From a virus: a stretch of 64,000 nt of DNA. The translations under genes and the position numbers were made by a program. A model generated the notes under the pieces. That model was not told the DNA's origin. It ran no database searches and worked only from the letters and a program-made list of their open reading frames with translations. Every line of letters begins with the position of its first letter. The stretch's first letter is position 1. The stretch lies in the IMG/VR virus record IMGVR_UViG_3300005590_000001, positions 107,988 through 171,987 of that record, one strand, 5' to 3'. Of the stretch, positions 1 through 64,000 are shown piece by piece.

Positions 1-2
1 AT

Positions 3-233
3 ATGCGGATAAATTTTGTAGATGCGGAGAAAGCTATTAAAACAACTATGGTTGGAGCTTTAACGTTTATTGAAGAACAATTAGGTGATTTATGGGGTCA
101 TAAGAAATCTGAAGATTTTACCCCAGAAGAAGAAGCAAATTATGATAAATTTATGTCAGCGAGAGACAAAATTTTAAACTTAGGTCATGATCAAATTGAA
201 AGATTAAAGTACAAAGGAAGAAATAAAAGATGA
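3..233 (+). CDS. Small hypothetical protein at the head of the tail module
   Basis: A 76-residue charged, mostly helical protein with no motif I recognise. It begins only two bases into the window, so this ATG may be internal and the true N-terminus may lie outside. Its stop overlaps the ATG of the next gene in an ATGA junction, which points to translational coupling. Position two genes upstream of the tape measure is where tailed phages usually keep tail assembly chaperone genes, so that role is possible from context only. I saw no slippery heptamer that would join it to the next frame. Confidence 0.6.
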   Translation: MRINFVDAEKAIKTTMVGALTFIEEQLGDLWGHKKSEDFTPEEEANYDKFMSARDKILNLGHDQIERLKYKGRNKR

Positions 234-952
234 AAGAATTTACTATTGAGGGAAAGACATACTTTCTTAAGAACCCAACTAACAATTCAGTGTTGGAGTC
301 CGAAGCTAATATGTATTCCGCGCGCGTATTCGCTAAGTTAGTGAAAGCAAAAGATGATGACGGCGAGCATATGTATATTATGCGATCACAATTAGAAGAC
401 TTTTTAAAGTCAGTTGGTGTTTATAGTCAGGATGAATTAAACTCTATCATGGAGATTAATAAGGAAATTGGCGAACTTGAGGCAAAGATTAAGAACGGCG
501 GTGATCTTAAAGAAGGAACTGAAGCGGCTATTAAACTTAAAAATCTGCGACTATCTCTTTTGATTCTTTTAACTCGTAAATTCGAATATGATAAATATAC
601 GGTAGAGCACAATGTTGAGAATGCCAAATTTGATTTTCTCATTACAAAGTGTATTTTAAATGAAGAGAAAAAACCGGTCTTTGAGAGTGTAGACGACTAC
701 AAAGAGAATGAAGAATTGCGAGTTGACATGCGGCCAATGATTGAAGCTTTGGCTGAAATGACAAGTTCATTTGATAGTCAATTTGAAGAAAAGTTGCCGG
801 AAAATCAATTCTTGAAAAAATATAAATTGTGTGATGACCAATTTAATGTTTTGGAAGAAGATAAAACTGAACAGGCTGAAAATCCTGAATCACCAGTCGG
901 TGAATTTACAGAAAAGAAAAAACCTGTTAGAAAGCGTACGACTAAAAAGTAG
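230..952 (+). CDS. Hypothetical protein before the tape measure (possible tail assembly chaperone)
   Basis: A 240-residue acidic protein with a short Lys/Arg-rich C-terminal tail (residues about 228-240). It is predicted mostly helical and has no catalytic motif I can name. It overlaps the upstream gene by 4 bp and ends 10 bp before the tape measure gene. The slot immediately upstream of the tape measure, and the size, fit a tail assembly chaperone of the gpG/gpGT type, which wraps the tape measure during assembly. That is inference from gene order; sequence similarity is not evident by eye. Confidence 0.75.
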   Translation: MKEFTIEGKTYFLKNPTNNSVLESEANMYSARVFAKLVKAKDDDGEHMYIMRSQLEDFLKSVGVYSQDELNSIMEINKEIGELEAKIKNGGDLKEGTEAAIKLKNLRLSLLILLTRKFEYDKYTVEHNVENAKFDFLITKCILNEEKKPVFESVDDYKENEELRVDMRPMIEALAEMTSSFDSQFEEKLPENQFLKKYKLCDDQFNVLEEDKTEQAENPESPVGEFTEKKKPVRKRTTKK

Positions 953-962
953 GTAAGTAATT

Positions 963-3900
963 ATGGCTGCCGATTTTAACCTGCAGGGTGAAATTCAGAT
1001 TCAACTAGCTAAGAATGCTGGTAATAAACTCAAACAAGAAATTCAGGGTTTAGAAGCTGAAATTAATTTGGGCGATAAAAGTATTGACTCACTGGTCAAG
1101 AAAATTAAAGCAATTAAAAAAGTACCGGTGTCTTTACGGGTTTCGAACCAAGCGACATATGATAAGAATTTTGCACCTAAAACGGTTAAGGTTAAATTAG
1201 AACTCTTAAATTCTGAATTAGTTAGTAGTAAGGCAATTAAAGCCGCCGTTTCTAAAAATGCAAAATCGGTAGCCAAAACAACTTCTGATATTCTCAGGGA
1301 GAATGGTAAGGGCGCTGCAGCAGCGTTACGTCAGGATCTTGAAAGAGAATATCCTAGAATGCGTAAATTGTTGGAGCGTATTTTTGATTTAGGATCACAA
1401 CCTGAAAGTAAGTTCTTTAAAACTATTCAAAATCAAGTTTTGGACTTACAAAAAACACTTGGTAAAGATGCTGGAATCGGAGATCTTGTCGATAGTTTAG
1501 TAAATCGATTTAAGGGCTTTGATTCTCGTTCTACCAGTAATCTCGTCAAAGGGTTAGAATCTGTTTATCGCGCTTTTGGTCAACTAGATCGATTGGAAAA
1601 AGACTTTCAGGGTCTCAATCTTGTAAATCCTGAAATAGATAAGGCCCGCGAGCAGATTTTCAATTTATTAAATTCTGTGGATGCTGGTAATCTAACTGCT
1701 TTAGAAACAAATGTTAAAAATGCGATAAAACCATTACGCGACGGACTTACTCAAGCTGTTCGCGATGCTAGAAGCTTTGATACTTTATTGAGTGGTTTAA
1801 AGCAACGTCGTACAAATCTCATTGTTGCTGGTCAAGGCGCCAATTCTTCAGCCATCAGTCAAATTGATCAACAGATCAAAACCGTCCAAAAATTACAAAC
1901 GGCTGGTAAAACTTTTGGTCAAGCTAGAGACAGCGATAGTTTCCGCGAAGCTTTTGCAAATGCCAAAGAAGCTCAAAGAGTTACTGATGAGGGTCGTAGA
2001 GCGTTAGAGGCTTTACGTAAATATGAAATTGATTTTAAATCATCTGATTTGATTGATTCAGAAGCGGCGCAAATCTTGCAAGCTGGTTCTCGTATTACAA
2101 AAGCTTTTGCTCGTAGTGAAAAAGCGATTGCAGATGCTAAAAAGAATTTTGCAGGCGCCAATGTTACTGAGCTACGTCAAAAGGGTGCGGCAGAATTACG
2201 GCAGATTCCTCAATCTGTAGAGAAGTTACAAGGTGTTTTAGATACTATTGATATTTTAGGTAACGACCTAATTCAAAAGGGTATTGACCCAGCTATTATC
2301 GGCGTAGATGAATTTCGTGCTAAGCTTGTAAATCTAGCTAAGTCTGATGCTCCATTAAATAAGATTACTAAAGAACTAAGCTTTATGCAAAATGAGCTTA
2401 AGGCTAGCGAACGTAGCTTTCGTAATATGGAAAGCTTACTAATCAATATTGACCGTATTGGTGAAACTGCTTTTCAAAGCTTTGCTGGCGGTAAAGACTT
2501 TTCTGGAGTTGTTCCGGCGCTAGAAGCTGCTAAAAAGAATATTCAATCTGGACTTAATAAAAGCGAAAGAGAGCTTAAGGCTCAATTTAACAAAGATGTC
2601 ATTAATGTTCGAGATAGAGAAAAGCTTAACACGTTAATCAATAACAATATATTTGGATTTCAAGATGCGGCAGCTGGTGGACGTCCAGATCAAAGAGGTG
2701 CTTTTGAACGAGTAGAGCGTGATTTTCGTTCTTTTGTAGATCAGGTTGTTTCTGGTGGTGAGCCAGTACGCCGACAATATACTAAGATTAAAGATGCGTT
2801 AAAACAGTTCAATGCTGAAGCTGTAATTCTTAAAGAAGGTGGCTTTCTTAATGCTTTCGCAAAATCTACTGGTATTGCCGTTAAACGGTTAAGCGCCTTC
2901 TTAGTTTTTGGTCCAGCTCTATATTCTTTGCAATCTGGTTTATTGAGAACATTTAGTGCAGCTTTATCACTTGAAACACAATTTGCCAAAGTTGAACAAA
3001 TTCTCAGTAAGAATGTTTCTTTGACCGGTTCTGCTAGTTCAGAAACAGCAAGATTAACAGATTTTGTTTTCAACTTATCAAAATCATATGGCGTTGCTTC
3101 ATCAGAAATTGCACAAACTACTAAACTTATTGCACAAACTGGTAAGAGTGGTAGGGAATTAGAGCAAATTCTTACTGCCTTGACTAAGAGTGCATTAGGT
3201 CCTACTTTTGCCGATATTAATCAAACCGGTGAAGCGGCTATCGCAATTCTGAATCAGTTCAGTATTAAAGGTGAAAAATTAGAAGAGGTACTCGGTGGCA
3301 TTGCACGAGTCTCTGGATCTTTTGCTGTTGAAGCAGAAGGTATTGCTACTGCTGTACGTAAAGCTGGTGGTGCTTTTTCTGCAGCGTCACCCGGCGATGG
3401 CACTGGAGTCTTTGGTGAATTTGTTTCGGCGTTTACGGTTATTAAAGAGCAAACACGAGAAGCTGACGAGGCGATTGCTACTGGTCTTCGTAATATTTCT
3501 ATTAGATTACAACGTGGTAGCATTCAAAAATTCTTAAAAAAGGAACTCAATGTTGATCTGGTAAAAGGTGGTCAATTTATTGGTATTGATGCTTCAATTA
3601 AAGCTATTGGTGAATCCTTACGTAAATTAAATATTGAGGCGGGCAGTCCAGTCTTTTCTAATATCATTGAAAAAATTGCTGGTGCAAGACAGTTTGCTAG
3701 ATTGCAACCGTTGATTTTAGGTTATGAACGGCTTGATGAAGTACAAAGGGTGTATGCTGAGGGAGCTAAGGGTGAATTAGATAAAGATGTTGGAATTGCT
3801 CTGGAAACAACCGCTTCCAAACTAACGCGGCTTTCTGAAACTTTTCAAGAATTTGCCAATTCTGTAATTAACACAACGGCATTCAAAATTCTAGTAGATG

Positions 3901-6900
3901 GATTTACTGGCGTAGCAAAAATATTAACTAATATTATCAGCCTTGTCAATAGTTTACCCGGACAAGTTCTTACTGGTATATTAGCCCTTAAAGCTTTATC
4001 TTCTCAACGCACAAAGATTCTTAGTGACATCTTTTTACGCGGTCTTGGGAGTCCTAGAGAAGGATCTTTTGCTATTCCGGGTAGAAATAGTGGGGGAATC
4101 ATTCCCGGTGGTGGTCCAGATAAAGATAGTGTACTGACATATCTTACAAAGGGTGAATATGTTATTCCTCGTAAGTCGGTAAAGAAATATGGTGTTGATT
4201 TTCTTGATGCTTTAAGGCGTGGAGTTATCCCATCATATAATGTTGGTGGTGAAGTCGGCAAACAAGCGGTTCAATCTAGTTTCCAGCGACCAAATACTGG
4301 AATCGTTGGTGATATTAAAGCTCTACGCAGTATTTTACGTACGTTCCTTAGTTCTTTTAAAGACTTACCGCCAGAAGTTGCTGAAATGGTCAAGGCTGTA
4401 CGTGTTAGAACCATTTCTGAAAAACAACAATTTAAAATTAAAACTGGTGATAATAGAACAGTAACACGGTCTGGATCTCAATTAGCTGGTGTTGCATCTA
4501 AAACTGGTAAAACTGTATATTTAAATCCTAAAACAGCTACTGGATTTACACCTTTACACGAAGGTGGACATATTATTGATCGTGCTTTAGGTGCTTCAAC
4601 CGGTCGATCTGGAACAGCTAGCTCGCAAAAAGATACTTTTCAACATAAAGTCGCAACAGAAATTCGTAAATCTTATATTGCGGCAGGTAAAACTTCCAAG
4701 TATAGATTGACTCAAGAAGAAATTTTTGCAGATGTTTTGGCAAAAACAACAGATGAAGCTAAACAAATTCTTACTAATACTACAGATGTAAAAACTGGAT
4801 CCGCCCAACTTGCTGAATTATTCACAAAGTTAGGTGATGGGCCTATTACTGGGTTAGCTGATTTGAATGCTAGTAATTTTGGCGGAGGAGCAAAACCACC
4901 AAGTAAACCACCAACTGGGGGAGGTCCACCATCATTCCCTAATGATCCAAATGATCCTAATAATCGTAGATCTAATGCAATTGCAAGAGCGAATGCTCGA
5001 AGACAAAGACAGGCAGCGGGAGGAGGAGGTTTGCCTCCATCTCCTCCTAATAATAAATTATTAGGAACTGGACAAAAGTTATCAAATGTATTTAGTAAAT
5101 TAACACAGACTGGATATGGTAGAATAGCAGTGGGCGGCGCCCTTATTGCCTCAATGGGTGCTCTTGCATCTACCTCAGATGATACCAAAGATTCATTTTA
5201 TAAAATGACTTCAATTATAACTGAAACTTTGGGAGCTATTGCATTAGTTAATTTTCTTTTAAAAACTGAATTTGTCAAAGGCGCATTAGCAAAAGTTGCT
5301 GGTCCAAAATTAGCAAAATCTATACCACTATTGGCAACCGGTGCTATTATAGCTTATCAGGGTTTAAAATTAGTTAGTGAAATTGCAAAACAAAGAGCAG
5401 AAGCAGATTTGAAAGCTGCTACATCCGCGGGAGAGTTTGCGAATGCTTTAGCAAGGATACAGACTTATGATCTTGGAAATGTTACTAGTGGGTTTGGTGA
5501 TGCTATATTGTCTACTTTTCAGAAAAAAGGATTTTTTGGTGGTTTCGGTAGTTTACTCAAAACACCATTCGGCGACTCTGATATTGATAAACAATTTAGA
5601 AAAAATCTCATTCCGCCCGGAACTGGATTACGCGCTGTTGGCGATTTTAATATTAGAGAAGTAGAGCGTATTTTAGAACAAAGACAAGCTGCCGGAGTTA
5701 CTGGCGGTATAGGTGTCGGTGTTGAATCAAAAGTTTTCGGTACTATTGCTACTCTTCCAGAATTAATTAAAGATTTAAGAGCTTCTGGTAATCTAGATGC
5801 TAATCGAGAAGGTTTTAGGGATCAAGCTAATCAATTAAGTGCTATTCTTAAAAAACTAAGTGCAGAAGATTTTGATAGAATTAGTACTAATTTAAAAAAC
5901 ATTGGATTTGACTCTGCCACTATTTTTAAAGAACTTGGTATAGATATTTTAAAAGAAGCAAATATCGCTCGTGCGTTTGATAGTGTTGGAGCTTTTCTTG
6001 ATAATTTAGAAAAGGTAGCCCAAGGAGCCAATGCTCGTTTGACTGGTCTAGATGCAAACCTTCAACAAATTTTAAATGCGAATGAAGGCAAGGCTTCAGT
6101 TGCTGCTGGATTCTTTGATAATGCCAAAAGAGGTTTTGGAGCAAGTCCAGAAGTTGTGCAATCTTTACGAGACGTTGCGACAGTTGATCCAAATTTAGCA
6201 AAAGCTGCACAAGCAGAAATTCAAAATGCTTTCTCAGCCAGAACTCTTTCTAGACAAGTTTCCTCTAACCAAATTAATGTTAACGAAGCGAAAGATATTG
6301 ATACGTTGATTGAAGGTTTGCGGCAACGTTTTGGTAATTTGGGAGGATCTGGAGAAGTCTTTGAAACTTTCTTACGTAGTCAGCAAACTCAATTAGAAGA
6401 GGCGTTGGTTGGGGGTAGTTTTGACCCTAAGAAAATTAATGATGTAATTGAATCATTCATAAATGATTTGGATAAAGGTAACACTGATGCCGTAGCTAAA
6501 TGGAAGTCTACGCAACAAAGTTATCTTGACAGTTTAACAGATTTAACCAATCAAAGATTAGAACTTGAACAAAAAATAATTGGTAGATTAAATAAAGGTG
6601 TAGACTTACAACAACAATCTTTAGAATTTAGAAGACGGGCTAGAGGTCAGACTGGTCCATTAAGTGCTCAGCAAGCTGCTGGTTTTCAAAATCAACAATT
6701 GAATAATCTTTTGTTAGGCACCGGTATCCAAGATACCAGTGTTGCAGGATTGAGTAAGTCTTTACGTTCTACAGATGAAAGTATTGCAGGATTGCGTGGC
6801 GTGCGCAATAGTCAAAATGATATTGCTAAGCAACAAGGTATTCGTGAGAAAATAGTTAGTGCTTTAGAATATATTGCTGACGGTGGAACAACCTTTGAAA

Positions 6901-7613
6901 GTGCTATGGAAAGATTTAATAAGGCGGCAGAAAAAGCAGCAGCTTCATCTGATAGATTGACCAATGCTATGACTGGCACTGATGCCCAATTTATTGAAAC
7001 AATTAAAGCACAAGCGGCATTTAATCAAGTTACGTCTGCTAGTTCACCAGAACAAGCTAGAGCTTTACTGCTTGGATTTGGCGACGAGGTTCGTGCTGGA
7101 GTCGGTCAAATAGCCGGATCTTCCACAGAGAATAAAGAACTTTTACAATCTTCTCTTGGAACTTCTCCACTTGCGGCTGCTTCTCCTGAAGCTAAGGCTG
7201 TACAAGAAGAATTTAAGAAACGGCAAGAAGCTAATAATGTTCTCATTGGATCTCAAGCAAGTTTGATTGAGTCAAATAATAAGTTGTCAAATACTATTGA
7301 ACGATCCTATCAACTACAAACGAATATGGTGAATCAATTTGCTCAAGCTGCAGATAAAGCAGCTCAAGCTTTCGCGAATATCCCGAATGAAGTCAATCAT
7401 AATTTTAATGTTGGTCCGATCGTAATGCGTTTTGAGGGAGCCGCTGCTCTCAACAATCTGAACGAAGCCGTTGGAACTCTTGTTGAGGGGCAAATTAATG
7501 AAGCGATCAATAACTTTGGGAATGATTTACAAAGACAAAATAAAGGTATCAAAGTTTCTGCGGCTCAACAAAAACAACGTGGTGCTAATGCGGGTAAATT
7601 TGGACAAGCATAA
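963..7613 (+). CDS. Tail tape measure protein with embedded HEXXH metallopeptidase-like segment
   Basis: The longest gene here, 2,216 residues. Tape measure proteins set tail length and sit in the tail lumen. The N-terminal third is coiled-coil rich. Residues about 640-870 look like the TP901-type tape measure core (hydrophobic stretch, then the ET..L..F...L....G pattern). Residues 1044-1072 hold the Gly-rich GGIIPGGG...LTKGEYVIP motif common in tape measures. Residues 1199-1203 read HEGGH, followed by D at 1206 and an EEIFAD segment at 1252-1257, the layout of a gluzincin-type zinc peptidase. A Pro/Gly linker follows at about 1310-1360, and hydrophobic segments near 1386, 1421 and 1455 could insert in membrane. 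At about 1.5 Å per residue the tail would be roughly 330 nm. The stop overlaps the next ATG (TAATG). Confidence 0.95.
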   Translation: MAADFNLQGEIQIQLAKNAGNKLKQEIQGLEAEINLGDKSIDSLVKKIKAIKKVPVSLRVSNQATYDKNFAPKTVKVKLELLNSELVSSKAIKAAVSKNAKSVAKTTSDILRENGKGAAAALRQDLEREYPRMRKLLERIFDLGSQPESKFFKTIQNQVLDLQKTLGKDAGIGDLVDSLVNRFKGFDSRSTSNLVKGLESVYRAFGQLDRLEKDFQGLNLVNPEIDKAREQIFNLLNSVDAGNLTALETNVKNAIKPLRDGLTQAVRDARSFDTLLSGLKQRRTNLIVAGQGANSSAISQIDQQIKTVQKLQTAGKTFGQARDSDSFREAFANAKEAQRVTDEGRRALEALRKYEIDFKSSDLIDSEAAQILQAGSRITKAFARSEKAIADAKKNFAGANVTELRQKGAAELRQIPQSVEKLQGVLDTIDILGNDLIQKGIDPAIIGVDEFRAKLVNLAKSDAPLNKITKELSFMQNELKASERSFRNMESLLINIDRIGETAFQSFAGGKDFSGVVPALEAAKKNIQSGLNKSERELKAQFNKDVINVRDREKLNTLINNNIFGFQDAAAGGRPDQRGAFERVERDFRSFVDQVVSGGEPVRRQYTKIKDALKQFNAEAVILKEGGFLNAFAKSTGIAVKRLSAFLVFGPALYSLQSGLLRTFSAALSLETQFAKVEQILSKNVSLTGSASSETARLTDFVFNLSKSYGVASSEIAQTTKLIAQTGKSGRELEQILTALTKSALGPTFADINQTGEAAIAILNQFSIKGEKLEEVLGGIARVSGSFAVEAEGIATAVRKAGGAFSAASPGDGTGVFGEFVSAFTVIKEQTREADEAIATGLRNISIRLQRGSIQKFLKKELNVDLVKGGQFIGIDASIKAIGESLRKLNIEAGSPVFSNIIEKIAGARQFARLQPLILGYERLDEVQRVYAEGAKGELDKDVGIALETTASKLTRLSETFQEFANSVINTTAFKILVDGFTGVAKILTNIISLVNSLPGQVLTGILALKALSSQRTKILSDIFLRGLGSPREGSFAIPGRNSGGIIPGGGPDKDSVLTYLTKGEYVIPRKSVKKYGVDFLDALRRGVIPSYNVGGEVGKQAVQSSFQRPNTGIVGDIKALRSILRTFLSSFKDLPPEVAEMVKAVRVRTISEKQQFKIKTGDNRTVTRSGSQLAGVASKTGKTVYLNPKTATGFTPLHEGGHIIDRALGASTGRSGTASSQKDTFQHKVATEIRKSYIAAGKTSKYRLTQEEIFADVLAKTTDEAKQILTNTTDVKTGSAQLAELFTKLGDGPITGLADLNASNFGGGAKPPSKPPTGGGPPSFPNDPNDPNNRRSNAIARANARRQRQAAGGGGLPPSPPNNKLLGTGQKLSNVFSKLTQTGYGRIAVGGALIASMGALASTSDDTKDSFYKMTSIITETLGAIALVNFLLKTEFVKGALAKVAGPKLAKSIPLLATGAIIAYQGLKLVSEIAKQRAEADLKAATSAGEFANALARIQTYDLGNVTSGFGDAILSTFQKKGFFGGFGSLLKTPFGDSDIDKQFRKNLIPPGTGLRAVGDFNIREVERILEQRQAAGVTGGIGVGVESKVFGTIATLPELIKDLRASGNLDANREGFRDQANQLSAILKKLSAEDFDRISTNLKNIGFDSATIFKELGIDILKEANIARAFDSVGAFLDNLEKVAQGANARLTGLDANLQQILNANEGKASVAAGFFDNAKRGFGASPEVVQSLRDVATVDPNLAKAAQAEIQNAFSARTLSRQVSSNQINVNEAKDIDTLIEGLRQRFGNLGGSGEVFETFLRSQQTQLEEALVGGSFDPKKINDVIESFINDLDKGNTDAVAKWKSTQQSYLDSLTDLTNQRLELEQKIIGRLNKGVDLQQQSLEFRRRARGQTGPLSAQQAAGFQNQQLNNLLLGTGIQDTSVAGLSKSLRSTDESIAGLRGVRNSQNDIAKQQGIREKIVSALEYIADGGTTFESAMERFNKAAEKAAASSDRLTNAMTGTDAQFIETIKAQAAFNQVTSASSPEQARALLLGFGDEVRAGVGQIAGSSTENKELLQSSLGTSPLAAASPEAKAVQEEFKKRQEANNVLIGSQASLIESNNKLSNTIERSYQLQTNMVNQFAQAADKAAQAFANIPNEVNHNFNVGPIVMRFEGAAALNNLNEAVGTLVEGQINEAINNFGNDLQRQNKGIKVSAAQQKQRGANAGKFGQA

Positions 7614-9070
7614 TGTCAAGCAAAGTAACTTACAATAATAAATATTTAGAACCTGTTCAATCAGTTGCTATCAGCGTAGATCCATCGAGAACCGATGCTG
7701 GTGTGCGGTATAATAGTCGTTATAATATAACGATTAGTGGTACCATTTTGGCATATAAAGGATCGCCTACTACCAGCGGAACATTTGGTGCGTTTGGCCC
7801 AGATGTTTGCGAAACTATCGGCGAAAATGAATATGCCGATGCCATTATGGCAAAAAGATGTGCTATTGAATCTTTGTTTAATGAAGACAACAAACAGCTG
7901 TATCTTGGAACAGAAACTGGCGGAAACCCGCTAACCTGTTATCCAAGACTAATTAATTTTACACTTGCAGATTCTACCAATCCTGTTTATGCTCCTTATA
8001 CTATTGAGTTAGAAGCAGACACTGTCTATTGTGGCAATTCTTCTATTGATCCAACTGGAGATAGCTGTGTAAGAAGTTACAGCGAAACTTGGGATATTGA
8101 ATTTGACGATTCTTTAAAACTTAATTATTATGGTGATAATCGAGTTTTCAGAATAACTCATACCGTGAGTGCTGAGGGTGGCGTAGTTGCTGATAGCGGC
8201 GGGAATATTCTAGATCCGCTTGATTGTGCGCGAAACTTCGTGTGTAATCGTATCGCCGATAACGCTTTGGTCCCCGATAATTGCATGCCGGATTTTACTG
8301 GATGTCCGACCAAATTAAACTACGTGGACGTTCACAATATAGATGCGATCGCCGGATCGTATTCAGTTACTGAATCTTGGGTTTGTTCTTCCTCAAATTA
8401 TGTAGATAATTACACGGTTGAACTTACACAAGATAATAAAGCATCCTGTCCGACTGTTTCCGTTAACGGCGAAGTGACAGGATTTGATACAAGAGTGAGC
8501 GGCGTAGTAGCGTCTGGAGACAGTGCTTATTCCCGTGCCGTCACCTATTTTAATAGTATTGATTCATCTGGAATTCTAAGTCGTGCCGAAGCATATACTA
8601 ATTTAGATCTGGATGACAATTATGTTTCTCGTTCTGTAAGTCTCAATCCATTTGTTGGCACTGTGGGCTACCAATACACATTTAAGAGACGTCCGATCAA
8701 ACGTATTCCGAGTGCTACTTGGGAAAATATTACTCTGACTAATAATTGGGGTGAGGAAACACACTCTATTGCTAATATTTTAGGACAAGGTGAAATTATT
8801 CAAAAACTTGGTTCCGTAAAAGTATTAAAACGTAGTTTAAACATTGAAGCAACGTTCCCATGCGGAACTGGATTTCCAATTGATGGACCAAGATTTCACT
8901 CTACATATGCTACAGATTTACAGAATGTGGTGGACTTGTATGATCCTTATAATAGATCTGGCTATGATGTTGTAGCGGTTGAATCTCAAAATGAGAATTG
9001 GGCTGAAGCAGACGGTAGTTATACATATAGTGTTTCTTGGGTTATGCAACCTACAGGGATTTGCGTATAA
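7613..9070 (+). CDS. Tail protein downstream of tape measure, function unrecognised
   Basis: A 485-residue, beta-rich protein with many Thr/Ser/Asn and about 15 cysteines, unusual for a cytoplasmic phage structural protein. It is coupled to the tape measure gene by a TAATG overlap and to the next gene by the same arrangement. The gene directly after a tape measure usually encodes a distal tail or baseplate component, so a structural role at the tail tip is likely from position. I cannot match it to a named family. The repeated aromatic/hydroxyl pattern is compatible with beta-sandwich domains. Confidence 0.85.
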   Translation: MSSKVTYNNKYLEPVQSVAISVDPSRTDAGVRYNSRYNITISGTILAYKGSPTTSGTFGAFGPDVCETIGENEYADAIMAKRCAIESLFNEDNKQLYLGTETGGNPLTCYPRLINFTLADSTNPVYAPYTIELEADTVYCGNSSIDPTGDSCVRSYSETWDIEFDDSLKLNYYGDNRVFRITHTVSAEGGVVADSGGNILDPLDCARNFVCNRIADNALVPDNCMPDFTGCPTKLNYVDVHNIDAIAGSYSVTESWVCSSSNYVDNYTVELTQDNKASCPTVSVNGEVTGFDTRVSGVVASGDSAYSRAVTYFNSIDSSGILSRAEAYTNLDLDDNYVSRSVSLNPFVGTVGYQYTFKRRPIKRIPSATWENITLTNNWGEETHSIANILGQGEIIQKLGSVKVLKRSLNIEATFPCGTGFPIDGPRFHSTYATDLQNVVDLYDPYNRSGYDVVAVESQNENWAEADGSYTYSVSWVMQPTGICV

Positions 9071-12000
9071 TGGCTACATATTTAGGATCTCATATTGAAT
9101 CTTTTGATTGCAACATGGGTTGGGGCAACGCTGAAAGTTCTGTTGATGTTACATTAGTAGACTGTGTTGGTGATGGATTATCATTTTCGGCAGGTACTAT
9201 TGGCGGGCCAACAAGATTTATTTATGGTAGCTTTGATTACTTTGGTATTTTAGAAAAGTATAATACTGAAGAAAATAGTGGTGCTTACGCCAAACATAGT
9301 GCAAATATTAGTAATGGTCTTGATATTATCAATGGTGTTGAAATCATTATTAATGATTATTATGGTAGTGTCAATAGTGTACCTAATTTACTTAATGTCT
9401 TTGGATACTTAGAAGATAGTGGTGGTTTTGGCGGTAGTGAAATTAATGATGCTGGTATGCCTTGGAAAGCCATTAGAGCTGGCGTAGAAGGAATTGTAAA
9501 CAGTCCAGCTACTGGTAATTTTGGAAATGGAATTACTTATAAGGGATATAGATACAAGATTGATCTTAATGACCTGCCATCGGCTCTTCCATCATATTAC
9601 AGATTTAACGGCGACAGTATTACTCTTACTGACTTCATTGATGAGTGTTGTCTTGCTGGCGGTGCAGATTACTTTATCAGTATGGAACCAGCTACTGTTG
9701 CAGATTCTGGTAATTTTGTTGGAATTTTTAAAGTCAATACTGTTGATAGAACTACAGAAGCCACAACTGGAAACATCGCAAGTTATATCGGCAGTAATTG
9801 TATTTCTGAACGAGAGTATGGTTTGGAAATGCGCAAAGCAACTAATGGTAAATTTGTTGTTGGGCCTCCGGTCGATCGTGTGTGGTTTGTGCTTCCAACT
9901 ACCAGTGGTAATAATGATCCCACCGGAGGAATTACACAGAGTGAATATAGTAATGATACTGTGTTGCCATACTTTGGATTAGACGGTGATGGTAACTATA
10001 TTGTTGGTTACGGCCCATCTGGGGATACGAATGAATATTACTTCGATATAGATATTAAAGATGCTGGATATCCGCAGGTTACTTCTTATACTACGTGCTT
10101 GGGTGAATTACGCGCTGCTAAAAAGGGCCGACTTTCTTGGGAGGGTTACTTAGCAAAACGTAATATGAATCGTTATATTATTAATCCGACTGGTCTACAG
10201 ACTGAATTTTTTGAATCTCATGCTGGACCGTCTGGCTTTGCCTTCTCAAGCTATAATGGCGTAGATACTTTTGCAATTCCTAAATATGGTTATGAACAAG
10301 CCTTTCACCAAAAGGGTAGAGCTTACGCCCACACGCACTATCCAACTAGTTCTGGTAGAGTACTAACTTATAATCATGACGGAGTACCCAATCCCTACTT
10401 TCTTAGAGCAACAGCTCTAGGATTACCAGATGCTTTTGGAATCGCAGCGGCTAGAATGCTTGAGGGTGATCTTTACACTAAAGCCTCTACTTCTTCATTT
10501 TTTGCTAAAGTATATACTGAATTTAAAAATACACTTGGCGTCGGAAATGAGTTTTTACAGCAAGCTTTAAGACCTAGTGATGCTAGGAATGCTAGTAAAT
10601 TTGAAGATTTCACTAATGGTAATATCGGCGATAAAACTTTAATTATTTATCGTAAGATTAAAGATTTGGCCGATAATTATTATAATCGACGATTTATGGT
10701 TTCTGCACCATTTACCGTTGGTGCCGTTCAACCAGAATCTTATAATATCCGAACAAGTAATGAACCTACAGATCTAGGATATATAGATGAGTCTCAATGG
10801 TCTTCTGCTTATAGCAATGGTTTAATCCCTGATATCTCTGGAATTGCCACGATTACTTCTGCCGATAATAGATTTCATCCATATGTCAAATATGAAAATG
10901 CACTAATAGTTAGTACTGGAACTGGTATTGTATCCGGCCCATATGACTTTTCTGATATAAGTAGTGAAAGTAAAATCGCTAGTGTGCCAGTTACAGCATC
11001 TGGATTTATATACTACGATATATTCATTCGATGCAGTACTTTCCCGAATATGGTTTATCAAGACACAACAACATTATTAAACCCGCGGGTAGTCATTGAA
11101 ATGCCGGGCGCAGTCAAACCTATTGAGAATGTTCAATCTTATGCTAAATCCTTCTTTAATTTAATGGATGAACGCGGGAATGGAGTCGGTGGTGCTTTTG
11201 AAAATGATGCTAGCGTGAACAACGAATTCATTCAAAAAAGATTAGATAAGGTTGGTGCTGATAAAATCCAGTTTCATGATGGTGAAGAGTTCCATTATGC
11301 CGATCTTTATGCTGTACCCCTCCGCAGTAATTTATTGAGTTACGGCCCTTGGTACGCGGTTGGTGCAGATGGCGGTGTACGTTATGAGAAAAACGCAGAA
11401 TTAACACCGTGGAATTATGGTGGTTACACTGCATTGAATACTGCTGGTAATGCGAGAGCTTCTCAAGAAGTGACAAATCAAACCTTTGAAGAGGCTGGAT
11501 CTGTTACTATAATGGGTTCTCCGTTACTGAAACCGGGTGACCAATTAATAGTTAATGGACCCTATATAACAGATATGAGTGTTCGCACGTCTGATGATGG
11601 AATTCAAACTACTTACAGGATGCAATCTTGGTCTGCGCATAGAGCAATTGACAAATTACGAAGTCATAATAATCGGCGGTTACAAAGATTCATCCGTCAA
11701 TCTTATCAATCTCAAAGAATTTACAGAGAAGGATTGAAAAGTGGAAGATTCTCCAATGCGGTAGATTTTATTAGCGGCTTAGCTAACAAGTTTACTAGTT
11801 TAGATGAGTACGGACAAAGGAACAAACCTAGCACTTCTCATAACTTAATTGGCGGACAATTTAATGGTATGAAATCTGAAGTTGCCATACAACCCTTTTA
11901 TAATGTTTCTGCTCAATTAAGTAGTGATTATTTTGACAAAGCATTTATGACTCTTGATGGATTATATCGTCCAGTTTCTACCGTTGAACATACTGGAATG

Positions 12001-12618
12001 AATTATTTTCAAATTCCACCTTCTGGTATAAATGGATTGACTGGTATGGATTTAAATCCGTGGCAGAGTGGTCATGATCTTGGATTTATTACCAGAGGAA
12101 CTGGATTAGATGATACTTATGAAGAGGTAGTAAATACTGGATGGTATGATGAATTCCGTGGTGTTGGTTTTAAATATCCATCTATAGGAGTTGGTTGGGG
12201 CCGTGATCAGCACGGACGCCCATATCCACCCAGTTCTAGTAATCCAGAAAATTATGAAGAGAATTACATAGGCGATAGTACGCTGTGGGCGGCAGCTCCA
12301 GTTGATATGAGATTTGATACTGATTATAAATTATGGCAAGCCCCGCCCATTCAAATGGGAATAGCTTATAATGAATTTCCGGCATCAAGTGGTATTACTT
12401 CACCGTCTCAGGGAATAGTGCTTAGATACGATCCAACTTATTTAGGTGGTTCTGGGATATTATTATCTAGCGGCGATGCGTATTGTTTTGATTCTACTAT
12501 GGGAATTATTGAATCAGGAACGATTGTTTATTATTATAATATTGCCGGAAAAAATCATATTCTTTATGCGGCTTGTAACCCAGATTCTGAAGCTTTACAA
12601 ATAATTGCATCATATTAG
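9070..12618 (+). CDS. Tail hub/baseplate-like protein
   Basis: I start this at the ATG overlapping the upstream stop (TAATG), giving 1,182 residues; an in-frame ATG at 9037 would add 11 residues but cost a 34-bp overlap. The protein is beta-rich with Gly/Ser/Asn loops. Residues about 815-855 read G.PLLKPGDQL followed by an M.VRTSDDG..T.Y pattern, resembling the C-terminal part of phage tail hub proteins (gpD/gp27-like), where a beta domain carries a G-x-P-x-L-x-P-G turn. With its place third after the tape measure, a hub or receptor-proximal baseplate role is likely. The N-terminal 300 residues may mediate assembly; the last 250 are unrecognised. Confidence 0.85.
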   Translation: MATYLGSHIESFDCNMGWGNAESSVDVTLVDCVGDGLSFSAGTIGGPTRFIYGSFDYFGILEKYNTEENSGAYAKHSANISNGLDIINGVEIIINDYYGSVNSVPNLLNVFGYLEDSGGFGGSEINDAGMPWKAIRAGVEGIVNSPATGNFGNGITYKGYRYKIDLNDLPSALPSYYRFNGDSITLTDFIDECCLAGGADYFISMEPATVADSGNFVGIFKVNTVDRTTEATTGNIASYIGSNCISEREYGLEMRKATNGKFVVGPPVDRVWFVLPTTSGNNDPTGGITQSEYSNDTVLPYFGLDGDGNYIVGYGPSGDTNEYYFDIDIKDAGYPQVTSYTTCLGELRAAKKGRLSWEGYLAKRNMNRYIINPTGLQTEFFESHAGPSGFAFSSYNGVDTFAIPKYGYEQAFHQKGRAYAHTHYPTSSGRVLTYNHDGVPNPYFLRATALGLPDAFGIAAARMLEGDLYTKASTSSFFAKVYTEFKNTLGVGNEFLQQALRPSDARNASKFEDFTNGNIGDKTLIIYRKIKDLADNYYNRRFMVSAPFTVGAVQPESYNIRTSNEPTDLGYIDESQWSSAYSNGLIPDISGIATITSADNRFHPYVKYENALIVSTGTGIVSGPYDFSDISSESKIASVPVTASGFIYYDIFIRCSTFPNMVYQDTTTLLNPRVVIEMPGAVKPIENVQSYAKSFFNLMDERGNGVGGAFENDASVNNEFIQKRLDKVGADKIQFHDGEEFHYADLYAVPLRSNLLSYGPWYAVGADGGVRYEKNAELTPWNYGGYTALNTAGNARASQEVTNQTFEEAGSVTIMGSPLLKPGDQLIVNGPYITDMSVRTSDDGIQTTYRMQSWSAHRAIDKLRSHNNRRLQRFIRQSYQSQRIYREGLKSGRFSNAVDFISGLANKFTSLDEYGQRNKPSTSHNLIGGQFNGMKSEVAIQPFYNVSAQLSSDYFDKAFMTLDGLYRPVSTVEHTGMNYFQIPPSGINGLTGMDLNPWQSGHDLGFITRGTGLDDTYEEVVNTGWYDEFRGVGFKYPSIGVGWGRDQHGRPYPPSSSNPENYEENYIGDSTLWAAAPVDMRFDTDYKLWQAPPIQMGIAYNEFPASSGITSPSQGIVLRYDPTYLGGSGILLSSGDAYCFDSTMGIIESGTIVYYYNIAGKNHILYAACNPDSEALQIIASY

Positions 12619-12627
12619 GATTAAGAA

Positions 12628-15504
12628 ATGAGACGCGGCAGACCTTGTGCTTGTGGCTGTGTGGAATGTGTTGGATATACTTGTACGAATCCATACACTA
12701 GCGACGGATGCTTAACACGAGTATTACAACATTTTTATGATGATTTCGAAGAACCGTATAGCAATCCGGGTTGGGAAAATGGAGACCGCTTCATTGCAAC
12801 TGGTGGTTATGGTGTACCAGTAGAAAGTGGATTTGTTTCTGATACTGTTCCGGGATCATCTCTACCATCACCAGTAGATTGTTTAAGTTATATTGGCGCT
12901 TGTACTTGGTGTTATGATTTAGCTTGTGATGGATCTGGTGTTGGCGGCAGTATAGAAATAGAAAACGGTCCAAAGATTACTGTTTGTCATGACAGCGTTG
13001 TTTTTTATCCACCTGATGGATCTGGTGTAGAAATAGCAACAAATTTTCAAAGTTGTGATAATATTGTGATGTATTTTCGTCACTATGCCATTCCGCCAGT
13101 AGGAAACTATAATCAATCTATTCAAATTATACACAGAAGAAATGGCACCATAAGCGGATGTAATAATTATAATGGTTTAGCCGTTACACCTGCTGATACT
13201 GGAGACTGTGATTTTACAAGTTGCTCAATTTATTCAAATGATTTTGTAGAATCTACTGGACAGTATACTATTAGTTCTTCATTAGATACTGTTATTGGTG
13301 CTAATGCAACGCGAGATTGGAAAATTGATCAAGTTTGTATCACGCAGAATGAAGTTAAGAAGAATCCGGGTTGGTATGATTGTTATGACAATGGAGATTG
13401 TGGTAGATATATCAAGCCAAATTATTTTAATTGGAGCGATACATTTTGTAATTATGCCGAAGAATCTGGTAACTATATTAATTTAATTTGGGGTTTCGAT
13501 ATAGATGAATTGTTCTATGAAGATTGCGATTGGGAACCGCCTGTTGGATCTTCAGCTCAGGGTCTTTTTGTTACACCATTATCACAAATTACTATTGACT
13601 GGCATGATACTGGTATTTTGAATGTCGTTCCAATTATGGCCGTACAAGATGTCAATACTATTGTTTGTGACACCGGCAACACTTATGGGCGTATGGTTGC
13701 TTTTAGTGGTGATGGTTGCGGGTGTTATGGTGATTTACCCATATTATCTTTTAATGATCCAACCAAGATGGGTATCTATGGCAGTACTTCTGCTCAAGCA
13801 GAACAGGGTAACATGACTATAATGGGTACTACAAATCCATTTCCAAATCTTGGTCGATCTGTTTCTTGGCCCACTGATACCATTACAACTAATTGTGACT
13901 TACCAAATCATAGTAGTGATGCTAATTTATCAAATGTAAGTTTATTAACCATTCCGCGCGAAGACAATCGTTACTCTGTAAATCGCTATTATGAGCTAGA
14001 GGGTTTTTACTCTAACGATGAATTTCTTTTCGATTACACATTGGATCCGCAGTGGATTTGTTCCTATAATTGTTACAAACTCTCATTTAACACATCTTAC
14101 AATTGGTGGGAAGGAACATATTGGGCAATAGAAGGTTCTGGTACTTCCTCACACCCTTTACCAAGTGGTGGACGTATTACTGGTGGTGGTGTGAATGCTT
14201 ATTCAGATTTTGATGGTATTGACTTTGATTCTATTTATGAAAGTGATCAGTGTTGTTCATCATATGATATGTATATTTATTCACCTTGTGGTGGGGGAAC
14301 AACATTTTATACTGAATTACATGAAGTAAGTGGTGATCTGGCTGCCTCTACATTAACAATGAATGTAGGAGCTTCTATTTTTAATTCATTTATGTCCGCT
14401 GGCAACTTTCAAGCTGTTTATGATACTGATACTTCAATAAATTCTTGGTGTGCTGGTTTTGATTTTCAACAAAGTACTTGTTGTTTGTTTGATTGGGAAT
14501 CAGATATTGCTAATAGTACTGATTATAACATTGTTTCATATCCAATAAATACAGGATGTTTTCACCCCGTTTATCAAGGACTTGGTCAAGCTGATCTTAA
14601 GGCTATATGGGGTCCTCCAGCAGGTAATGGTTTACCGTTTTGTATGCTAGATCCTTTTGGATTTCCTGTTTATAATTCAGTAGATGAGCCGCAATCTAAT
14701 AGAACTATTGATCAAGCAAATTCAAGACAAAGTCCTAAATTTGGTAAAGTATTTAATAGAACAGGAGCATCTGGAATATGCTTAGTTAGTACTGATGAAA
14801 TTAAAATTTATGATGCGACATTAGGATTCGGCACTTTTGCGGTTCCGGTAGATCAATGGGATGTGGCAAACGGCACCGCAGATTGCAGTTATAATAATGT
14901 ATCAATTTTAAACGGCGAAGTCAGAGCAGAATATTATTTCTATGCTGGCAGTGGAATTTCTGAATATGGTAATTATTCAGGGACGATTACTGATTTACCA
15001 GATATTGGCCATAATTCTTTTGCGCCAAGTGGATATCCATTCTTGACTAGCGATTGGACTTATTCACACACGGTTCCTACCGCTCCTGCACATTGTTGGG
15101 TGTGGTATGATTCTGTAGATTCAGAAATTAAAGCAGCTCTAAAAGGACCACAATCTGCTTGTGCTACCTTGGATGGATTATTTGAAATTATGAGTAGATA
15201 TTTTACTAGTGGTTTTCAAGGAGAATTGCTTACTGATTGGATGCAATCTGAGACAGACCTAAAAGATGGCAGATATTTAGCCGAAGTTAATGTATTGAGC
15301 GCTAGTGGTGAACCACTTAAGTTAGAAATATTACAACCATTTAAGTCTCATATAAAATTTCCAATTGAAAATGGCGCTAATAATGGAGAAGAGCCAGACT
15401 GTCCTTCTGTGAGTGGTTTGGAAGAAATTTATTTCCGACACATTCCAAGACTTTGTAGGGTTGTGTTAACAGAAACAAGTGAAAATAGACTATGTTCATT
15501 CTAA
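12628..15504 (+). CDS. Cysteine-rich tail-associated structural protein
   Basis: A 958-residue protein with 41 cysteines (about 4%), many in CxC, CC or CxxC spacing, starting with a dense cluster in the first 30 residues. It is rich in Gly, Ser, Tyr, Trp and Asp and looks entirely beta. The gene follows the hub-like gene after 9 bp and overlaps the next by 13 bp. Position and size suit a tail fibre, tip or receptor-binding protein. The cysteines could form disulfides in the extracellular virion or bind metal; the sequence alone does not decide. There is no signal peptide and I recognise no named family. Confidence 0.8.
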   Translation: MRRGRPCACGCVECVGYTCTNPYTSDGCLTRVLQHFYDDFEEPYSNPGWENGDRFIATGGYGVPVESGFVSDTVPGSSLPSPVDCLSYIGACTWCYDLACDGSGVGGSIEIENGPKITVCHDSVVFYPPDGSGVEIATNFQSCDNIVMYFRHYAIPPVGNYNQSIQIIHRRNGTISGCNNYNGLAVTPADTGDCDFTSCSIYSNDFVESTGQYTISSSLDTVIGANATRDWKIDQVCITQNEVKKNPGWYDCYDNGDCGRYIKPNYFNWSDTFCNYAEESGNYINLIWGFDIDELFYEDCDWEPPVGSSAQGLFVTPLSQITIDWHDTGILNVVPIMAVQDVNTIVCDTGNTYGRMVAFSGDGCGCYGDLPILSFNDPTKMGIYGSTSAQAEQGNMTIMGTTNPFPNLGRSVSWPTDTITTNCDLPNHSSDANLSNVSLLTIPREDNRYSVNRYYELEGFYSNDEFLFDYTLDPQWICSYNCYKLSFNTSYNWWEGTYWAIEGSGTSSHPLPSGGRITGGGVNAYSDFDGIDFDSIYESDQCCSSYDMYIYSPCGGGTTFYTELHEVSGDLAASTLTMNVGASIFNSFMSAGNFQAVYDTDTSINSWCAGFDFQQSTCCLFDWESDIANSTDYNIVSYPINTGCFHPVYQGLGQADLKAIWGPPAGNGLPFCMLDPFGFPVYNSVDEPQSNRTIDQANSRQSPKFGKVFNRTGASGICLVSTDEIKIYDATLGFGTFAVPVDQWDVANGTADCSYNNVSILNGEVRAEYYFYAGSGISEYGNYSGTITDLPDIGHNSFAPSGYPFLTSDWTYSHTVPTAPAHCWVWYDSVDSEIKAALKGPQSACATLDGLFEIMSRYFTSGFQGELLTDWMQSETDLKDGRYLAEVNVLSASGEPLKLEILQPFKSHIKFPIENGANNGEEPDCPSVSGLEEIYFRHIPRLCRVVLTETSENRLCSF

Positions 15505-16121
15505 AATCTGAAGATGAAATTAAAAATATTCCTCATTACACGAAGTATATATTTACATACGTTCCATTGCATGAATTTACAATGAAAGGGGCTCATGTTA
15601 TACATGTACTAGATGACCCGATGAAAATGAACCGTCCGGGATTATCATCTTATGTAATTACCCGTGGATTTGATAAGGCCGGATTAATGCGGTGGGATGA
15701 GCCATTGGAAGATTTCATTAAAGTTTTTGAAGCAAAACAAATCATTATTTCAAATCAATCTAAAAGATATATGACATTAGGAGATGTTTCAATGGTTAGT
15801 AATACTAAAAAAGTAATTAATTTCGCCGGAGCTTTAGTTAAGCATATAGCTAATGGTTTAAAAAATGTCAGCGACGAAGAACAACAACGACGATTGGAAA
15901 TTTGCAATTCTTGCCCGTTATTATTAAACGGCGAATGTTCACTGTGCGGTTGTCCAGTAGAAGAAAAGACTAAGTGGGAATCAGAAGATTGCCCAGATGA
16001 TCCATCTCGTTGGACTGGTGAAGCAAAGAAAAAGCAGGCGTTGCCGCCTGCTCCTCAAACTCAACCCGCTCCTATGAGCCAACCTAGAAAGAAAAAGGGC
16101 GGCTGTGGATGCGGTGGCTAA
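15492..16121 (+). CDS. Small zinc-binding protein with C-terminal Gly-Cys tail
   Basis: A 209-residue protein. Residues 138-168 hold C138xxC141, C149xxCGC154 and C167P, the layout of a short treble-clef-like zinc site often seen in small phage proteins (R..IC..C....C..CGC...K....CP...W). A Pro/Gln linker follows and the protein ends in KKKGGCGCGG, unusual for a structural protein. The N-terminal 120 residues look globular and are unrecognised. It is the last gene of the rightward tail module; its stop overlaps the stop of the convergent leftward gene by 4 bp. An inverted repeat lies inside the gene at 16034-16040/16045-16051 (7-bp stem, TTGC loop). Confidence 0.8.
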   Translation: MFILKSEDEIKNIPHYTKYIFTYVPLHEFTMKGAHVIHVLDDPMKMNRPGLSSYVITRGFDKAGLMRWDEPLEDFIKVFEAKQIIISNQSKRYMTLGDVSMVSNTKKVINFAGALVKHIANGLKNVSDEEQQRRLEICNSCPLLLNGECSLCGCPVEEKTKWESEDCPDDPSRWTGEAKKKQALPPAPQTQPAPMSQPRKKKGGCGCGG

Positions 16122-16861
16122 TTTTTTTGTTGATGCTTCTGAATGTAATTAAAGAATGCATGTCCTTGTTCTAAACTAAAATCATCTAGATTTGCCGGAC
16201 CTTTAAATTCTCTTAGACATTCTTCAAGACTAATTCCAAGAGCCACTAATTTCTTATGAATTAAGTTTTTAACTCTTTCAGTAATTTTCTGAACATCAGC
16301 TGATGGTGCCGGTTCAAAGGCATCCTCTGTATAACCAGAAACCATTTCTTCAGCTGAAGTTACCTGTAGGCCGAGTGCTTTTTTGAGTGCTCGGCTTTCT
16401 GCTTTAGTCTCTGCAGTAGCTGCCGGATGTTGAGCAAATTTATTATTCTTTGTCTCTACACAATCTGCTAATCCACGAAATGTACGCACTGGATACGACA
16501 CATCAATATTGCCGTAGTCAATTGGTAAAGACATTTTCCAATAAATTTGTAACTCATACAATACTGTAACCACACGACTATCTTCCGTTGGGCTTACATC
16601 AAAATTTACCGGCCCAGCAAATTTAAAATCGCCCAAATATTTTTGAGCTAATCGCCGAAGACCAATACATCTTGGATATCTTTCTTCATATTTCTCTTCT
16701 TCTGTAAGTTCAGACATGAGCATCTCTTGCCATGCATCACTGCCATACGCAAGATTTTGTTCGTCTAGAGCCTCTTCTACTGTGGTTGGTTGTTGAGGTT
16801 CTTCAAATGCAATTTTAAAATCATCATTTGATTCTTCATCAACTACTTTACGCTTAGCCAC
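16118..16861 (-). CDS. Rad52/Erf-like single-strand annealing protein (probable)
   Basis: A 247-residue protein. The region 62-173 fits phage annealing proteins of the Rad52/Sak/Erf kind: a GLRRLAQ segment at 67-73, a beta core, and the A.AETKAESRALKKALGL helix at 148-165 followed by SAEEM. In these families the Arg/Lys-rich helix binds ssDNA, and a C-terminal helical tail like that at 200-245 is common. It would anneal complementary strands in recombination, together with the recombinase and SSB encoded in this same block. It is the last gene of the leftward block and converges on the tail module with no terminator in between. Assignment is by pattern; other annealing families are possible. 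Confidence 0.65.
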   Translation of the reverse strand: MAKRKVVDEESNDDFKIAFEEPQQPTTVEEALDEQNLAYGSDAWQEMLMSELTEEEKYEERYPRCIGLRRLAQKYLGDFKFAGPVNFDVSPTEDSRVVTVLYELQIYWKMSLPIDYGNIDVSYPVRTFRGLADCVETKNNKFAQHPAATAETKAESRALKKALGLQVTSAEEMVSGYTEDAFEPAPSADVQKITERVKNLIHKKLVALGISLEECLREFKGPANLDDFSLEQGHAFFNYIQKHQQKN

Positions 16862-17186
16862 TATTTAATACCCCTTGTAAATTTTGAAAAGTTAAGTCGC
16901 AAACTGTTGGTCTACGACCACAATATTGTTCAATTTTGTCTGCATGATCCACACATCGGCACAATAAATAATCTGCTGATCGGAATAATTCAATATTCTT
17001 TTCATACGAAATACCATTATTGTGCCAATCTAAATCATATACATAATAAATGCGCTTACTATTAGTTGGAATTCTTTCCGCTATTAAGGCTTCTTCACCT
17101 TGCGTATATATTAAAATGTTATCCCATAAACTATATACATTTAAAATTGGTAAACAAGAAATATCATCATGAGCAACCGACGCCAT
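16854..17186 (-). CDS. Hypothetical protein of the glycan island
   Basis: I use the ATG at 17186 (110 residues). An upstream in-frame ATG at 17306 exists, but it would overlap the preceding gene by 140 bp; the chosen start overlaps by 20 bp, typical of this block. The protein has alternating beta/alpha character (YYVYDLDWHN, then LFRSADYLLC), like half of a GT-B Rossmann domain, and contains four clustered cysteines near its C-terminus. It is flanked by methyltransferase-like and glycosyltransferase genes. It may be a small or degenerate glycosyltransferase domain; I cannot assign a reaction. Confidence 0.6.
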   Translation of the reverse strand: MASVAHDDISCLPILNVYSLWDNILIYTQGEEALIAERIPTNSKRIYYVYDLDWHNNGISYEKNIELFRSADYLLCRCVDHADKIEQYCGRRPTVCDLTFQNLQGVLNSG

Positions 17187-17691
17187 AGTGAACAGTGCCG
17201 CCTGAGACGGCTGGTTCTGTATTATATTTTTTATCTGCAGCATCCTTTGACTCTTCTTGTTCGACTTTAGCAGGAAGCACATCAAGTTCTTTTTGTACGG
17301 TAACAATTCGTTTTTCCTTTAAATCAATAATTTTTTTACCTAAATGACTAAACCAATCTGGTAAACCATGACGAATAATAACATAATCAAAGTATTGGAA
17401 ATCAATCTTTAAATCATTATAATTCATATTGAGAATAGCAGCTTTACTATTGGGGAAAAGTCCAGATCTATATCTATTAACTAATCCGTCCTCTTCTAAG
17501 ACAACAACATCGTGTCCCTTCTCTGCTAGATATTCTCCCTCTGGAGACAAACCTCCATCAAGATCTAAAATCTTTTGTCGACCTTTAACTTTATTTAAAA
17601 GTTTTTTATCGTCTTTGTCTACTGGATCTCCACCAGCATCCAAAATTCCTTTTAATTGCATTCTTTGTGTAGTTAGTGATATTTTTTTCAT
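17167..17691 (-). CDS. Methyltransferase-like Rossmann protein
   Basis: A 174-residue protein. Residues 41-62 read ILDLDGGLSPEG then LAEKGHDVVVLEED, which matches motif I and the acidic strand-2 end of class I SAM-dependent methyltransferases, although the usual GxGxG is altered to DGGLS. Residues 92-112 (FDYVIIRHGLPDWF) resemble motif IV. At 174 residues it is shorter than a complete enzyme, and the C-terminal tail (about 145-174) is low complexity. Neighbours are a second methyltransferase-like gene and glycosyltransferases, so it may modify or bind a sugar substrate. It could also be inactive. Confidence 0.7.
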   Translation of the reverse strand: MKKISLTTQRMQLKGILDAGGDPVDKDDKKLLNKVKGRQKILDLDGGLSPEGEYLAEKGHDVVVLEEDGLVNRYRSGLFPNSKAAILNMNYNDLKIDFQYFDYVIIRHGLPDWFSHLGKKIIDLKEKRIVTVQKELDVLPAKVEQEESKDAADKKYNTEPAVSGGTVHYGVGCS

Positions 17692-18161
17692 ATTATTCCA
17701 AATGCCTTATTATTAGTTGTTGTGATGATTCCGGTACGTCCGGTGATTTTTTCCAACTCATCAAAAATTTTCTTTTCATCTTCTCTATGAACATCATCTA
17801 CAATCATTGTAACATCTGTATTGAATAAATCAATATTTTTTATAAATCCATACCGCCCAATAATACCCGGTGGACCATCAATTAAAATACATGAGTATTC
17901 TTTTGGTAATGATTTTAATGCATATGCGTCATACCAACTATCTTTAATTGGCGCGTAAATATACTTTATATTTGCGGAACTATGCATACCAATAAATTTG
18001 TAATCATGTTCAACTGAAAAAACTTTCCAGTACTTTGCTAATACAGCAGTTGCTTGTCCACTTCCTAATTCTATAATATTAGTAAAACTAGGAATATTTT
18101 GCCGCATCCAAACAAAGATCTCGTAGTCTATTGACCACTCTCCAAAATTTTCTTTTTCCAT
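17688..18161 (-). CDS. Class I SAM-dependent methyltransferase
   Basis: A 157-residue protein with a clear SAM-binding motif: strand 1 and Gly loop IIELGSGQATAVLA (29-42), then VFSVEHD as the acidic strand 2. ILIDGPPG in the middle is motif IV-like, and DVTMIVDDVHR follows. This is the compact architecture of small methyltransferases found in surface-polysaccharide clusters. The substrate is unknown; context suggests sugar or glycan O-methylation. The start overlaps the upstream gene by 34 bp, and the N-terminal GEWSIDYEIF segment looks like a genuine start of the fold. Confidence 0.75.
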   Translation of the reverse strand: MEKENFGEWSIDYEIFVWMRQNIPSFTNIIELGSGQATAVLAKYWKVFSVEHDYKFIGMHSSANIKYIYAPIKDSWYDAYALKSLPKEYSCILIDGPPGIIGRYGFIKNIDLFNTDVTMIVDDVHREDEKKIFDELEKITGRTGIITTTNNKAFGII

Positions 18162-18841
18162 TCTTCTATCTTTTTAGATTGTCTTATCGACAATATATGG
18201 TTATCTTTCAAAAGATTATCCCATTCACAATCTTTGTATGTTTCTGGATTTACAGAGGAAAGATTGATATCAACCTTTTCTTGTAAATTGAATACATTAA
18301 TACAGTTTTCAAAATCAAATGGGGTTAGTGCCACTTTGCCTAAGCTATTAATTTTCATAATTTCTTCAATTTCGTTGGCGGCACATATGACGTTGGATTT
18401 ATATAATGCTCCGGTAAATTCTTGCGGAATAGATCCACAAGTAGCGATACCATAACCCTCACCAAATACTTTTAATGAGTATCCCAAAGATTCGATCTTT
18501 TTAACAAAGATCATACTATCTGGACGTCTATTAAATAATACAACTTCTGTTCCATAAAGCTCTTTTGGTTCAAGAAATTTTAATTGCAACGGGTCAAACC
18601 CTTGTTGAAAATTATAATTTAATCCGGGAAATGACAGTCCGGGAGCACAAAATTTTACAGCAGGGAATTGATTCATAGCTCTTTCAGCTTCAGCTACATT
18701 CTCAGTTAAAATCATATCCGGGATAGGATCTTCAGAAGCCATCTGAAATACTGATTTTTGTTGTATTATTAATTGGACATCTCCGCCAGAAAGAATTTTA
18801 TCCGCTGACAGTAATCCGTATATATTAGTTTTAATTATCAT
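18128..18841 (-). CDS. Glycosyltransferase-like protein of the glycan island
   Basis: A 237-residue alpha/beta protein. The C-terminal half (about residues 115-175) shows a strand-turn-helix order like the nucleotide-sugar half of GT-B enzymes: VFGEGYG, GSIPQEFTGALYKSNVICAANEIEE, then GKVALTPFDFENC. The Glu-rich EX7E signature of GT4 is not exact. It overlaps both neighbours, a methyltransferase and a nucleotidyltransferase-like gene. I favour a divergent glycosyltransferase or sugar-binding partner, with moderate doubt; the donor and acceptor cannot be inferred. Confidence 0.6.
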   Translation of the reverse strand: MIIKTNIYGLLSADKILSGGDVQLIIQQKSVFQMASEDPIPDMILTENVAEAERAMNQFPAVKFCAPGLSFPGLNYNFQQGFDPLQLKFLEPKELYGTEVVLFNRRPDSMIFVKKIESLGYSLKVFGEGYGIATCGSIPQEFTGALYKSNVICAANEIEEIMKINSLGKVALTPFDFENCINVFNLQEKVDINLSSVNPETYKDCEWDNLLKDNHILSIRQSKKIEEWKKKILESGQ

Positions 18842-19535
18842 AATTTAAAAATGATTTCGATGTATCTTCAATTGCTTCTAATTTAAATTCTTCAAAAAGT
18901 TCAAAGTCAAACATATTTTTTCTACATGTAGAACTGCAAACTTTTTTCTTCAATCTTGCCACATCTGGCTTAGAAAGTTTAGTCAGTCCTAAAAATTTCT
19001 TATTCGATTTAAAAGTAAATGATCTGATGTTATTTAATCTATCTTGTATTAATCCAACCCCATTAGCTTTAATTTCTTTATACAATGTAGCACTATTTTC
19101 TGCATCATATAATTTTTCAAAAGAAAAATAGGACGGAACAAATTCTCCTCTTAAGAAGAATACTAATGGGGATAAACTTGCGTTAATTCCTATTCTAACA
19201 TCTTCTGCAGAATTTGAAACATCATAAATTACATTTTCAACAATACAATATTCACTTCTTCGATCAAACTTTAATACCTTGTTTATCTTATGACCGCCGA
19301 CAATAATAATTTCTGGATCATAACAAAATGCATGTATCACATCTAATTGATAATTTAATATTTCTGATCCAGCATACTCCATTAATGATGGAGGTAAATT
19401 GGATATTTTATTACAATATGGTCTAGAATTAATAATAATAAAAGCAGCTTTGTGACACACTTGGTGTTTAGAGGCTGGCTTAACTTTATCATAAATTACA
19501 CTACGACCCTCATATTTAAAGGTAGAGATGGGCAT
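18831..19535 (-). CDS. Nucleotidyltransferase/GT-A-like protein
   Basis: A 234-residue protein. AFIIINSRPYCNKI near the start, then GSEILNYQLDVIHAF and EIIIVGGHKINKVLKF, follow the layout of sugar-nucleotide transferases (NTP transferase fold: strand, loop, LL..L...F, then IIVVGG). A later VENVIYDVSNSAEDVRIG resembles the N.......N..S. element of that family. The signature Gly-rich loop is degraded, so activity is uncertain. Four cysteines cluster at about 193-205. A role in making an activated sugar for the neighbouring transferases is the obvious suggestion; this is inference. Confidence 0.55.
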   Translation of the reverse strand: MPISTFKYEGRSVIYDKVKPASKHQVCHKAAFIIINSRPYCNKISNLPPSLMEYAGSEILNYQLDVIHAFCYDPEIIIVGGHKINKVLKFDRRSEYCIVENVIYDVSNSAEDVRIGINASLSPLVFFLRGEFVPSYFSFEKLYDAENSATLYKEIKANGVGLIQDRLNNIRSFTFKSNKKFLGLTKLSKPDVARLKKKVCSSTCRKNMFDFELFEEFKLEAIEDTSKSFLNYDN

Positions 19536-20232
19536 TCCTCTGTCTTAATTTACGCAAGCATTCCTCACGCACCTTACCCCGAATTGGATCAGCACTATTA
19601 TTAGATCCCATTCTTACAACACTTAAAACTTCTGGGTGGTGCCAAGCAACACAATGCTGTATAGCTCTAAGCCAAAAATCATAATCTTGCGCAACTCGCA
19701 TTGATTCATCATAATAAACTTCATTACTCAACTGAGCTTTTTTAAATACCCAAGATTTTACTAAACTATTACATTGAATTTGGCAATTTCTCCACATCAT
19801 TTCTGGAGTAGTAGAAATTTTATATTCTCTAGCATAGAAATCATGATCGTTATAATAATGTAAATAATCATCATATACAATACCAATTTCGTCATTACTC
19901 TCAGCAATGTTATATAACGTTTCTACTTTCTTATCATACATCCAATCATCAGCATCTAGCAGCTGAATATATTTCAGACCAAGTTTTAAAGCAGCATTGA
20001 CGCCAACATTTCTAGCTGATCCCGGACCGCCATTCTTTTTATAAATTACTTCTACACCATGTTTTTCATATGATTCCAATACACTCCTTGAATTATCAAT
20101 AGAGCCATCATCTACCACAATAATTTTACATGGATAAGATTGGCTAAGAGATGATTCTACCGCTTTCTTAACATATTCTTGATGATTATAATTGGGAATT
20201 ACAATTGCTACTTCTGTGCTTTGATTGTCCAT
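19516..20232 (-). CDS. GT2 family glycosyltransferase
   Basis: A 238-residue enzyme with the standard GT2 (GT-A) features: AIVIPNYNHQEYVKKAVESS at 9-28, IIVVDDGSIDNS at 37-48, the NGGPGSARNVGV nucleotide-sugar motif at 67-78 and the metal-binding DAD at 93-95 inside LLDADDW. A conserved DYDFWLR acceptor-site segment follows at about 186-192. It transfers a sugar from a nucleotide donor to an acceptor in the cytoplasm. It overlaps both neighbouring genes by 20-25 bp and belongs to the same operon as the methyltransferases. Confidence 0.92.
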   Translation of the reverse strand: MDNQSTEVAIVIPNYNHQEYVKKAVESSLSQSYPCKIIVVDDGSIDNSRSVLESYEKHGVEVIYKKNGGPGSARNVGVNAALKLGLKYIQLLDADDWMYDKKVETLYNIAESNDEIGIVYDDYLHYYNDHDFYAREYKISTTPEMMWRNCQIQCNSLVKSWVFKKAQLSNEVYYDESMRVAQDYDFWLRAIQHCVAWHHPEVLSVVRMGSNNSADPIRGKVREECLRKLRQRNAHLYL

Positions 20233-20651
20233 AAACCACCTTCATCAATGTTTATTTCTAGAATTTCGCATCCCATTTTAGTTAACAGCCTACGCATCTC
20301 AACCATTGGAAACATACAACGCATTGGTGTTGGACGTTTAAATAACTGATTATTCAAAGCATTTAGATCTAAACGTCTAGCAATCAAATTTTTAGACATA
20401 ATATACGGATCTAATCCGCCGATAATTAATTGTCCTCCATTACGCAACATATATAACCAGTGTTCCATAATAGGTTCGATCATACTTATATCTAAATAAT
20501 CAATAAAGTCTGGAGCATAAAATTCTGTAATTTCTGCGGGTGCAAATAATGCACTGAAATCGCCATAATTTTGATTGAAATCTTTATTCAATGGACTGGC
20601 GTAAAAATATCCATCTTTTTGTGGTTCTGTAATTGTGACTTGAATTTTCAT
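20208..20651 (-). CDS. Methyltransferase-like protein lacking the SAM-binding loop
   Basis: A 147-residue protein that corresponds to the C-terminal half of a class I methyltransferase. DISMIEPIMEHWLYMLRNGG then LIIGGLDPY is the usual helix-strand pair after motif IV, and the C-terminal LLTKMGCEILEINIDEGGLWTIKA fits strands 6-7. No GxGxG motif I is present, so it is either a binding-only relative or a fragment. It overlaps the GT2 gene by 25 bp and its start abuts the stop of the next transferase gene. Similar pared-down proteins are common in phage glycan clusters. Confidence 0.65.
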   Translation of the reverse strand: MKIQVTITEPQKDGYFYASPLNKDFNQNYGDFSALFAPAEITEFYAPDFIDYLDISMIEPIMEHWLYMLRNGGQLIIGGLDPYIMSKNLIARRLDLNALNNQLFKRPTPMRCMFPMVEMRRLLTKMGCEILEINIDEGGLWTIKAQK

Positions 20652-21604
20652 TAAATGACTTCGTTAATTAAATTTGTCCAATTTTGTGTAAATTTTGTTT
20701 TAGAAAACTTTTCTATCACAGTCTTTCGTGCATTGTCTCCAATTTGTTGGAGGGTTTGTTTATTTAATGACAAAATATGTTGCACTAATTTTTTACCATC
20801 TTTATCATTATTTACATCATACAGAAATCCATTATAACCATGCTGAATTACCTCTGGAATCATACTGGTGGCTGATGATATACAACAGCATCCACAAGAC
20901 ATAGCCTCAAATAAGGAGAATGGCATCGTTGATGCTCTGCTCGTATTGAGAAAAATATAATGATTATTATAGATATCAATCAATTCATCTATGTTTTCTG
21001 CAGGCTTAGAAATTCCCGTCTTTGATGTTCCCACTAATTTAGTGGAAAAGGAAGATGTGATATTCTTCCATCCTGTATAATTACACGACCCATCTCGTTG
21101 ATCAAATTCATTTACTACTGAAAGTAGTGATAATGATTTTTGTTGTTTACGGCGACTTTCAAAGAGTTCTGTATCTACACACTGCGGAATCACTGTATGA
21201 TGCATAGGAAACTGCCATTGATTAACACTATACTGTGAAAGAAATACATTCTTATCGCCGATTAAAGCATTAAGATTTAGATCTGAATCTCTTTGTGGTA
21301 AAGTGTGCTCTAATTGAATCAATGGCACTCTAAGTTGTCGCGCCGCTTTTGAAAATAATTGATGTTGGCCATATTTATGTTGACTTAAAATAACATCTGG
21401 TTTAATATTCGGCGTCAATACATTCACAATTTCATGATTGGCCGGTAGAGGTGCATAGTTGAAATCCCACTCTTTGGCTCCTTGATAATTCCACATGATG
21501 AAATTAAATGGCAGATCGTCCATATAAGATTGATATCTTTCATGGGTCGCCGCCGTCAATACTGTAGGTTTTTCTTTTGTAAATTCTTTAACTAAATTCT
21601 TCAT
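20651..21604 (-). CDS. GT4-like GT-B glycosyltransferase
   Basis: A 317-residue GT-B enzyme. The C-terminal domain carries FSLFEAMSCGCCCISS followed by PEVIQHGYNGFLYD, the E-x7-E-like donor-binding region of GT4 enzymes, and a C-terminal helix. The N-terminal domain is shorter than usual but has the expected PDVILSQHKYG strand and loop. AAGGAT is 6 nt upstream of the ATG (minus strand), so the start is well supported. A strong hairpin lies just upstream, separating it from the next gene, which may let it be expressed separately. Confidence 0.85.
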   Translation of the reverse strand: MKNLVKEFTKEKPTVLTAATHERYQSYMDDLPFNFIMWNYQGAKEWDFNYAPLPANHEIVNVLTPNIKPDVILSQHKYGQHQLFSKAARQLRVPLIQLEHTLPQRDSDLNLNALIGDKNVFLSQYSVNQWQFPMHHTVIPQCVDTELFESRRKQQKSLSLLSVVNEFDQRDGSCNYTGWKNITSSFSTKLVGTSKTGISKPAENIDELIDIYNNHYIFLNTSRASTMPFSLFEAMSCGCCCISSATSMIPEVIQHGYNGFLYDVNNDKDGKKLVQHILSLNKQTLQQIGDNARKTVIEKFSKTKFTQNWTNLINEVI

Positions 21605-21621
21605 TCGAAATCCTTAAAGGG

Positions 21622-21643
21622 CACCCGGCCTTTCGACCGGGTG
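21622..21643 (-). terminator. Intergenic hairpin between two leftward genes
   Basis: A perfect 7-bp inverted repeat CACCCGG/CCGGGTG with an 8-nt loop lies in the 51-bp gap between the leftward gene ending at 21656 and the one starting at 21604. This is one of very few gaps in the leftward block. On the minus strand the stem is followed by CCCTTTAAGG, with no strong U-tract, so it may attenuate transcription or protect an mRNA end rather than fully terminate. Confidence 0.5.
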
Positions 21644-21655
21644 TTTGACCTACTT

Positions 21656-22051
21656 TTATACTTCTTTCTTAAGTTCTCGATCCCATCTCTTCCATCCACG
21701 ATCAGGTAAATATTCTCCTGATTCCAGATCTTTAATACGAGGATACAGAACTCCATTATCTGTCTGTCCCATAGTTAATTTAGCTCCCTTAAGAGCTGGT
21801 CTCTCATCTAGACAAATAAATTCAAAGTATTTAATCTCTTTACCCTTGGCGTCTTTACACGCGCGGATACTCAATTTAGTCTTATTCGACCAAACCGACT
21901 TTCCTTCTTCGTCAGTTTTAACGGCATTTTCGCCACTTCCCCAAAGATTTTCCATGTGATGTAACCACTCAAAAGCTTCAACATCACTTTTGACTTCTTC
22001 AGAAAAAACAACTTCACGTCCGCTAACTCTAGCTTTAAATTCAATTCTCAT
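21656..22051 (-). CDS. Hypothetical protein
   Basis: A 131-residue charged protein, probably mixed alpha/beta, with no signal peptide or membrane segment. The C-terminal half includes FEFICLDERPALKGAKLTMG and a Trp-rich end (GWKRWDREL). I do not recognise a family. It lies between two glycosyltransferase genes, overlapping the upstream one by 4 bp, and is followed by the 21622-21643 hairpin, so it ends its own transcription unit. Confidence 0.7.
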   Translation of the reverse strand: MRIEFKARVSGREVVFSEEVKSDVEAFEWLHHMENLWGSGENAVKTDEEGKSVWSNKTKLSIRACKDAKGKEIKYFEFICLDERPALKGAKLTMGQTDNGVLYPRIKDLESGEYLPDRGWKRWDRELKKEV

Positions 22052-23124
22052 TCAATATTCTCCAATAGATTTTTAATATGATTTTCATCGTTAAAATCAG
22101 ATAAATTTACAGGTTCAAAATTCTTCCTGTTTTCAAAAACAAATCTCATACTTTGACGTATTTGTTTTTGATCGGGACAATTCCAAGTGTCCCATCCATT
22201 TTGGTAATTCGGTATAGCTCCACCAGCATAGGAAGTTCCTGTAACTGAATGAAAACTATTTTCGTCTGGAAATAATTCCATTAATTTTTTTGTACCACCA
22301 TAAAATGGCGCTATTACATTTTTGCCTAATTGTGCAGCCTCATAAGCTGGTATGCACCAACCCTCTCCATGTGAAGCAGATATAAAACAATCCATTATAC
22401 AATGTAATCCACTAATTTGACTGTCAGTTAAATCACGAGTTAAGGTCATTTCTTCTTTATAGTCATGGATATTTTGATACAATTTTAAATTATCTTTAAT
22501 AGTTTTATAAAGCTCGTTTAAATCCTGAGTTGTTTTAATTATCAAGTTTACAGGTTCATTTGGATCAAATTCTGTATGAAAAGCTGCAATTAAATCTTCA
22601 AGATTTTTACGGTGTGTAGCTGTACTAATAGTATAAAAATTGTAATTCCCTTCTAAATTTGGGATTTGTAAAGGGAGTTCCTCTGGGAAGGCTGGCTTAA
22701 TTCTATGAGGTATAACTTTAATCGGAATAAATGACGCAACTGATTTAGTGTTAAGGAGACACTGTTTAGCGTCTTCATTTGGCACCCAAATCTCATCTGC
22801 CATGTTCATGTACTCAGGCCATAAACTATACCTAATATCATTTGTTTCTAATTCTACCCATAAAATATTTTTAACACTGGGTATCCTTTGAAAAAAATGA
22901 GGTAATACATATTGGATAACAGTAGTTACACCTTCAACCGATTTGTTTTCGGCTTCTGTAATCCATATTGGGATGTCCTCTTGATGAGCCAGATCAACAC
23001 TTCTAGTGACTAAATCGGTGTGATCGTTCAAAAGTTCCATTTCTTGTCTAGCTAGTTTACCCCATCCTGAATTATTAGGTTCTCTATAATGACCTATGAA
23101 AAGGATTTTCTTCTTAGTTCCCAC
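22048..23124 (-). CDS. GT4-like glycosyltransferase
   Basis: A 358-residue GT-B enzyme. The N-terminus has the Rossmann start ILFIGHYREPNNSGWGKLAR. The C-terminal domain has HGEGWCIPAYEAAQLGKNVIA, a textbook GT4 E-x7-E nucleotide-sugar site, preceded by the F..YTISTATHRKN segment typical of the linker strand. It is coupled to its neighbours by a 4-bp overlap (21656 gene) and a 31-bp overlap (525-residue transferase). It adds a sugar to an unknown acceptor. Confidence 0.88.
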   Translation of the reverse strand: MGTKKKILFIGHYREPNNSGWGKLARQEMELLNDHTDLVTRSVDLAHQEDIPIWITEAENKSVEGVTTVIQYVLPHFFQRIPSVKNILWVELETNDIRYSLWPEYMNMADEIWVPNEDAKQCLLNTKSVASFIPIKVIPHRIKPAFPEELPLQIPNLEGNYNFYTISTATHRKNLEDLIAAFHTEFDPNEPVNLIIKTTQDLNELYKTIKDNLKLYQNIHDYKEEMTLTRDLTDSQISGLHCIMDCFISASHGEGWCIPAYEAAQLGKNVIAPFYGGTKKLMELFPDENSFHSVTGTSYAGGAIPNYQNGWDTWNCPDQKQIRQSMRFVFENRKNFEPVNLSDFNDENHIKNLLENIE

Positions 23125-24671
23125 TGATTATATCTTTCTCTATATGACTTAAATTTATTATAAACTTCCTTACGTGTAATCTGCATAGGCTTATCTCCCA
23201 ATTCATTATTCTGACTCAATGGAATAACCATACCAGCATTTAATGCATCTATAAAATATAGGTGTGTGTATGACCCTATAAAATTAGGTTCTTGAGCTAC
23301 TTTAGTAATACACCACATGATATATTCAGAATTGCTCAGATAGGCTAGCTCTTGAAATTCTGGTATGTTCCTAACATCAATAGGTTTTTCCCAATTCTTT
23401 ACCCTATTTTGTTCTACCAAATTTACAAGCTTAACCCATTTTTCTTTACATGTTTCTTCAGTATAATTTTCGGCAGCTTTATTTGCTATAGAAATCCTAT
23501 CATATTGATAGGTTGTTGGGTCTTTTAAGATTTCTACAAAACCATCAATATCCACAATTGCTCTATTACACAAACTTTTCATTTCTGTATCATATGCAAT
23601 TGGTTTAACGCCGATCGCATCAATTTTAGGAATGACATCTTGTTGTGCTGAATAATCAGTAGAAACAACTTTGACTCCACACATCGCAGCCTCAATTGTT
23701 GGTATACCGAATCCTTCGGAATTATGAGGTTGGAGATATAGATCGAAGCTGCTGTACAAATGTCGCAATCCTTTTTCATCCAATCCCTTTAAGACACTAG
23801 CTGTGATTACGTTGCCGCCACATTTACTACACTTAAAAGATCTATGATTAAATAATCTATGAGAAACATCATGACAATTCTCACAAATATAAGTCATATA
23901 GACTCTATTTTGGATTCCATATCTTGCAAATAAGGTCGGCAAATCCCAACCTTTATCTGGGTAATGCGTATGACAATACAGAAACAAATCATCAACTTGA
24001 GCAACGGCCGCACAAAGTTCAGGAAATCTTTTCCGATTTTGATTCCGCATTACAGTACCGACCAATTTAATATCGAGTGGCAAACCCAATGCTTTACGTG
24101 CGTTTTCTTTGCTAATTAAAGAATGTTGTTTAAATCCGGGAGAAATAAATGGCATTAAATTTCGACAATGATATTGTTGTTTCAACCATGACTCAGACCA
24201 TTCATTATATGTTGTGACGTAATCAGCTTCATGAAAAGCATCTAACCAGTCGGCCTTTTGAGGCAGAGTATCTACTGTTGGAGATAGGATTGATGTAAAG
24301 CAATCATGGAATGGAGATTCAGTAATAAATCTATCATACCAATAATCTCTTACTGAAATAACAATATCTGGTTTTTCTTGTAAACAAATCTGTTCAAACA
24401 TCCATGAACCGAATTTAGCATCACCACTAGATGATTCTCGCTGAGAATAGATGCGTTGACTTTCTTTATCATTACTGTGCGGCACATTTAGATATACTCG
24501 CCAAGGACACCTTCTAGCATATTCCGTGTGCTCTCTGATGTTTGGATTCCCATAACTAGCAAGTTCAGCAACTTGATGACCAGCATCGTGTAAGGCTTCT
24601 GCTATTTGTCGATAATAAGCTGCATATCCAGTACATAGATAGGTGTATTCACTAATCAGTAATATCTTCAT
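23094..24671 (-). CDS. GT4-like glycosyltransferase with inserted zinc ribbon
   Basis: A 525-residue GT-B enzyme. The start MKILLISEYTYLCTGYAAYY matches the Gly-loop strand of GT4 enzymes, and PHNSEGFGIPTIEAAMCGVKVV is the donor-site E-x7-E motif. Between the two lies an insert with C263xxC266 and C281xxC284, a zinc-ribbon layout that interrupts the C-terminal Rossmann domain just before the donor site. The last 130 residues are an extra helical domain. Such an insert could bind a partner or a nucleic acid; the effect on substrate choice is unknown. The gene overlaps both neighbours. Confidence 0.88.
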   Translation of the reverse strand: MKILLISEYTYLCTGYAAYYRQIAEALHDAGHQVAELASYGNPNIREHTEYARRCPWRVYLNVPHSNDKESQRIYSQRESSSGDAKFGSWMFEQICLQEKPDIVISVRDYWYDRFITESPFHDCFTSILSPTVDTLPQKADWLDAFHEADYVTTYNEWSESWLKQQYHCRNLMPFISPGFKQHSLISKENARKALGLPLDIKLVGTVMRNQNRKRFPELCAAVAQVDDLFLYCHTHYPDKGWDLPTLFARYGIQNRVYMTYICENCHDVSHRLFNHRSFKCSKCGGNVITASVLKGLDEKGLRHLYSSFDLYLQPHNSEGFGIPTIEAAMCGVKVVSTDYSAQQDVIPKIDAIGVKPIAYDTEMKSLCNRAIVDIDGFVEILKDPTTYQYDRISIANKAAENYTEETCKEKWVKLVNLVEQNRVKNWEKPIDVRNIPEFQELAYLSNSEYIMWCITKVAQEPNFIGSYTHLYFIDALNAGMVIPLSQNNELGDKPMQITRKEVYNKFKSYRERYNQWELRRKSFS

Positions 24672-24954
24672 TTTCTTCTTTTAGTATATCAAAATGAATG
24701 GCTTTGATTCTTGTTTTTAAACCAGAGCCTCTTAATTCTCCTAAAACCCATAAACAGTCGTTTAATTCTACCTGATCTTTGATCGTATCAGCTGCCGTAG
24801 AATAAAAATCAATAGTGAATTCATCAATATTTTTAACTTGTTTTCTACGTCGTACGCAAGCTAATTTTACAGTAACCTTGTTTGTGTAGTAATCAATACC
24901 AATAACCACACCAGTCCCCGATACTGTCATCGGAGTTGAACAATCCAAACTCAT
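24652..24954 (-). CDS. Possible OB-fold protein
   Basis: A 100-residue protein whose second half, VELNDCLWVLGELRGSG followed by KTRIKAIHFDIL, has the strand pattern of a small OB-fold (nucleic-acid or sugar binding). The first half has two beta strands plus a basic RRRKQ turn. It lies at the border between the glycan island and the polymerase genes. It is not the main SSB, which is encoded at 62522. Assignment is weak; it may simply be an unknown beta-barrel. Confidence 0.65.
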   Translation of the reverse strand: MSLDCSTPMTVSGTGVVIGIDYYTNKVTVKLACVRRRKQVKNIDEFTIDFYSTAADTIKDQVELNDCLWVLGELRGSGLKTRIKAIHFDILKEENEDITD

Positions 24955-24956
24955 TT

Positions 24957-25307
24957 TTATTCACTTTCATCAAAATATTTTTCATATGTTTTACCGTCCG
25001 TTGTTTCAGTTTCTTTAAAGATGATACTTAGAGGTATCATATAAGCATTACAGATATTCTTTAAAAATAATTCTGCTGCTTCTTCTGGATCTACAGGACC
25101 CTTTGAAACTGATTCCGGAATGAATGCTTCGCTACATTCATCGTCTATAGCAATTTGTTGATAATAAATTCCTTCCTCATCACTAAAAATAGTTGCCGAT
25201 TTCACTTCGGGAACTGCTTGATTATATTCAATTTTAATTTTCCCATCAGTCTTTTTAACAAGAATATAATATCCTGTGTTAATTAACCGTTGACTTATAG
25301 TTCCCAT
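24957..25307 (-). CDS. Hypothetical protein
   Basis: A 116-residue acidic protein, beta-rich at the start and helical at the end, with no recognisable motif. Its start overlaps the stop of the polymerase C-terminal gene by 13 bp, so it is probably translated from the same message. It may be an accessory of replication simply because of that linkage, which is inference. Confidence 0.65.
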   Translation of the reverse strand: MGTISQRLINTGYYILVKKTDGKIKIEYNQAVPEVKSATIFSDEEGIYYQQIAIDDECSEAFIPESVSKGPVDPEEAAELFLKNICNAYMIPLSIIFKETETTDGKTYEKYFDESE

Positions 25308-27298
25308 ACTTCCTCCAAGACTAATCCACCTCGATTAGATCTTTTTGCATGTAACATAATAATGTTGTTATCATATAATTGATTTTCATAAACCATTTTA
25401 GATGGAAAGCAGACACAATCGCATTCGCCGGTCATGTCTACTAATTTAAAACTGGCCATTACTTGACCTTTGAGCTTACCATTCTTAATTGTAAATTCTC
25501 TGTGATCAGTAATCTCACCAGCAATAATAAACTCGTTTAAATATTTCTTTTTAATATCAGCACATTTGTGTTTACCCATTGGAATTTTACCCGAATTAAT
25601 TTTACGGGCAGAAATACTTGTTCCAAGTAATTCACGTTCATGATCAACAATATTATCAATATGATCATTTAAATCCATTGGCGGGTGCTCTAATGCATTA
25701 AGAACACTTTCGTGAATACTTTTATCTCTTCTGGGTTTTCCATTTTTAATATAATATTCTGCGGCGGCTTTTAAGCTTGTAAATTTATGTTCTTCATAAA
25801 ATGCACGAATATGTTTTTGTTCTGTTTTATTATACACAGTCCACTGATTGTATTCAAATTCAGCTTGAACTCTACCCACCATTAATTGATCAAAACATCC
25901 GGTTCGGATCATTGAGATCATTTGTTTTTTATTCCAATTATGGCTATGTAAAATAAGAAATTCTATCCAAGAACAGTTTTCAAAAGTAAGATTATTATCT
26001 ACTTTATCAAAACTTTTTTCTCCACAATTTTTAATAGAAGACAAACCAAAAGTAACTTTGTCTCCAGCCATATCAAAATCAATTTTTGGATATTGTTTGA
26101 TTGTCGGTGGAATAATGGGAATCTTTAGACGTCTAGATTCAGAAATTACTGAACGAATTTCAGTACGTGTGTCAGCTTCATTTTTTGCATTTCTTAACCA
26201 CGCACAGATATACTCTTGCGGGTAATGGGCCTTAGCCCACGCCGTCCAATATCCAGTTAAGGCATAACCGACACTGTGTGAGTTTGAACTTATTAAGCCA
26301 TTATCTAGATAGAATGTATGACTTGTATTCTTAACTTGCAAATCCACACTATTTCCTTGACGTCGTACTTGTACTATACCATTAACTGTGACAGAATTTC
26401 CCGTTTTTTCCAAAATTTTTGCATTTTTTTTGAAAATTTCTAATATCGGCATCTTTCCAAATGACGTAACAAACTGATGAGTGGGAGAGCACACAACCTC
26501 TCCGGCATTTGTTGAAACCTCTAACATTTGAGTTTGATGAAAAAACACATTCTCAACTCTGCACACACCCTCGGGGGTGTAAACTTCATCGCCAGTGCGG
26601 ACATTAGTAATTTGCATCGGACCCTTTGTGGTTGCTACCAGCGTATCGGGAGCTAAACATTTATTAAATGAATATCTAGCTGCGGCAGAGATTTGTTCAA
26701 ATAAAAATTCACCTTCAGCTTTAGTAATTTTACCTACTTTTTCAACACCGGAAATGAATTTTTCCTTGAAAGAAAATACAATATCAGCTTTTTTCTTTGC
26801 GATGCCCTTTAAGAACTTAAGTGATTCACTTCCTGAAAATCCAGCAACCCTTTGAGCAATTAATAAAATATCTTCTTGATAAACTAAAATGCCATATGTT
26901 TCTGGAGTTAATTGAAAAAGAATATCATCTGGATTATTACCAATTCCATTCTTCCTATCACAGAAAATTTTTGTTAAAGATACTCCATTCTCATCTAAAC
27001 TATTCAACGTACCGGGTCTAATGACTGCTATCAAAGCCGCCGCATCTTCAATTTTTTCTGGTTTTAATTCAGATGCCCAAGTTTTTCCTAAGAAAGACTC
27101 TAACTGAAACACAGATTGTGTGTGGCCCTTGGCATAAACCTCCCAAGATTTTTTACACGCCACATTATTTTCTTCAAACGAAGGGTCACGAAAGTCAATA
27201 AATGGCTTACCGTTAACCTCTAATACTTTACATCCACATTCTAATTGTTTATATTGTTTCACACTAAACATCCTTATGACAGACAACAAATCTGTCAT
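25295..27298 (-). CDS. dnaE: DNA polymerase III alpha, C-terminal gene, with mini-intein
   Basis: A 667-residue ORF (about 541 after splicing) carrying the fingers and downstream part of a bacterial-type replicative polymerase. SVFQLES at about 62-68, LIAVIRPGTL near 89-98 and YGILVYQEDILLIAQRVAGFSG are classic DnaE sequences. The conserved YSFNKSHS..YALTGY block is interrupted after FNK by a 126-residue intein (residues 214-339). The C-terminal part has a helix-hairpin-helix-like region and an OB-fold (EFIIAGEITDHREF...MASFKLVDMTGECDC). An upstream CGC motif (about 22-24) is typical of phage DnaE relatives. The PHP and palm domains are on a separate gene at 29390-31243, so two subunits must associate to form the active enzyme. 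Confidence 0.93.
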   Translation of the reverse strand: MTDLLSVIRMFSVKQYKQLECGCKVLEVNGKPFIDFRDPSFEENNVACKKSWEVYAKGHTQSVFQLESFLGKTWASELKPEKIEDAAALIAVIRPGTLNSLDENGVSLTKIFCDRKNGIGNNPDDILFQLTPETYGILVYQEDILLIAQRVAGFSGSESLKFLKGIAKKKADIVFSFKEKFISGVEKVGKITKAEGEFLFEQISAAARYSFNKCLAPDTLVATTKGPMQITNVRTGDEVYTPEGVCRVENVFFHQTQMLEVSTNAGEVVCSPTHQFVTSFGKMPILEIFKKNAKILEKTGNSVTVNGIVQVRRQGNSVDLQVKNTSHTFYLDNGLISSNSHSVGYALTGYWTAWAKAHYPQEYICAWLRNAKNEADTRTEIRSVISESRRLKIPIIPPTIKQYPKIDFDMAGDKVTFGLSSIKNCGEKSFDKVDNNLTFENCSWIEFLILHSHNWNKKQMISMIRTGCFDQLMVGRVQAEFEYNQWTVYNKTEQKHIRAFYEEHKFTSLKAAAEYYIKNGKPRRDKSIHESVLNALEHPPMDLNDHIDNIVDHERELLGTSISARKINSGKIPMGKHKCADIKKKYLNEFIIAGEITDHREFTIKNGKLKGQVMASFKLVDMTGECDCVCFPSKMVYENQLYDNNIIMLHAKRSNRGGLVLEEVWEL
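26282..26659 (-). other. DnaE mini-intein (126 residues, no endonuclease)
   Basis: Intein from C214 to N339 of the polymerase ORF. Block A is CLAPDTLVAT, block B GEVVCSPTHQFVT (Ser/Thr-x-x-His present), block F VDLQVKNTSHTFYLDNG, and block G GLISSN with Ser as the +1 extein residue. The usual penultimate His is Ser here, a non-standard C-terminal splice site. No room exists for a homing endonuclease. The flanking exteins, FNK and SHSV, are the universally conserved DnaE sequence. The site is three residues downstream of the well-known split-intein position of cyanobacterial DnaE. Confidence 0.9.
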
Positions 27299-27746
27299 CT
27301 AGATACTTACGTATTTTACTCCTAACTGTTCGCCACTGCAAACCGCCATTGCCACAGCCGGGCCGAGTCATTATAATTTTTTGCCATTGCATAATATCTA
27401 CAAGTTTTTTAAGATTTTTACAAGAAGCTTCAATTAATTCAATTGGCGAATCATCTTTCCAGTGAAATTTGGTTTGCAATCCCACTACATAAAACTTGTT
27501 ATGTCCCAACATTCTAGGACCATCTAATAATAGATGATAATCCTCAATATCAATATCTTTATATTTGTCTACTATTTGTCCCCAATTCCATGCTAAGTAT
27601 TTAAATTTAGCATTAAACTGTTCAGCAATACCTCGGCCCATTACTAAGCTGCCATTCATTTTAACTATATTATTAGTAGTACAAACTAAGGCATCTACAT
27701 CTTGCTGTTCCGCGATACGCCAGAAATCTTGTTCTTCTTCTATCAT
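27264..27746 (-). CDS. Macro-domain protein
   Basis: A 160-residue protein with the macro-domain fingerprint: DALVCTTNNIVKMNGSLVMG at 18-37 followed by RGIAEQF, then the second loop RPGCGNGGLQWRTV near the C-terminus. Macro domains bind or hydrolyse ADP-ribose and its derivatives, for example ADP-ribose 1''-phosphate or ADP-ribosylated macromolecules. In phages such proteins may reverse host ADP-ribosylation or clean up NAD-derived products, but no substrate can be read here. It overlaps the polymerase C-terminal gene by 35 bp and the exonuclease by 4 bp. Confidence 0.85.
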   Translation of the reverse strand: MIEEEQDFWRIAEQQDVDALVCTTNNIVKMNGSLVMGRGIAEQFNAKFKYLAWNWGQIVDKYKDIDIEDYHLLLDGPRMLGHNKFYVVGLQTKFHWKDDSPIELIEASCKNLKKLVDIMQWQKIIMTRPGCGNGGLQWRTVRSKIRKYLDDRFVVCHKDV

Positions 27747-28543
27747 ATAATGTTTTTCTCTTTTAAAATATTATGAATAGGTAATACCGTTTCACCTTCA
27801 GTAACCCAATCAACTTCTTCTACAACACTCCGTAGTAGCTTCTGTATTCTGATATATATCTCCGCGGTCCACAGAACGTCCACAAGCGCGTGATGAGCGT
27901 TAATGGAGTCAAACCCTAAATATTCTTTGATGACGTCTAGAGAGCGTCTGTGTGGTTCCTTCATGCTTTCAAATATCATAAAGCACATCTGAGCGATATC
28001 TACCGCCATCGCTGGATAAAATAACCAGTTTGGACCAAAACCCCAAGGCTCTTTATGTAACTTATAATGATCAATAATTTCAGATGATTTAGCTTTTTTG
28101 AGCGCTACTCGACTCATTGGTTTATTTTGTAATGAGCGTAATTTGTGCAGGTGTCCATTTTGTAATCGGTTTGCTATCTGCATATCAAACGGCAGATTGA
28201 AACCAGCTGCAATTGGGGCTTCCCACGCATTATCTTTTGGGGTATGAAACTTAACCCAATTAGTAAATGAATCCCATACATTCTTAGGGTTTGGAAAGGT
28301 TTTGATTTGATCAACTGTAAATTTGTTCTTTTCCAAAGCTTGTTTTTCAAGTGGTCTCAAATTGTATAAATCAACTTCGTCATCATGAACAATATTCATT
28401 GTGCCATAAAAAAGACCATTGTCACAAATTGACAATCGGCGACCGTCTAGCATTACTGCACCTAAACTAATTGGTTGAGTAAACTCCGGATCTCTACTAG
28501 TTGTTTCAAAATCAAAAATACAAATCTTATTGTAATTGATCAT
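27743..28543 (-). CDS. DnaQ-like 3'-5' exonuclease
   Basis: A 266-residue DEDDh exonuclease. Exo I is IFDFETTSRD (D11, E13); the middle region GFNLPFDMQIANR is Exo II-like; HHALVDVLWTAEI near residue 217 is Exo III with the His and Asp. It would proofread for the polymerase encoded by its neighbours, or trim ssDNA like exonuclease I, which its length resembles more. It sits between the two halves of the polymerase gene, within the same overlapping operon. Confidence 0.88.
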   Translation of the reverse strand: MINYNKICIFDFETTSRDPEFTQPISLGAVMLDGRRLSICDNGLFYGTMNIVHDDEVDLYNLRPLEKQALEKNKFTVDQIKTFPNPKNVWDSFTNWVKFHTPKDNAWEAPIAAGFNLPFDMQIANRLQNGHLHKLRSLQNKPMSRVALKKAKSSEIIDHYKLHKEPWGFGPNWLFYPAMAVDIAQMCFMIFESMKEPHRRSLDVIKEYLGFDSINAHHALVDVLWTAEIYIRIQKLLRSVVEEVDWVTEGETVLPIHNILKEKNII

Positions 28544-29036
28544 TTAATTTTTTCATTTCTAATTCAAATTGATCTAATTTTTTGGGAGAGCTACATAATA
28601 CGCTTGGGGCGTCAAATTCAAATTTTAACATAAAATTTTTCTTAACTTGTTTACCCAATCCGCCAACAATTTTAATACTTGTTAATGTAAAATCATTTTT
28701 GAATTTTCTAAAAGCATCATTAATTGCCAATACTTCTTTAGAAATCCAATAGCCGCTACAAATTCGTTTTTCACTTATTTTATTATTGTGCACACATTTA
28801 ATAAATGGTGTAAAATACCAATCATTAATACCTGCAGATCTTAAACGATCAGTTAAAATTTTATATTCTAATTCTGTGAGGAATTCCCTAGTTTGATCCA
28901 TTTGTTTAGTAATCTTAACATCGCATATAAAAAAGAATTTTGGTATTCCTTCCCACATAGGTGTCATTGGTCCGTAATCCATATTTTTATATAATGGACA
29001 CTTTGTGCAAACCATTATTTCATTCTTGATTCCCAT
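28527..29036 (-). CDS. Uracil-DNA glycosylase superfamily-like protein
   Basis: A 169-residue protein that begins with C10xxC13PL and a G.P..F.ICD strand, then has TPFIKCVHNNK followed by an RICSGYW segment. This is the layout of type 4/5 uracil-DNA glycosylases, where four cysteines (C10, C13 and the two later ones) hold a 4Fe-4S cluster. The active-site GE.P motif is not well conserved (FFICDVKITKQM), so catalysis is doubtful. It sits in the replication operon between the DnaQ-like gene and an unknown gene. A repair or DNA-binding role is plausible; confidence is moderate. Confidence 0.55.
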   Translation of the reverse strand: MGIKNEIMVCTKCPLYKNMDYGPMTPMWEGIPKFFFICDVKITKQMDQTREFLTELEYKILTDRLRSAGINDWYFTPFIKCVHNNKISEKRICSGYWISKEVLAINDAFRKFKNDFTLTSIKIVGGLGKQVKKNFMLKFEFDAPSVLCSSPKKLDQFELEMKKLNDQLQ

Positions 29037-29400
29037 TTTTTAACTCACAATTTTCATTTTCTAAAAACTCTATATAATTTTTTAAATTAAAGATTTCTGC
29101 TTCTAAATCATCTTGATGCATATCCTCAGCTTCTAATTCTTTATCATAAGCCTTAAATGCATATGCAAATCCAAAAATAAAATGTAATAAACTACTTTTA
29201 AGTAACTCTCCGTCTTTTAAATCTGGATTGGTAATGATCTCGTGTACACATTTACTATACAAAGAGTATAAAAATTTTTCTTTCTTTACAGAATGAATAA
29301 TGTTTAAAATTTTAGATTCATTCATATCTAAGATAGATTGAAGTTTTTCTACAGGAAAATCTTTCAGCAATAAATCTTTTGTTGCTTTGCTAATCTTCAT
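29020..29400 (-). CDS. Hypothetical helical protein
   Basis: A 126-residue, mostly helical protein, ending in an acidic coiled-coil-like stretch. It has no recognised motif. It overlaps both neighbours (17 bp downstream, 11 bp with the polymerase N-terminal gene) and so is part of the polymerase operon. A polymerase accessory role is possible from position only. Confidence 0.65.
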   Translation of the reverse strand: MKISKATKDLLLKDFPVEKLQSILDMNESKILNIIHSVKKEKFLYSLYSKCVHEIITNPDLKDGELLKSSLLHFIFGFAYAFKAYDKELEAEDMHQDDLEAEIFNLKNYIEFLENENCELKNGNQE

Positions 29401-31243
29401 AATTGGATTGTAATATATTATTAAGTTCCATTAAACAATCCAAATTCTTCAATGCTAAAATATCAAATTTTACTAAACTAACATCTTCGAAAGAATACAT
29501 GTCTAAGGCACAAATATTCTTATTTTTCTTTTGATCTCTAGTTATTGGAGCGTTGGATGTTATTGGAAGATCTGAGATGATAACAGCAGATGGGTGAGAA
29601 GAGGTTGATTTAATTGCACCTTCTAATTGAATTGCTAATTTAAAATACTTTGCCCATTCACCAACAAGTTTATTATTGCCGCTTTCATCAGTTTCAACCC
29701 TACAGTAATCATGGAGTAATTCCGGTTCTTCTTTAAGCGTGTAGAGTAATAGTGAGTCAGTTCCTTCTCGTTTTGAGAATTCTTCCAACTTGTCAGAAAT
29801 CTTATCTTTGGCCGGAATTAATTCCGAAACTTTATTCATTGTTGTGTGATCACATACTTGATATACGCGAAGGACATCCTTTAACGCACCTCGTCCTTGT
29901 AATTTACCAAAGGCGACTGCTTGAACAACATGCTCTTCTCCGTATTTTTCTGTAATATATCGAATTACATCATCGCGGCGAGATGTTGGAAAGTCTACAT
30001 CATAATCCGGTAATTGCCCAGCTTTAGCGCGGTCAACAGAATAGAATCTCTCAAAGAGTAAATTGTATTTAATCGGATCGAGAGAGGTAATTCCGAGAAA
30101 GAATCCGGTAAGACAGCCTCCTCCGGAACCACGAGCTGGCCCCACAAGCATTCCTTGATTAATTGCCCACTGTACATAGTCTTGGACGATGAGGAAATAT
30201 CCGGAAAGATTGGACGAACAGATAAGTTCGAGTTCTGTTTCCAAACGTTTCTTGTAAATTGGATCGTTATCATACTGTTCTTCGAGAACCTTGTAACATA
30301 TTTCTTTAAGTTTAGCATTGTCATCGTCGGAAAATTTCGGAATGGCTGGTTTGCTAGTGATGTCATAATCTTCTATCTTATCTACAATTTCTTGTGTTGT
30401 ATCAAGTAATTTTTGTGGATAACATTTATTAGCAACCTCATTAGTAATTAAACCATATTTCCCGGAAGTAAAGTATGGTATATCATCCAAATATTTTACT
30501 TGTGTATTCTGCTTAATTGCCACAAATGTTTTATGTGCTGGGGCATCAGACTTATCAATATAATGAGAATCGCCGGTACCAACTGATTGAAATCCATGTT
30601 GTTCTGCGAGTCTAAAAAGAGTTAAACCCAATGCTTGTTGAAGCATATCATCCTTATCAAATAGTTGGCATTCAACATAAAAGTCTTTGCCGAATACATT
30701 TTTATATCTAGAACATATCTCTATGAATTCTTCTTCGTAAGTTGGGAGAAGATATTGGTCTGCACATTCTAGTGTCTCGCACATAGAGACACCTTCATTA
30801 TTATAAAATATAATATTTGCTAAAGCTGTACCCAAATGACCACATATGACTATTAAACCCTCACTGTGATTAAATAATGCTTCTTCATCAATTCTGGGAT
30901 AATAATAAAAATTATTAGCGGCATACTCGGTTAATTTACACAGATTCTGGAATCCTGTTTTATTTTTTGCAAGTACCACTAAATGATCTAATTTACGATT
31001 CTCATTATTCTTTTCTTTTGCTGATTTTGAATCTTGGCAGATATAAAACTCAATACCATAAATTGGTTTTATACCTTCTTTTTCGCAAGCTTTACATAAG
31101 TCTACACAGTTAGACATATTGCCGTGATCAGTGAGAGCAACGGCAGTTTGACCATCTGCTTTTACAAATTTTACAATATCTTCAATCTTTGAGAAACTAT
31201 CCCATGAATATAATGAATGTACATGTAAATTTGTAAAGCTCAT
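29390..31243 (-). CDS. dnaE: DNA polymerase III alpha, N-terminal gene (PHP and palm)
   Basis: A 617-residue protein. The PHP domain opens with NLHVHSLYSWDS (His 7 and 9) and TDHGN at 38-42. GPARGSGGGCLTGFFLGIT and LLFERF lead into the palm, with PDYDVDF at 412-418 (catalytic D413 and D415), the FGKLQGRGALKDV segment, and a third acidic residue D594 in VKFDILALK. It stops about 24 residues after that motif, just where the fingers begin. The rest of the enzyme is encoded 2.1 kb downstream at 25295-27298. No intein motif lies at this end, so the break is a gene split and not a split intein. The protein must pair with the other gene product. Confidence 0.93.
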   Translation of the reverse strand: MSFTNLHVHSLYSWDSFSKIEDIVKFVKADGQTAVALTDHGNMSNCVDLCKACEKEGIKPIYGIEFYICQDSKSAKEKNNENRKLDHLVVLAKNKTGFQNLCKLTEYAANNFYYYPRIDEEALFNHSEGLIVICGHLGTALANIIFYNNEGVSMCETLECADQYLLPTYEEEFIEICSRYKNVFGKDFYVECQLFDKDDMLQQALGLTLFRLAEQHGFQSVGTGDSHYIDKSDAPAHKTFVAIKQNTQVKYLDDIPYFTSGKYGLITNEVANKCYPQKLLDTTQEIVDKIEDYDITSKPAIPKFSDDDNAKLKEICYKVLEEQYDNDPIYKKRLETELELICSSNLSGYFLIVQDYVQWAINQGMLVGPARGSGGGCLTGFFLGITSLDPIKYNLLFERFYSVDRAKAGQLPDYDVDFPTSRRDDVIRYITEKYGEEHVVQAVAFGKLQGRGALKDVLRVYQVCDHTTMNKVSELIPAKDKISDKLEEFSKREGTDSLLLYTLKEEPELLHDYCRVETDESGNNKLVGEWAKYFKLAIQLEGAIKSTSSHPSAVIISDLPITSNAPITRDQKKNKNICALDMYSFEDVSLVKFDILALKNLDCLMELNNILQSNYED

Positions 31244-31821
31244 AATATACCTGTAATTTGAAATAATGCTATGATAGCGGCAGAAGGATACTCCACATCC
31301 TTTATATAATAATGTAACTTATTAGTGACGGCTGGCATTAAGAAAAAAGAATCTTTTTTACCAGCTTTTTCAAATTTTACACCATGTTTTGGATAATCAT
31401 CTACCAATATGCCATCATTATCAACAACAATTGATTTACTGTGGGTAATAATTAAATTTTTACTCATATCTGGAAAATGATCATTTAACCATAATTGTTT
31501 ACCGGCTGAACAAATACCATTTGGTATAGGTGAAGTTAAGAAGAAAACATTTTCTTTACCATACTTTTCAATACTTAATTTAACACACTGTTCTGCCCAC
31601 GGTAGAAATGGAATAGTTCTCCAAAATTCTTGATCCAGCACTAACCAAAACTCATCATGAGTCATATTTACTAACTCATTTATTTCTCTATGTCCTAGAT
31701 TTTCAGGATTTAAATAAGGATTCTTAATTCCATGAAATTTACACGCCGCATCAGATGTATCTAGTAATGTTTCGTCAAGATCCCAAAAAATTCTTTTCTT
31801 TTCAATCTGTTTTATCATCAT
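31240..31821 (-). CDS. HAD-family phosphatase, 5'(3')-deoxyribonucleotidase-like
   Basis: I start at the double ATG (31821), which has AAGGA 6 nt upstream; a longer in-frame start at 31845 lacks this. The protein (193 residues) has the HAD nucleophile motif RIFWDLDETLLDT (D14, D16), a central FFLTSPIPNG motif II with Thr, and DNDGILVDDYPKH as motif IV. These are features of 5'(3')-deoxyribonucleotidases, which dephosphorylate dNMPs; a kinase/phosphatase end-repair role is also possible. It overlaps the upstream RecB-like gene by 20 bp. Confidence 0.8.
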   Translation of the reverse strand: MMIKQIEKKRIFWDLDETLLDTSDAACKFHGIKNPYLNPENLGHREINELVNMTHDEFWLVLDQEFWRTIPFLPWAEQCVKLSIEKYGKENVFFLTSPIPNGICSAGKQLWLNDHFPDMSKNLIITHSKSIVVDNDGILVDDYPKHGVKFEKAGKKDSFFLMPAVTNKLHYYIKDVEYPSAAIIALFQITGIL

Positions 31822-32827
31822 TTTTCCTTCCGCCACCTTCACCATAAGTATTGATTTTGGTTAAGTCAGCATATTGTTCAACCGTCTTTTTCATTCCATC
31901 TTCACTAATCTTTTTATGAAGAAAATCACACAATGATGCTCCATTAGTGAAACTTGTAGGTTTACTAAACGAACAACAATACTTGCATTTCCAACTCTTT
32001 TGTGATGGATCAAATCTTTTAGGCGGCTTGCGTACATTTTGCATAAGATTAAAATGTTTTCTAATATTATGTTCAGCTTCTTTCAGCATCTCTTTAGTGC
32101 CCATAACTGAAAAAATACCGCCAGCATTTATAAAAAACAAACTCATTATAAATTGTTTCTCAGGATAAAGTTGATTTAATGCATACAAATAGAATAGAAG
32201 TTGATGATCCTTTTTAAGATATTCAACTGTTTTTTCTTCATCTGTAGCGAAATCATTTCTTCGGCCTGTTTTAAAATCCAAGACTTCATATACATCGTCA
32301 CCGTGATCTATGATCGTATCAATCGTTCCACGAATTGCTAGGTGCCCAGTATGTTTTTCTCCGTCAATAGTTACAGAATATCTAGCCCACGGTTCTTTAA
32401 TTTCAAAATCAAAGAATTTTTCAGTCTCTATAATATTCAGAGTTGCCGGATCATGTTCTGGATAATCTATCAAAGACTTAGTTAACCATTGATCAATTTC
32501 TTTCTCACTAATTTTTTTGTCAAAATCAATATGAGTTTCTACACCTTTATAGTATTCAATAACTTTTGGCAGTGTCTTTTTATAATCTTTAGCCCAATCA
32601 ACTTTGACGATACCAAAATTATCATCTTCAATTTCAGATTCATTAATTCTTTCGGCCATACCAGCCAAAGCTCTTAACTCAGCACACTTATGGAAGATAG
32701 TACCTTTGGTAGCTGCTGCTCCAGCCTTATTTGAGAACCCAAAAACATATTGTAAATAGTATTGGTGTTCGCAGAATTTATACGTTCCGATTGCAGAGCT
32801 TCTAAGATACGGTACTAGCATGATCAA
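31802..32827 (-). CDS. RecB/Cas4-like PD-(D/E)XK nuclease
   Basis: A 341-residue protein with the Cas4/RecB nuclease layout. SAIGTYKFCEHQYYLQYV carries C19, then GTIFH, GTIDTII (D170), and VLDFKTGRR (D184, K186), and a C-terminal cluster CKYCC...C that with C19 could hold a 4Fe-4S cluster. It cuts ssDNA or processes DNA ends in recombination. It lies between the HAD phosphatase and dNMP kinase genes in the same operon and overlaps both. Confidence 0.87.
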   Translation of the reverse strand: MIMLVPYLRSSAIGTYKFCEHQYYLQYVFGFSNKAGAAATKGTIFHKCAELRALAGMAERINESEIEDDNFGIVKVDWAKDYKKTLPKVIEYYKGVETHIDFDKKISEKEIDQWLTKSLIDYPEHDPATLNIIETEKFFDFEIKEPWARYSVTIDGEKHTGHLAIRGTIDTIIDHGDDVYEVLDFKTGRRNDFATDEEKTVEYLKKDHQLLFYLYALNQLYPEKQFIMSLFFINAGGIFSVMGTKEMLKEAEHNIRKHFNLMQNVRKPPKRFDPSQKSWKCKYCCSFSKPTSFTNGASLCDFLHKKISEDGMKKTVEQYADLTKINTYGEGGGRKNDDKTD

Positions 32828-33623
32828 TTTTTACCTTTTTATTTTCTAAAAAGTTATTATCAACCAAATATTTAATAACTAATTCATTTTTTTCAATCAT
32901 ATTTAAATCATCTGGTACGATTAAATCGTAACGATCATTATCAATATTTTTTAATCCATTTTCTGATTTGGCTGAAGACTTCAGAACATTGCGTGAGTGT
33001 TTGATTAAACATACATTGTCAGGATCTGCCAACTTGCGCTTTTCGCAAAATTCAAATTCATTTAAGAATCTTCCATCTGGAAGAATAGCAACTTCTGGTT
33101 GCCACTTTTCCAAGGTTTTAAAAGCACCTTTAATATGTACATCTGGATCAATGACACGTAAAACATCTGTACCAAAAACTTCTAAGAGCTGGCGATAAGT
33201 CATTGGATCATTAACTTTGTGTTTGCCTTTGTAATAGCTAGTATCTACTAGCTTATTCATCATTTTCCAAGTAATTTCAGACGGCGAATTCTTATCATCG
33301 TCTGAACCATATAATTTTTCTAATGGAACACCAAACATTAATGATACAACATGTTTTAACTTATCTGCATAACTTGCATGCATAACATATTTGTAAACAT
33401 TATGTGCATAAAATGTTCTAATATTTTCTTCTTGGGTGTCAATATCAAATTTAAATCCCGTGCCGTCTGCATATTCTACAAACATCTCACCTTGATCATT
33501 AAATTTAACAACTGGCACAACTTCTTTTTGCACAGCAATATAACCATAAATTGCAGTTGCCGTTGTCGTTTTTCCAGATTGCTTAGTTCCAAATAAACAA
33601 ATTTCTTTCATATCTTTTTCCAT
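32802..33623 (-). CDS. Deoxynucleoside monophosphate kinase
   Basis: A 273-residue P-loop kinase. GTKQSGKTT at 12-20 is the Walker A, and the middle ILPDGRFLNEFEF motif resembles the DxR substrate motif of phage dNMP kinases such as T4 gp1. It would phosphorylate dNMPs for the reductase/polymerase supply chain. Two starts compete: ATG at 33623 and ATG at 33611, the latter preceded by GGAAAAAG. I keep the longer. It overlaps the primase gene by 16 bp. Confidence 0.82.
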   Translation of the reverse strand: MEKDMKEICLFGTKQSGKTTTATAIYGYIAVQKEVVPVVKFNDQGEMFVEYADGTGFKFDIDTQEENIRTFYAHNVYKYVMHASYADKLKHVVSLMFGVPLEKLYGSDDDKNSPSEITWKMMNKLVDTSYYKGKHKVNDPMTYRQLLEVFGTDVLRVIDPDVHIKGAFKTLEKWQPEVAILPDGRFLNEFEFCEKRKLADPDNVCLIKHSRNVLKSSAKSENGLKNIDNDRYDLIVPDDLNMIEKNELVIKYLVDNNFLENKKVKIDHASTVS

Positions 33624-34594
33624 GTTGGTAAAATACTTAATTCTATTTCTTTATCAGTCATGCTATCAATATCTTTTTTAGATAGTTTTGGTGCAAAGAT
33701 ACCGAAGTCATTCATGTAATTTTTAATAAACTTTTGTTTGAATTTCTTACCCGCGTCATCATTATCATATGCCAATAAGATTTTCTGAATACCAAGACTT
33801 TTCAGTAATTGCATTCGTTCTCTACTGAAGTCTCCTCCTAAACATGCCACAGCTGGCATTCCTAGTTGATCTAATCTCCAAACACAAGATACCCCCTCAA
33901 CTAATATAACCTTATTTCTTTCACCAATGCGATGAATATTGTATAAAGTTTTTGCTTTTTGAGAATCTTTTTGCATAATCCATTTCGGACCGAAATCTAT
34001 ACATGGCTTATTTGGATTATGATACTGTGAGCACTTTTGACATTCGGAGAAATGTGAGCGAGCTACATAACCCATATACTTACCAGAAATATCATGAAAT
34101 GGCACTACCGCTCTGTCTTCGGCTGGAAAGTGAAAACAATCTCCAACTTCAAACTTTTCCAACGTAATAGCTGGAAAATTACGGGTGATGGAATAATAGT
34201 CTGATGGAATTTTTAATCCCGGCAAAGGTTCACAGTAGTGAATCTCATTAGAGGTCTTTTCGATTTCTTGCCGTATATTACTGCGGTCTATTGATGTTCC
34301 TTCTTTGATAAATTTTAAGACTTGGCTGTCTGTAAAAGTTTTATCGTAGTGAGTTTCCAACGTTCCCTTGACTAAGCCAAATACTGATCTTTCATACTTT
34401 TCAGAACAATTATCACTCCAACAGGACCAAATACCGTTTGGCATTTTGATTGAAGACTTATTGATCGACTGTGATCCGTGAATAGGACACTTTAATTTAA
34501 TATTATCTCCAAACACCTTGTATTCAATATTTAATTTATCCAATAATGAATAAACTCTTTCAGTTGCTAAAATATTAAATTTCGAGATCTTCAT
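33608..34594 (-). CDS. DNA primase (TOPRIM, DnaG-like)
   Basis: I take the ATG at 34594 (328 residues), 20 bp inside the helicase gene; a start at 34669 would add 25 unlikely Lys-rich residues. The N-terminus holds a zinc-binding motif (CPIHG, then WSCWSDNC). The TOPRIM domain has VILVEGVSCVWRL (catalytic Glu), and LAYDNDDAGKKF (metal-binding Asp). A small cysteine pair ECQKC lies in the middle. It makes RNA primers at the fork and is encoded next to its DnaB-type partner, the usual phage pairing. Confidence 0.9.
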   Translation of the reverse strand: MKISKFNILATERVYSLLDKLNIEYKVFGDNIKLKCPIHGSQSINKSSIKMPNGIWSCWSDNCSEKYERSVFGLVKGTLETHYDKTFTDSQVLKFIKEGTSIDRSNIRQEIEKTSNEIHYCEPLPGLKIPSDYYSITRNFPAITLEKFEVGDCFHFPAEDRAVVPFHDISGKYMGYVARSHFSECQKCSQYHNPNKPCIDFGPKWIMQKDSQKAKTLYNIHRIGERNKVILVEGVSCVWRLDQLGMPAVACLGGDFSRERMQLLKSLGIQKILLAYDNDDAGKKFKQKFIKNYMNDFGIFAPKLSKKDIDSMTDKEIELSILPTWKKI

Positions 34595-36005
34595 CTTTGT
34601 CTTTATTTTGATCTTTCTGTTCAGATGGATCCTTTTTACCGTGTAAACCAACTTCAATAATTGAAGCAAGTTCTTTTCTCATATTTAATGAGATGTATTC
34701 TCCAAGTTCGTGCTCCCCACCGTACCGACTTTTCAGTGTAATCAATTTACGATTACCATTTGGAAATCCATCGTTAGTTCTTTCTTCTAACGTTTTGTGT
34801 TTAAAAATACTAAATGAATTTGCTAACCAAAGTAATCTATCTGATTGAGAAATGACAGCTGTAGATTCTTTATCAATACCGTCACGATTTAGCTGTACAA
34901 AACTTAAGCATGGAATATCATAGCGTTTAGCGAAATCTGTCATCTTGGAAATTTGAAATCCTAAGGCTTGAAATTCGGCCATATCGCCAGCATCATCCAT
35001 ACTCATCAGCTTAAAATAATCATAGACGATAGCACATTGATTAGCTTTCCCGTCAGCTTTAATACCCACCTCTTTATAAATCCATCTACGAATGATTGAT
35101 AAGATTTCGTCAAATGGCATACCAGCTACAGACTTATGATAAATTGGTCGTTTTTCTAACGCATCTACCGAATTATAAACTTTTTGTTTATGTAAAGGAA
35201 TGTTGCCAAATTTACCATTTTCTACTGAATTAATTTCAACTTCGGCAAGATTAGCAATGAATCTTGGTAACACTTCCTTGTATTGCATTTCAGTGTCCAA
35301 GATCAGGACTGGAAAATCAATACTTGATATGAACAACGATGCTATTTGTCCGATAAAAGATTTACCAACGCCAGATCTAGCACCTATTAAATGTACGCCT
35401 GTACGTAATCCACCGCCAATAGACTTGTCAAATTCTGACCATCCTGTTGGGATACCAACAAGATCAGTTGGATTAGCTTCCCAATCCTCAACAATACTTT
35501 TGGCATCTTGACCAATTTTAATTGGATTCTCATCACCATTACTATATTTTTTAATAAGATCGAAAATTGCTGATTCAGAAACTGAAAAGATTTTATCAAT
35601 TGTTTCTGATCCCGAACATTCTGCTAATTCTTGAATACATTTCTTATGTAAAATTTGACTTTCTTGAATTAGTTTAATATTACGTAAGCGTTGTGCTAAT
35701 TGACGAACTGAAGATGGGTCTGGATCTACTTTAAAAATCTGTTCAATTTTAGTAATGTCTTTTGACTCAATGCCCATTTGCATTGCTTCAGATAAAACAG
35801 ATGAGACTTTAAAAGCATTATTATTATGAAAGATTTTTTCGAATGTTGCAAAAACAATCTTATTTAAAAATCCATCAAAATGAGCTTCGTTGATTAAATC
35901 AACACAATCTACAAAACTGTCTTTTCCGCCAGCCAAAATAGAAGACAATAAAAAGTTTTCATCTAGCGTCTTGACATTGTTCACAGACACAATGATATCC
36001 TCCAT
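34575..36005 (-). CDS. Replicative DNA helicase (DnaB-like)
   Basis: A 476-residue helicase. The N-terminal domain (1-170) is helical like the DnaB primase-binding part. GARSGVGKS near residue 207 is the Walker A, LILDTEM with its Asp/Glu is the H1a-like motif, and a VYDYFKLM strand is Walker B. FVQLNRDG is motif H3 and SDRLLWLAN plus K.R.GG gives motif H4 with the finger Arg/Lys. It unwinds DNA in the 5'-3' direction as a hexamer. Acidic Lys-rich residues follow at the C-terminus. It overlaps the primase and the upstream zinc-ribbon gene. Confidence 0.92.
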   Translation of the reverse strand: MEDIIVSVNNVKTLDENFLLSSILAGGKDSFVDCVDLINEAHFDGFLNKIVFATFEKIFHNNNAFKVSSVLSEAMQMGIESKDITKIEQIFKVDPDPSSVRQLAQRLRNIKLIQESQILHKKCIQELAECSGSETIDKIFSVSESAIFDLIKKYSNGDENPIKIGQDAKSIVEDWEANPTDLVGIPTGWSEFDKSIGGGLRTGVHLIGARSGVGKSFIGQIASLFISSIDFPVLILDTEMQYKEVLPRFIANLAEVEINSVENGKFGNIPLHKQKVYNSVDALEKRPIYHKSVAGMPFDEILSIIRRWIYKEVGIKADGKANQCAIVYDYFKLMSMDDAGDMAEFQALGFQISKMTDFAKRYDIPCLSFVQLNRDGIDKESTAVISQSDRLLWLANSFSIFKHKTLEERTNDGFPNGNRKLITLKSRYGGEHELGEYISLNMRKELASIIEVGLHGKKDPSEQKDQNKDKDEDLEI

Positions 36006-36525
36006 TTGGTGATTTTATCACAAAGTCTCTTTTCATTTCAACCATTTGATGACATTTCTTACACTCAGCTTTAATAAGTTTTACCGGTGGTCTATATTGT
36101 TTATCTATTTTCTTTTCATCTCCAAATTCTAAATGAGGCAACTTAGTTGGCCTTAAGTGTTTGAGGTTTTCAGGAATTTCTGCATCTGGATTTGTAATAA
36201 AAATATAAGATTCTTCAGAATCTGTTTCTAAATCCTCAACAACATCATTTAATTCATTGGTAATTTGCTCTTCAGCATCATTAGTTTCATTACCGAAAAA
36301 AGTAATTAAATCACGTAATTCTTCGATAGTATATTCTTTAATTGGTTGTAAAGATTTTGACATTTTAGTTGTCAAATATTTATAAAGTTCTCTCTTATTT
36401 GCTGTTTTGGGATTGAATAAATCTGGAACTTCTAAGTTTTTACCAGTAATTTTATTGTAAGCCTTAACTACTATATCCCAATTACCTTCTAAAATTCCTT
36501 TTTCAATATCTTTTAATAATTTCAT
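35959..36525 (-). CDS. Hypothetical acidic protein with C-terminal zinc ribbon
   Basis: A 188-residue protein. The N-terminal 60 residues are helical, then comes a very acidic stretch (80-115), and residues 154-185 form a zinc ribbon with CKKC and CEQC pairs. It overlaps the start of the helicase gene by 47 bp, the longest overlap here, suggesting strict coupling. A helicase-loading or primase-associated role is possible from position but has no sequence support. Confidence 0.7.
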   Translation of the reverse strand: MKLLKDIEKGILEGNWDIVVKAYNKITGKNLEVPDLFNPKTANKRELYKYLTTKMSKSLQPIKEYTIEELRDLITFFGNETNDAEEQITNELNDVVEDLETDSEESYIFITNPDAEIPENLKHLRPTKLPHLEFGDEKKIDKQYRPPVKLIKAECKKCHQMVEMKRDFVIKSPNGGYHCVCEQCQDAR

Positions 36526-36529
36526 ACTT

Positions 36530-37009
36530 TTACTTTGAAAATGATAGACCGTGTAATGTGACCGCCATTTTTTGCAGTCCTTCTAACATACCAAACAATT
36601 TACTTACGTACTGATTCAAACTAATTACTTGATTATTTAATTCATCAATATGCTGATGCTCATTACATGCGTTTGCCGTAATAATTTCTTTCGGTAAAAA
36701 TTCTTTTTCCGATGTATAACTCTTCCACACCTTAGATAATTCTTTATCCAGTTCGCTTTTTGCTAGAGCTTGTGCAGTCCTAAATTCCGCTAATTTAGCG
36801 GAGAGATGAACACAATATTGATAGATAAAATACTGAGCTTCGGCACATTCGGCTTTATTTAATCTTTTTAAATCGGCTAAAGTAAGATTGATATAATCGT
36901 TATATTCTATTTCATTTTCGGCATGTACTTCTTTGATTTTAGCCTGATCAAAAAGGGCCGTTTCTGTGTTATTAATTTTTTCTAAATAAGGATTCTGTGA
37001 TAATTTCAT
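36530..37009 (-). CDS. Hypothetical helical protein
   Basis: A 159-residue protein, almost entirely helical with heptad-like spacing in the C-terminal half (ELNNQVISLNQYVSKL). No catalytic motif is visible. It lies in the replication operon between the zinc-ribbon protein and a nuclease-like gene, overlapping the latter by 38 bp. Function unknown. Confidence 0.65.
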   Translation of the reverse strand: MKLSQNPYLEKINNTETALFDQAKIKEVHAENEIEYNDYINLTLADLKRLNKAECAEAQYFIYQYCVHLSAKLAEFRTAQALAKSELDKELSKVWKSYTSEKEFLPKEIITANACNEHQHIDELNNQVISLNQYVSKLFGMLEGLQKMAVTLHGLSFSK

Positions 37010-37376
37010 TCCACTCTTTTTTCTTGTTGTACGGTAATTCTATGTAGAGAACATTATTTAACTCGCACCATTCTTGTTTTAGTATATCATTACTTTGATA
37101 CAATTTAAAACTAGCTATATCTTTATGAAAATGTTTATTGAAAATATAGTGTTGCGCACCATGAACTTCTATTAATATATTTAAAGATGGTATAAAGAAA
37201 TCGGCAATTAAGTTATTACAGCCGCGCAGTATCACTTCTTCATAAAGAGTAGAAGCCGGAAATCTTTTTTCAATTAATTCCCGGGCTTCTTCTTGTAGTT
37301 TAGAGCTATGCGATTCTTTGACGTCTTTATCAAAATTAATTATATATTCATTTCCGTTTAGTCCCACAAACTTCAT
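36972..37376 (-). CDS. Small PD-(D/E)XK-like endonuclease (DUF723-like)
   Basis: A 134-residue protein. ADFFIPSLNILIEVHGAQHY followed by a D..K..WC segment and IELPYN matches a family of small nucleases with an IE.hG.QHY core found in large phages and giant viruses. The Asp, Glu and Gln-His are likely catalytic. Some relatives are free-standing homing endonucleases. It lies among replication genes and overlaps its neighbours, so a housekeeping recombination role is equally possible. Confidence 0.65.
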   Translation of the reverse strand: MKFVGLNGNEYIINFDKDVKESHSSKLQEEARELIEKRFPASTLYEEVILRGCNNLIADFFIPSLNILIEVHGAQHYIFNKHFHKDIASFKLYQSNDILKQEWCELNNVLYIELPYNKKKEWNEIITESLFRKN

Positions 37377-37851
37377 GAAAACTCTCTAACTTTGAAATAG
37401 GAATTGAATATGTATCTACGCGATGAACAAAACCGCCGTCTCTTGTTCCTTTCTTTATAAATTCCGCTTCTTTTAAGAAACGGTCTTTACTGATAATTCC
37501 AAGAAACCACGTGTAACTTTTGTCCTTCATCGTTCTAAAAAACGCATAATAGTCACACTTATTTTTCATTTGATATGAGGCAACAGAACAACTGTATTCT
37601 GGTTTAGGTGCTGAGGTACAAACTTTCGTTTTTAAATCAATAGCACCCAAACCTTCTACCCAAATATCAAAATCTCTATTATCTATTAGTTCTCCGCCAA
37701 AATTGTCTAAGAAAATTTCCTCCGAAAGGAAGCCATAGATATGGCTTCCTTTGGAAAAAGTTGATTTAGATCCAGTGAAGTTTTTACTTCTATTTTGTGC
37801 TCGTTGTAGGTTCTTCGAGCGGATTTTTATTTGAAGACTCATATTTGACAT
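37348..37851 (-). CDS. PD-(D/E)XK-type endonuclease-like protein
   Basis: A 167-residue protein. Basic N-terminus, then YGFLSEEIF, DFDIWVEGLGAIDLKTK (the D...(I)DxK active-site pattern) and a YYAFFR strand. This is typical of Holliday-junction-resolvase-like or restriction-like folds in phages. The gene begins 62 bp inside the recombinase gene; the next internal ATG is nine bases on. It may act in recombination alongside the RecA-like recombinase just upstream. Confidence 0.6.
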   Translation of the reverse strand: MSNMSLQIKIRSKNLQRAQNRSKNFTGSKSTFSKGSHIYGFLSEEIFLDNFGGELIDNRDFDIWVEGLGAIDLKTKVCTSAPKPEYSCSVASYQMKNKCDYYAFFRTMKDKSYTWFLGIISKDRFLKEAEFIKKGTRDGGFVHRVDTYSIPISKLESFHEVCGTKRK

Positions 37852-38920
37852 TTGGATACTTTGATTGTAAAAATTTTAAATATTCTTCTTCGAAATAGTC
37901 TAAGTTTTCTTCCATAAAATCTATAACTTTATCTTTACCTTTAAGAGACACCATATCATCCGACATAAGCATTGTATAGTTACCACCGCCTCTGATGGTG
38001 ATTATGTCTGTAAATTTACTTAGAATTTCAAAGATTTCCATAGTACGCCATACACCCTGATCGTACCTTAGATAGTTATGAACACCATCTTGGGCTTTTT
38101 TAGTCATGATTGGCCCTATGATTTTATTGTAAGGTATTTGCCAACAAATCAGATTACCATCTTTGTTATTAGCAAAATCTTCATCAGTCACCAACGGTTT
38201 CTCACCGTCTAAAGATAACGGATTATGTTTCGTTTCTAGTACATAATCAGCATCATAATCAAATTTTAAACCACCAGCTGCCTTCATCGGATTGCCATAA
38301 TGAGTTCCGGTATCTGTAATATAATGCTGCACACCAATTACAATAGATTTAGAAGAACGAAGAATATTGCCAATCTTTTTACAAAAATCTGCATTTAATT
38401 TAGGTGTCATGTCTCTACGATCAGCTCTAATCTCACTATCTTCTTGTTGTTCTTTCGGGATAATTTTTCCAAAAGAATCAATGATATATACACTACCATT
38501 CATTTCTGGAATCTGCATCATCTGATAAATATAATTATAAATATCATTACCATTTTTAAATTCAGATTCAATTTTAAATTGTTCAAAATGAATATATTTT
38601 CGCATTAGTTCTAAATCTTCCTCTGAATAACATTCGCGGAAAATGTTACGATCAGATAATCTTGATTCAGTATCAAAATAAAATACATGTCGTTTCTGTT
38701 TTGCGCACCGCCTTGCGAAATCACTAAGCAAAGTTGTTTTGCCCACTTTGGGCAAAGTCCTAACAAACATAAATGAACCTTCTTGTACACCGCCACCCAT
38801 GCGAATGTCAAGATTAGGACTTAGCGAGATAAATCCCAGACTTTCAGTATTCTTCTTAATATCATCTATTGATAAAAATTTACTAAAATCTAATAATGCC
38901 GTTTTCTTCTTTTTAGCCAT
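37790..38920 (-). CDS. RecA/UvsX-like recombinase
   Basis: A 376-residue RecA-fold ATPase. Walker A is LPKVGKTT at 56-63, preceded by the G.L....GGGV.EGSF element. VYIIDSFGKI is Walker B, and a later SIVIGVQHYI resembles the L2 strand. It would form filaments on ssDNA for strand exchange, working with the annealing protein and nucleases here. It is similar in size to T4 UvsX. The C-terminus is helical and acidic. An ATP-binding accessory role cannot be excluded. Confidence 0.85.
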   Translation of the reverse strand: MAKKKKTALLDFSKFLSIDDIKKNTESLGFISLSPNLDIRMGGGVQEGSFMFVRTLPKVGKTTLLSDFARRCAKQKRHVFYFDTESRLSDRNIFRECYSEEDLELMRKYIHFEQFKIESEFKNGNDIYNYIYQMMQIPEMNGSVYIIDSFGKIIPKEQQEDSEIRADRRDMTPKLNADFCKKIGNILRSSKSIVIGVQHYITDTGTHYGNPMKAAGGLKFDYDADYVLETKHNPLSLDGEKPLVTDEDFANNKDGNLICWQIPYNKIIGPIMTKKAQDGVHNYLRYDQGVWRTMEIFEILSKFTDIITIRGGGNYTMLMSDDMVSLKGKDKVIDFMEENLDYFEEEYLKFLQSKYPNVKYESSNKNPLEEPTTSTK

Positions 38921-39251
38921 TTTTTATATTATCACTCTTATTTTTTCTAAAAGTCAAGTTACTCTCTGATTTTTTAAACTCTTTTTGATCTGGCTTTTTA
39001 TTTTTTAATTCTTGTCTAATATATATGTCAGATTCTAGTTTCTTTACAGCTAACGAGTAACACCATTTCATTTCTGATATTGATGTCATTACAACATCAA
39101 AATCGTAAACTTTTAAAAGCTTTAACGCAAGACGCATTTGGTGTTGAAATTCAGGTTTATATTTAGCGTTATTCCAAAATTTCTTTGGTAACTCTTCCTT
39201 AAATTTCCTCGTTAGCATAATAGTAGCTAACTTTACCGCTTCGTCATGCAT
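38913..39251 (-). CDS. Hypothetical protein
   Basis: A 112-residue basic protein, helical with a Lys-rich, disordered C-terminus. It has no recognisable motif. It overlaps the recombinase start by 8 bp, so it is likely translated with it. Function unknown. Confidence 0.6.
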   Translation of the reverse strand: MHDEAVKLATIMLTRKFKEELPKKFWNNAKYKPEFQHQMRLALKLLKVYDFDVVMTSISEMKWCYSLAVKKLESDIYIRQELKNKKPDQKEFKKSESNLTFRKNKSDNIKNG

Positions 39252-39254
39252 AAT

Positions 39255-39563
39255 TTATTCCACGTCAAATCTAAAAATATGTGGAGGATCAGGTGTCGGT
39301 TCTTTTGCTGGTTTAACCTCCCTTAATTCATCAGTCAACATTACACCCATTTGTTTGCCATCTTGAGTTTTAATTGCCGCATTTGTTGGCAACTTAACTT
39401 TTGGTGGTTTATCTGGTTCTACCAATGGCGCCATTTCTGTAACTAAATCACGCACTACATTAACACGTAGATTCATTAATTTAGATAATTCGGCCGGATC
39501 TGTAGTCAGGTGATGCAGTACAAAAAATTTATCAGCTTCATTAACTTCAGTTCGTTTCGCCAT
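39255..39563 (-). CDS. Hypothetical protein
   Basis: A 102-residue protein with a possible winged-helix-like first half (DPAELSKLMNLRVNVVRDLV looks like a helix-turn-helix) and a Pro/Lys-rich C-terminus. DNA binding is possible but weakly supported. It touches the next gene at one base. Confidence 0.6.
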   Translation of the reverse strand: MAKRTEVNEADKFFVLHHLTTDPAELSKLMNLRVNVVRDLVTEMAPLVEPDKPPKVKLPTNAAIKTQDGKQMGVMLTDELREVKPAKEPTPDPPHIFRFDVE

Positions 39564-39892
39564 TAAATTAAACCTTTCATATTCACAATTCTTGTTAAGT
39601 CTAGTAAAATATTCTTATTATCTGAAGAACAGTATCTATGATACATATTAAAAAGATTTTCATCTACCTTAATAAATCGGCCTTCAGATCTAGCCTTAAT
39701 ATCTTTATCAACTGGCTTACCATTTAAAACTCTAATATAGTATTCAGCTGGTTTATTTGAAAAAGTAACACTCTTAGATAAGTGTTTATCATCTTTTGTA
39801 ACTTCTTCTGCCGACATACCAAAATATTTAACTTCAGAAGTCAAAGCTTTATTAGTTACTAAAATACCTTCTTGATTTAACGGTATTTGCAT
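39563..39892 (-). CDS. Hypothetical protein
   Basis: A 109-residue basic protein with no motif that I recognise. It is packed end to end with its neighbours (1 bp and 16 bp overlap), so it is part of the same operon. Function unknown. Confidence 0.6.
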   Translation of the reverse strand: MQIPLNQEGILVTNKALTSEVKYFGMSAEEVTKDDKHLSKSVTFSNKPAEYYIRVLNGKPVDKDIKARSEGRFIKVDENLFNMYHRYCSSDNKNILLDLTRIVNMKGLI

Positions 39893-40083
39893 TCTATCAT
39901 ATCCTCATCAACAAATTCAAAATAAAATTGATCATTACTTGCAATCTTTAATGTGCCGATGTAATCTACAAAATTAATTTTATTACATGTACACTTTACT
40001 CGAAACGAATTTACTTCGCCTTCTGCATTATCTGCAATTGCACAAAGTTCATTGTTACATTGTTCACAAACTACTAAGGGCAT
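39877..40083 (-). CDS. Small zinc-ribbon-like protein
   Basis: A 68-residue protein with CEQC near the N-terminus and CTC in the middle, enough for a small zinc ribbon, followed by an acidic C-terminus. It overlaps both neighbours. Likely a small regulatory or structural zinc protein; the role is unknown. Confidence 0.6.
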   Translation of the reverse strand: MPLVVCEQCNNELCAIADNAEGEVNSFRVKCTCNKINFVDYIGTLKIASNDQFYFEFVDEDMIECKYR

Positions 40084-40270
40084 CTAATTTTTCCTTTAGT
40101 TTTTCTATACATTCTTCTAAATTGCGACCTTTGATTGTGGTAACTTTATTTTTGATACCTAAGTCTTGTATCTGACGCCTACCTAAGGGCTGGCCTAATT
40201 CCCCCGTTGGACTTACGGGATGAAGGAAAACATTAAAGTGAATTACTGCTGTGTGTGGACTTTCCGACAT
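40064..40270 (-). CDS. Hypothetical protein
   Basis: A 68-residue protein with a beta strand start (TAVIHFNVFLHP) and helical end. No recognised motif. Overlaps the neighbouring zinc-ribbon gene by 20 bp and the FmdB-like gene by 1 bp. Confidence 0.6.
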   Translation of the reverse strand: MSESPHTAVIHFNVFLHPVSPTGELGQPLGRRQIQDLGIKNKVTTIKGRNLEECIEKLKEKLDALSSL

Positions 40271-40599
40271 TACATTTTCCCCGTCATAATATAACGCTCT
40301 TTTTGTTCCGCGGTCATATTATTAATTTTTTTCATTTTAGCAGCTTGCTCTGATTTCTTATTAAATTCAGATTCAGATCCCATAAGTTTTTCTCTTGTAA
40401 GAGGATTACGGCGATTATTTCGTTCCATCATCGTACCTACTGTACGAGGATCTGCTAATTTAGAAACGGCCGGAAGTCCAATAATTCTTTCTACTGGAGC
40501 ATCACACTCTGGACAATATTCATACATTTCATCGTGATTTTGTGTTGCTTCAAATAACCCACAATTTACACATTCATATTCTTTAATGACTAAGCTCAT
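40270..40599 (-). CDS. FmdB-family zinc-ribbon protein
   Basis: A 109-residue protein. YECVNCGLFE at 8-17 (C10, C13) and YCPECDAPVERIIG (C29, C32) form the FmdB-type zinc ribbon, a domain common in phages and bacteria with little-known function. The remainder is a charged helix. It overlaps the next gene by 17 bp. No role can be assigned beyond nucleic-acid or protein binding. Confidence 0.8.
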   Translation of the reverse strand: MSLVIKEYECVNCGLFEATQNHDEMYEYCPECDAPVERIIGLPAVSKLADPRTVGTMMERNNRRNPLTREKLMGSESEFNKKSEQAAKMKKINNMTAEQKERYIMTGKM

Positions 40600-41002
40600 A
40601 TTTTATATTACCAATAATCAATGATTGAATTGTTCTATGATCCACCAAACGTGTTTTATTTTTTCCGGCAATATCAAAATCTTCCACATAAGATCTACCC
40701 AAAAGTGGTTCTGAGCTTAATAATCTTCCGCGCAATTTACGTTGTCTTTTATCTGACTTAAGGAAAACAACTGTAAATGGATCATTTTTTGCGCTTACCA
40801 ATTTTTCTGCCATTTGTGTTTTTGTTAATTTTTCTGTTTTAGAAAAAGCATCTGCCGATTTAAGATCGTCTAACAAATCTTGACCATTAATATAAAACTC
40901 TGTATTATCTTTAACGTCTACGACGCCGATACGTGTATCTGACAATACATCTTTAATTTTACAATATCGTGTTATTGATACAACTTCCCCAGCATTCATC
41001 AA
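40583..41002 (-). CDS. Conserved phage protein of unknown function
   Basis: A 139-residue protein. LRGRLLSSEPLLGRSYVEDF followed by RLVDHRTIQSLI is a pattern I recall from conserved proteins of large tailed phages, but no activity is known to me. The N-terminal half looks like a small beta domain. It overlaps both neighbouring genes. It may bind DNA or a replication protein; that is speculation. Confidence 0.65.
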   Translation of the reverse strand: MMNAGEVVSITRYCKIKDVLSDTRIGVVDVKDNTEFYINGQDLLDDLKSADAFSKTEKLTKTQMAEKLVSAKNDPFTVVFLKSDKRQRKLRGRLLSSEPLLGRSYVEDFDIAGKNKTRLVDHRTIQSLIIGNIKYELSH

Positions 41003-41370
41003 AACTTATACCTCTTTTCTTTTTCCTTTGTAATTTGTTCGAGTGAACCGCATGCTCGGTTAATGCAGTAATCACCTTTTCCTATCTGAACCATATGAGT
41101 GCCATATTCAGCTGCGCGTTCAGCAGCATCTTTAGGCGCATCCAAATTTATCATTTTGCCGTATCGTTCTTTTAGCCTGCTTGGATCTACCCCGCGAATA
41201 TCATTCCAAAGAATTTCTATTTGCTGATACGACTTACCAAATTCCCTAGCATATCTTGGTAGATGATTCTTATCTGTGCCTATAATCTCAGAAAAATCGA
41301 TGCTATTTAATATTGCACATAATTGTCCGTAATCATCAAAATTTCTTTCTAGTGAAACTACTAATCTCAT
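40999..41370 (-). CDS. Possible SLOG (DUF2493)-like protein, degenerate
   Basis: A 123-residue protein that starts RLVVSLERNFDDYGQLCAIL and continues with a YAREFGKSY helix, the order of the SLOG/DUF2493 nucleotide-binding family. The Gly-rich GxxxGAD loop of that family is missing (IIGTDKN instead), so binding is uncertain. A clearer relative is encoded at 58852-59223. It overlaps the upstream gene by 4 bp. Confidence 0.5.
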   Translation of the reverse strand: MRLVVSLERNFDDYGQLCAILNSIDFSEIIGTDKNHLPRYAREFGKSYQQIEILWNDIRGVDPSRLKERYGKMINLDAPKDAAERAAEYGTHMVQIGKGDYCINRACGSLEQITKEKEKRYKF

Positions 41371-42000
41371 TTATAACTCCAATGCTCTTAATATTTTGGC
41401 AATTTTAGGATGTCTCTGAATATCGCCGGTAGTTAACTTAACAATGCTGACCAAATCAGGCCAAGGTTGTAATTTATAAATCAAATGTGATAAGCCGTCA
41501 TCGTAATCAATGTCTTTTTGGTTTGTGTCACCGTTAAAAACCATTTTACAGTTTTCACCCAATCTTGTAATTGCCATTATGGCTTGCTCAATGGTTGAAT
41601 TTTGCATTTCAGAAAACACCACAAATGAATCGTGAAAAGTAAAACCCCTCATTAATTCAAGTGGTATAAATGAAATAATTTCATGTTTCATCATTTCATC
41701 AATTTCACGTTTATTTTTAACAATAAGTTCCAGATTTTGCATCACTGGCTGAAAATATGGTTTACACTTTTCACTTAAATCACCTTTCAACCAAGGAAAG
41801 TCTCTGTAGGATGATGCAATCATCGGTTTTGTTACTATTAATTTTTTAGTAGGTTTGTCAGATCTGCTGATCCATTCAAGAGCTAAACCTAAAGGAATGA
41901 AATCTTTACCTGTTCCAGATGGTCCGGTGCATAAAGTTACATCGTCTTCTACAATTGAATGAATATATTTCGATTGATTTTGTGTTTTTGCTTGTATCAT
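41371..42000 (-). CDS. PhoH-like ATPase
   Basis: A 209-residue P-loop protein. GPSGTGKD at 26-33 is the Walker A, VVFSEMQNST is the Walker B, and ITRLGENCKMVFNGDTNQKD matches the PhoH core (usually ...L.R.G...K.V..GD..Q.D). PhoH-like ATPases are widespread in phages and are linked to RNA metabolism and phosphate stress. The Lys-Asp in Walker A replaces Lys-Thr/Ser, an oddity to note. It overlaps the next gene upstream by 4 bp. Confidence 0.87.
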   Translation of the reverse strand: MIQAKTQNQSKYIHSIVEDDVTLCTGPSGTGKDFIPLGLALEWISRSDKPTKKLIVTKPMIASSYRDFPWLKGDLSEKCKPYFQPVMQNLELIVKNKREIDEMMKHEIISFIPLELMRGFTFHDSFVVFSEMQNSTIEQAIMAITRLGENCKMVFNGDTNQKDIDYDDGLSHLIYKLQPWPDLVSIVKLTTGDIQRHPKIAKILRALEL

Positions 42001-42986
42001 ATGAATAGATTGTCTAAATTAATTTTATTATCTTCTTTATTTTTTTGTTGACCCATATTAAATGGATCATAAATAATTTTTAAACCTTGAATATTTTTGC
42101 AGTTATTTTCTGTTTCTAAAAATCTATTAAATAATTCTGTTAAAATTTCCTTTTCTTCTATAGAGGCATCATTAAGTTTATTGTCTTTAATCATTCTATC
42201 AAATGATTGTAAATAATTTAAAAATGTATTGTATCTTCTTTGCATATAATAACTACCCTTTTTGGTAGCTTCTTTAACAAAGTTGTCTAGTAGTGGGTGT
42301 TTGGATGCGTGAATTTCTCTACCAAATAGACCATAAATACACCCTTGTATGTAAGAAAATTTTGACCAATTTTTGGATAGCATTGTTGTCGCTCCCAACT
42401 TATTGATGTTAGCATCCGGCGATGCTAATTGAGAAATGCATTCAATGATTTCTGATTTTGTAATTTCTTCTTGTATATCGTGAATATTGTTATTGATAAA
42501 ATCTGGATTGATTAATGGTATATCATTTTGTAAAGCTTCTATAAATTTTGCTTTATAACCATCACAATGACTAACACTGACATCATGATAATTATAATAA
42601 ACATAAATGCCTCTTGTTGTATAAATTTTTTCTTTACCATTAATATTAACAATTTTTAATGATGTACCTTGATTACTTCCTATAATAGCATCAGCACGTT
42701 CTGGTTTAATTGTGATTTTAACGCCTAACTGCCTTTTTAAGTAAGATCTTGGCATTTTAGTACCGGGCACAACATATACTGTTTTATTTTGTATATCTGC
42801 TTCTTTGTATTTAGGTTGTATACAATTAATATAATATTCAGATTTGCTTGGCTTAATATAAAGATACAGGTCACCACGATATCTAGATTGGTTCTTTGAA
42901 CAATGATATAAGGTCCATCCATCTTTTAATATATCGGATCGTTCTTTGTAAAAATATGTTACTTCATAAGTCTTAACCTTTTTCAT
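41997..42986 (-). CDS. Unknown protein, paralogue of the adjacent gene
   Basis: A 329-residue protein of unknown function. It shares several elements with the product of the neighbouring gene (42983-44020): an IKPERADAII segment (IKPEKADVVI there), a later ITKSEIIE (ITESELYD there), and the overall order of helices. The C-terminal 180 residues look helical, the N-terminal half mixed. The two genes overlap by 4 bp and lie between PhoH and a MoxR-like ATPase. They look like a tandem duplication, probably partners in one complex. Confidence 0.8.
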   Translation of the reverse strand: MKKVKTYEVTYFYKERSDILKDGWTLYHCSKNQSRYRGDLYLYIKPSKSEYYINCIQPKYKEADIQNKTVYVVPGTKMPRSYLKRQLGVKITIKPERADAIIGSNQGTSLKIVNINGKEKIYTTRGIYVYYNYHDVSVSHCDGYKAKFIEALQNDIPLINPDFINNNIHDIQEEITKSEIIECISQLASPDANINKLGATTMLSKNWSKFSYIQGCIYGLFGREIHASKHPLLDNFVKEATKKGSYYMQRRYNTFLNYLQSFDRMIKDNKLNDASIEEKEILTELFNRFLETENNCKNIQGLKIIYDPFNMGQQKNKEDNKINLDNLFI

Positions 42987-44020
42987 AAAACAAACCTTTC
43001 TATAGATTCATTATCATTTTTTTCAGGATTTTTAATTTCTGGAATAGTAAAAGTAAAATAGGGGTTATGATGATAATTATCATATATCATTTTTAGCCAA
43101 ACTTCTATTTGTTTTTTATCTTCATTAGATGGATGGTGGCCAATGATAGCATCAATATAATTAATAAAACCTTGCAAGTTTGTTTTAGGATTTATATTAA
43201 TATTATGATTTTGCATATATTTGTTTAATAAGAATTGTTCTCTTTCTTCTTTCCTGCTAGCTTTACGAAGCGATAAAAAGCCTTTTGTATAGTGACAATA
43301 AAAAGAAGATAATAATGATACTAAAACTGGATATTTAGTAAAATCTCTTGCAAGAATAATACTTTTTGCCAATGATGCTAAATTATTATCTTCTGATAAC
43401 AATTGTTTCATAATATCATATAGTTCGCTTTCAGTAATTGGCTCATATGGAACTATTTTATAAATATAATCATCTGTTAGTACTTTTAATTTATATTCAG
43501 AAATGATATTCCGCACATTTGTATTACATCTAAAAATATTTTTCTTTTCAAATAATAGATCTAAATCTTGATGTAGCGGACCATTTTGATGATAATATTT
43601 ATCATTAGCATAAAATACTTTAGACAACTTACCCTGCGTTATAACTACATCTGCTTTTTCAGGCTTAATAACAACTTTAGCTTTTGGGAACATCCTTCTA
43701 AAAAATGCTCTTTCAATAATTGAATTTGTTTCAAAGAAAACATTTACGCCATCCAAATTAGATACTTGATTAATTTCATTTTCTTCTAAGACAAAAGCTT
43801 TTTCAGGATTATCAAAATTTGCTACAAATTGATAAATCAAAGCGTTATCATTTTGTTGATCATGTGTAAACACATTATGTTTCCATATACCAACTCTTCC
43901 ACGTGGAGTACTTTTGGTACTTGTAAATTTAGATGCAATAGTGCCATAAATATCTTTTAAAAGATCCGGATGAACTGAAATTCTTTTGACAGTAAGTGAG
44001 TATAAATCTATTTCTTTCAT
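42983..44020 (-). CDS. Unknown protein, paralogue of the adjacent gene
   Basis: A 345-residue protein of unknown function. IKPEKADVVITQG and ITESELYDIMKQL line up with the downstream paralogue at 41997-42986. The C-terminal half is helical (RKASRKEEREQFLLNKYM). No catalytic residues stand out. Strict 4-bp overlaps on both sides couple it to its paralogue and to the MoxR-like ATPase gene, suggesting that the four products form or control one machine. Confidence 0.8.
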   Translation of the reverse strand: MKEIDLYSLTVKRISVHPDLLKDIYGTIASKFTSTKSTPRGRVGIWKHNVFTHDQQNDNALIYQFVANFDNPEKAFVLEENEINQVSNLDGVNVFFETNSIIERAFFRRMFPKAKVVIKPEKADVVITQGKLSKVFYANDKYYHQNGPLHQDLDLLFEKKNIFRCNTNVRNIISEYKLKVLTDDYIYKIVPYEPITESELYDIMKQLLSEDNNLASLAKSIILARDFTKYPVLVSLLSSFYCHYTKGFLSLRKASRKEEREQFLLNKYMQNHNININPKTNLQGFINYIDAIIGHHPSNEDKKQIEVWLKMIYDNYHHNPYFTFTIPEIKNPEKNDNESIERFVL

Positions 44021-45168
44021 CTCGCCGCAACTTTCTGTACTGCCCTATTTTCTAATAGAGGAGTAAAAATTTTCTGTGAATTTAACATTTTAACAAAATT
44101 AAAATTGATATCTCCGCTGAAAGCTTCTTTAGTGATAATTTCAATCAATACCTTTTCTATATTATCTGGAAGTTTACGCTTATTACGTAAAAATTCTGTG
44201 GTATAATTAAAAATACGGATACTCAAAATATTAGCAAGATCTTGTCGATATTCGGCACTATTAACTGTCCCGCATACACCTCGGAGAATCTTCACTGCTT
44301 CTTCTGGTTTACTATCTATAATTTTAGCCGGTGATGGTAATCTGTCAAGTTTATTTTCAATAAATGTAACAAACATTTGAGCAAATTCATCACCAACTGA
44401 TCCACTACCGAGATGATTAATTAAGTACCGAGCTTTTCTATTCGAAAAATCATCTAAAGATGAGATAGAATTAAAAAAGTCGGTTGCTAACCGTGCGTTA
44501 GTTTGACCCTTAATCAACTCAGGATTAAGAATTAAGAAGTTGATACAACGACCATCAATACCTTCTTTTTCGGCCCACTGAGCCCAATCTTTAATGTCAA
44601 ATTTTAGCTGGACTTTAATAAATCGAGTCTGCTGTGCCGTATCTAATTCAGTAACAAAATAATCACCATCTGCAGGATTAGTAGTAATAAAAATATGCCA
44701 GTCAGACGGCAATTTCCATCCTAAGTTTTCCTGTTTGTCTACTAATTCCATACAGGCTTGCATGATATGCTGCGGAGCACGTGTGTAATCGTCAAGTAGT
44801 AGAATACCGCCAGTTGCATCATCTGGTACCCAGTGAGGTCTACAGTACGTTGTTTTGGTTCTACCCGTAAGATCTGGTTTTTCTAGTAAACTTTCTAGAT
44901 GTTTCTCATTAATCCATGTTCCATCGCGAACTTCAAATTCACGAATAGGGAAACCAGAAATTTCTCCAGCATCATCAACTTGAGCTAGATTAATTTTTGC
45001 AAATGCTAAACCATTTGCTTCTGCTACCTGTTCAACAATTGAAGTTTTACCAATTCCGGCTGGACCTTCAATAAGAATAGTGTTCTTTTTCTTTGCTTGC
45101 TTTTCTAAAAACCGATTGTTATCCACAATGTGTTGGATAATATTTGAAAGATCAGTCGCCTTTAACAT
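44017..45168 (-). CDS. MoxR-like AAA+ ATPase
   Basis: A 383-residue AAA+ protein. Walker A is GPAGIGKT at 35-42, GGILLLDDYTRAP near 118 is Walker B, and FITTNPADGDY with TRFIK gives sensor 1 and the Arg finger region. This is the MoxR branch, which normally works with VWA-domain proteins to activate or assemble partners. Here the gene overlaps a VWA metallopeptidase-like gene by 17 bp, the classic pair. Its target in the phage is unknown. Confidence 0.9.
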   Translation of the reverse strand: MLKATDLSNIIQHIVDNNRFLEKQAKKKNTILIEGPAGIGKTSIVEQVAEANGLAFAKINLAQVDDAGEISGFPIREFEVRDGTWINEKHLESLLEKPDLTGRTKTTYCRPHWVPDDATGGILLLDDYTRAPQHIMQACMELVDKQENLGWKLPSDWHIFITTNPADGDYFVTELDTAQQTRFIKVQLKFDIKDWAQWAEKEGIDGRCINFLILNPELIKGQTNARLATDFFNSISSLDDFSNRKARYLINHLGSGSVGDEFAQMFVTFIENKLDRLPSPAKIIDSKPEEAVKILRGVCGTVNSAEYRQDLANILSIRIFNYTTEFLRNKRKLPDNIEKVLIEIITKEAFSGDINFNFVKMLNSQKIFTPLLENRAVQKVAAR

Positions 45169-46333
45169 TTTGCATTTTCACCTTTCTGCCTTTAAAACCG
45201 AAATTAGTAGTACCATTACTACTAATAATCCATAAAACTGGTTTCTTTTCTATTCCTGTTGGCTGATCAAAGATTCCGCCGTCTGTAAAATAGATTAGTC
45301 CATTAAATTTTTTATTCTTATTGTAATATTCCATTACTGGTCCAGCTAATGTTCCACCGCCACCGGTAATTTTTGTATCAATTTTTCTCTTATCAAATTC
45401 ATATACCCGACCGACTTTCGCGTCGCATTCAATAATATGCACTTCAGATCCACTATCTGCAATCTTAATAATTTCATTAAAGAAATCATTCAGTTCTGAA
45501 GAACTTACAGACCCACTAGTATCGATAGCTACTAATAAAGCCTTGTTAAATCTAACTCTATTACCTGCACTATCAGGAAATTTAATATTAAGTTTACGCC
45601 GACTCTTCTTTAGATAAATTTTATCACAGTAAGCTTTGAATTGTCTAGCAACTTCTCTCCAATTAACTACTGGTTTTTTCTTTTTGTAGATATTTAAGAT
45701 AAAATCGCGTAAATAACCGGGAACTCTACCTGCGTCTTTTTTCAGAGCTTCTTCAAATACAGACTTAACCTGATGCTCAACTTGCTTTTCAATATATTCG
45801 CGGTCTTCTTCTGGGTAATCTTCCCATACATGAGACCATCTAAATTTTTTACCAGCATCCATTGCATCACAAATCTGATTTAGTAATGATGAGGAGCCAG
45901 ATTGTTTAGCTTGTTGTAATAGTTCGTAGTACGTTCTGGTATCGGCGAATAATGGAAGGTTTAACTCCGGAAATAAATCAGGTAGCATAATACCTTCTGG
46001 TCGCCGTTCTTTTGGAATATACTGATTGATATGTAAATCGGCCGCGATATTAAATAAGTTTAAATTAGCATAATCCTTCCATTGTAAATTATGGAAGTTG
46101 ATGATATGCATGAGTTCATGCTGCATAACTCCTATTTGATTATCGTAATTTAAAGACTCCATATATTCTTCATTAAACATCATTTCTGGGTTAATATTAT
46201 TCAATGTTACGCATGCTGTTGGACATTTTTGTTTGTCATTGATTAATGATTTACTTACACCCAAAGAGAAGTAACCATAAAATGGTTCGTGTATAATTAA
46301 ATCTCTTGCTATTTCATCTAATTCAACACTCAT
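45152..46333 (-). CDS. VWA-like protein with HEXXH zinc site
   Basis: A 393-residue protein. The N-terminal half holds HELMH at 72-76, a zinc-metallopeptidase-type motif, within the layout of the DUF2201 family. The C-terminal half is a von Willebrand A domain with the MIDAS motif DTSGS near 269-273 and a later TDGG. Proteins of this type pair with MoxR ATPases, which is the case here. Whether the HEXXH is catalytic or structural is unknown. Confidence 0.9.
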   Translation of the reverse strand: MSVELDEIARDLIIHEPFYGYFSLGVSKSLINDKQKCPTACVTLNNINPEMMFNEEYMESLNYDNQIGVMQHELMHIINFHNLQWKDYANLNLFNIAADLHINQYIPKERRPEGIMLPDLFPELNLPLFADTRTYYELLQQAKQSGSSSLLNQICDAMDAGKKFRWSHVWEDYPEEDREYIEKQVEHQVKSVFEEALKKDAGRVPGYLRDFILNIYKKKKPVVNWREVARQFKAYCDKIYLKKSRRKLNIKFPDSAGNRVRFNKALLVAIDTSGSVSSSELNDFFNEIIKIADSGSEVHIIECDAKVGRVYEFDKRKIDTKITGGGGTLAGPVMEYYNKNKKFNGLIYFTDGGIFDQPTGIEKKPVLWIISSNGTTNFGFKGRKVKMQNVKGD

Positions 46334-47418
46334 TCATAATCCCTAACTGTAATTAAAACTGGAAATCTAGGTACTGGTTGTTCCGAAGTTGTTTTCTCAA
46401 AGTAACGTACCGTGGCAAATTTGCCAATAATATTATCGGCATCTTCTAAATATTTGCTGCGTTTTTCCTCGTTGCCTTTAGGCGTGGCTTCAAATTCATA
46501 ACCTTCAACTGTTTTTAATTGGAAGGTTGGAATATTAGCAAATTTACCCTTACCTGTTTTATATCCTATAATTTCATATTCTTCGTCGATGAAATCTTTC
46601 TTCTTCTGCAAATTGTAGCTACGCTTATTTATCTCATATCCCTTATCTTCCATATTACGTAACATACTTCCTTCATAACCCGCAAGTAAAAATTCTGCAT
46701 GAAGCTTATTTACATCAAGTGTGTCAAGAGTTTTATATTGAGGTACGGAAACCAAAGGATTGTCAACCGTATTACAAATATCAATATATTTTTGACATCT
46801 ATCCCAAAACCTATCTTCTGAAACAATATCAAAAACATGATACTCTAATTGGCCCTCATCTGGATGTTTGGTTTTGGATTTTCTAATAATAGAAGTTAAT
46901 TCTTGAAATGAGGTTCCGTGCTTATATAGTTCTCCATCTAAGATAATATCGCCGTCAATTTGCTGAATTGCTTTTTTAATATGATCTAAGAATGGAAATT
47001 CTTTACTTTGTCGAGAAAGAAGCTTTACTTCGTTACCCCTTTTGACAGCTAGGCAACGTATACCATCTAATTTAGGAGAGATGAGGCAAGGGAAATTAAT
47101 CTTGTGAGCGTGTTTACTATAAGATTGTGCTAGCATTGGACGTAAGGGCTTTTCTTTCGGCACTTTTTCACTATATCCCTTGCGGTCTCGTTGTTTTAAC
47201 CATAAAGCTTGAGCTTCTTGTTCGCATTGTTCTTCGGGGGTCGTTTCATTCATACGACCAATGTTTTTACCTTCATTGACAAAAACTTTAGCTTCTTGCA
47301 TTTTACCGTCAGTTACCCCGTGAGTAACTTCATAAAACGGCACGTCTTTAACTTTTCCGGTCCTGATCTTCCACTCTCGAATTTTCCCGTTGGAGTCCAT
47401 TTTGTATAGTGTCTTCAC
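46330..47418 (-). CDS. ATP-dependent DNA ligase
   Basis: A 362-residue ligase. The first 85 residues resemble a WGR-like domain (GKIREWKI, then VNEGKNIGRMNETTPEEQ). The adenylated Lys is K116 in SPKLDGIR (KxDG), ILDGELY is motif III, and GYEGSMLRN is motif IV, with the OB-fold from about 270 ending in TVRYFEK. It seals nicks with ATP, joining Okazaki fragments from the phage fork. It overlaps the GT8-like gene by 71 bp; a start 18 bases on (47400) would shorten this, but the longer N-terminus fits the WGR start. Confidence 0.9.
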   Translation of the reverse strand: MKTLYKMDSNGKIREWKIRTGKVKDVPFYEVTHGVTDGKMQEAKVFVNEGKNIGRMNETTPEEQCEQEAQALWLKQRDRKGYSEKVPKEKPLRPMLAQSYSKHAHKINFPCLISPKLDGIRCLAVKRGNEVKLLSRQSKEFPFLDHIKKAIQQIDGDIILDGELYKHGTSFQELTSIIRKSKTKHPDEGQLEYHVFDIVSEDRFWDRCQKYIDICNTVDNPLVSVPQYKTLDTLDVNKLHAEFLLAGYEGSMLRNMEDKGYEINKRSYNLQKKKDFIDEEYEIIGYKTGKGKFANIPTFQLKTVEGYEFEATPKGNEEKRSKYLEDADNIIGKFATVRYFEKTTSEQPVPRFPVLITVRDYE

Positions 47419-48235
47419 TTACATTACCTTTCAACCATTTAACTGATTTTAAATATAAACTTCTTGAACAATTACGCCCGCCAAAATGGGCAATACAAGG
47501 ACTAAATGATCTGTTATTCCAATGCCCACCTTTGTAAAAGAAAATCTTTTCATTTTCTATATCTACTACTGGAAATAGTGCGTCCCAAATACCTATGCTA
47601 GAATTAGATGCCATATTATCTAAATCAAGTATATTATATGCTAACGCAAAAACTAATTCATCTCTAACTGGTCTGCCATTAAAAATCTTATGTAGCTCAT
47701 GAAAAAGTTTATCTACAACCTTGAACCATTTTGTAGACATTGGTTCATTGTTATCCCAGATAAAAAATCCGCCGTTTAATGGTTTCAATTTAAATAGGGG
47801 ATACTTTGCAAATTTATCCCTCAATTCGTGTGTTTGAAAAGGTTTAGGACATCCCCACATTGAATTTTCTTTCAATGGATCTGCCATCGGTGTGTGTATT
47901 CCATTTGGAATTACAGGATCAAAAATATATTTTGGATCTTTTATAACTAAGGAATCAGCATCAACATACGCGGCTTTATCATATTCCTGCATATAATCTT
48001 TAACAAATTTTTTATATTCCCAATATTTTTCTGGAGTCTCCAAGTTAACTGTTTTAATATTTGCAATGTTGTGATTGTCGGCAAATAATGAGAAATCTTT
48101 TTTGTCTTTATCAATATCGGCCCATAATAATACAGTTGGATACCCAAACCGTTTTGCCGAAAGAGCAAAATTTTGTGCTAATTTAAGATATTTATCACCA
48201 ATAGCAATAGTAATAAATCCACACTTATCTACCAT
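47348..48235 (-). CDS. GT8-like glycosyltransferase
   Basis: A 295-residue GT-A enzyme. DKAAYVDADSLV holds the DxD motif (92-94), PLNGGFFIW is the second conserved block of glycogenin-like GT8 enzymes, and HWNNRSFSPCIAHFGG resembles the C-terminal H...F.G block. It transfers a hexose or similar sugar with retention. It lies 23 kb from the main glycan island, between ligase and a secreted protease, so it may have a distinct target. Confidence 0.8.
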   Translation of the reverse strand: MVDKCGFITIAIGDKYLKLAQNFALSAKRFGYPTVLLWADIDKDKKDFSLFADNHNIANIKTVNLETPEKYWEYKKFVKDYMQEYDKAAYVDADSLVIKDPKYIFDPVIPNGIHTPMADPLKENSMWGCPKPFQTHELRDKFAKYPLFKLKPLNGGFFIWDNNEPMSTKWFKVVDKLFHELHKIFNGRPVRDELVFALAYNILDLDNMASNSSIGIWDALFPVVDIENEKIFFYKGGHWNNRSFSPCIAHFGGRNCSRSLYLKSVKWLKGNVSEDTIQNGLQRENSRVEDQDRKS

Positions 48236-48843
48236 TCTAAAAATTCCCGTACAGCTTCAATGTGAACATAAAGACATCCAGCAGCACCATCTTTAGCAGT
48301 TTGGACACCCACCAAAACATTTTTCTGTACCAAAGGTCCGCCACTTACTCCTTGCAAACACGGTCCTTTAGTTCTTAATAGTTTAGAGCCATCTAAAGAA
48401 TATTTAATTTGATCACTCTCCAACATAATATATGTGTTGTTCTCTAAGTATTTCGTGGTAAATCCGTAAACTTTGGCCATCTCGCCGTACACCACTCCCT
48501 TACCTAATTTTACGATGTCTGCGTTTAGCTCGGGTAAATTTGGAACGCGTAGAAGCATTAAGTCTTTGACTTCATCCCTTAATATAATTTCTGCTTCACA
48601 ACGTAAACGAATTTTTCGATCTGCAGAAATAAATTCTACGCCGAGAGGTATATCGTGTTTCTTTTCAAACATAACATGATTGCATGTAAGAATAAAATAA
48701 TGCTGTTCAGTTTCTTTAATCACTGAACCACTTAAATATGCTCCCATTTCTGGTCCAGTATCCACTTTAACCACATTTAAATAATCTCTACCAAATACCG
48801 GCAAAGCAAGAGTGAAAATTAGTAATAATGCAAAAAGTCTCAT
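48229..48843 (-). CDS. Secreted trypsin-like serine protease
   Basis: A 204-residue protein with a signal peptide (residues 1-18, LFALLLIFTLALPVFG). The catalytic triad of the chymotrypsin fold is intact: H56 in TCNHVMF, D94 in VKDLMLLRV, and S167 in GVSGGPLV. The fold is HtrA-like with no PDZ domain. It should be exported to the periplasm or outside, where it could cleave envelope or host proteins. Trypsin-like proteases with signal peptides are unusual in phages. The start overlaps the Nudix gene by 4 bp. Confidence 0.9.
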   Translation of the reverse strand: MRLFALLLIFTLALPVFGRDYLNVVKVDTGPEMGAYLSGSVIKETEQHYFILTCNHVMFEKKHDIPLGVEFISADRKIRLRCEAEIILRDEVKDLMLLRVPNLPELNADIVKLGKGVVYGEMAKVYGFTTKYLENNTYIMLESDQIKYSLDGSKLLRTKGPCLQGVSGGPLVQKNVLVGVQTAKDGAAGCLYVHIEAVREFLEW

Positions 48844-49433
48844 TTTGTAAGTTCCTTAATAGCAATTTGTGACCAAGATTCATATTCGTCAATATGATCT
48901 AGTAAAAATTGTTTATCTACAAATTCAATATCTAACATATCTTCTTCATTTGCTTGTACATCAGTTGTAGCTATATCAAATAAATGGATTACGCCTAGGT
49001 GTACCTTGCCGACGTCATTACTATCATCATTGATAAATCCAATTAATTTTGTATCATTAATCATTTCATTATCAAAATTGACCTCTTCAGCAATTTCTCT
49101 TGTCATTCCGCGTATAAAATCTGGCTCCTCACCCGATTGATCTTCAGTGGAAATATGACCGCCGATTCCTAAAGATCGTTTTGCGTGTAATCTAGATTCA
49201 CCTTGACCTGTTCCCCTTTTGTAAGTTAAGAATTTATCTCCGCATTTAAACAAGCAATATGGAATAAGTTGTTTGAAGGTGGGATCGTTTTCCATTTCAG
49301 GTCTAGATTTATAACTTGTTTTTGGGTGTTTATCCACCAGCGGTAAATATTTTTCTGCATCATTAGAAAATCCTTGAAAGTATCCAAGGTTATGGAATTC
49401 TTCAGTTGGAACTACGAGTACTTGTTCAGTCAT
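48840..49433 (-). CDS. Nudix hydrolase
   Basis: A 197-residue protein with a Nudix box: G92 H I ... E, followed by REIAEE at 112-117. Nudix enzymes hydrolyse nucleoside diphosphates linked to another moiety, such as NADH, ADP-ribose, dNTPs or capped RNA. The loops around the box are long, giving no substrate clue. It lies between the protease and the DenV-like gene with 4-bp overlaps. Confidence 0.85.
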   Translation of the reverse strand: MTEQVLVVPTEEFHNLGYFQGFSNDAEKYLPLVDKHPKTSYKSRPEMENDPTFKQLIPYCLFKCGDKFLTYKRGTGQGESRLHAKRSLGIGGHISTEDQSGEEPDFIRGMTREIAEEVNFDNEMINDTKLIGFINDDSNDVGKVHLGVIHLFDIATTDVQANEEDMLDIEFVDKQFLLDHIDEYESWSQIAIKELTK

Positions 49434-49906
49434 ATTAATTCTTTCATAAAGTCAGGAGTTTGACCTTGTGGCCAAACCATTTTGATTGATTTAGATTTGT
49501 GTCGATAATAATTTCGATAAGATTCTACCGGACAATCGACCTTAAATTCATCCGGCATTGCCAATGCTGGTTTAGAAGGTTTATTTTCTAGTACAGGACA
49601 TTTTTTTAATAATGATGATAAAGATTCACTCTTGTGTGATTTGCCGTACCTCCATGTATATTCATCGCATAATGCTTCATAATGTTGATAAAGCCAATTG
49701 TAATTCTGATGAGATTGTCTGACCCAAATAGAACATGGATGATTTATATGTGTTGGTTTGTATAATACATCTAAATAAACAGATTTGAAAACATAATGTG
49801 TAGTAGAAAGTAATTGAGCACTTTCTAGGATCATTTTTACAACATGTTTATTACATTGATATTCAGCGGCTTTCTGTGGATCGTGATCAAGATAAAAAAT
49901 ATTCAT
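49430..49906 (-). CDS. Pyrimidine dimer DNA glycosylase-like protein
   Basis: A 158-residue protein. MNIFYLDHDPQKAAEYQCNK, followed by HVVKMILESAQLLSTTH, is the start of a family found in many large phages and annotated as pyrimidine dimer glycosylase-like (DenV superfamily). Conserved Tyr/His/Glu residues and a C-terminal KMVWP block are present. It likely removes UV damage or a related lesion. Substrate assignment rests on family naming only. Confidence 0.75.
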   Translation of the reverse strand: MNIFYLDHDPQKAAEYQCNKHVVKMILESAQLLSTTHYVFKSVYLDVLYKPTHINHPCSIWVRQSHQNYNWLYQHYEALCDEYTWRYGKSHKSESLSSLLKKCPVLENKPSKPALAMPDEFKVDCPVESYRNYYRHKSKSIKMVWPQGQTPDFMKELI

Positions 49907-51117
49907 TTAATTTTTTCAAGTGTATCCTCTAAAGAAGAGCTTTCTAAGCAAATAGTTTGTAAATCAACAATATTAGATATTTTTTCATTATTTATATTAT
50001 CTAATTTAATTGTAGCATCCCAAAAATTATTTATATAATTTTGATAATCTTGCAATGTTGGAGATTCCATTTTTATCATAATATCGAATCTACCCCTTCT
50101 AACTAAAGCGGGGTCGAGTTTTTCTGGATGGTTTGTGGTGGCAACAATAATAGTATCGTCTATTGATATTGGACTATCTAAAAATGCTAACAGAGATGCT
50201 AAATCAACTCCGTCTTCTTTAGCTGAATCTCTATTTGCAATACAGATGTCAATATCATCTATAAGAATGACAGAATTATTTGATATGCCATTCATTAAAC
50301 TTTTAAAATCTTCTTTACTAATTTCTGGTAAATTAATAACATAAAGATTTCTTTTTAAATAATTAGCTATTGCTTCCGCCATAGAGCTTTTACCCAAACC
50401 CGGCGATCCAGATATTAAAATACCCTTCTTATATTTTAAGCCACGTTTTCTATAAATAGATTCTGATTTTTCAAAAGTTTTAAGAGTTTCAATTATATTG
50501 TTCTTTTGAACACAAAAGATATTTTCGAAACTCTTTATTAATGGTGCTTTACCTGTAATCCAATAATCATGCAAATGAATTTTCATTACTGGTTTACGTT
50601 TGACTTTAATATGAACGCTTTTTTCTACACCCATTTGATGCATAATTTTATTAATAGCTTTTTTTACAAAGAAACCACTAACAATGCATTTTGAAAAATA
50701 TGCTTTTCCATGTTCTGCACGATCCAATTTCTCTCTAATACATTGAACCTTAAGAAATCTCCAATTATACCAAATATATATGTAATCGTTATTATTGTCA
50801 AATAATGGTTTATTATCTTTCGAACTTGTGTAATCCCTACCTTTGCGAGAAAATCTTACAAGAGTATTTTGAAACTTATTACTGTAATTTTCTTCTAACC
50901 ACTTATAAAAGTAATCATAAATTTCATCACTCTCCTCAACAGTTACAGTATAGTAGAAAAGCCTTTTAATTCTAGGCCAAACTACCGCCGGTATCCTTTT
51001 TAATGATTGCCAAATAGCAGTCAGAATAGCAATAACGACGGCACCTTGTGCAAATTCACTGTTTTGTAAAGATTGTTGTACATACTCAACAATAATATTA
51101 TAATATTCGGCAAACAT
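49903..51117 (-). CDS. BCS1-like membrane-anchored AAA ATPase
   Basis: A 404-residue protein with one N-terminal membrane helix (about 22-39, FAQGAVVIAILTAIWQSL), a beta domain, and an AAA domain: SGSPGLGKSSMAEA Walker A near 236, VILIDDIDICIANRD Walker B, and RRGRFD near the C-terminus. The arrangement matches BCS1, a mitochondrial inner-membrane chaperone that moves folded proteins across membrane. BCS1-type ATPases are rare in phages. The role here, for instance remodelling of a membrane protein or host defence evasion, is unknown. Confidence 0.88.
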   Translation of the reverse strand: MFAEYYNIIVEYVQQSLQNSEFAQGAVVIAILTAIWQSLKRIPAVVWPRIKRLFYYTVTVEESDEIYDYFYKWLEENYSNKFQNTLVRFSRKGRDYTSSKDNKPLFDNNNDYIYIWYNWRFLKVQCIREKLDRAEHGKAYFSKCIVSGFFVKKAINKIMHQMGVEKSVHIKVKRKPVMKIHLHDYWITGKAPLIKSFENIFCVQKNNIIETLKTFEKSESIYRKRGLKYKKGILISGSPGLGKSSMAEAIANYLKRNLYVINLPEISKEDFKSLMNGISNNSVILIDDIDICIANRDSAKEDGVDLASLLAFLDSPISIDDTIIVATTNHPEKLDPALVRRGRFDIMIKMESPTLQDYQNYINNFWDATIKLDNINNEKISNIVDLQTICLESSSLEDTLEKIK

Positions 51118-51126
51118 TTTATTCTT

Positions 51127-51690
51127 TCATAATTTATATAATACAGACATAATATTGTCTACACAATTTTTATCACAATTTATACTAGTAAAATTAATAT
51201 TCATTTCATTTAAAAGTTCTTTAATCTCCTTATCATACTGTCGTGATAAATCTTCATCTTCATATCGTCCAGCATCACTATAAGGTTTTGTTCTTTCAAG
51301 AAAAAAGTGATCAACTTTATATCCCTTTTCTTTACAAAATCCATGATGGTTTGCTAACATTTTTAAACTAGTATTATAAGTTTGTTCAAATGGATCATTT
51401 TTCATTCCATAGAAATGAGTAAGAATTAACGGAGAATCCGTAATAATGAAATCAAGATTAGCTTTTATATAAGTACGTTCTTTCATTGCCATTTTAGCAA
51501 AGAAATAGGATTGGTCACCTTCTGTAATTTGCCTACCAGACCACGCCCAATCTTTAACATATTCACGATTCATCTCACATTCGTAACCAGCAAGTTTGAG
51601 TTTATAGAATAGTCCGGCACAAGTAGTACTTTTACCTGTGCCGGGACCACCATACAAGCAAATAATTTTTTTAGTTTTCATCTTAACCAA
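51127..51690 (-). CDS. P-loop kinase, AAA_28/NadR-like
   Basis: A 187-residue protein. The Walker A is GGPGTGKST at 14-22, followed by L....G...E...E....W-type sequence and ITDSPL. This matches the AAA_28/NadR kinase-like domain, common in large phages and proposed to act on NAD precursors or nucleotides. It overlaps the next small gene by 13 bp. The second ATG (51681) could also be the start. Confidence 0.75.
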   Translation of the reverse strand: MVKMKTKKIICLYGGPGTGKSTTCAGLFYKLKLAGYECEMNREYVKDWAWSGRQITEGDQSYFFAKMAMKERTYIKANLDFIITDSPLILTHFYGMKNDPFEQTYNTSLKMLANHHGFCKEKGYKVDHFFLERTKPYSDAGRYEDEDLSRQYDKEIKELLNEMNINFTSINCDKNCVDNIMSVLYKL

Positions 51691-51893
51691 TTAATTCCAT
51701 GATAGCCTGCAACTGTCACAAAGCCTAAATTAAAACCCCAATAAGGTCCATCATAATATCCAGTGTAAAATAAAGGCCACGGTTTGTTCCAACCAAAAAC
51801 AATCCAAATAGATTCCCAAGACTCTCTTTTACCTAAATCATCATCATACTCATTAATATTATATCGTATTTCAAATTCTTTTATGAATTGCAT
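51678..51893 (-). CDS. Hypothetical small protein
   Basis: A 71-residue protein rich in aromatic residues (WESIWIVFGWNKPWPLFYTG and GPYWGFNLGF). It may be membrane-associated or a small beta barrel. No family recognised. It is packed between a kinase gene and a small barrel-like gene. Confidence 0.55.
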   Translation of the reverse strand: MQFIKEFEIRYNINEYDDDLGKRESWESIWIVFGWNKPWPLFYTGYYDGPYWGFNLGFVTVAGYHGINWLR

Positions 51894-52105
51894 TACAAAA
51901 ATCCAATCTTACTTTTGGTTTGATCATTTATAATTTTCAGTTCGTCTTCTGCTAACCATACTTCTTTCATTTCATTAGCATGCCAATAAACACATTTGTA
52001 TCTAATATTTGAAAATTCATTGATTGTGATGGCTCTAATACTAGCTTCCATATGTTCACAATTGACAATAAGCACTCTTGTGTTAATAGGATAAACTTCA
52101 ATCAT
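51893..52105 (-). CDS. Small SH3-like barrel protein
   Basis: A 70-residue protein with strands VLIVNCEHMEASIRAITIN and YKCVYW...EVWLAEDEL. This is a pattern I have seen in small phage proteins with SH3-like barrels. Function unknown. It shares a base with the gene below and overlaps the glycosidase-like gene above by 4 bp. Confidence 0.6.
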   Translation of the reverse strand: MIEVYPINTRVLIVNCEHMEASIRAITINEFSNIRYKCVYWHANEMKEVWLAEDELKIINDQTKSKIGFL

Positions 52106-53718
52106 TCTGCATACTCTTGTTCCAGTAAAACTTTACTCAAAGTATCATTTTTGTATGTCCAAAAATCACCAGATACAGACGTATCTACCGTTACAGAAAA
52201 TCTTGGCATTGGTCCATCCGGACAAATATCAATCGTGACATCTTCCTGTGGCCCAATAGGAGACGAAGCAAAGATTAAATAATCATCACCAGATTGAAAA
52301 CACAATGCAAATACTTTAATGACAGATTGATGAGCCCTATCAGATTGCCACATATCTCTATATTGATTAAATTGTGGTCCAGATGGGTGTTGTATCAATA
52401 CCAATCTTTCATTTGCAGAAGCGTTTTGCAAGAACCAACGGTCTCCGGGATCTGAATACCACGGAACTGCTTTAGACCAATAATATGGATGACCATAACC
52501 TTTAACGGCACGTTTTTCTGGGTCTTTTGCTTCCCACGGTAGCAATGGCATTACGTTAAAATCTCTTTCCCATCTATTATGCAATAACGTGCTATTCTGC
52601 CAAAAATCTGCAAGAATTGGATTTCTGTGTACCTCTTCACAAGACTCGATTAACGGCAACATATGGTTTTCATATGTATCAGCTACGGTTTGATTAGACC
52701 CGAGGAATAATCTATTTTTCTCTGTTCTCATGGTCCAGAGAACACAACGGACAACACCCTTCCAAACTTCTGCTTCGTGATTTTGGCCATTCCAAAAATG
52801 AGTTTCTAGTTGAAATTCAGGATCACTATTTAATTTTTGATCTAATGCCCATCTAGAATTAGAAGCTTCAACTTGAGGACTTCGTACTTTATAAGGTGAA
52901 TGAGTTGACCAACTATGGATATAGCCAATATTTGCCGTCACATTTTGTCCTTCAAATTCTAATTGTCCATCAGAACCTCCCCAAGGAATTCGATATCTAC
53001 CAAGGTCTTCAGGCTTTCCTTCTGATTCACTAAACTGGCCACCAAATCCGGTATATGCAAATATATGCATTCTACCAGACCAACTAGGACACCCATCATT
53101 CAATCCACGCATAAAGTGCTGTCTTCTTAAAGACATTTGCTTCCAAAATTCTCTTTGCAATACATATTTATCTACAGTTACTTCACCTTCTACTGAAGTT
53201 TGCCTAAGAGGATCAACAGAATATTCTTCATATTTTGGTATTCCAGCTTCATTATTATTACCAAGATAAACATAGGGTGGATTTGAATAATCATTAGCAT
53301 ATTCTACCTGTAGATATTCACCCAATCTGAATCCAAGATCATACCAATGATCAAAATTATTGACCCATGCTGAAACTTTATTAGTTACTGAGCCATCTGG
53401 CCTTGATGTAAAAAGTTCAGGACCCATTGAAACCCAAGGTTCTAATCTTGCAAACATTCCTTCAAAATTACGGCCCACGAAAGTAAGTGGTAAATTGTGC
53501 TCTTTAACATAAGACCACATTGGTTCGTAATAATGAGGAGAGCGAACGCTTCTGACATTTACTGGAAGAGAGTCGGTAATCAGCTCAAAGGTCGGGACAA
53601 TATGATCCCCAGCTTGAATTCTAGGCAATTGCCAATCTGGAGAATAACCTCGGTCTTCTCCATCCCATCGTTGAAATTCTCCGGTGTTCCAGCTTCCCCA
53701 ATAAGGTAATTTATTCAT
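52102..53718 (-). CDS. Glycoside hydrolase-like (clan GH-A-like) protein
   Basis: A 538-residue protein with no signal peptide. The first 350 residues look like a TIM barrel, with YVYLGNNNEAG at 150-159 (the Asn-Glu pair typical of the GH-A acid/base, E157) and many Trp residues. The last 100 residues look like a beta sandwich (DDYLIFASSPIGPQEDVTID). The likely activity is cleavage of a glycosidic bond, perhaps in a polysaccharide. It could be a lysis-time or virion enzyme, or an auxiliary metabolic gene. Family and substrate are not certain, and the nucleophile was not identified. It separates the small kinase genes from NrdB. Confidence 0.6.
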   Translation of the reverse strand: MNKLPYWGSWNTGEFQRWDGEDRGYSPDWQLPRIQAGDHIVPTFELITDSLPVNVRSVRSPHYYEPMWSYVKEHNLPLTFVGRNFEGMFARLEPWVSMGPELFTSRPDGSVTNKVSAWVNNFDHWYDLGFRLGEYLQVEYANDYSNPPYVYLGNNNEAGIPKYEEYSVDPLRQTSVEGEVTVDKYVLQREFWKQMSLRRQHFMRGLNDGCPSWSGRMHIFAYTGFGGQFSESEGKPEDLGRYRIPWGGSDGQLEFEGQNVTANIGYIHSWSTHSPYKVRSPQVEASNSRWALDQKLNSDPEFQLETHFWNGQNHEAEVWKGVVRCVLWTMRTEKNRLFLGSNQTVADTYENHMLPLIESCEEVHRNPILADFWQNSTLLHNRWERDFNVMPLLPWEAKDPEKRAVKGYGHPYYWSKAVPWYSDPGDRWFLQNASANERLVLIQHPSGPQFNQYRDMWQSDRAHQSVIKVFALCFQSGDDYLIFASSPIGPQEDVTIDICPDGPMPRFSVTVDTSVSGDFWTYKNDTLSKVLLEQEYAE

Positions 53719-53720
53719 TT

Positions 53721-54770
53721 TTATTCCATAAAGTTAAAATCCATGTCATCAACATCGTTGACGGAGGCACCGATTTTATAGCTCGTTACCTCTTGCTCCT
53801 GTGGAGCAACCTGACGTTTTTTAGAATCCATACCAAGCCAACTGATAGGATTTTTTGTATTAAATTGTTTAGGTAGACCTAAATTATTAAGTCTTGTATC
53901 TGTCAACCATTCAATGTATTGATGAAGAATGTGTTCATTTAATCCAATAAGACCACCGTCTTTAAATAGATATGAAGCCCATTCCTTTTCTTCACTAGCT
54001 GCCGAAAGAAAAATCTTGATAGCTTCTTCTTCAGACTCTTTGATAATTTCTTGAAAACCCTCACTTTTTTCTTTGCGAAGAATATTAATGATATTTTGAG
54101 TGATAGAAATGTGTACACCTTCATCTCTCTTAATTAAATCAATAATTTTTGCGTTTCCACACATTTTGGCGTTTTGTTCAAACGCAAGAGCACATGCGAA
54201 AGAAACATAAAAGCGAACACCTTCAAGAACATTAATATCTACTAAAGTAAGATATATTTGTTTCCGCAGATTATTTTCGTCTCTAAATTTCTTTTCAAGT
54301 GCATCATAAGATGAACACACTGAGTCTGCCCTCTTAAGAATTTCAGGATCTTCTAAAACAGAATCCATAATTTTTGAAGGTTCGGCGTACACATTCTTAA
54401 TCAAATAGGTGTATGAGAAACTGTGTAGCGTTTCAAATCTTTCCCATTCTGTCATACATGCTTCTAATTCAGGACAACTTACGTATTGACGGACATTAGG
54501 AATGCCGCGAGCAATTACAGAATCCATCATTGTTTGAAACTTTAAATTAGAAGTAAAAATAAATTTCTCACTTTCTGTAAGATCTTTATAATCCGCACGA
54601 TCCTTCGTAAGGTTTATTTCTTCTGGGTTCCAGTTAAATTCTCTCTGCTTAGTATACAAATCAATAAAAATTGGATATCGATTCTTATCATATCGTTGCA
54701 AAGATAAGCCTTCACCTAAGAAAAGAGGTTGTTCTAAAGTGTCTACGATTTTTTTATTTAGTACTGTCAT
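53721..54770 (-). CDS. nrdB: Ribonucleotide reductase class Ia small subunit
   Basis: A 349-residue NrdB. Diiron ligands D83, E113 and H116 and the radical Tyr 120 are visible in MMDSV and ERFETLHSFSY (E. coli counterparts 84, 115, 118, 122). The rest follows the usual helical bundle. It generates the tyrosyl radical that powers the NrdA half-pair encoded just upstream on the same strand. The C-terminal MDFNFME is the expected NrdA-docking tail. Confidence 0.95.
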   Translation of the reverse strand: MTVLNKKIVDTLEQPLFLGEGLSLQRYDKNRYPIFIDLYTKQREFNWNPEEINLTKDRADYKDLTESEKFIFTSNLKFQTMMDSVIARGIPNVRQYVSCPELEACMTEWERFETLHSFSYTYLIKNVYAEPSKIMDSVLEDPEILKRADSVCSSYDALEKKFRDENNLRKQIYLTLVDINVLEGVRFYVSFACALAFEQNAKMCGNAKIIDLIKRDEGVHISITQNIINILRKEKSEGFQEIIKESEEEAIKIFLSAASEEKEWASYLFKDGGLIGLNEHILHQYIEWLTDTRLNNLGLPKQFNTKNPISWLGMDSKKRQVAPQEQEVTSYKIGASVNDVDDMDFNFME

Positions 54771-55018
54771 TTACTGATATCCTCACTTAATGATAATAAT
54801 AAGTCAAGGAAATTTTTATTATCTCCTAAATAACGAAAGGTTACAGTTACTTCGTTTTCAATTGGGAAACAAATAGGGTTCATTATAGTTTGACTATTAC
54901 CAAATCCAAAATTAACATTTTGTGTTTCTGTAGAACCGCTATAATCAATGGATGAGACGGCAACCTTTTTGGATTCTAAATGACTTTTGAGTTTCGCAAA
55001 AAATTCATCATAAGTCAT
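54767..55018 (-). CDS. Hypothetical protein
   Basis: An 83-residue protein with a helical start and beta C-terminal half. No family recognised. It overlaps the NrdB start by 4 bp and the following gene by 4 bp, so it is part of the reductase operon, but a functional link is not shown. Confidence 0.6.
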   Translation of the reverse strand: MTYDEFFAKLKSHLESKKVAVSSIDYSGSTETQNVNFGFGNSQTIMNPICFPIENEVTVTFRYLGDNKNFLDLLLSLSEDISK

Positions 55019-55449
55019 TTTAAATTCTCCAACACAAACTTAATCCACGCATGTTGTTTTTTTGTATCTTCTAGTGTCAATTTGATATTATATTTTATAA
55101 TAAAATTTTGTAAAGTCTCAAATGCATTTGACCTTTGAGTGGGTTCAATTATCACTGAATCTTTTATATGGCCTTTTCGAATTGTTAATTGAGAAGCCTT
55201 ATCAAACACAGTTTCCATTCCTGGTGGAAAAATATTTGCATTCTTGACTAATAAATATGGATAGTGATATTTAGTTTCGAATGCGTTATAAAGATATACA
55301 TTTTTGTTTTTTAACCAATCATAATTTAAAATTTCTTGATTGATTTTATCTTTAGATTCTTTAGCAATTTTTTTCTTAACTGATTGTAATTTTTTAATTT
55401 GATCATCCAGATCATTTAATTGACCAACCAAAGATGTCGACATTTTCAA
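55015..55449 (-). CDS. Hypothetical coiled-coil protein
   Basis: A 144-residue protein with an N-terminal coiled coil (residues about 8-40) and a C-terminal globular part. No motif I recognise. It lies 6 bp downstream of the C-terminal half of nrdA. Confidence 0.6.
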   Translation of the reverse strand: MKMSTSLVGQLNDLDDQIKKLQSVKKKIAKESKDKINQEILNYDWLKNKNVYLYNAFETKYHYPYLLVKNANIFPPGMETVFDKASQLTIRKGHIKDSVIIEPTQRSNAFETLQNFIIKYNIKLTLEDTKKQHAWIKFVLENLK

Positions 55450-55455
55450 ACCTTT

Positions 55456-56493
55456 CTAAATTGAACAAGCTCCACTTTCACATCTGTCAGATTCATGCGC
55501 TTCAGCACTATCATCCGGCGTATTGTTATAATACATTGTACGTAGTCCATACTTATACGCCAACATAATATCTTTAATTACTACAGATCGTGGAATTTTA
55601 CCATCTGGATAATGTTGATAATTCAAATATGTATTAAAGCTAATACCCATATCAAACCAACGTTGCATTGCCGCTGCAATTTTAATCATATTTGCATTTG
55701 ATGTAATATCCCATGCAATTGCATATTCATTTTTGTATCTTGGATAATTTGGTATAAGTACTTTTTTAATACCATTTTTTGCAGTTTTTTCTGTTAAAAA
55801 TGAACGAATTGGTTCTATACCATTAGTAGAAGATTGACAGATTGATGAGCTTTCGCACGGCATCTGTGCTGTGACTGTGCAATTACGTAATCCATAATTC
55901 TTGATTCGTTCACGTAATTTTTCCCAGTCCATTTTATATGAAAAAGCAATGTCTTCTGGAACCAAATCACGATCAGTCGGCAATACACCCAAAGAGTAAT
56001 CTACAGAATTAAAATCATCTGCGGCACCATGAGTTTCAGCCATTTCACAACTTGCAGAAAGCAAGTAATACTGCAAACGCTCGCACAGATCGTTCATTGC
56101 AGCAACAGCATCTGGGCTTTCATGATTCAGTTTCTGTGATGCTAGCCATGCGGCGAAATTAGTTACGCCAACTCCCAGACTACGTTTTCTTTTGCAGAAA
56201 TTCGCAGCTGCCGTAAATGGATATTCTTGATAATCAATGACTTCATTTAGGATATATACGATCATTCTGCATACGTTTTCCAATTCATCGTCTTTAACCT
56301 GAAGAAGATTTACGGCAGAGAGGATACAGACACCTATTTCGCCATGTTGATCATGGATTGACTGCAGAGGTCTCACAGGCTGAAGAATTTCGCAATTATG
56401 AACTAATATATCATTAGCATAAAAATTATGATTATCTTTAACTGTAATATCAAAAACATGTTCTGTTTGCTTAAGTTTTTTTATTTTTAGCAT
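55456..56493 (-). CDS. nrdA: Ribonucleotide reductase large subunit, C-terminal half with C-intein
   Basis: A 345-residue ORF. Residues 1-33 are the C-terminal half of a split intein (block F EHVFDITVKDNHNFYAND, block G ILVHN) and the +1 extein residue is C34. Residues 34-345 are NrdA: CEILQP (E35 corresponds to the catalytic Glu 441 of E. coli NrdA), C56 in GEIGVCILS (redox partner Cys 462), MPCESSS, NGIEP and the C-terminal C338/C343 pair in CESGACSI. After protein splicing the full enzyme would be about 737 residues. The start lies 23 bp inside the upstream homing endonuclease gene, with no strong ribosome-binding site of its own. Confidence 0.95.
   Translation of the reverse strand: MLKIKKLKQTEHVFDITVKDNHNFYANDILVHNCEILQPVRPLQSIHDQHGEIGVCILSAVNLLQVKDDELENVCRMIVYILNEVIDYQEYPFTAAANFCKRKRSLGVGVTNFAAWLASQKLNHESPDAVAAMNDLCERLQYYLLSASCEMAETHGAADDFNSVDYSLGVLPTDRDLVPEDIAFSYKMDWEKLRERIKNYGLRNCTVTAQMPCESSSICQSSTNGIEPIRSFLTEKTAKNGIKKVLIPNYPRYKNEYAIAWDITSNANMIKIAAAMQRWFDMGISFNTYLNYQHYPDGKIPRSVVIKDIMLAYKYGLRTMYYNNTPDDSAEAHESDRCESGACSI
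56395..56493 (-). other. C-terminal half of split NrdA intein
   Basis: A 33-residue C-intein beginning at the ATG of the gene and ending in HN, with Cys as the +1 residue. Block F (VFDITVKDNHNFYAND) and block G (ILVHN) are intact, including the penultimate His. This half pairs with the N-intein on the gene at 57279-58871. The length is in the usual range for split C-inteins (about 30-40). Confidence 0.92.
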
Positions 56494-57223
56494 TTATCAT
56501 ACCTAAAACCATATCTGGTCTTTTATCTTTTATGTGTATTAAATAATTACGGACACCGTCATTATACCACCGGCGACCCTTTAGTGATTTACTAATTTTT
56601 AAACGAGTTTTTTTAGAATAAGTATTTTTAGAATTATAAAAATCTATTTTATAGAATCTAATATTTTGTTTTTTTAATTCCTTTTGTACTTCAATAATAA
56701 AACTTTTAAATGATCCATTAAATCTATTTTTAGAAAATGTTTGAGGATAGCCTTCTCGGCGAGCAAATGCTTTCCATTCGTTGTATCCTAAACTTTTATT
56801 TGTTTTGAAGTATTCTACGGCTATTCGAATTAATTCTTGATCTGAATAACCAGAGTAATTTGGATTTTTATCTTTAGTAGTTCTGGCAGAAACTTTCTTT
56901 TTCCACTCTTTGAATTTACTTTTGGGGACTGACCACCCACCAACTCCACCTTTAGTCAAATTATAACCATGATTTGGGTTATTAGATTTAAATTTTTTGA
57001 CATATCGTCGCTCTTTCTTTTGAGCTTCGGATAGAGAGGTTCCTGTATCTAAAACTTTTGAAACAATATGACACGCACCATGTTTCCGTATTGCGCGATA
57101 AAAATATGTATCGATGCCCGATTTAGCATTGGTAATATGTTTAATCAAACGTTTTTCCATAGTAAATCTAGTAAATCCAATATAGCTTTTATTGTTCAAA
57201 ATATGTTGATAAATTGTATACAT
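56471..57223 (-). CDS. GIY-YIG homing endonuclease between the nrdA halves
   Basis: A 250-residue endonuclease. The GIY-YIG domain shows IY at 4-5, YIG at 14-16, R25 and H29, Glu near 66-71 and N88 in YNLTKGG. The C-terminus has a NUMOD3-like DNA-binding segment (TRLKISKSLKGRRWYNDG), as in Seg/intron-type enzymes. It would cut an intein-less nrdA allele and promote spread of this locus by recombination. It lies exactly between the two intein halves with its own AGGAG site. The ATG follows a small hairpin at 57239-57252. Confidence 0.92.
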   Translation of the reverse strand: MYTIYQHILNNKSYIGFTRFTMEKRLIKHITNAKSGIDTYFYRAIRKHGACHIVSKVLDTGTSLSEAQKKERRYVKKFKSNNPNHGYNLTKGGVGGWSVPKSKFKEWKKKVSARTTKDKNPNYSGYSDQELIRIAVEYFKTNKSLGYNEWKAFARREGYPQTFSKNRFNGSFKSFIIEVQKELKKQNIRFYKIDFYNSKNTYSKKTRLKISKSLKGRRWYNDGVRNYLIHIKDKRPDMVLGMINAKNKKT

Positions 57224-57238
57224 AATATCTCCTTGTTT

Positions 57239-57252
57239 GTGTATAATTACAC
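57239..57252 (-). promoter_or_regulatory. Hairpin upstream of the homing endonuclease
   Basis: A GTGTA/TACAC inverted repeat with a TAAT loop lies in the 55-bp gap between the N-half stop and the endonuclease ATG. On the minus strand it is preceded by CATAAATA, one base from the T4-type late promoter box TATAAATA, and followed by the AGGAG ribosome-binding site. Small hairpins in front of free-standing phage endonucleases often limit their translation. This is a proposal from sequence only. Confidence 0.35.
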
Positions 57253-57278
57253 ATTTTAGAAGATATTTATGAAATTTT

Positions 57279-58871
57279 TCATCCTATATCTAAAACATCA
57301 TCCTCTTTAAGAGATTCTGCCAAAACATATCCACGATTTTTAGTATAGATCTTATGATCTGGTGTACATCTAATTGTTTTACCAGATTTTTCATCCGTTA
57401 TTTCTAAAATCTCCGCGTTGCGTCTGGTTAAACTGGCTGCTAAAATGGGTTGATAACTTATTTCTCCAGTTGCAACATTCTTAGACTTTGCTAAAATTTC
57501 ACCATCTTGATTTAAAATATCTGGCAACTCTTGAATGGGAGCTTTGATTAATTCACCATTAACAGAAATGTCTACAAGAGTGTCACCAGTTAGGCAACAC
57601 AAATTAGTCATTTGAACCGTATCTATCCACGGCGATTCATTAGCCTTGTCAATATTCATTATATAGATGCGGCCGGTTTCTAGTCTTTCTTTTGCAAGTA
57701 AAGCAATAAGATCTCTAGCTCTGATTTGTTTTTTAAGGATTCCGGTTTTTGATTCAAATTCTTCATACAATGCTTCAAAACTAGGTGTACCAAACGCCTC
57801 GTATAAGGCTTCGGCTTGGTGTGGACAGAATAAAGTGATTTCTTCATCATTCTTGATCCGTTCATAAAATACTTTTTCTAATTGTATGCAATAATCTAGT
57901 TTGCGTACCCGATTATCGTCTGTACCAGCATTATTTTTTAATACGATTACATCTTCGATTTCATAATGCCACCAAGGTACTGATACCGTTGCTCCGCCGC
58001 CACGTAATCCATTTTGACTAGTACTTTTAACTGTTGATTCCATAACCTTTAAGAAAGGAATTATACCAGTTGAAATAACTTCACTGTCTCGAATTGGTGA
58101 TCCAATTGCTCTAACACGACCCATATTGATCCCAATACCACTTCTGCGTGCGGTATATTTACCAATCACGGCAGCGGTGGTAAAAATACTATCTAAACTA
58201 TCTCCACAATCTGCTAACACACAACTGGCGTAATACCGCATTTTTGTGCGGACACCTGCAAGTATCGGGGTTGGTAGATTGATCTTAAATTGAGATAGCA
58301 TATTATATGCTTGCTTAATCATACTCATACGATTTTCATAATCTTTAAATAAGATCATCGGAATGAGAATGTATACAAATTGTGGGGTCTCAAAGATTTT
58401 ACCGGTTTTTTTATCTGCAATTAAATACTTATCGATCATTTGTTGAATACCGGCGTGAGTAAAATCAAAATCTCTATCATGCTTGATAAAACGATTGATT
58501 TTATGAATTTCAGATTCAGAATAATATTCTAAAATAATACTATCATAATTGCGGCGGTTACGTTTGATATGATCATATAGTCTAGGAGGATCACATTCGC
58601 CCCACACCTCTTTGCGAAGAGCAAAATTTCTTAACTTGCTAGCCACATATTGGTAGTTTGGATTTTCTTCTGAAATTAAATTATATGCAGACTGAATCAA
58701 TACATCATGAATATCTTCAGTTCTAATTTTATCTGATATTGATAATTGTGCGTTCATACACACATCGCTTGCGGATACATTTTTAATACCATTACAAGCC
58801 CACTCAACAACTTGAGTTATTTTATCTGGATTAAAATCCTCCAGTTTACCATTACGCTTTTTTACTTTCAC
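57279..58871 (-). CDS. nrdA: Ribonucleotide reductase large subunit, N-terminal half with N-intein
   Basis: A 530-residue ORF. Residues 1-425 are NrdA: the N-terminal 90 residues look like an ATP-cone, C217 (E. coli Cys 225) is in YYASCVLADCGDSLDSI, and the ORF reaches the active-site loop as QMTNLC with the thiyl-radical Cys (C425, E. coli Cys 439). Residues 426-530 are the N-intein: block A CLTGDTLVD, block B GKTIRCTPDHKIYT with T-x-x-H, and a VLAESLKEDDVLDIG end. The TGA stop follows. The partner half is encoded 0.8 kb downstream beyond a GIY-YIG endonuclease gene. Confidence 0.95.
   Translation of the reverse strand: MKVKKRNGKLEDFNPDKITQVVEWACNGIKNVSASDVCMNAQLSISDKIRTEDIHDVLIQSAYNLISEENPNYQYVASKLRNFALRKEVWGECDPPRLYDHIKRNRRNYDSIILEYYSESEIHKINRFIKHDRDFDFTHAGIQQMIDKYLIADKKTGKIFETPQFVYILIPMILFKDYENRMSMIKQAYNMLSQFKINLPTPILAGVRTKMRYYASCVLADCGDSLDSIFTTAAVIGKYTARRSGIGINMGRVRAIGSPIRDSEVISTGIIPFLKVMESTVKSTSQNGLRGGGATVSVPWWHYEIEDVIVLKNNAGTDDNRVRKLDYCIQLEKVFYERIKNDEEITLFCPHQAEALYEAFGTPSFEALYEEFESKTGILKKQIRARDLIALLAKERLETGRIYIMNIDKANESPWIDTVQMTNLCCLTGDTLVDISVNGELIKAPIQELPDILNQDGEILAKSKNVATGEISYQPILAASLTRRNAEILEITDEKSGKTIRCTPDHKIYTKNRGYVLAESLKEDDVLDIG
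57282..57596 (-). other. N-terminal half of split NrdA intein
   Basis: A 105-residue N-intein starting at C426 of the N-half gene. Block A (CLTGDTLV) and block B with the TPDH motif are intact. The extein residue before it is the thiyl-radical Cys, so splicing ligates NLC to CEI. The total intein with the C-half is 138 residues, so it is a mini-intein with no room for an internal endonuclease domain. Confidence 0.92.
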
Positions 58872-59223
58872 TAGAAGTTTCCTTAGTGTTCACTATAAAT
58901 ATTTCTAAATTATGTTTTTGTGCTAAATCAATCATATGCTTTGTACCTTTACTTTCACCGTCCCACAAAGCAATTAACGCGTCTCCACGAATAGCCATTT
59001 GTTCGTTTCTTCTATAACCAGCAGATTTACCATAGATATTCCATTTAGCTGGATATTGTTCCAATGGAATGTTGTTTTCTGCAGCATATTTTTCACCTAA
59101 TTTATCTGCGCCATTGGCGGTACCAGAAAGGATAGTGCTAATTTCCCAATTGACTTTTGAAATAGCGTCTTCAAGAAGGTTAAAGTCATCAATACCTCTT
59201 GAGCCAGCAATAATTGTTCTCAT
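58852..59223 (-). CDS. SLOG/DUF2493-family protein
   Basis: A 123-residue protein. AGSRGIDDFNLLED at the start, then GTANGADKLGEKYA, and ALWDGESKGTKHMIDLA give the SLOG/DUF2493 (YspA-like) nucleotide-binding fold, with the Gly-rich loop intact. SLOG proteins bind nucleotides or NAD/ADP-ribose-like ligands; no ligand is known here. It overlaps the nrdA N-half by 20 bp. A degenerate relative is encoded at 40999. Confidence 0.85.
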   Translation of the reverse strand: MRTIIAGSRGIDDFNLLEDAISKVNWEISTILSGTANGADKLGEKYAAENNIPLEQYPAKWNIYGKSAGYRRNEQMAIRGDALIALWDGESKGTKHMIDLAQKHNLEIFIVNTKETSSESKKA

Positions 59224-59233
59224 ATAAATTAAG

Positions 59234-59413
59234 TTATTCTACTTTCCATTTTTTAATAATGTCTGCTAATTTGATGAGACTTTCTTCTGTGTAATCTTCT
59301 TTATACGGAATACTATTAAGTTCTTCCTTATAGGTTCCATCATCATTAAGTGAATAATGGAACCCATTTTTGTTCAAAATTTTTAAAGCCTCATGTATAT
59401 CTTCAATACACAA
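59234..59413 (-). CDS. Small hypothetical protein with TTG start
   Basis: A 59-residue ORF beginning at TTG, with AAGGA about 10 nt upstream, ending at TAA. It fills the 190-bp gap between the SLOG gene and RNase H, and its composition (CIEDIHEALKILNKNGFHYS near the start, then acidic/basic) is protein-like. The start is one base from the RNase H stop. No family recognised. Start codon use is the main doubt. Confidence 0.5.
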   Translation of the reverse strand: MCIEDIHEALKILNKNGFHYSLNDDGTYKEELNSIPYKEDYTEESLIKLADIIKKWKVE

Positions 59414-59414
59414 T

Positions 59415-59834
59415 TCATTCTATTCCTTTGATGTTTTGATATTTACTATATTTGTCGGCGAGTTTGTTTTGTTCTCGCGGAACCCACTCAAATTCCACAT
59501 TTAATTGAGCGGCAAGATCTTGTGCTTCTTTGAGCAATTTCTGAAGATGCGGCTGTTTACATTTAAATTCATTCTTAATTTGTTTAATAATCAAGTTTGA
59601 ATCGCCGCGAATAATAATTTTTTTATCGCCGTGATTATCTATGCAATACTGCATTGCTTTTATAACGGCCGTATACTCTGCTACATTGTTTGTTTTATTG
59701 TCATTCTCACATATACCATTTTCTATGTAAGTCCCGTCATCTTCGATGACGGTGAACGCGTAGCAAGCAAATTCACCCGGATTTGTGGGCCCTACTGACC
59801 CGTCGAAATTAACAAGAATTGGGTGGGATGTCAT
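59415..59834 (-). CDS. Ribonuclease HI
   Basis: A 139-residue RNase H. Catalytic residues: D11 in NFDGSV, E53 in NNVAEY, D78 in RGDSNLI and D127 in NKLADKYS. It degrades RNA in RNA-DNA hybrids, removing primers made by the phage primase. Related to compact archaeal/phage-type RNase HI. It overlaps the next gene upstream by 26 bp. Confidence 0.9.
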   Translation of the reverse strand: MTSHPILVNFDGSVGPTNPGEFACYAFTVIEDDGTYIENGICENDNKTNNVAEYTAVIKAMQYCIDNHGDKKIIIRGDSNLIIKQIKNEFKCKQPHLQKLLKEAQDLAAQLNVEFEWVPREQNKLADKYSKYQNIKGIE

Positions 59835-60093
59835 TAAATTTATCTTCTGAGGTTGATAATGTTTGATTTAAGTTTGTCCAATATCCACCATCCGATGGAG
59901 AGGTTTGTGATACATCTATCGGAGGGTTTATCGTAATCTGATAATTTGGTGTTTCTTTTTCTAAAACTAAAGCAATATGATCCTTAATTACTTTTATTTG
60001 TTCTGGTAACAAACTCATCTGATTACTATGCTCCAAAGGGTCTGTTATTTCTAAATAACCCTGTAACCAATATATAAAATCACGTGACGTCAT
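59809..60093 (-). CDS. Conserved small phage protein
   Basis: A 94-residue protein. The start TSRDFIYWLQGYLEI then LPEQIKVIKDHIALV is a pattern I recall from many phages, always without assigned function; the rest is Ser/Pro/Asn-rich and probably disordered. It overlaps the RNase H gene by 26 bp and the zinc-ribbon gene by 14 bp. Confidence 0.7.
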   Translation of the reverse strand: MTSRDFIYWLQGYLEITDPLEHSNQMSLLPEQIKVIKDHIALVLEKETPNYQITINPPIDVSQTSPSDGGYWTNLNQTLSTSEDKFNDIPPNSC

Positions 60094-60307
60094 AAGTAAT
60101 ATCCCAAAAATCTGAAGCGTTATAAGTTAACGTTAATCCTATAACTCCAGTACTGCTGATTGTGTTTCTAGCTTGATGTTTTTTTCTATTTAAAAATCTA
60201 TTTAAAATAAAACCGCATTCTTCACACTCTACTTTACTAGTATCTGCATGTGGCTTAAGTATACCCATACCACAAGCTAGACATTTTTGTTCTAATCTAT
60301 CTTCCAT
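60080..60307 (-). CDS. Small zinc-ribbon protein
   Basis: A 75-residue protein with CLACG and CEECGF pairs (a four-cysteine zinc ribbon) and a basic stretch RFLNRKKHQ. It probably binds nucleic acid or another protein. No role assigned. Confidence 0.65.
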   Translation of the reverse strand: MEDRLEQKCLACGMGILKPHADTSKVECEECGFILNRFLNRKKHQARNTISSTGVIGLTLTYNASDFWDITYDVT

Positions 60308-60308
60308 A

Positions 60309-60698
60309 TTATGCCTTAGTATTATACTTACGACTGAATGCAGTGTTTACATCAAGTCGTATTGTACACTGATAATTGTTTTGATCACACAACTTTTTGA
60401 ATTCATCACAAACTTCCATATGTGTAATATTATCACTCATATTCCATGTTATAGAACCAGCTGGTTTTTTGTAAAACGGTACTGACAAACAATACAGACT
60501 GTGTAATTTTGCGCGATGCACAGAAGCATCGTCAAATACTTCGATAATATAAGGGTGATTCTTTTTAAATGATTTAGAACTTTGAAAAGACTTCATCATT
60601 TCTTCAGCTAACTTACGCGCTTTACTTTTCCGTGGAATAATGGAAAAGGGAACAAGAGTTGCTAATATACTAAATTGTAAAAATTTTCTTCTATACAT
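60309..60698 (-). CDS. Exported protein with Tat-like signal peptide
   Basis: A 129-residue protein beginning MYRRKFLQFSILATLVPFS. The RRxFL pair followed by a hydrophobic stretch looks like a twin-arginine signal; a normal Sec signal is also possible. The mature part is a small alpha/beta domain with three cysteines (LYC, VC, LC, QC). It is likely periplasmic or surface. Function unknown. Confidence 0.65.
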   Translation of the reverse strand: MYRRKFLQFSILATLVPFSIIPRKSKARKLAEEMMKSFQSSKSFKKNHPYIIEVFDDASVHRAKLHSLYCLSVPFYKKPAGSITWNMSDNITHMEVCDEFKKLCDQNNYQCTIRLDVNTAFSRKYNTKA

Positions 60699-60719
60699 AT
60701 TTTATCCTTTCTTAAAGAA

Positions 60720-60788
60720 TGAGCCGTCAGGGGATCGAACCCTGCATCAGAGAGTTGAAATTCTCTTTAGACACCATTGACTCGGCCC
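60720..60788 (-). tRNA. Aberrant tRNA-like gene, Glu(UUC)-like
   Basis: The 3' half is clear: T-arm CAGGG TTCGATC CCCTG and a 3' acceptor ACGGCTC plus A. The 5' acceptor GGGCCGA pairs at six of seven positions. Stem AGAGA/TCTCT encloses an 8-base loop ATTTCAAC, which reads like Glu anticodon UUC with one extra base, and the D-arm region is shorter than normal. It may be a real but unusual tRNA, a frameshifting tRNA, or a decaying gene. Confidence 0.4.
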
Positions 60789-60799
60789 AATCGGATATC

Positions 60800-61051
60800 C
60801 TAAGACATCCGTTGTCGTCTTTCACGACAAATAGTTATTGCTGTTCTTGGTTCTTTTGGTTTTATTTTTTTAATATGAAATTCACCAAGATCATAAAGAC
60901 GCATCACATTATATGCAATTGGACACACAGGACAATTACCAGTTTCGCCATAAGTACCATTACATGTCATGTTATAACATCTAGGACAAATAACAGCATC
61001 TGCTTTGCATTTATAGCACCATTGAGTTTTGAATACTATATGTTGAGACAT
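60800..61051 (-). CDS. Small cysteine-rich zinc-binding protein
   Basis: An 83-residue protein with seven cysteines, including CYKC, CPRC, C and CPVC, enough for two zinc sites. The C-terminus is basic. It is probably a small zinc protein binding nucleic acid or a partner. It follows a basic protein and precedes the aberrant tRNA. Confidence 0.6.
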   Translation of the reverse strand: MSQHIVFKTQWCYKCKADAVICPRCYNMTCNGTYGETGNCPVCPIAYNVMRLYDLGEFHIKKIKPKEPRTAITICRERRQRMS

Positions 61052-61076
61052 TATTCCTCCAAAACGAATAGTTTTT

Positions 61077-61403
61077 TTAAGTTTTCAGCCATTCTATAAC
61101 TTCTTCCTTTGTAAGTTCTTTGCCTAAGAATCGTTCTAATTTACGATGAAATCTATGCCGTAAATCAGATCTTTCATTTTCTGGTTTGCGTTTTGGCTCA
61201 CAAAAAGATCTTGGTTTGTTTTTTAAGTAGGCCAGAACTAAATGTGCAAGACGGGACTCAAAACGAAGCGGTCCGCGTCTATGGACAGACAGTTGATTTT
61301 TTAAGATTCTGTCCTTGGTTTTGTGACATTTATCACGATTGATTTTGGCTTCTGCAGCCAGACTCTTTATATTTATTATAGCTTTTGTAATTGCGTTTTG
61401 CAT
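61077..61403 (-). CDS. Hypothetical basic protein
   Basis: A 108-residue, very basic protein (many Lys/Arg) that is mostly helical. Nucleic-acid binding is likely by composition. No family recognised. The gene starts 35 bp beyond the terminator hairpin at 61438-61455, so its own promoter must lie there or transcription must read through. Confidence 0.6.
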   Translation of the reverse strand: MQNAITKAIINIKSLAAEAKINRDKCHKTKDRILKNQLSVHRRGPLRFESRLAHLVLAYLKNKPRSFCEPKRKPENERSDLRHRFHRKLERFLGKELTKEEVIEWLKT

Positions 61404-61437
61404 GAGAAAATCTCCAAATAGTAGAAAAAAATAGAAA

Positions 61438-61455
61438 CTTCAACATTCGTTGAAG
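61438..61455 (-). terminator. Rho-independent terminator, leftward
   Basis: CTTCAAC/GTTGAAG, a perfect 7-bp stem with a 4-nt loop, followed on the minus strand by TTTCTATTTTTTT. A second short hairpin, GAGGC/GCCTC, lies just upstream at 61471-61482. It would end the transcript of the small gene at 61525-61704 and the tRNAs. The 121-bp gap holds no gene. Confidence 0.75.
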
Positions 61456-61524
61456 GCAGGGAGATTTTTCGAGGCGGGCCTCTGCATTCATATGTAGGTA
61501 GTCATTTATTTACTCTCATGTGTA

Positions 61525-61704
61525 TCAAAATGGTCGAATATCTATATCTGAATCATCTTCGTCATAATCATCACCCAAATAATACATAGATCCATATTGT
61601 TCTAGATCTGCAAGCATACCATATAGAGGTTCTTTATGCATTTTCCTAGATACTTCTTCTCTCATTTGGCGTCTAATTTTAGCATTCTCTTCTGCGTCTG
61701 ACAT
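61525..61704 (-). CDS. Small acidic hypothetical protein
   Basis: A 59-residue protein starting ATG with AAGGA 6 nt upstream and ending TGA. It is helical at first (SDAEENAKIRRQMREEVSRK), then very acidic (DDYDEDDSDIDI). Clear ribosome-binding site and protein-like composition make it a good gene. No family recognised. Confidence 0.7.
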   Translation of the reverse strand: MSDAEENAKIRRQMREEVSRKMHKEPLYGMLADLEQYGSMYYLGDDYDEDDSDIDIRPF

Positions 61705-61732
61705 GATAATCCTTTAATCGATTTTTATAAAA

Positions 61733-61793
61733 TTCAGGTGCTCGGATTTGAACGTCCCAAACGTCGCGGGTTACCAAGTTACCCTACACCCGA
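61733..61793 (-). pseudogene. Truncated tRNA-Pro (UGG)
   Basis: Acceptor TCGGGTG/CACCTGA pairs at all seven positions, and D-arm GGGT/ACCC with loop AACTTGGTA is normal. The anticodon loop TTTGGGA gives UGG. But the stretch from after the anticodon loop to the T-loop is only 2 nt (CG) rather than about 15: the 3' side of the anticodon stem, the variable loop and the 5' T-stem are missing. T-loop TTCAAAT and CCGAG remain. This is probably a deletion-damaged gene of 61 nt. Confidence 0.6.
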
Positions 61794-61921
61794 ATACTCC
61801 CCCAGAAAGACGCCAACCCCTCCTACCTCCAACATTACGTTGGTACTCTTGATGGCTATGAGCTATGGGTGATTCAAAAGTTTCCCCTTTGTGGAAGGCC
61901 ACGTTAGAAGGGTAACGATAT

Positions 61922-61995
61922 TACGGAAACAGGGATTCGAACCCTGACGATCTGCTTGGAAGGCAGACATGCTAGCCATTAAACATCATTTCCGC
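61922..61995 (-). tRNA. tRNA-Gly (UCC)
   Basis: 74 nt with all arms: acceptor GCGGAAA/TTTCCGT (one G-U), D-arm ATGT/GCAT, anticodon stem TCTGC/GCAGA around CTTCCAA, and T-arm CAGGG TTCGAAT CCCTG. Anticodon UCC reads GGA. Discriminator A. The end touches the next gene at one base. The 127 bp between this and the truncated tRNA-Pro hold a small CCAAC/GTTGG repeat and nothing else that I see. Confidence 0.88.
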
Positions 61996-62201
61996 TAGTT
62001 AATTTTTCCTTCTAATCCAATATAAGTCCTATTATCAACTCCTCCAAGATGTGGATTTTCTGGAGGTCCGGGAATATACTTTCCTCTATATGATATAATG
62101 TCAATTTGTAAGTCTTCATGACGATTTCTTAAATTCTCTAAAAGACTATTTATTGCATTTTCAGTATCTTCAATATCTTTTCTTATTTCTTCAAGTGTCA
62201 T
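61995..62201 (-). CDS. Hypothetical small protein
   Basis: A 68-residue protein with a coiled-coil-like N-terminus (LEEIRKDIEDTENAINSLLE) and a Pro/Gly-rich C-terminal half. No motif recognised. It is flanked by two tRNA genes, so it may be co-transcribed with them. Confidence 0.6.
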   Translation of the reverse strand: MTLEEIRKDIEDTENAINSLLENLRNRHEDLQIDIISYRGKYIPGPPENPHLGGVDNRTYIGLEGKIN

Positions 62202-62223
62202 GGGTTATATCCATAAAGTAAAA

Positions 62224-62296
62224 TAGCCGTAGTCAGAATCGAACTGACCTAGATTGGCTTATGAGACCAATAAGTTCACCAGAACTTTATACGGCG
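62224..62296 (-). tRNA. tRNA with CAU anticodon (Met or Ile2)
   Basis: 73 nt. Acceptor CGCCGTA/TACGGCT pairs at six positions with a C-U mismatch at the first pair. D-arm AAGT/ACTT, anticodon stem TTGGT/GCCAA around CTCATAA, and T-arm GTCAG TTCGATT CTGAC. Anticodon CAU may be elongator Met, initiator Met (the open 1-72 pair would fit, but the GGG:CCC anticodon stem is not there) or Ile2 if modified. Confidence 0.85.
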
Positions 62297-62301
62297 GAAC
62301 A

Positions 62302-62321
62302 GTGCCCGCCAAAGCGGGCAC
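62302..62321 (-). terminator. Terminator after SSB operon
   Basis: GTGCCCGC/GCGGGCAC, a perfect 8-bp stem with a CAAA loop, just downstream (leftward) of the gene ending at 62326. It separates the SSB unit from the tRNA region. The minus-strand tail after the stem has no long U-tract, so it may be an attenuator or processing site. Confidence 0.6.
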
Positions 62322-62325
62322 AGGA

Positions 62326-62529
62326 TTATTTACAGCGTCGTTTCAAAGCGCGTTTCGTCAACTGCTTTGCTTTATCAACGCCAGCTTTTCGGATCAGGCT
62401 GCGAAATTCACCAGCATACTCTGTATTTTTCAGAGCTGAAGTCACTTTTCGTCCAGAAACTTCATCTTCGGCGAATTTTTGCATGAGACCCTTAACATCA
62501 TTACTAAATAAAAGGTTCCAATTAGTCAT
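62326..62529 (-). CDS. Small basic protein downstream of SSB
   Basis: I start at the ATG overlapping the SSB stop (62529), giving 67 residues. An upstream ATG at 62592 would read through the SSB tail in another frame and give a Lys run, which looks artificial. The protein is helical, basic at the C-terminus (RALKRRCK). It may bind nucleic acid. No family recognised. Confidence 0.6.
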   Translation of the reverse strand: MTNWNLLFSNDVKGLMQKFAEDEVSGRKVTSALKNTEYAGEFRSLIRKAGVDKAKQLTKRALKRRCK

Positions 62530-62857
62530 CTTGTTTTTCTTCCTCTTCTTTTTCTTCTTTGGACTTACCGCCCACAAAATCAAATGCATCACAAGCTAAC
62601 ACAAACTTGTAATTTTTACGGCCCTCGGTTTCCCAAACTTCTTCTTTAAGTTGACAATCGGCCGAAATACAAGATCCTTTATGCCCATACTGAGCAATCA
62701 CTTCAGCATGTTTTCCCCAAAATTCAATATTCATAAAGACGGTTTTACCACGAGCTGGACAAGCAATTCGTGTTGAAACCAATGCAATATTATTTTGGCC
62801 AACATACTTAAGATCTGGATCTTCGACTAGATTTCCTACACAGAATGTTCTAATCAT
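62522..62857 (-). CDS. ssb: Single-stranded DNA-binding protein
   Basis: A 111-residue OB-fold protein. IRTFCVGNLVEDPDLKYVG and NIEFWGKHAEVIAQYGHKGS have the order of SSB (V.NL..DP, then W...A......KG). The C-terminus is an acidic tail (KEEKEEEEKQDD) in place of the classic DDDIPF tip, which binds partners. It protects ssDNA at the fork. It is the first gene of the leftward block, with AAGGA upstream. Confidence 0.9.
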   Translation of the reverse strand: MIRTFCVGNLVEDPDLKYVGQNNIALVSTRIACPARGKTVFMNIEFWGKHAEVIAQYGHKGSCISADCQLKEEVWETEGRKNYKFVLACDAFDFVGGKSKEEKEEEEKQDD

Positions 62858-62970
62858 TTCTTTCCTTTCGATAAAAATTATTACACAGAAATCATATACT
62901 ATTTTAAATTAACACCGAAAATTAGTGTAATTAATAGTGACTCACTTTAAATTTACATGGAGATTTTAAT
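62858..62970. promoter_or_regulatory. Divergent promoter region
   Basis: The only divergent gap in the window. It lies between leftward SSB and the rightward gene at 62971, so promoters for both directions must lie here. AT-rich with TATATGAT on the minus strand (a possible -10) but no convincing -35; GGAGA precedes the rightward ATG and AAGGA the leftward one. There is no sign of repeated operators. Confidence 0.55.
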
Positions 62971-63465
62971 ATGGCTGTTCTAACTTTCAATGGTGGCCCC
63001 AATAACAATGGTGGCGCTTCATTAGGATTTGGTACAGGTGATGGAGCTATCACAATGACAAATCCCGCCATTCAGCCAAATGGCGTAAAAACATACCATT
63101 CTGCTTCAACCGCTTTGGTTTTTGCTGGTGGTACGGCAAATTATTTTGAAAATCCAATGGTCTACGGACATGTGACTTCTTTGAATGGATCTAGCAAGAA
63201 TCTGGCTCATACGAGTGCTCGTTCTAGCTGGCCTCAGTATCACACTTCGATTTACGGCTATAAGACTGGTATCACGGCAATTGATATTGTCGCTGGAACA
63301 GTTACTAAGGTTGCAGGTTATGGGACTCGTTATCCTCTGACCGCTACTGGTGACACTGACGATAACGTAATTGATAGCATTGCTTCACCTTATTCGGTTC
63401 CGGCCAATCTAACTTACTTAGGTGGAACCGGCCCCGTCACTACTACCTATAGCATCTATCAATAA
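62971..63465 (+). CDS. Gly/Thr-rich probable structural protein
   Basis: A 164-residue beta-rich protein rich in Gly, Asn, Thr and Tyr, beginning MAVLTFNGGPNNNGGASLGF. Composition is like that of phage head-decoration or fibre-tip proteins. GGAGA lies upstream. No family recognised. It opens the rightward unit leading to holin-like genes. Confidence 0.6.
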   Translation: MAVLTFNGGPNNNGGASLGFGTGDGAITMTNPAIQPNGVKTYHSASTALVFAGGTANYFENPMVYGHVTSLNGSSKNLAHTSARSSWPQYHTSIYGYKTGITAIDIVAGTVTKVAGYGTRYPLTATGDTDDNVIDSIASPYSVPANLTYLGGTGPVTTTYSIYQ

Positions 63466-63482
63466 TTTTGAGGTCAAAATTT

Positions 63483-63734
63483 ATGGAATTTTTGAAGAAA
63501 TTTCTAAAATCGTTCACGACGAGAGTCGATGATGATTCAGAAACAGGAAAAGTAAATGGTACGGACGTAGCTAAGGTTCTTAGAACCGCGACTTATGTTG
63601 GTCTAGCTGCAGGTTTAACATTTCTAATTGATCCTTCACAATCTGGAGTTTTCGCTGAATATCAGGGTGTTGCAGTAATTGTTCTTACTGGACTTTTAGA
63701 ATTTGTTAATAAATTAGTTAAAAACCACAAATAG
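63483..63734 (+). CDS. Holin-like small membrane protein
   Basis: I use the ATG at 63483 (83 residues) with GAGG nine bases upstream; a TTG at 63468 is in frame but unlikely. Two membrane helices (about 35-52, RTATYVGLAAGLTFLI, and 60-77, QGVAVIVLTGLLEFV) with a charged N-terminus and basic end resemble class II holins, which permeabilise the membrane at lysis. Class II is by topology only. Confidence 0.55.
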   Translation: MEFLKKFLKSFTTRVDDDSETGKVNGTDVAKVLRTATYVGLAAGLTFLIDPSQSGVFAEYQGVAVIVLTGLLEFVNKLVKNHK

Positions 63735-63743
63735 GAATTTGTA

Positions 63744-64000
63744 ATGCAAGAAATTATTTCTTGGATTACGGAGAACAAAGATATAGCGGGCATAATGCTA
63801 ATTGTGCTCGCTATTTTATTGCCACCAGTCTTTAATAAGATCAAAGGCAAACTCCCTAATCCATTAGAGTGGCTAAAGAAAAAAGATTTTGATTTTGATA
63901 TTCTTTCAGAAGAAAAAGATCAGGTTTCCGAAACAGAAAGAAAAGATTTTGATTTTGATATTCTTTCAGAAGAAAAAGATCAGGTTTCCGAAACAGAAAG
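63744..64000 (+). CDS. Membrane protein with 20-residue tandem repeats, incomplete
   Basis: Open from ATG 63744 to the window end (at least 85 residues). Residues about 14-30 form a membrane helix (AGIMLIVLAILLPPVF); then a basic stretch, and two identical 20-residue units (KDFDFDILSEEKDQVSETER) made by an exact 60-bp tandem repeat. The gene likely continues with more units. It follows the holin-like gene by 9 bp, so a lysis or spanin role is possible. No family recognised. Confidence 0.6.
   Translation, partial: MQEIISWITENKDIAGIMLIVLAILLPPVFNKIKGKLPNPLEWLKKKDFDFDILSEEKDQVSETERKDFDFDILSEEKDQVSETE
63881..64000 (+). repeat. Exact 60-bp tandem repeat (two copies visible)
   Basis: 63881-63940 and 63941-64000 are identical over 60 bases, in frame with the membrane-protein gene. 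The repeat begins exactly at 63881 (the base before differs) and runs to the window edge, so the copy number is unknown. Identity at synonymous sites suggests recent expansion or slippage. Confidence 0.95.

What the first reader, a model, noticed from the sequence alone, without database searches (positions are those of the whole stretch)
55456..58871. Fractured nrdA: split intein halves on two genes with a GIY-YIG homing endonuclease between them
The N-half gene (57279-58871) ends in a 105-residue N-intein and the C-half gene (55456-56493) begins with a 33-residue C-intein. A free-standing GIY-YIG endonuclease (56471-57223) lies between them on the same strand. Blocks A, B, F and G and the HN|C junction are intact, so trans-splicing should give a whole NrdA of about 737 residues. 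This combines a mini-intein, a gene break and a mobile endonuclease in one essential enzyme. Fractured genes with split inteins are known from environmental phage-like sequences; whether GIY-YIG enzymes have been described at this site I cannot check.
Basis: partly seen in the sequence, partly recalled or inferred. Interest (0 to 1): 0.88.

Follow-up and report, generated by a model that had tools for sequence, protein, structure and literature searches.

The report
Split-intein nrdA with homing endonuclease
A large environmental phage carries its essential DNA-building enzyme as two separate genes whose protein halves should weld themselves together at the enzyme's active site, with a selfish DNA-cutting gene lodged between them; the kind of arrangement has been known since 2009, but a nearly identical phage without the insert, found here, gives the before-and-after picture.

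Summary
Confirmed. All coordinates and lengths in the finding are right. A near-isogenic contig (L004, IMG/VR) has the same nrdA uninterrupted. Relative to it the window carries one insert of exactly 1,202 bp (56395-57596): N-intein, spacer, GIY-YIG gene, C-intein. In silico removal gives a 737-aa NrdA that differs from L004's protein at one residue. The intein sits in the active site, directly after the radical cysteine (C439, E. coli numbering, from memory). The endonuclease keeps the GIY-YIG catalytic residues and its model matches I-TevI (TM 0.82). Its leader folds into a hairpin (z -4.7) that hides the ribosome site, with a late-promoter-like octamer at the 5' arm, as described for I-TevI. 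Differences from L004 cluster around the insert (7 in 131 bp, p=6e-5), as co-conversion would leave. The arrangement is a known kind (fractured genes, Dassa 2009) and common: 84 non-redundant relatives at this site, about 60 with a GIY-YIG-type ORF, plus cultured phages KP13-7 and Yersinia TG1. Less expected: the intein is one codon off the usual register, a shift the intein tree places at least twice; some relatives have nrdA in three or four pieces. Trans-splicing and homing are inferred, not shown.

The parts
57597..58871 (-). N-extein of NrdA (425 aa: ATP cone, N domain, first part of barrel), ends ...MTNLC with the catalytic cysteine as last residue
   Evidence: Pfam/NCBIfam; identical register in uninterrupted L004
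57279..57596 (-). N-intein, 105 aa (CLTGDT...LDIG) plus stop codon TGA 57279-57281
   Evidence: TIGR01445 above cut-off; nearest solved structure NrdJ-1 split intein, E 4e-19
57264..57271 (-). CATAAATA, T4-type late-promoter-like octamer at the 5' arm of the leader hairpin
   Evidence: the only intergenic one of 50 [TC]ATAAATA sites in the genome's pieces
57221..57271 (-). RNA hairpin that pairs the ribosome-binding site AAGGAG (57229-57234) and the start codon of the endonuclease
   Evidence: -16.1 kcal/mol, z -4.72; lost if the transcript starts near 57258
56471..57223 (-). GIY-YIG homing endonuclease gene, 250 aa; catalytic-type residues Y5, Y14, R25, H29, E71, N88 invariant in 25 family members
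56395..56493 (-). C-intein, 33 aa (MLKIKK...DILVHN); its start codon lies inside the end of the endonuclease gene
   Evidence: TIGR01443 above cut-off; A2 alignment
55456..56394 (-). C-extein of NrdA (312 aa) starting CEILQP; carries the active-site glutamate, the YY pair and the C-terminal CESGAC
56395..57596 (-). the whole 1,202-bp insert relative to the empty-site allele L004
53721..54770 (-). intact nrdB (349 aa), partner subunit, same transcription direction
   Evidence: Pfam PF00268, NCBIfam NF006576 above cut-off

Best explanation
A mobile cassette (split mini-intein with a GIY-YIG homing endonuclease gene in its gap) has entered the active-site codons of phage nrdA. The two halves are probably translated from one transcript; N-intein and C-intein associate and trans-splice, restoring a 737-aa NrdA with C439-C440 at the joint (inferred from sequence). 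The endonuclease would cut intein-less nrdA in mixed infections, and repair would copy the cassette with some flank (inferred; the SNP cluster around the insert is consistent). Endonuclease translation is probably held off by a leader hairpin on read-through nrdA transcripts and released on transcripts starting at the promoter-like octamer, as published for I-TevI (inferred). The C-half can be translated without the endonuclease because its start lies inside the endonuclease gene's end (inferred).
For: Exact 1,202-bp presence/absence against L004, spliced product 736/737 identical. Intein N and C models above cut-off at the two edges. Best solved relative of the N-intein is the naturally split NrdJ-1 intein, reported as exceptionally fast in trans (PMC7090010). 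Endonuclease catalytic residues invariant in 25 sequences; model matches the I-TevI catalytic domain, TM 0.82, rmsd 2.0. 7 of the 19 nrdA differences from L004 lie within 65 bp of the joint, p=6e-5. Leader hairpin z -4.72; 47 of 55 testable leaders across the family have z below -2.5 and 35 carry [TC]ATAAATA or TATAAAT. Relatives include split+GIY-YIG, split without endonuclease and unsplit intein at the same site, and L005 keeps a remnant of the endonuclease's 3' end.
Against: No splicing, cleavage or homing experiment. The late-promoter reading is weak in this phage: TATAAATA is not enriched, no other site of this kind lies between genes and the phage has a DnaE-type polymerase, so the octamer may be an import or chance. 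SNPs also cluster elsewhere (L004 2426-2465 and the gene at 55015-55449), so co-conversion is not the only way to get a cluster. Only one empty-site contig was found, and it is a fragment.
Confidence: 0.87

Rival explanations
1. Genes in pieces without splicing: the halves associate non-covalently as in Aeromonas phage Aeh1 NrdA, and the intein pieces are dead remnants.
For: Aeh1 nrdA is split by mobE and works as two chains without splicing (PMC2988022, PMC3653736).
Against: Both intein edges score above curated cut-offs; splice-site residues and HN|C are kept across relatives diverged to about 45-50% identity, which dead remnants would not keep; the break lies between catalytic C439 and E441, where two loose chains would have free ends inside the active site.
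Confidence: 0.05
2. The endonuclease is a non-mobile passenger (inactive or fixed); the cassette is inherited vertically.
For: Homing was not tested; a relative lost the endonuclease and kept the split intein (L005).
Against: All catalytic-type residues present; near-isogenic empty allele; the intein tree forces at least two changes of insertion register.
Confidence: 0.12
3. Assembly artefact: a chimeric metagenomic contig joins an nrdA with an unrelated insert.
For: The source is an uncultured virus record; L004 is nearly identical but lacks the insert.
Against: Same order in dozens of contigs from different metagenomes and in the cultured phages KP13-7 and TG1; exact intein boundaries.
Confidence: 0.02

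Closest known systems
Fractured genes (Dassa et al. 2009, doi 10.1093/nar/gkp095; paper not held, cited in PMC3653736, PMC7891396 and PMC7090010)
   Same: Conserved enzyme gene broken by a split intein with a free-standing endonuclease gene in the gap; RNR genes among the hosts (7 nrdA and 2 nrdJ in ocean data as quoted in PMC3653736).
   Different: Here the phage genome context, an isogenic empty site, and insertion one codon downstream of the usual register. From memory, about half of their endonucleases were Vsr-like; here GIY-YIG.
AceL NrdHF fractured gene (PMC7891396)
   Same: Split intein with a GIY-YIG gene between the halves of a ribonucleotide reductase gene.
   Different: Beta-subunit gene, class 3 intein with Ala1; the window is nrdA (alpha) with a Cys1/Cys+1 intein.
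NrdJ-1 split intein (PDB 8ubs, 9omb)
   Same: Clear N-intein homology (E 4e-19) and C-intein homology; naturally split, active in trans.
   Different: Its host gene is nrdJ (class II RNR, by its name).
Yersinia phage vB_YenM_TG1 and Klebsiella phage KP13-7 nrdA
   Same: Cultured phages with split inteins at the same nrdA site; KP13-7 has a GIY-YIG gene and the window's register.
   Different: TG1 has an HNH gene and the usual register; KP13-7 nrdA is in four pieces.
I-TevI leader switch of the T4 td intron (PMC2988022)
   Same: Hairpin hides the ribosome site; promoter placed so that its transcripts lack the 5' arm.
   Different: I-TevI sits in a group I intron; here in a split-intein gap of a phage without clear T4-type late promoters elsewhere.
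Aeh1 nrdA-a/mobE/nrdA-b
   Same: nrdA broken by a homing endonuclease gene.
   Different: Halves work without ligation; HNH mobE.

Membership tests
Fractured gene with split intein | One enzyme gene encoded as two ORFs whose domains continue across the break | tested here: met
   RNR barrel profile continues 213 to 208 across the halves; 737-aa product matches L004
Fractured gene with split intein | N-intein on the first ORF and C-intein on the second, with splice-junction residues | tested here: met
   TIGR01445 and TIGR01443 above cut-off; Cys1, HN, Cys+1
Fractured gene with split intein | Free-standing endonuclease gene between the halves | tested here: met
   GIY-YIG ORF 56471-57223
Fractured gene with split intein | Protein trans-splicing | not testable with these tools
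   needs expression of both halves
GIY-YIG homing endonuclease (I-TevI type) | GIY-YIG catalytic fold and residues (Tyr, Tyr, Arg, His, Glu, Asn) | tested here: met
   invariant Y5, Y14, R25, H29, E71, N88; I-TevI 1mk0 E 2.5e-4, TMt 0.82. Pfam GIY-YIG did not ring for the window's own protein
GIY-YIG homing endonuclease (I-TevI type) | Cuts the allele lacking the element; element copied with flanking markers | tested here: inconclusive
   empty allele exists and differences cluster at the joint; cutting itself cannot be tested here
I-TevI-type late switch | Hairpin sequestering the ribosome site | tested here: met
   z -4.72, AAGGAG paired
I-TevI-type late switch | Late promoter inside or at the 5' arm | tested here: inconclusive
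   CATAAATA present; hairpin lost if +1 is about 57258 but kept if +1 is 57266; no other such promoters seen in this genome

The most novel reading that the evidence does not exclude
At this active site the same cassette family exists in two registers one codon apart: usually between L438 and C439 (C439 is the +1 residue), but in the window and ten other non-redundant relatives between C439 and a rare C440. The intein phylogeny requires the change at least twice. The most novel reading is that the element can enter by short matches between its own terminal Cys codons and any Cys codon at the target, so that a second, non-conserved Cys opens a new splice register without damage to the enzyme.
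Probability: 0.35. Interest if true: 0.6.

Novelty: new member of a known kind. Interest (0 to 1): 0.5.

Why it matters
The window plus L004 is a natural before-and-after pair for a split-intein homing cassette in an essential enzyme, with a defined empty site for cleavage and homing tests. The survey suggests that trans-splicing at the RNR active site is widespread in environmental phages and reaches cultured ones, where deposited annotation calls some of the pieces hypothetical proteins (KP13-7). It also gives many natural split inteins, some in pairs that must work side by side in one protein, which is useful for protein ligation.

Tried and rejected
The close-relative scan with the endonuclease alone found nothing; the profile scan worked. 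T4-type late promoters genome-wide: TATAAATA is below the chance expectation in the window and only one site is intergenic, so the claim that the phage uses late promoters was lowered to 'promoter-like'. The Gp23 family search gave no information because the controls also stayed silent. Cyanophage hits that aligned from residue 1 have nrdA annotated as one CDS with no sign of an insert; their translations were not read. The bacterial genome scan found only distant or C-intein-only similarity, no fractured nrdA close to this one. The Dassa 2009 paper is not held, so its list of endonuclease types could not be read. Sequence search of the endonuclease against the PDB gave only chance hits. Covariation of the leader hairpin is thin (one pair with changes on both sides in each of two groups), so that case rests on energy z-scores and recurrence.

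Full report
Observation. NrdA domains run on from the N-half into the C-half, and intein N- and C-terminal models score above their curated cut-offs at the two inner edges. The N-intein has 105 residues and the C-intein 33. The endonuclease ORF overlaps the C-half by 23 nt.

The empty site. L004 (IMGVR_UViG_3300027828_000084, a 30-kb contig) is nearly identical to the window over about 9 kb; most 200-bp bins show no difference or one. Its nrdA is one ORF of 737 codons. Joining the window's exons in silico gives 2,214 nt that align without gaps to L004, with 19 differences and one amino-acid change, T376A. The insert is 1,202 bp. Seven of the 19 differences lie within 65 bp of the joint (hypergeometric p = 6e-5), including the third bases of both cysteine codons at the joint. 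This is what co-conversion beside a homing event leaves, but other clusters exist (L004 2426-2465; gene 55015-55449), so it is support, not proof.

Where it sits. The joint reads N-L-C | C-E (residues 423-427 of the joined protein). By E. coli numbering (from memory) these are N437, L438, C439 (the radical cysteine), residue 440 and E441. Neither half alone has a complete active site. The other catalytic residues expected of class I NrdA (C217 in ASC, Y713-Y714, CESGAC at the C-terminus) are present in the joined product (assignment by motif).

The endonuclease. Pfam alone misses it, but NCBIfam, PHROGs, relatives and structure agree. In 25 family members Y5, Y14, G16, R25, H29, E71 and N88 are invariant, the GIY-YIG catalytic pattern. 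The AlphaFold model (mean pLDDT 84) matches the I-TevI catalytic domain with TM 0.82 and rmsd 2.0.

The leader. Between the N-half stop and the endonuclease start lies a hairpin of -16.1 kcal/mol (z -4.72) that pairs the AAGGAG ribosome site and the start codon; CATAAATA lies at its 5' arm. A transcript starting about six nucleotides downstream of the octamer would lack the arm and leave the ribosome site open. Of 55 testable leaders in the family, 47 have z below -2.5 and 35 carry [TC]ATAAATA or TATAAAT, in many within the loop of the hairpin. This is the I-TevI design described in PMC2988022. In this phage the octamer is the only intergenic one of 50, and the phage has a DnaE-type polymerase, so the promoter may have arrived with the cassette, and its activity here is open.

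The family. Profile searches of IMG/VR gave 84 non-redundant intein sequences at this site: about 60 split with a GIY-YIG-type ORF (25-bit profile threshold; a few are weak or mixed), 12 split with another or unrecognised ORF, 9 split with no ORF or a short gap, and 3 unsplit. The other ORFs include I-HmuI/NUMOD-like, LEM-3-like GIY-YIG, phage-endonuclease-I-like and DUF7487 matches. 75 of the 80 best endonuclease relatives lie beside intein halves. L005 has lost the endonuclease but keeps about 70 bp of its 3' end, which holds the C-half's start region. No bacterial genome carried a close copy. Cultured members are Yersinia phage TG1 (HNH), Klebsiella phage KP13-7 (GIY-YIG) and, for the N-intein, Campylobacter phages.

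Two registers. In most relatives the intein lies between L438 and C439, so that C439 itself is the +1 residue. In 11 of 84, the window included, it lies between C439 and C440. Among 81 intein-free nrdA loci, codon 440 is Cys in 4 (two of them the same contig) and Thr in 68. The intein tree needs 3 changes of register and its starred branches force at least 2 (short alignment, quick method). L129 shows the usual register with Cys at 440, so a second Cys does not force the shift.

More pieces. Several relatives have nrdA in three pieces: a second split intein lies at the MPxE | T/S-S motif in L112, L024, L122, L124 and L136, with an HNH-like ORF in the second gap in L112 and L024 (HNH by eye). 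L007 has a different second site (RKG | SATLY) with its own endonuclease-like ORF. KP13-7 has four pieces. I did not find this described in the held papers, but the library is partial, and Campylobacter phage IBB_35 is annotated with three inteins in nrdA.

Same genome. The 172-kb record also has a fractured RNA ligase with a DUF7487/PHROG_22677 ORF on the opposite strand between the halves, an intein with LAGLIDADG in an epimerase gene, and a mini-intein in a dnaE that is itself in two ORFs.

Verdict. A true fractured nrdA: a new member of a known kind. What raises it above routine is the isogenic empty site, the register shift and the conserved leader. What is shown is sequence anatomy and distribution; trans-splicing, cutting, homing and timing are inferred.

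Noticed in passing
L002 (G000:C1:45334-48432), ORFs 2464-3087(-), 1586-2518(+), 781-1650(-): A second fractured gene in the same phage: RNA ligase split at KVHG|C...HN|TSQRTG, inside what looks like its nucleotidyl-transfer motif, with a DUF7487/PHROG_22677 (possibly Vsr-like) ORF on the opposite strand in the gap.
   Followed up: partly
window 25295-27298 and 29390-31243 (-): DnaE-type polymerase in two ORFs with four genes between them and no intein at that break; the second ORF holds a contiguous mini-intein at FNK|C...SN|SHSVGYA.
   Followed up: partly
L003 1042-3036 (-), G000:C1 about 17.2-19.2 kb: Full intein with LAGLIDADG domain in an NAD-dependent epimerase/GDP-mannose dehydratase gene.
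   Followed up: no
L264 (Klebsiella phage KP13-7, OP617745.1 29234-37749): nrdA in four coding pieces: HNH gene (intron likely), split intein with GIY-YIG gene in the window's register, second split intein with HNH-like gene; the middle ORFs are deposited as hypothetical proteins.
   Followed up: partly
L007, L024, L112, L122, L124, L136: nrdA broken into three pieces by two different split inteins, so two trans-splicing reactions would be needed for one enzyme chain.
   Followed up: partly
window 55015-55449 (-) against L004 3891-4322: The small gene just downstream of nrdA is clearly diverged between two otherwise near-identical phages (over 50 differences in about 400 bp), as if replaced by recombination.
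   Followed up: no
L109, L012, L117: Unsplit inteins at the same RNR active-site position; L109 nests among split ones with moderate support, so it may be a re-fused form or an ancestral one.
   Followed up: no
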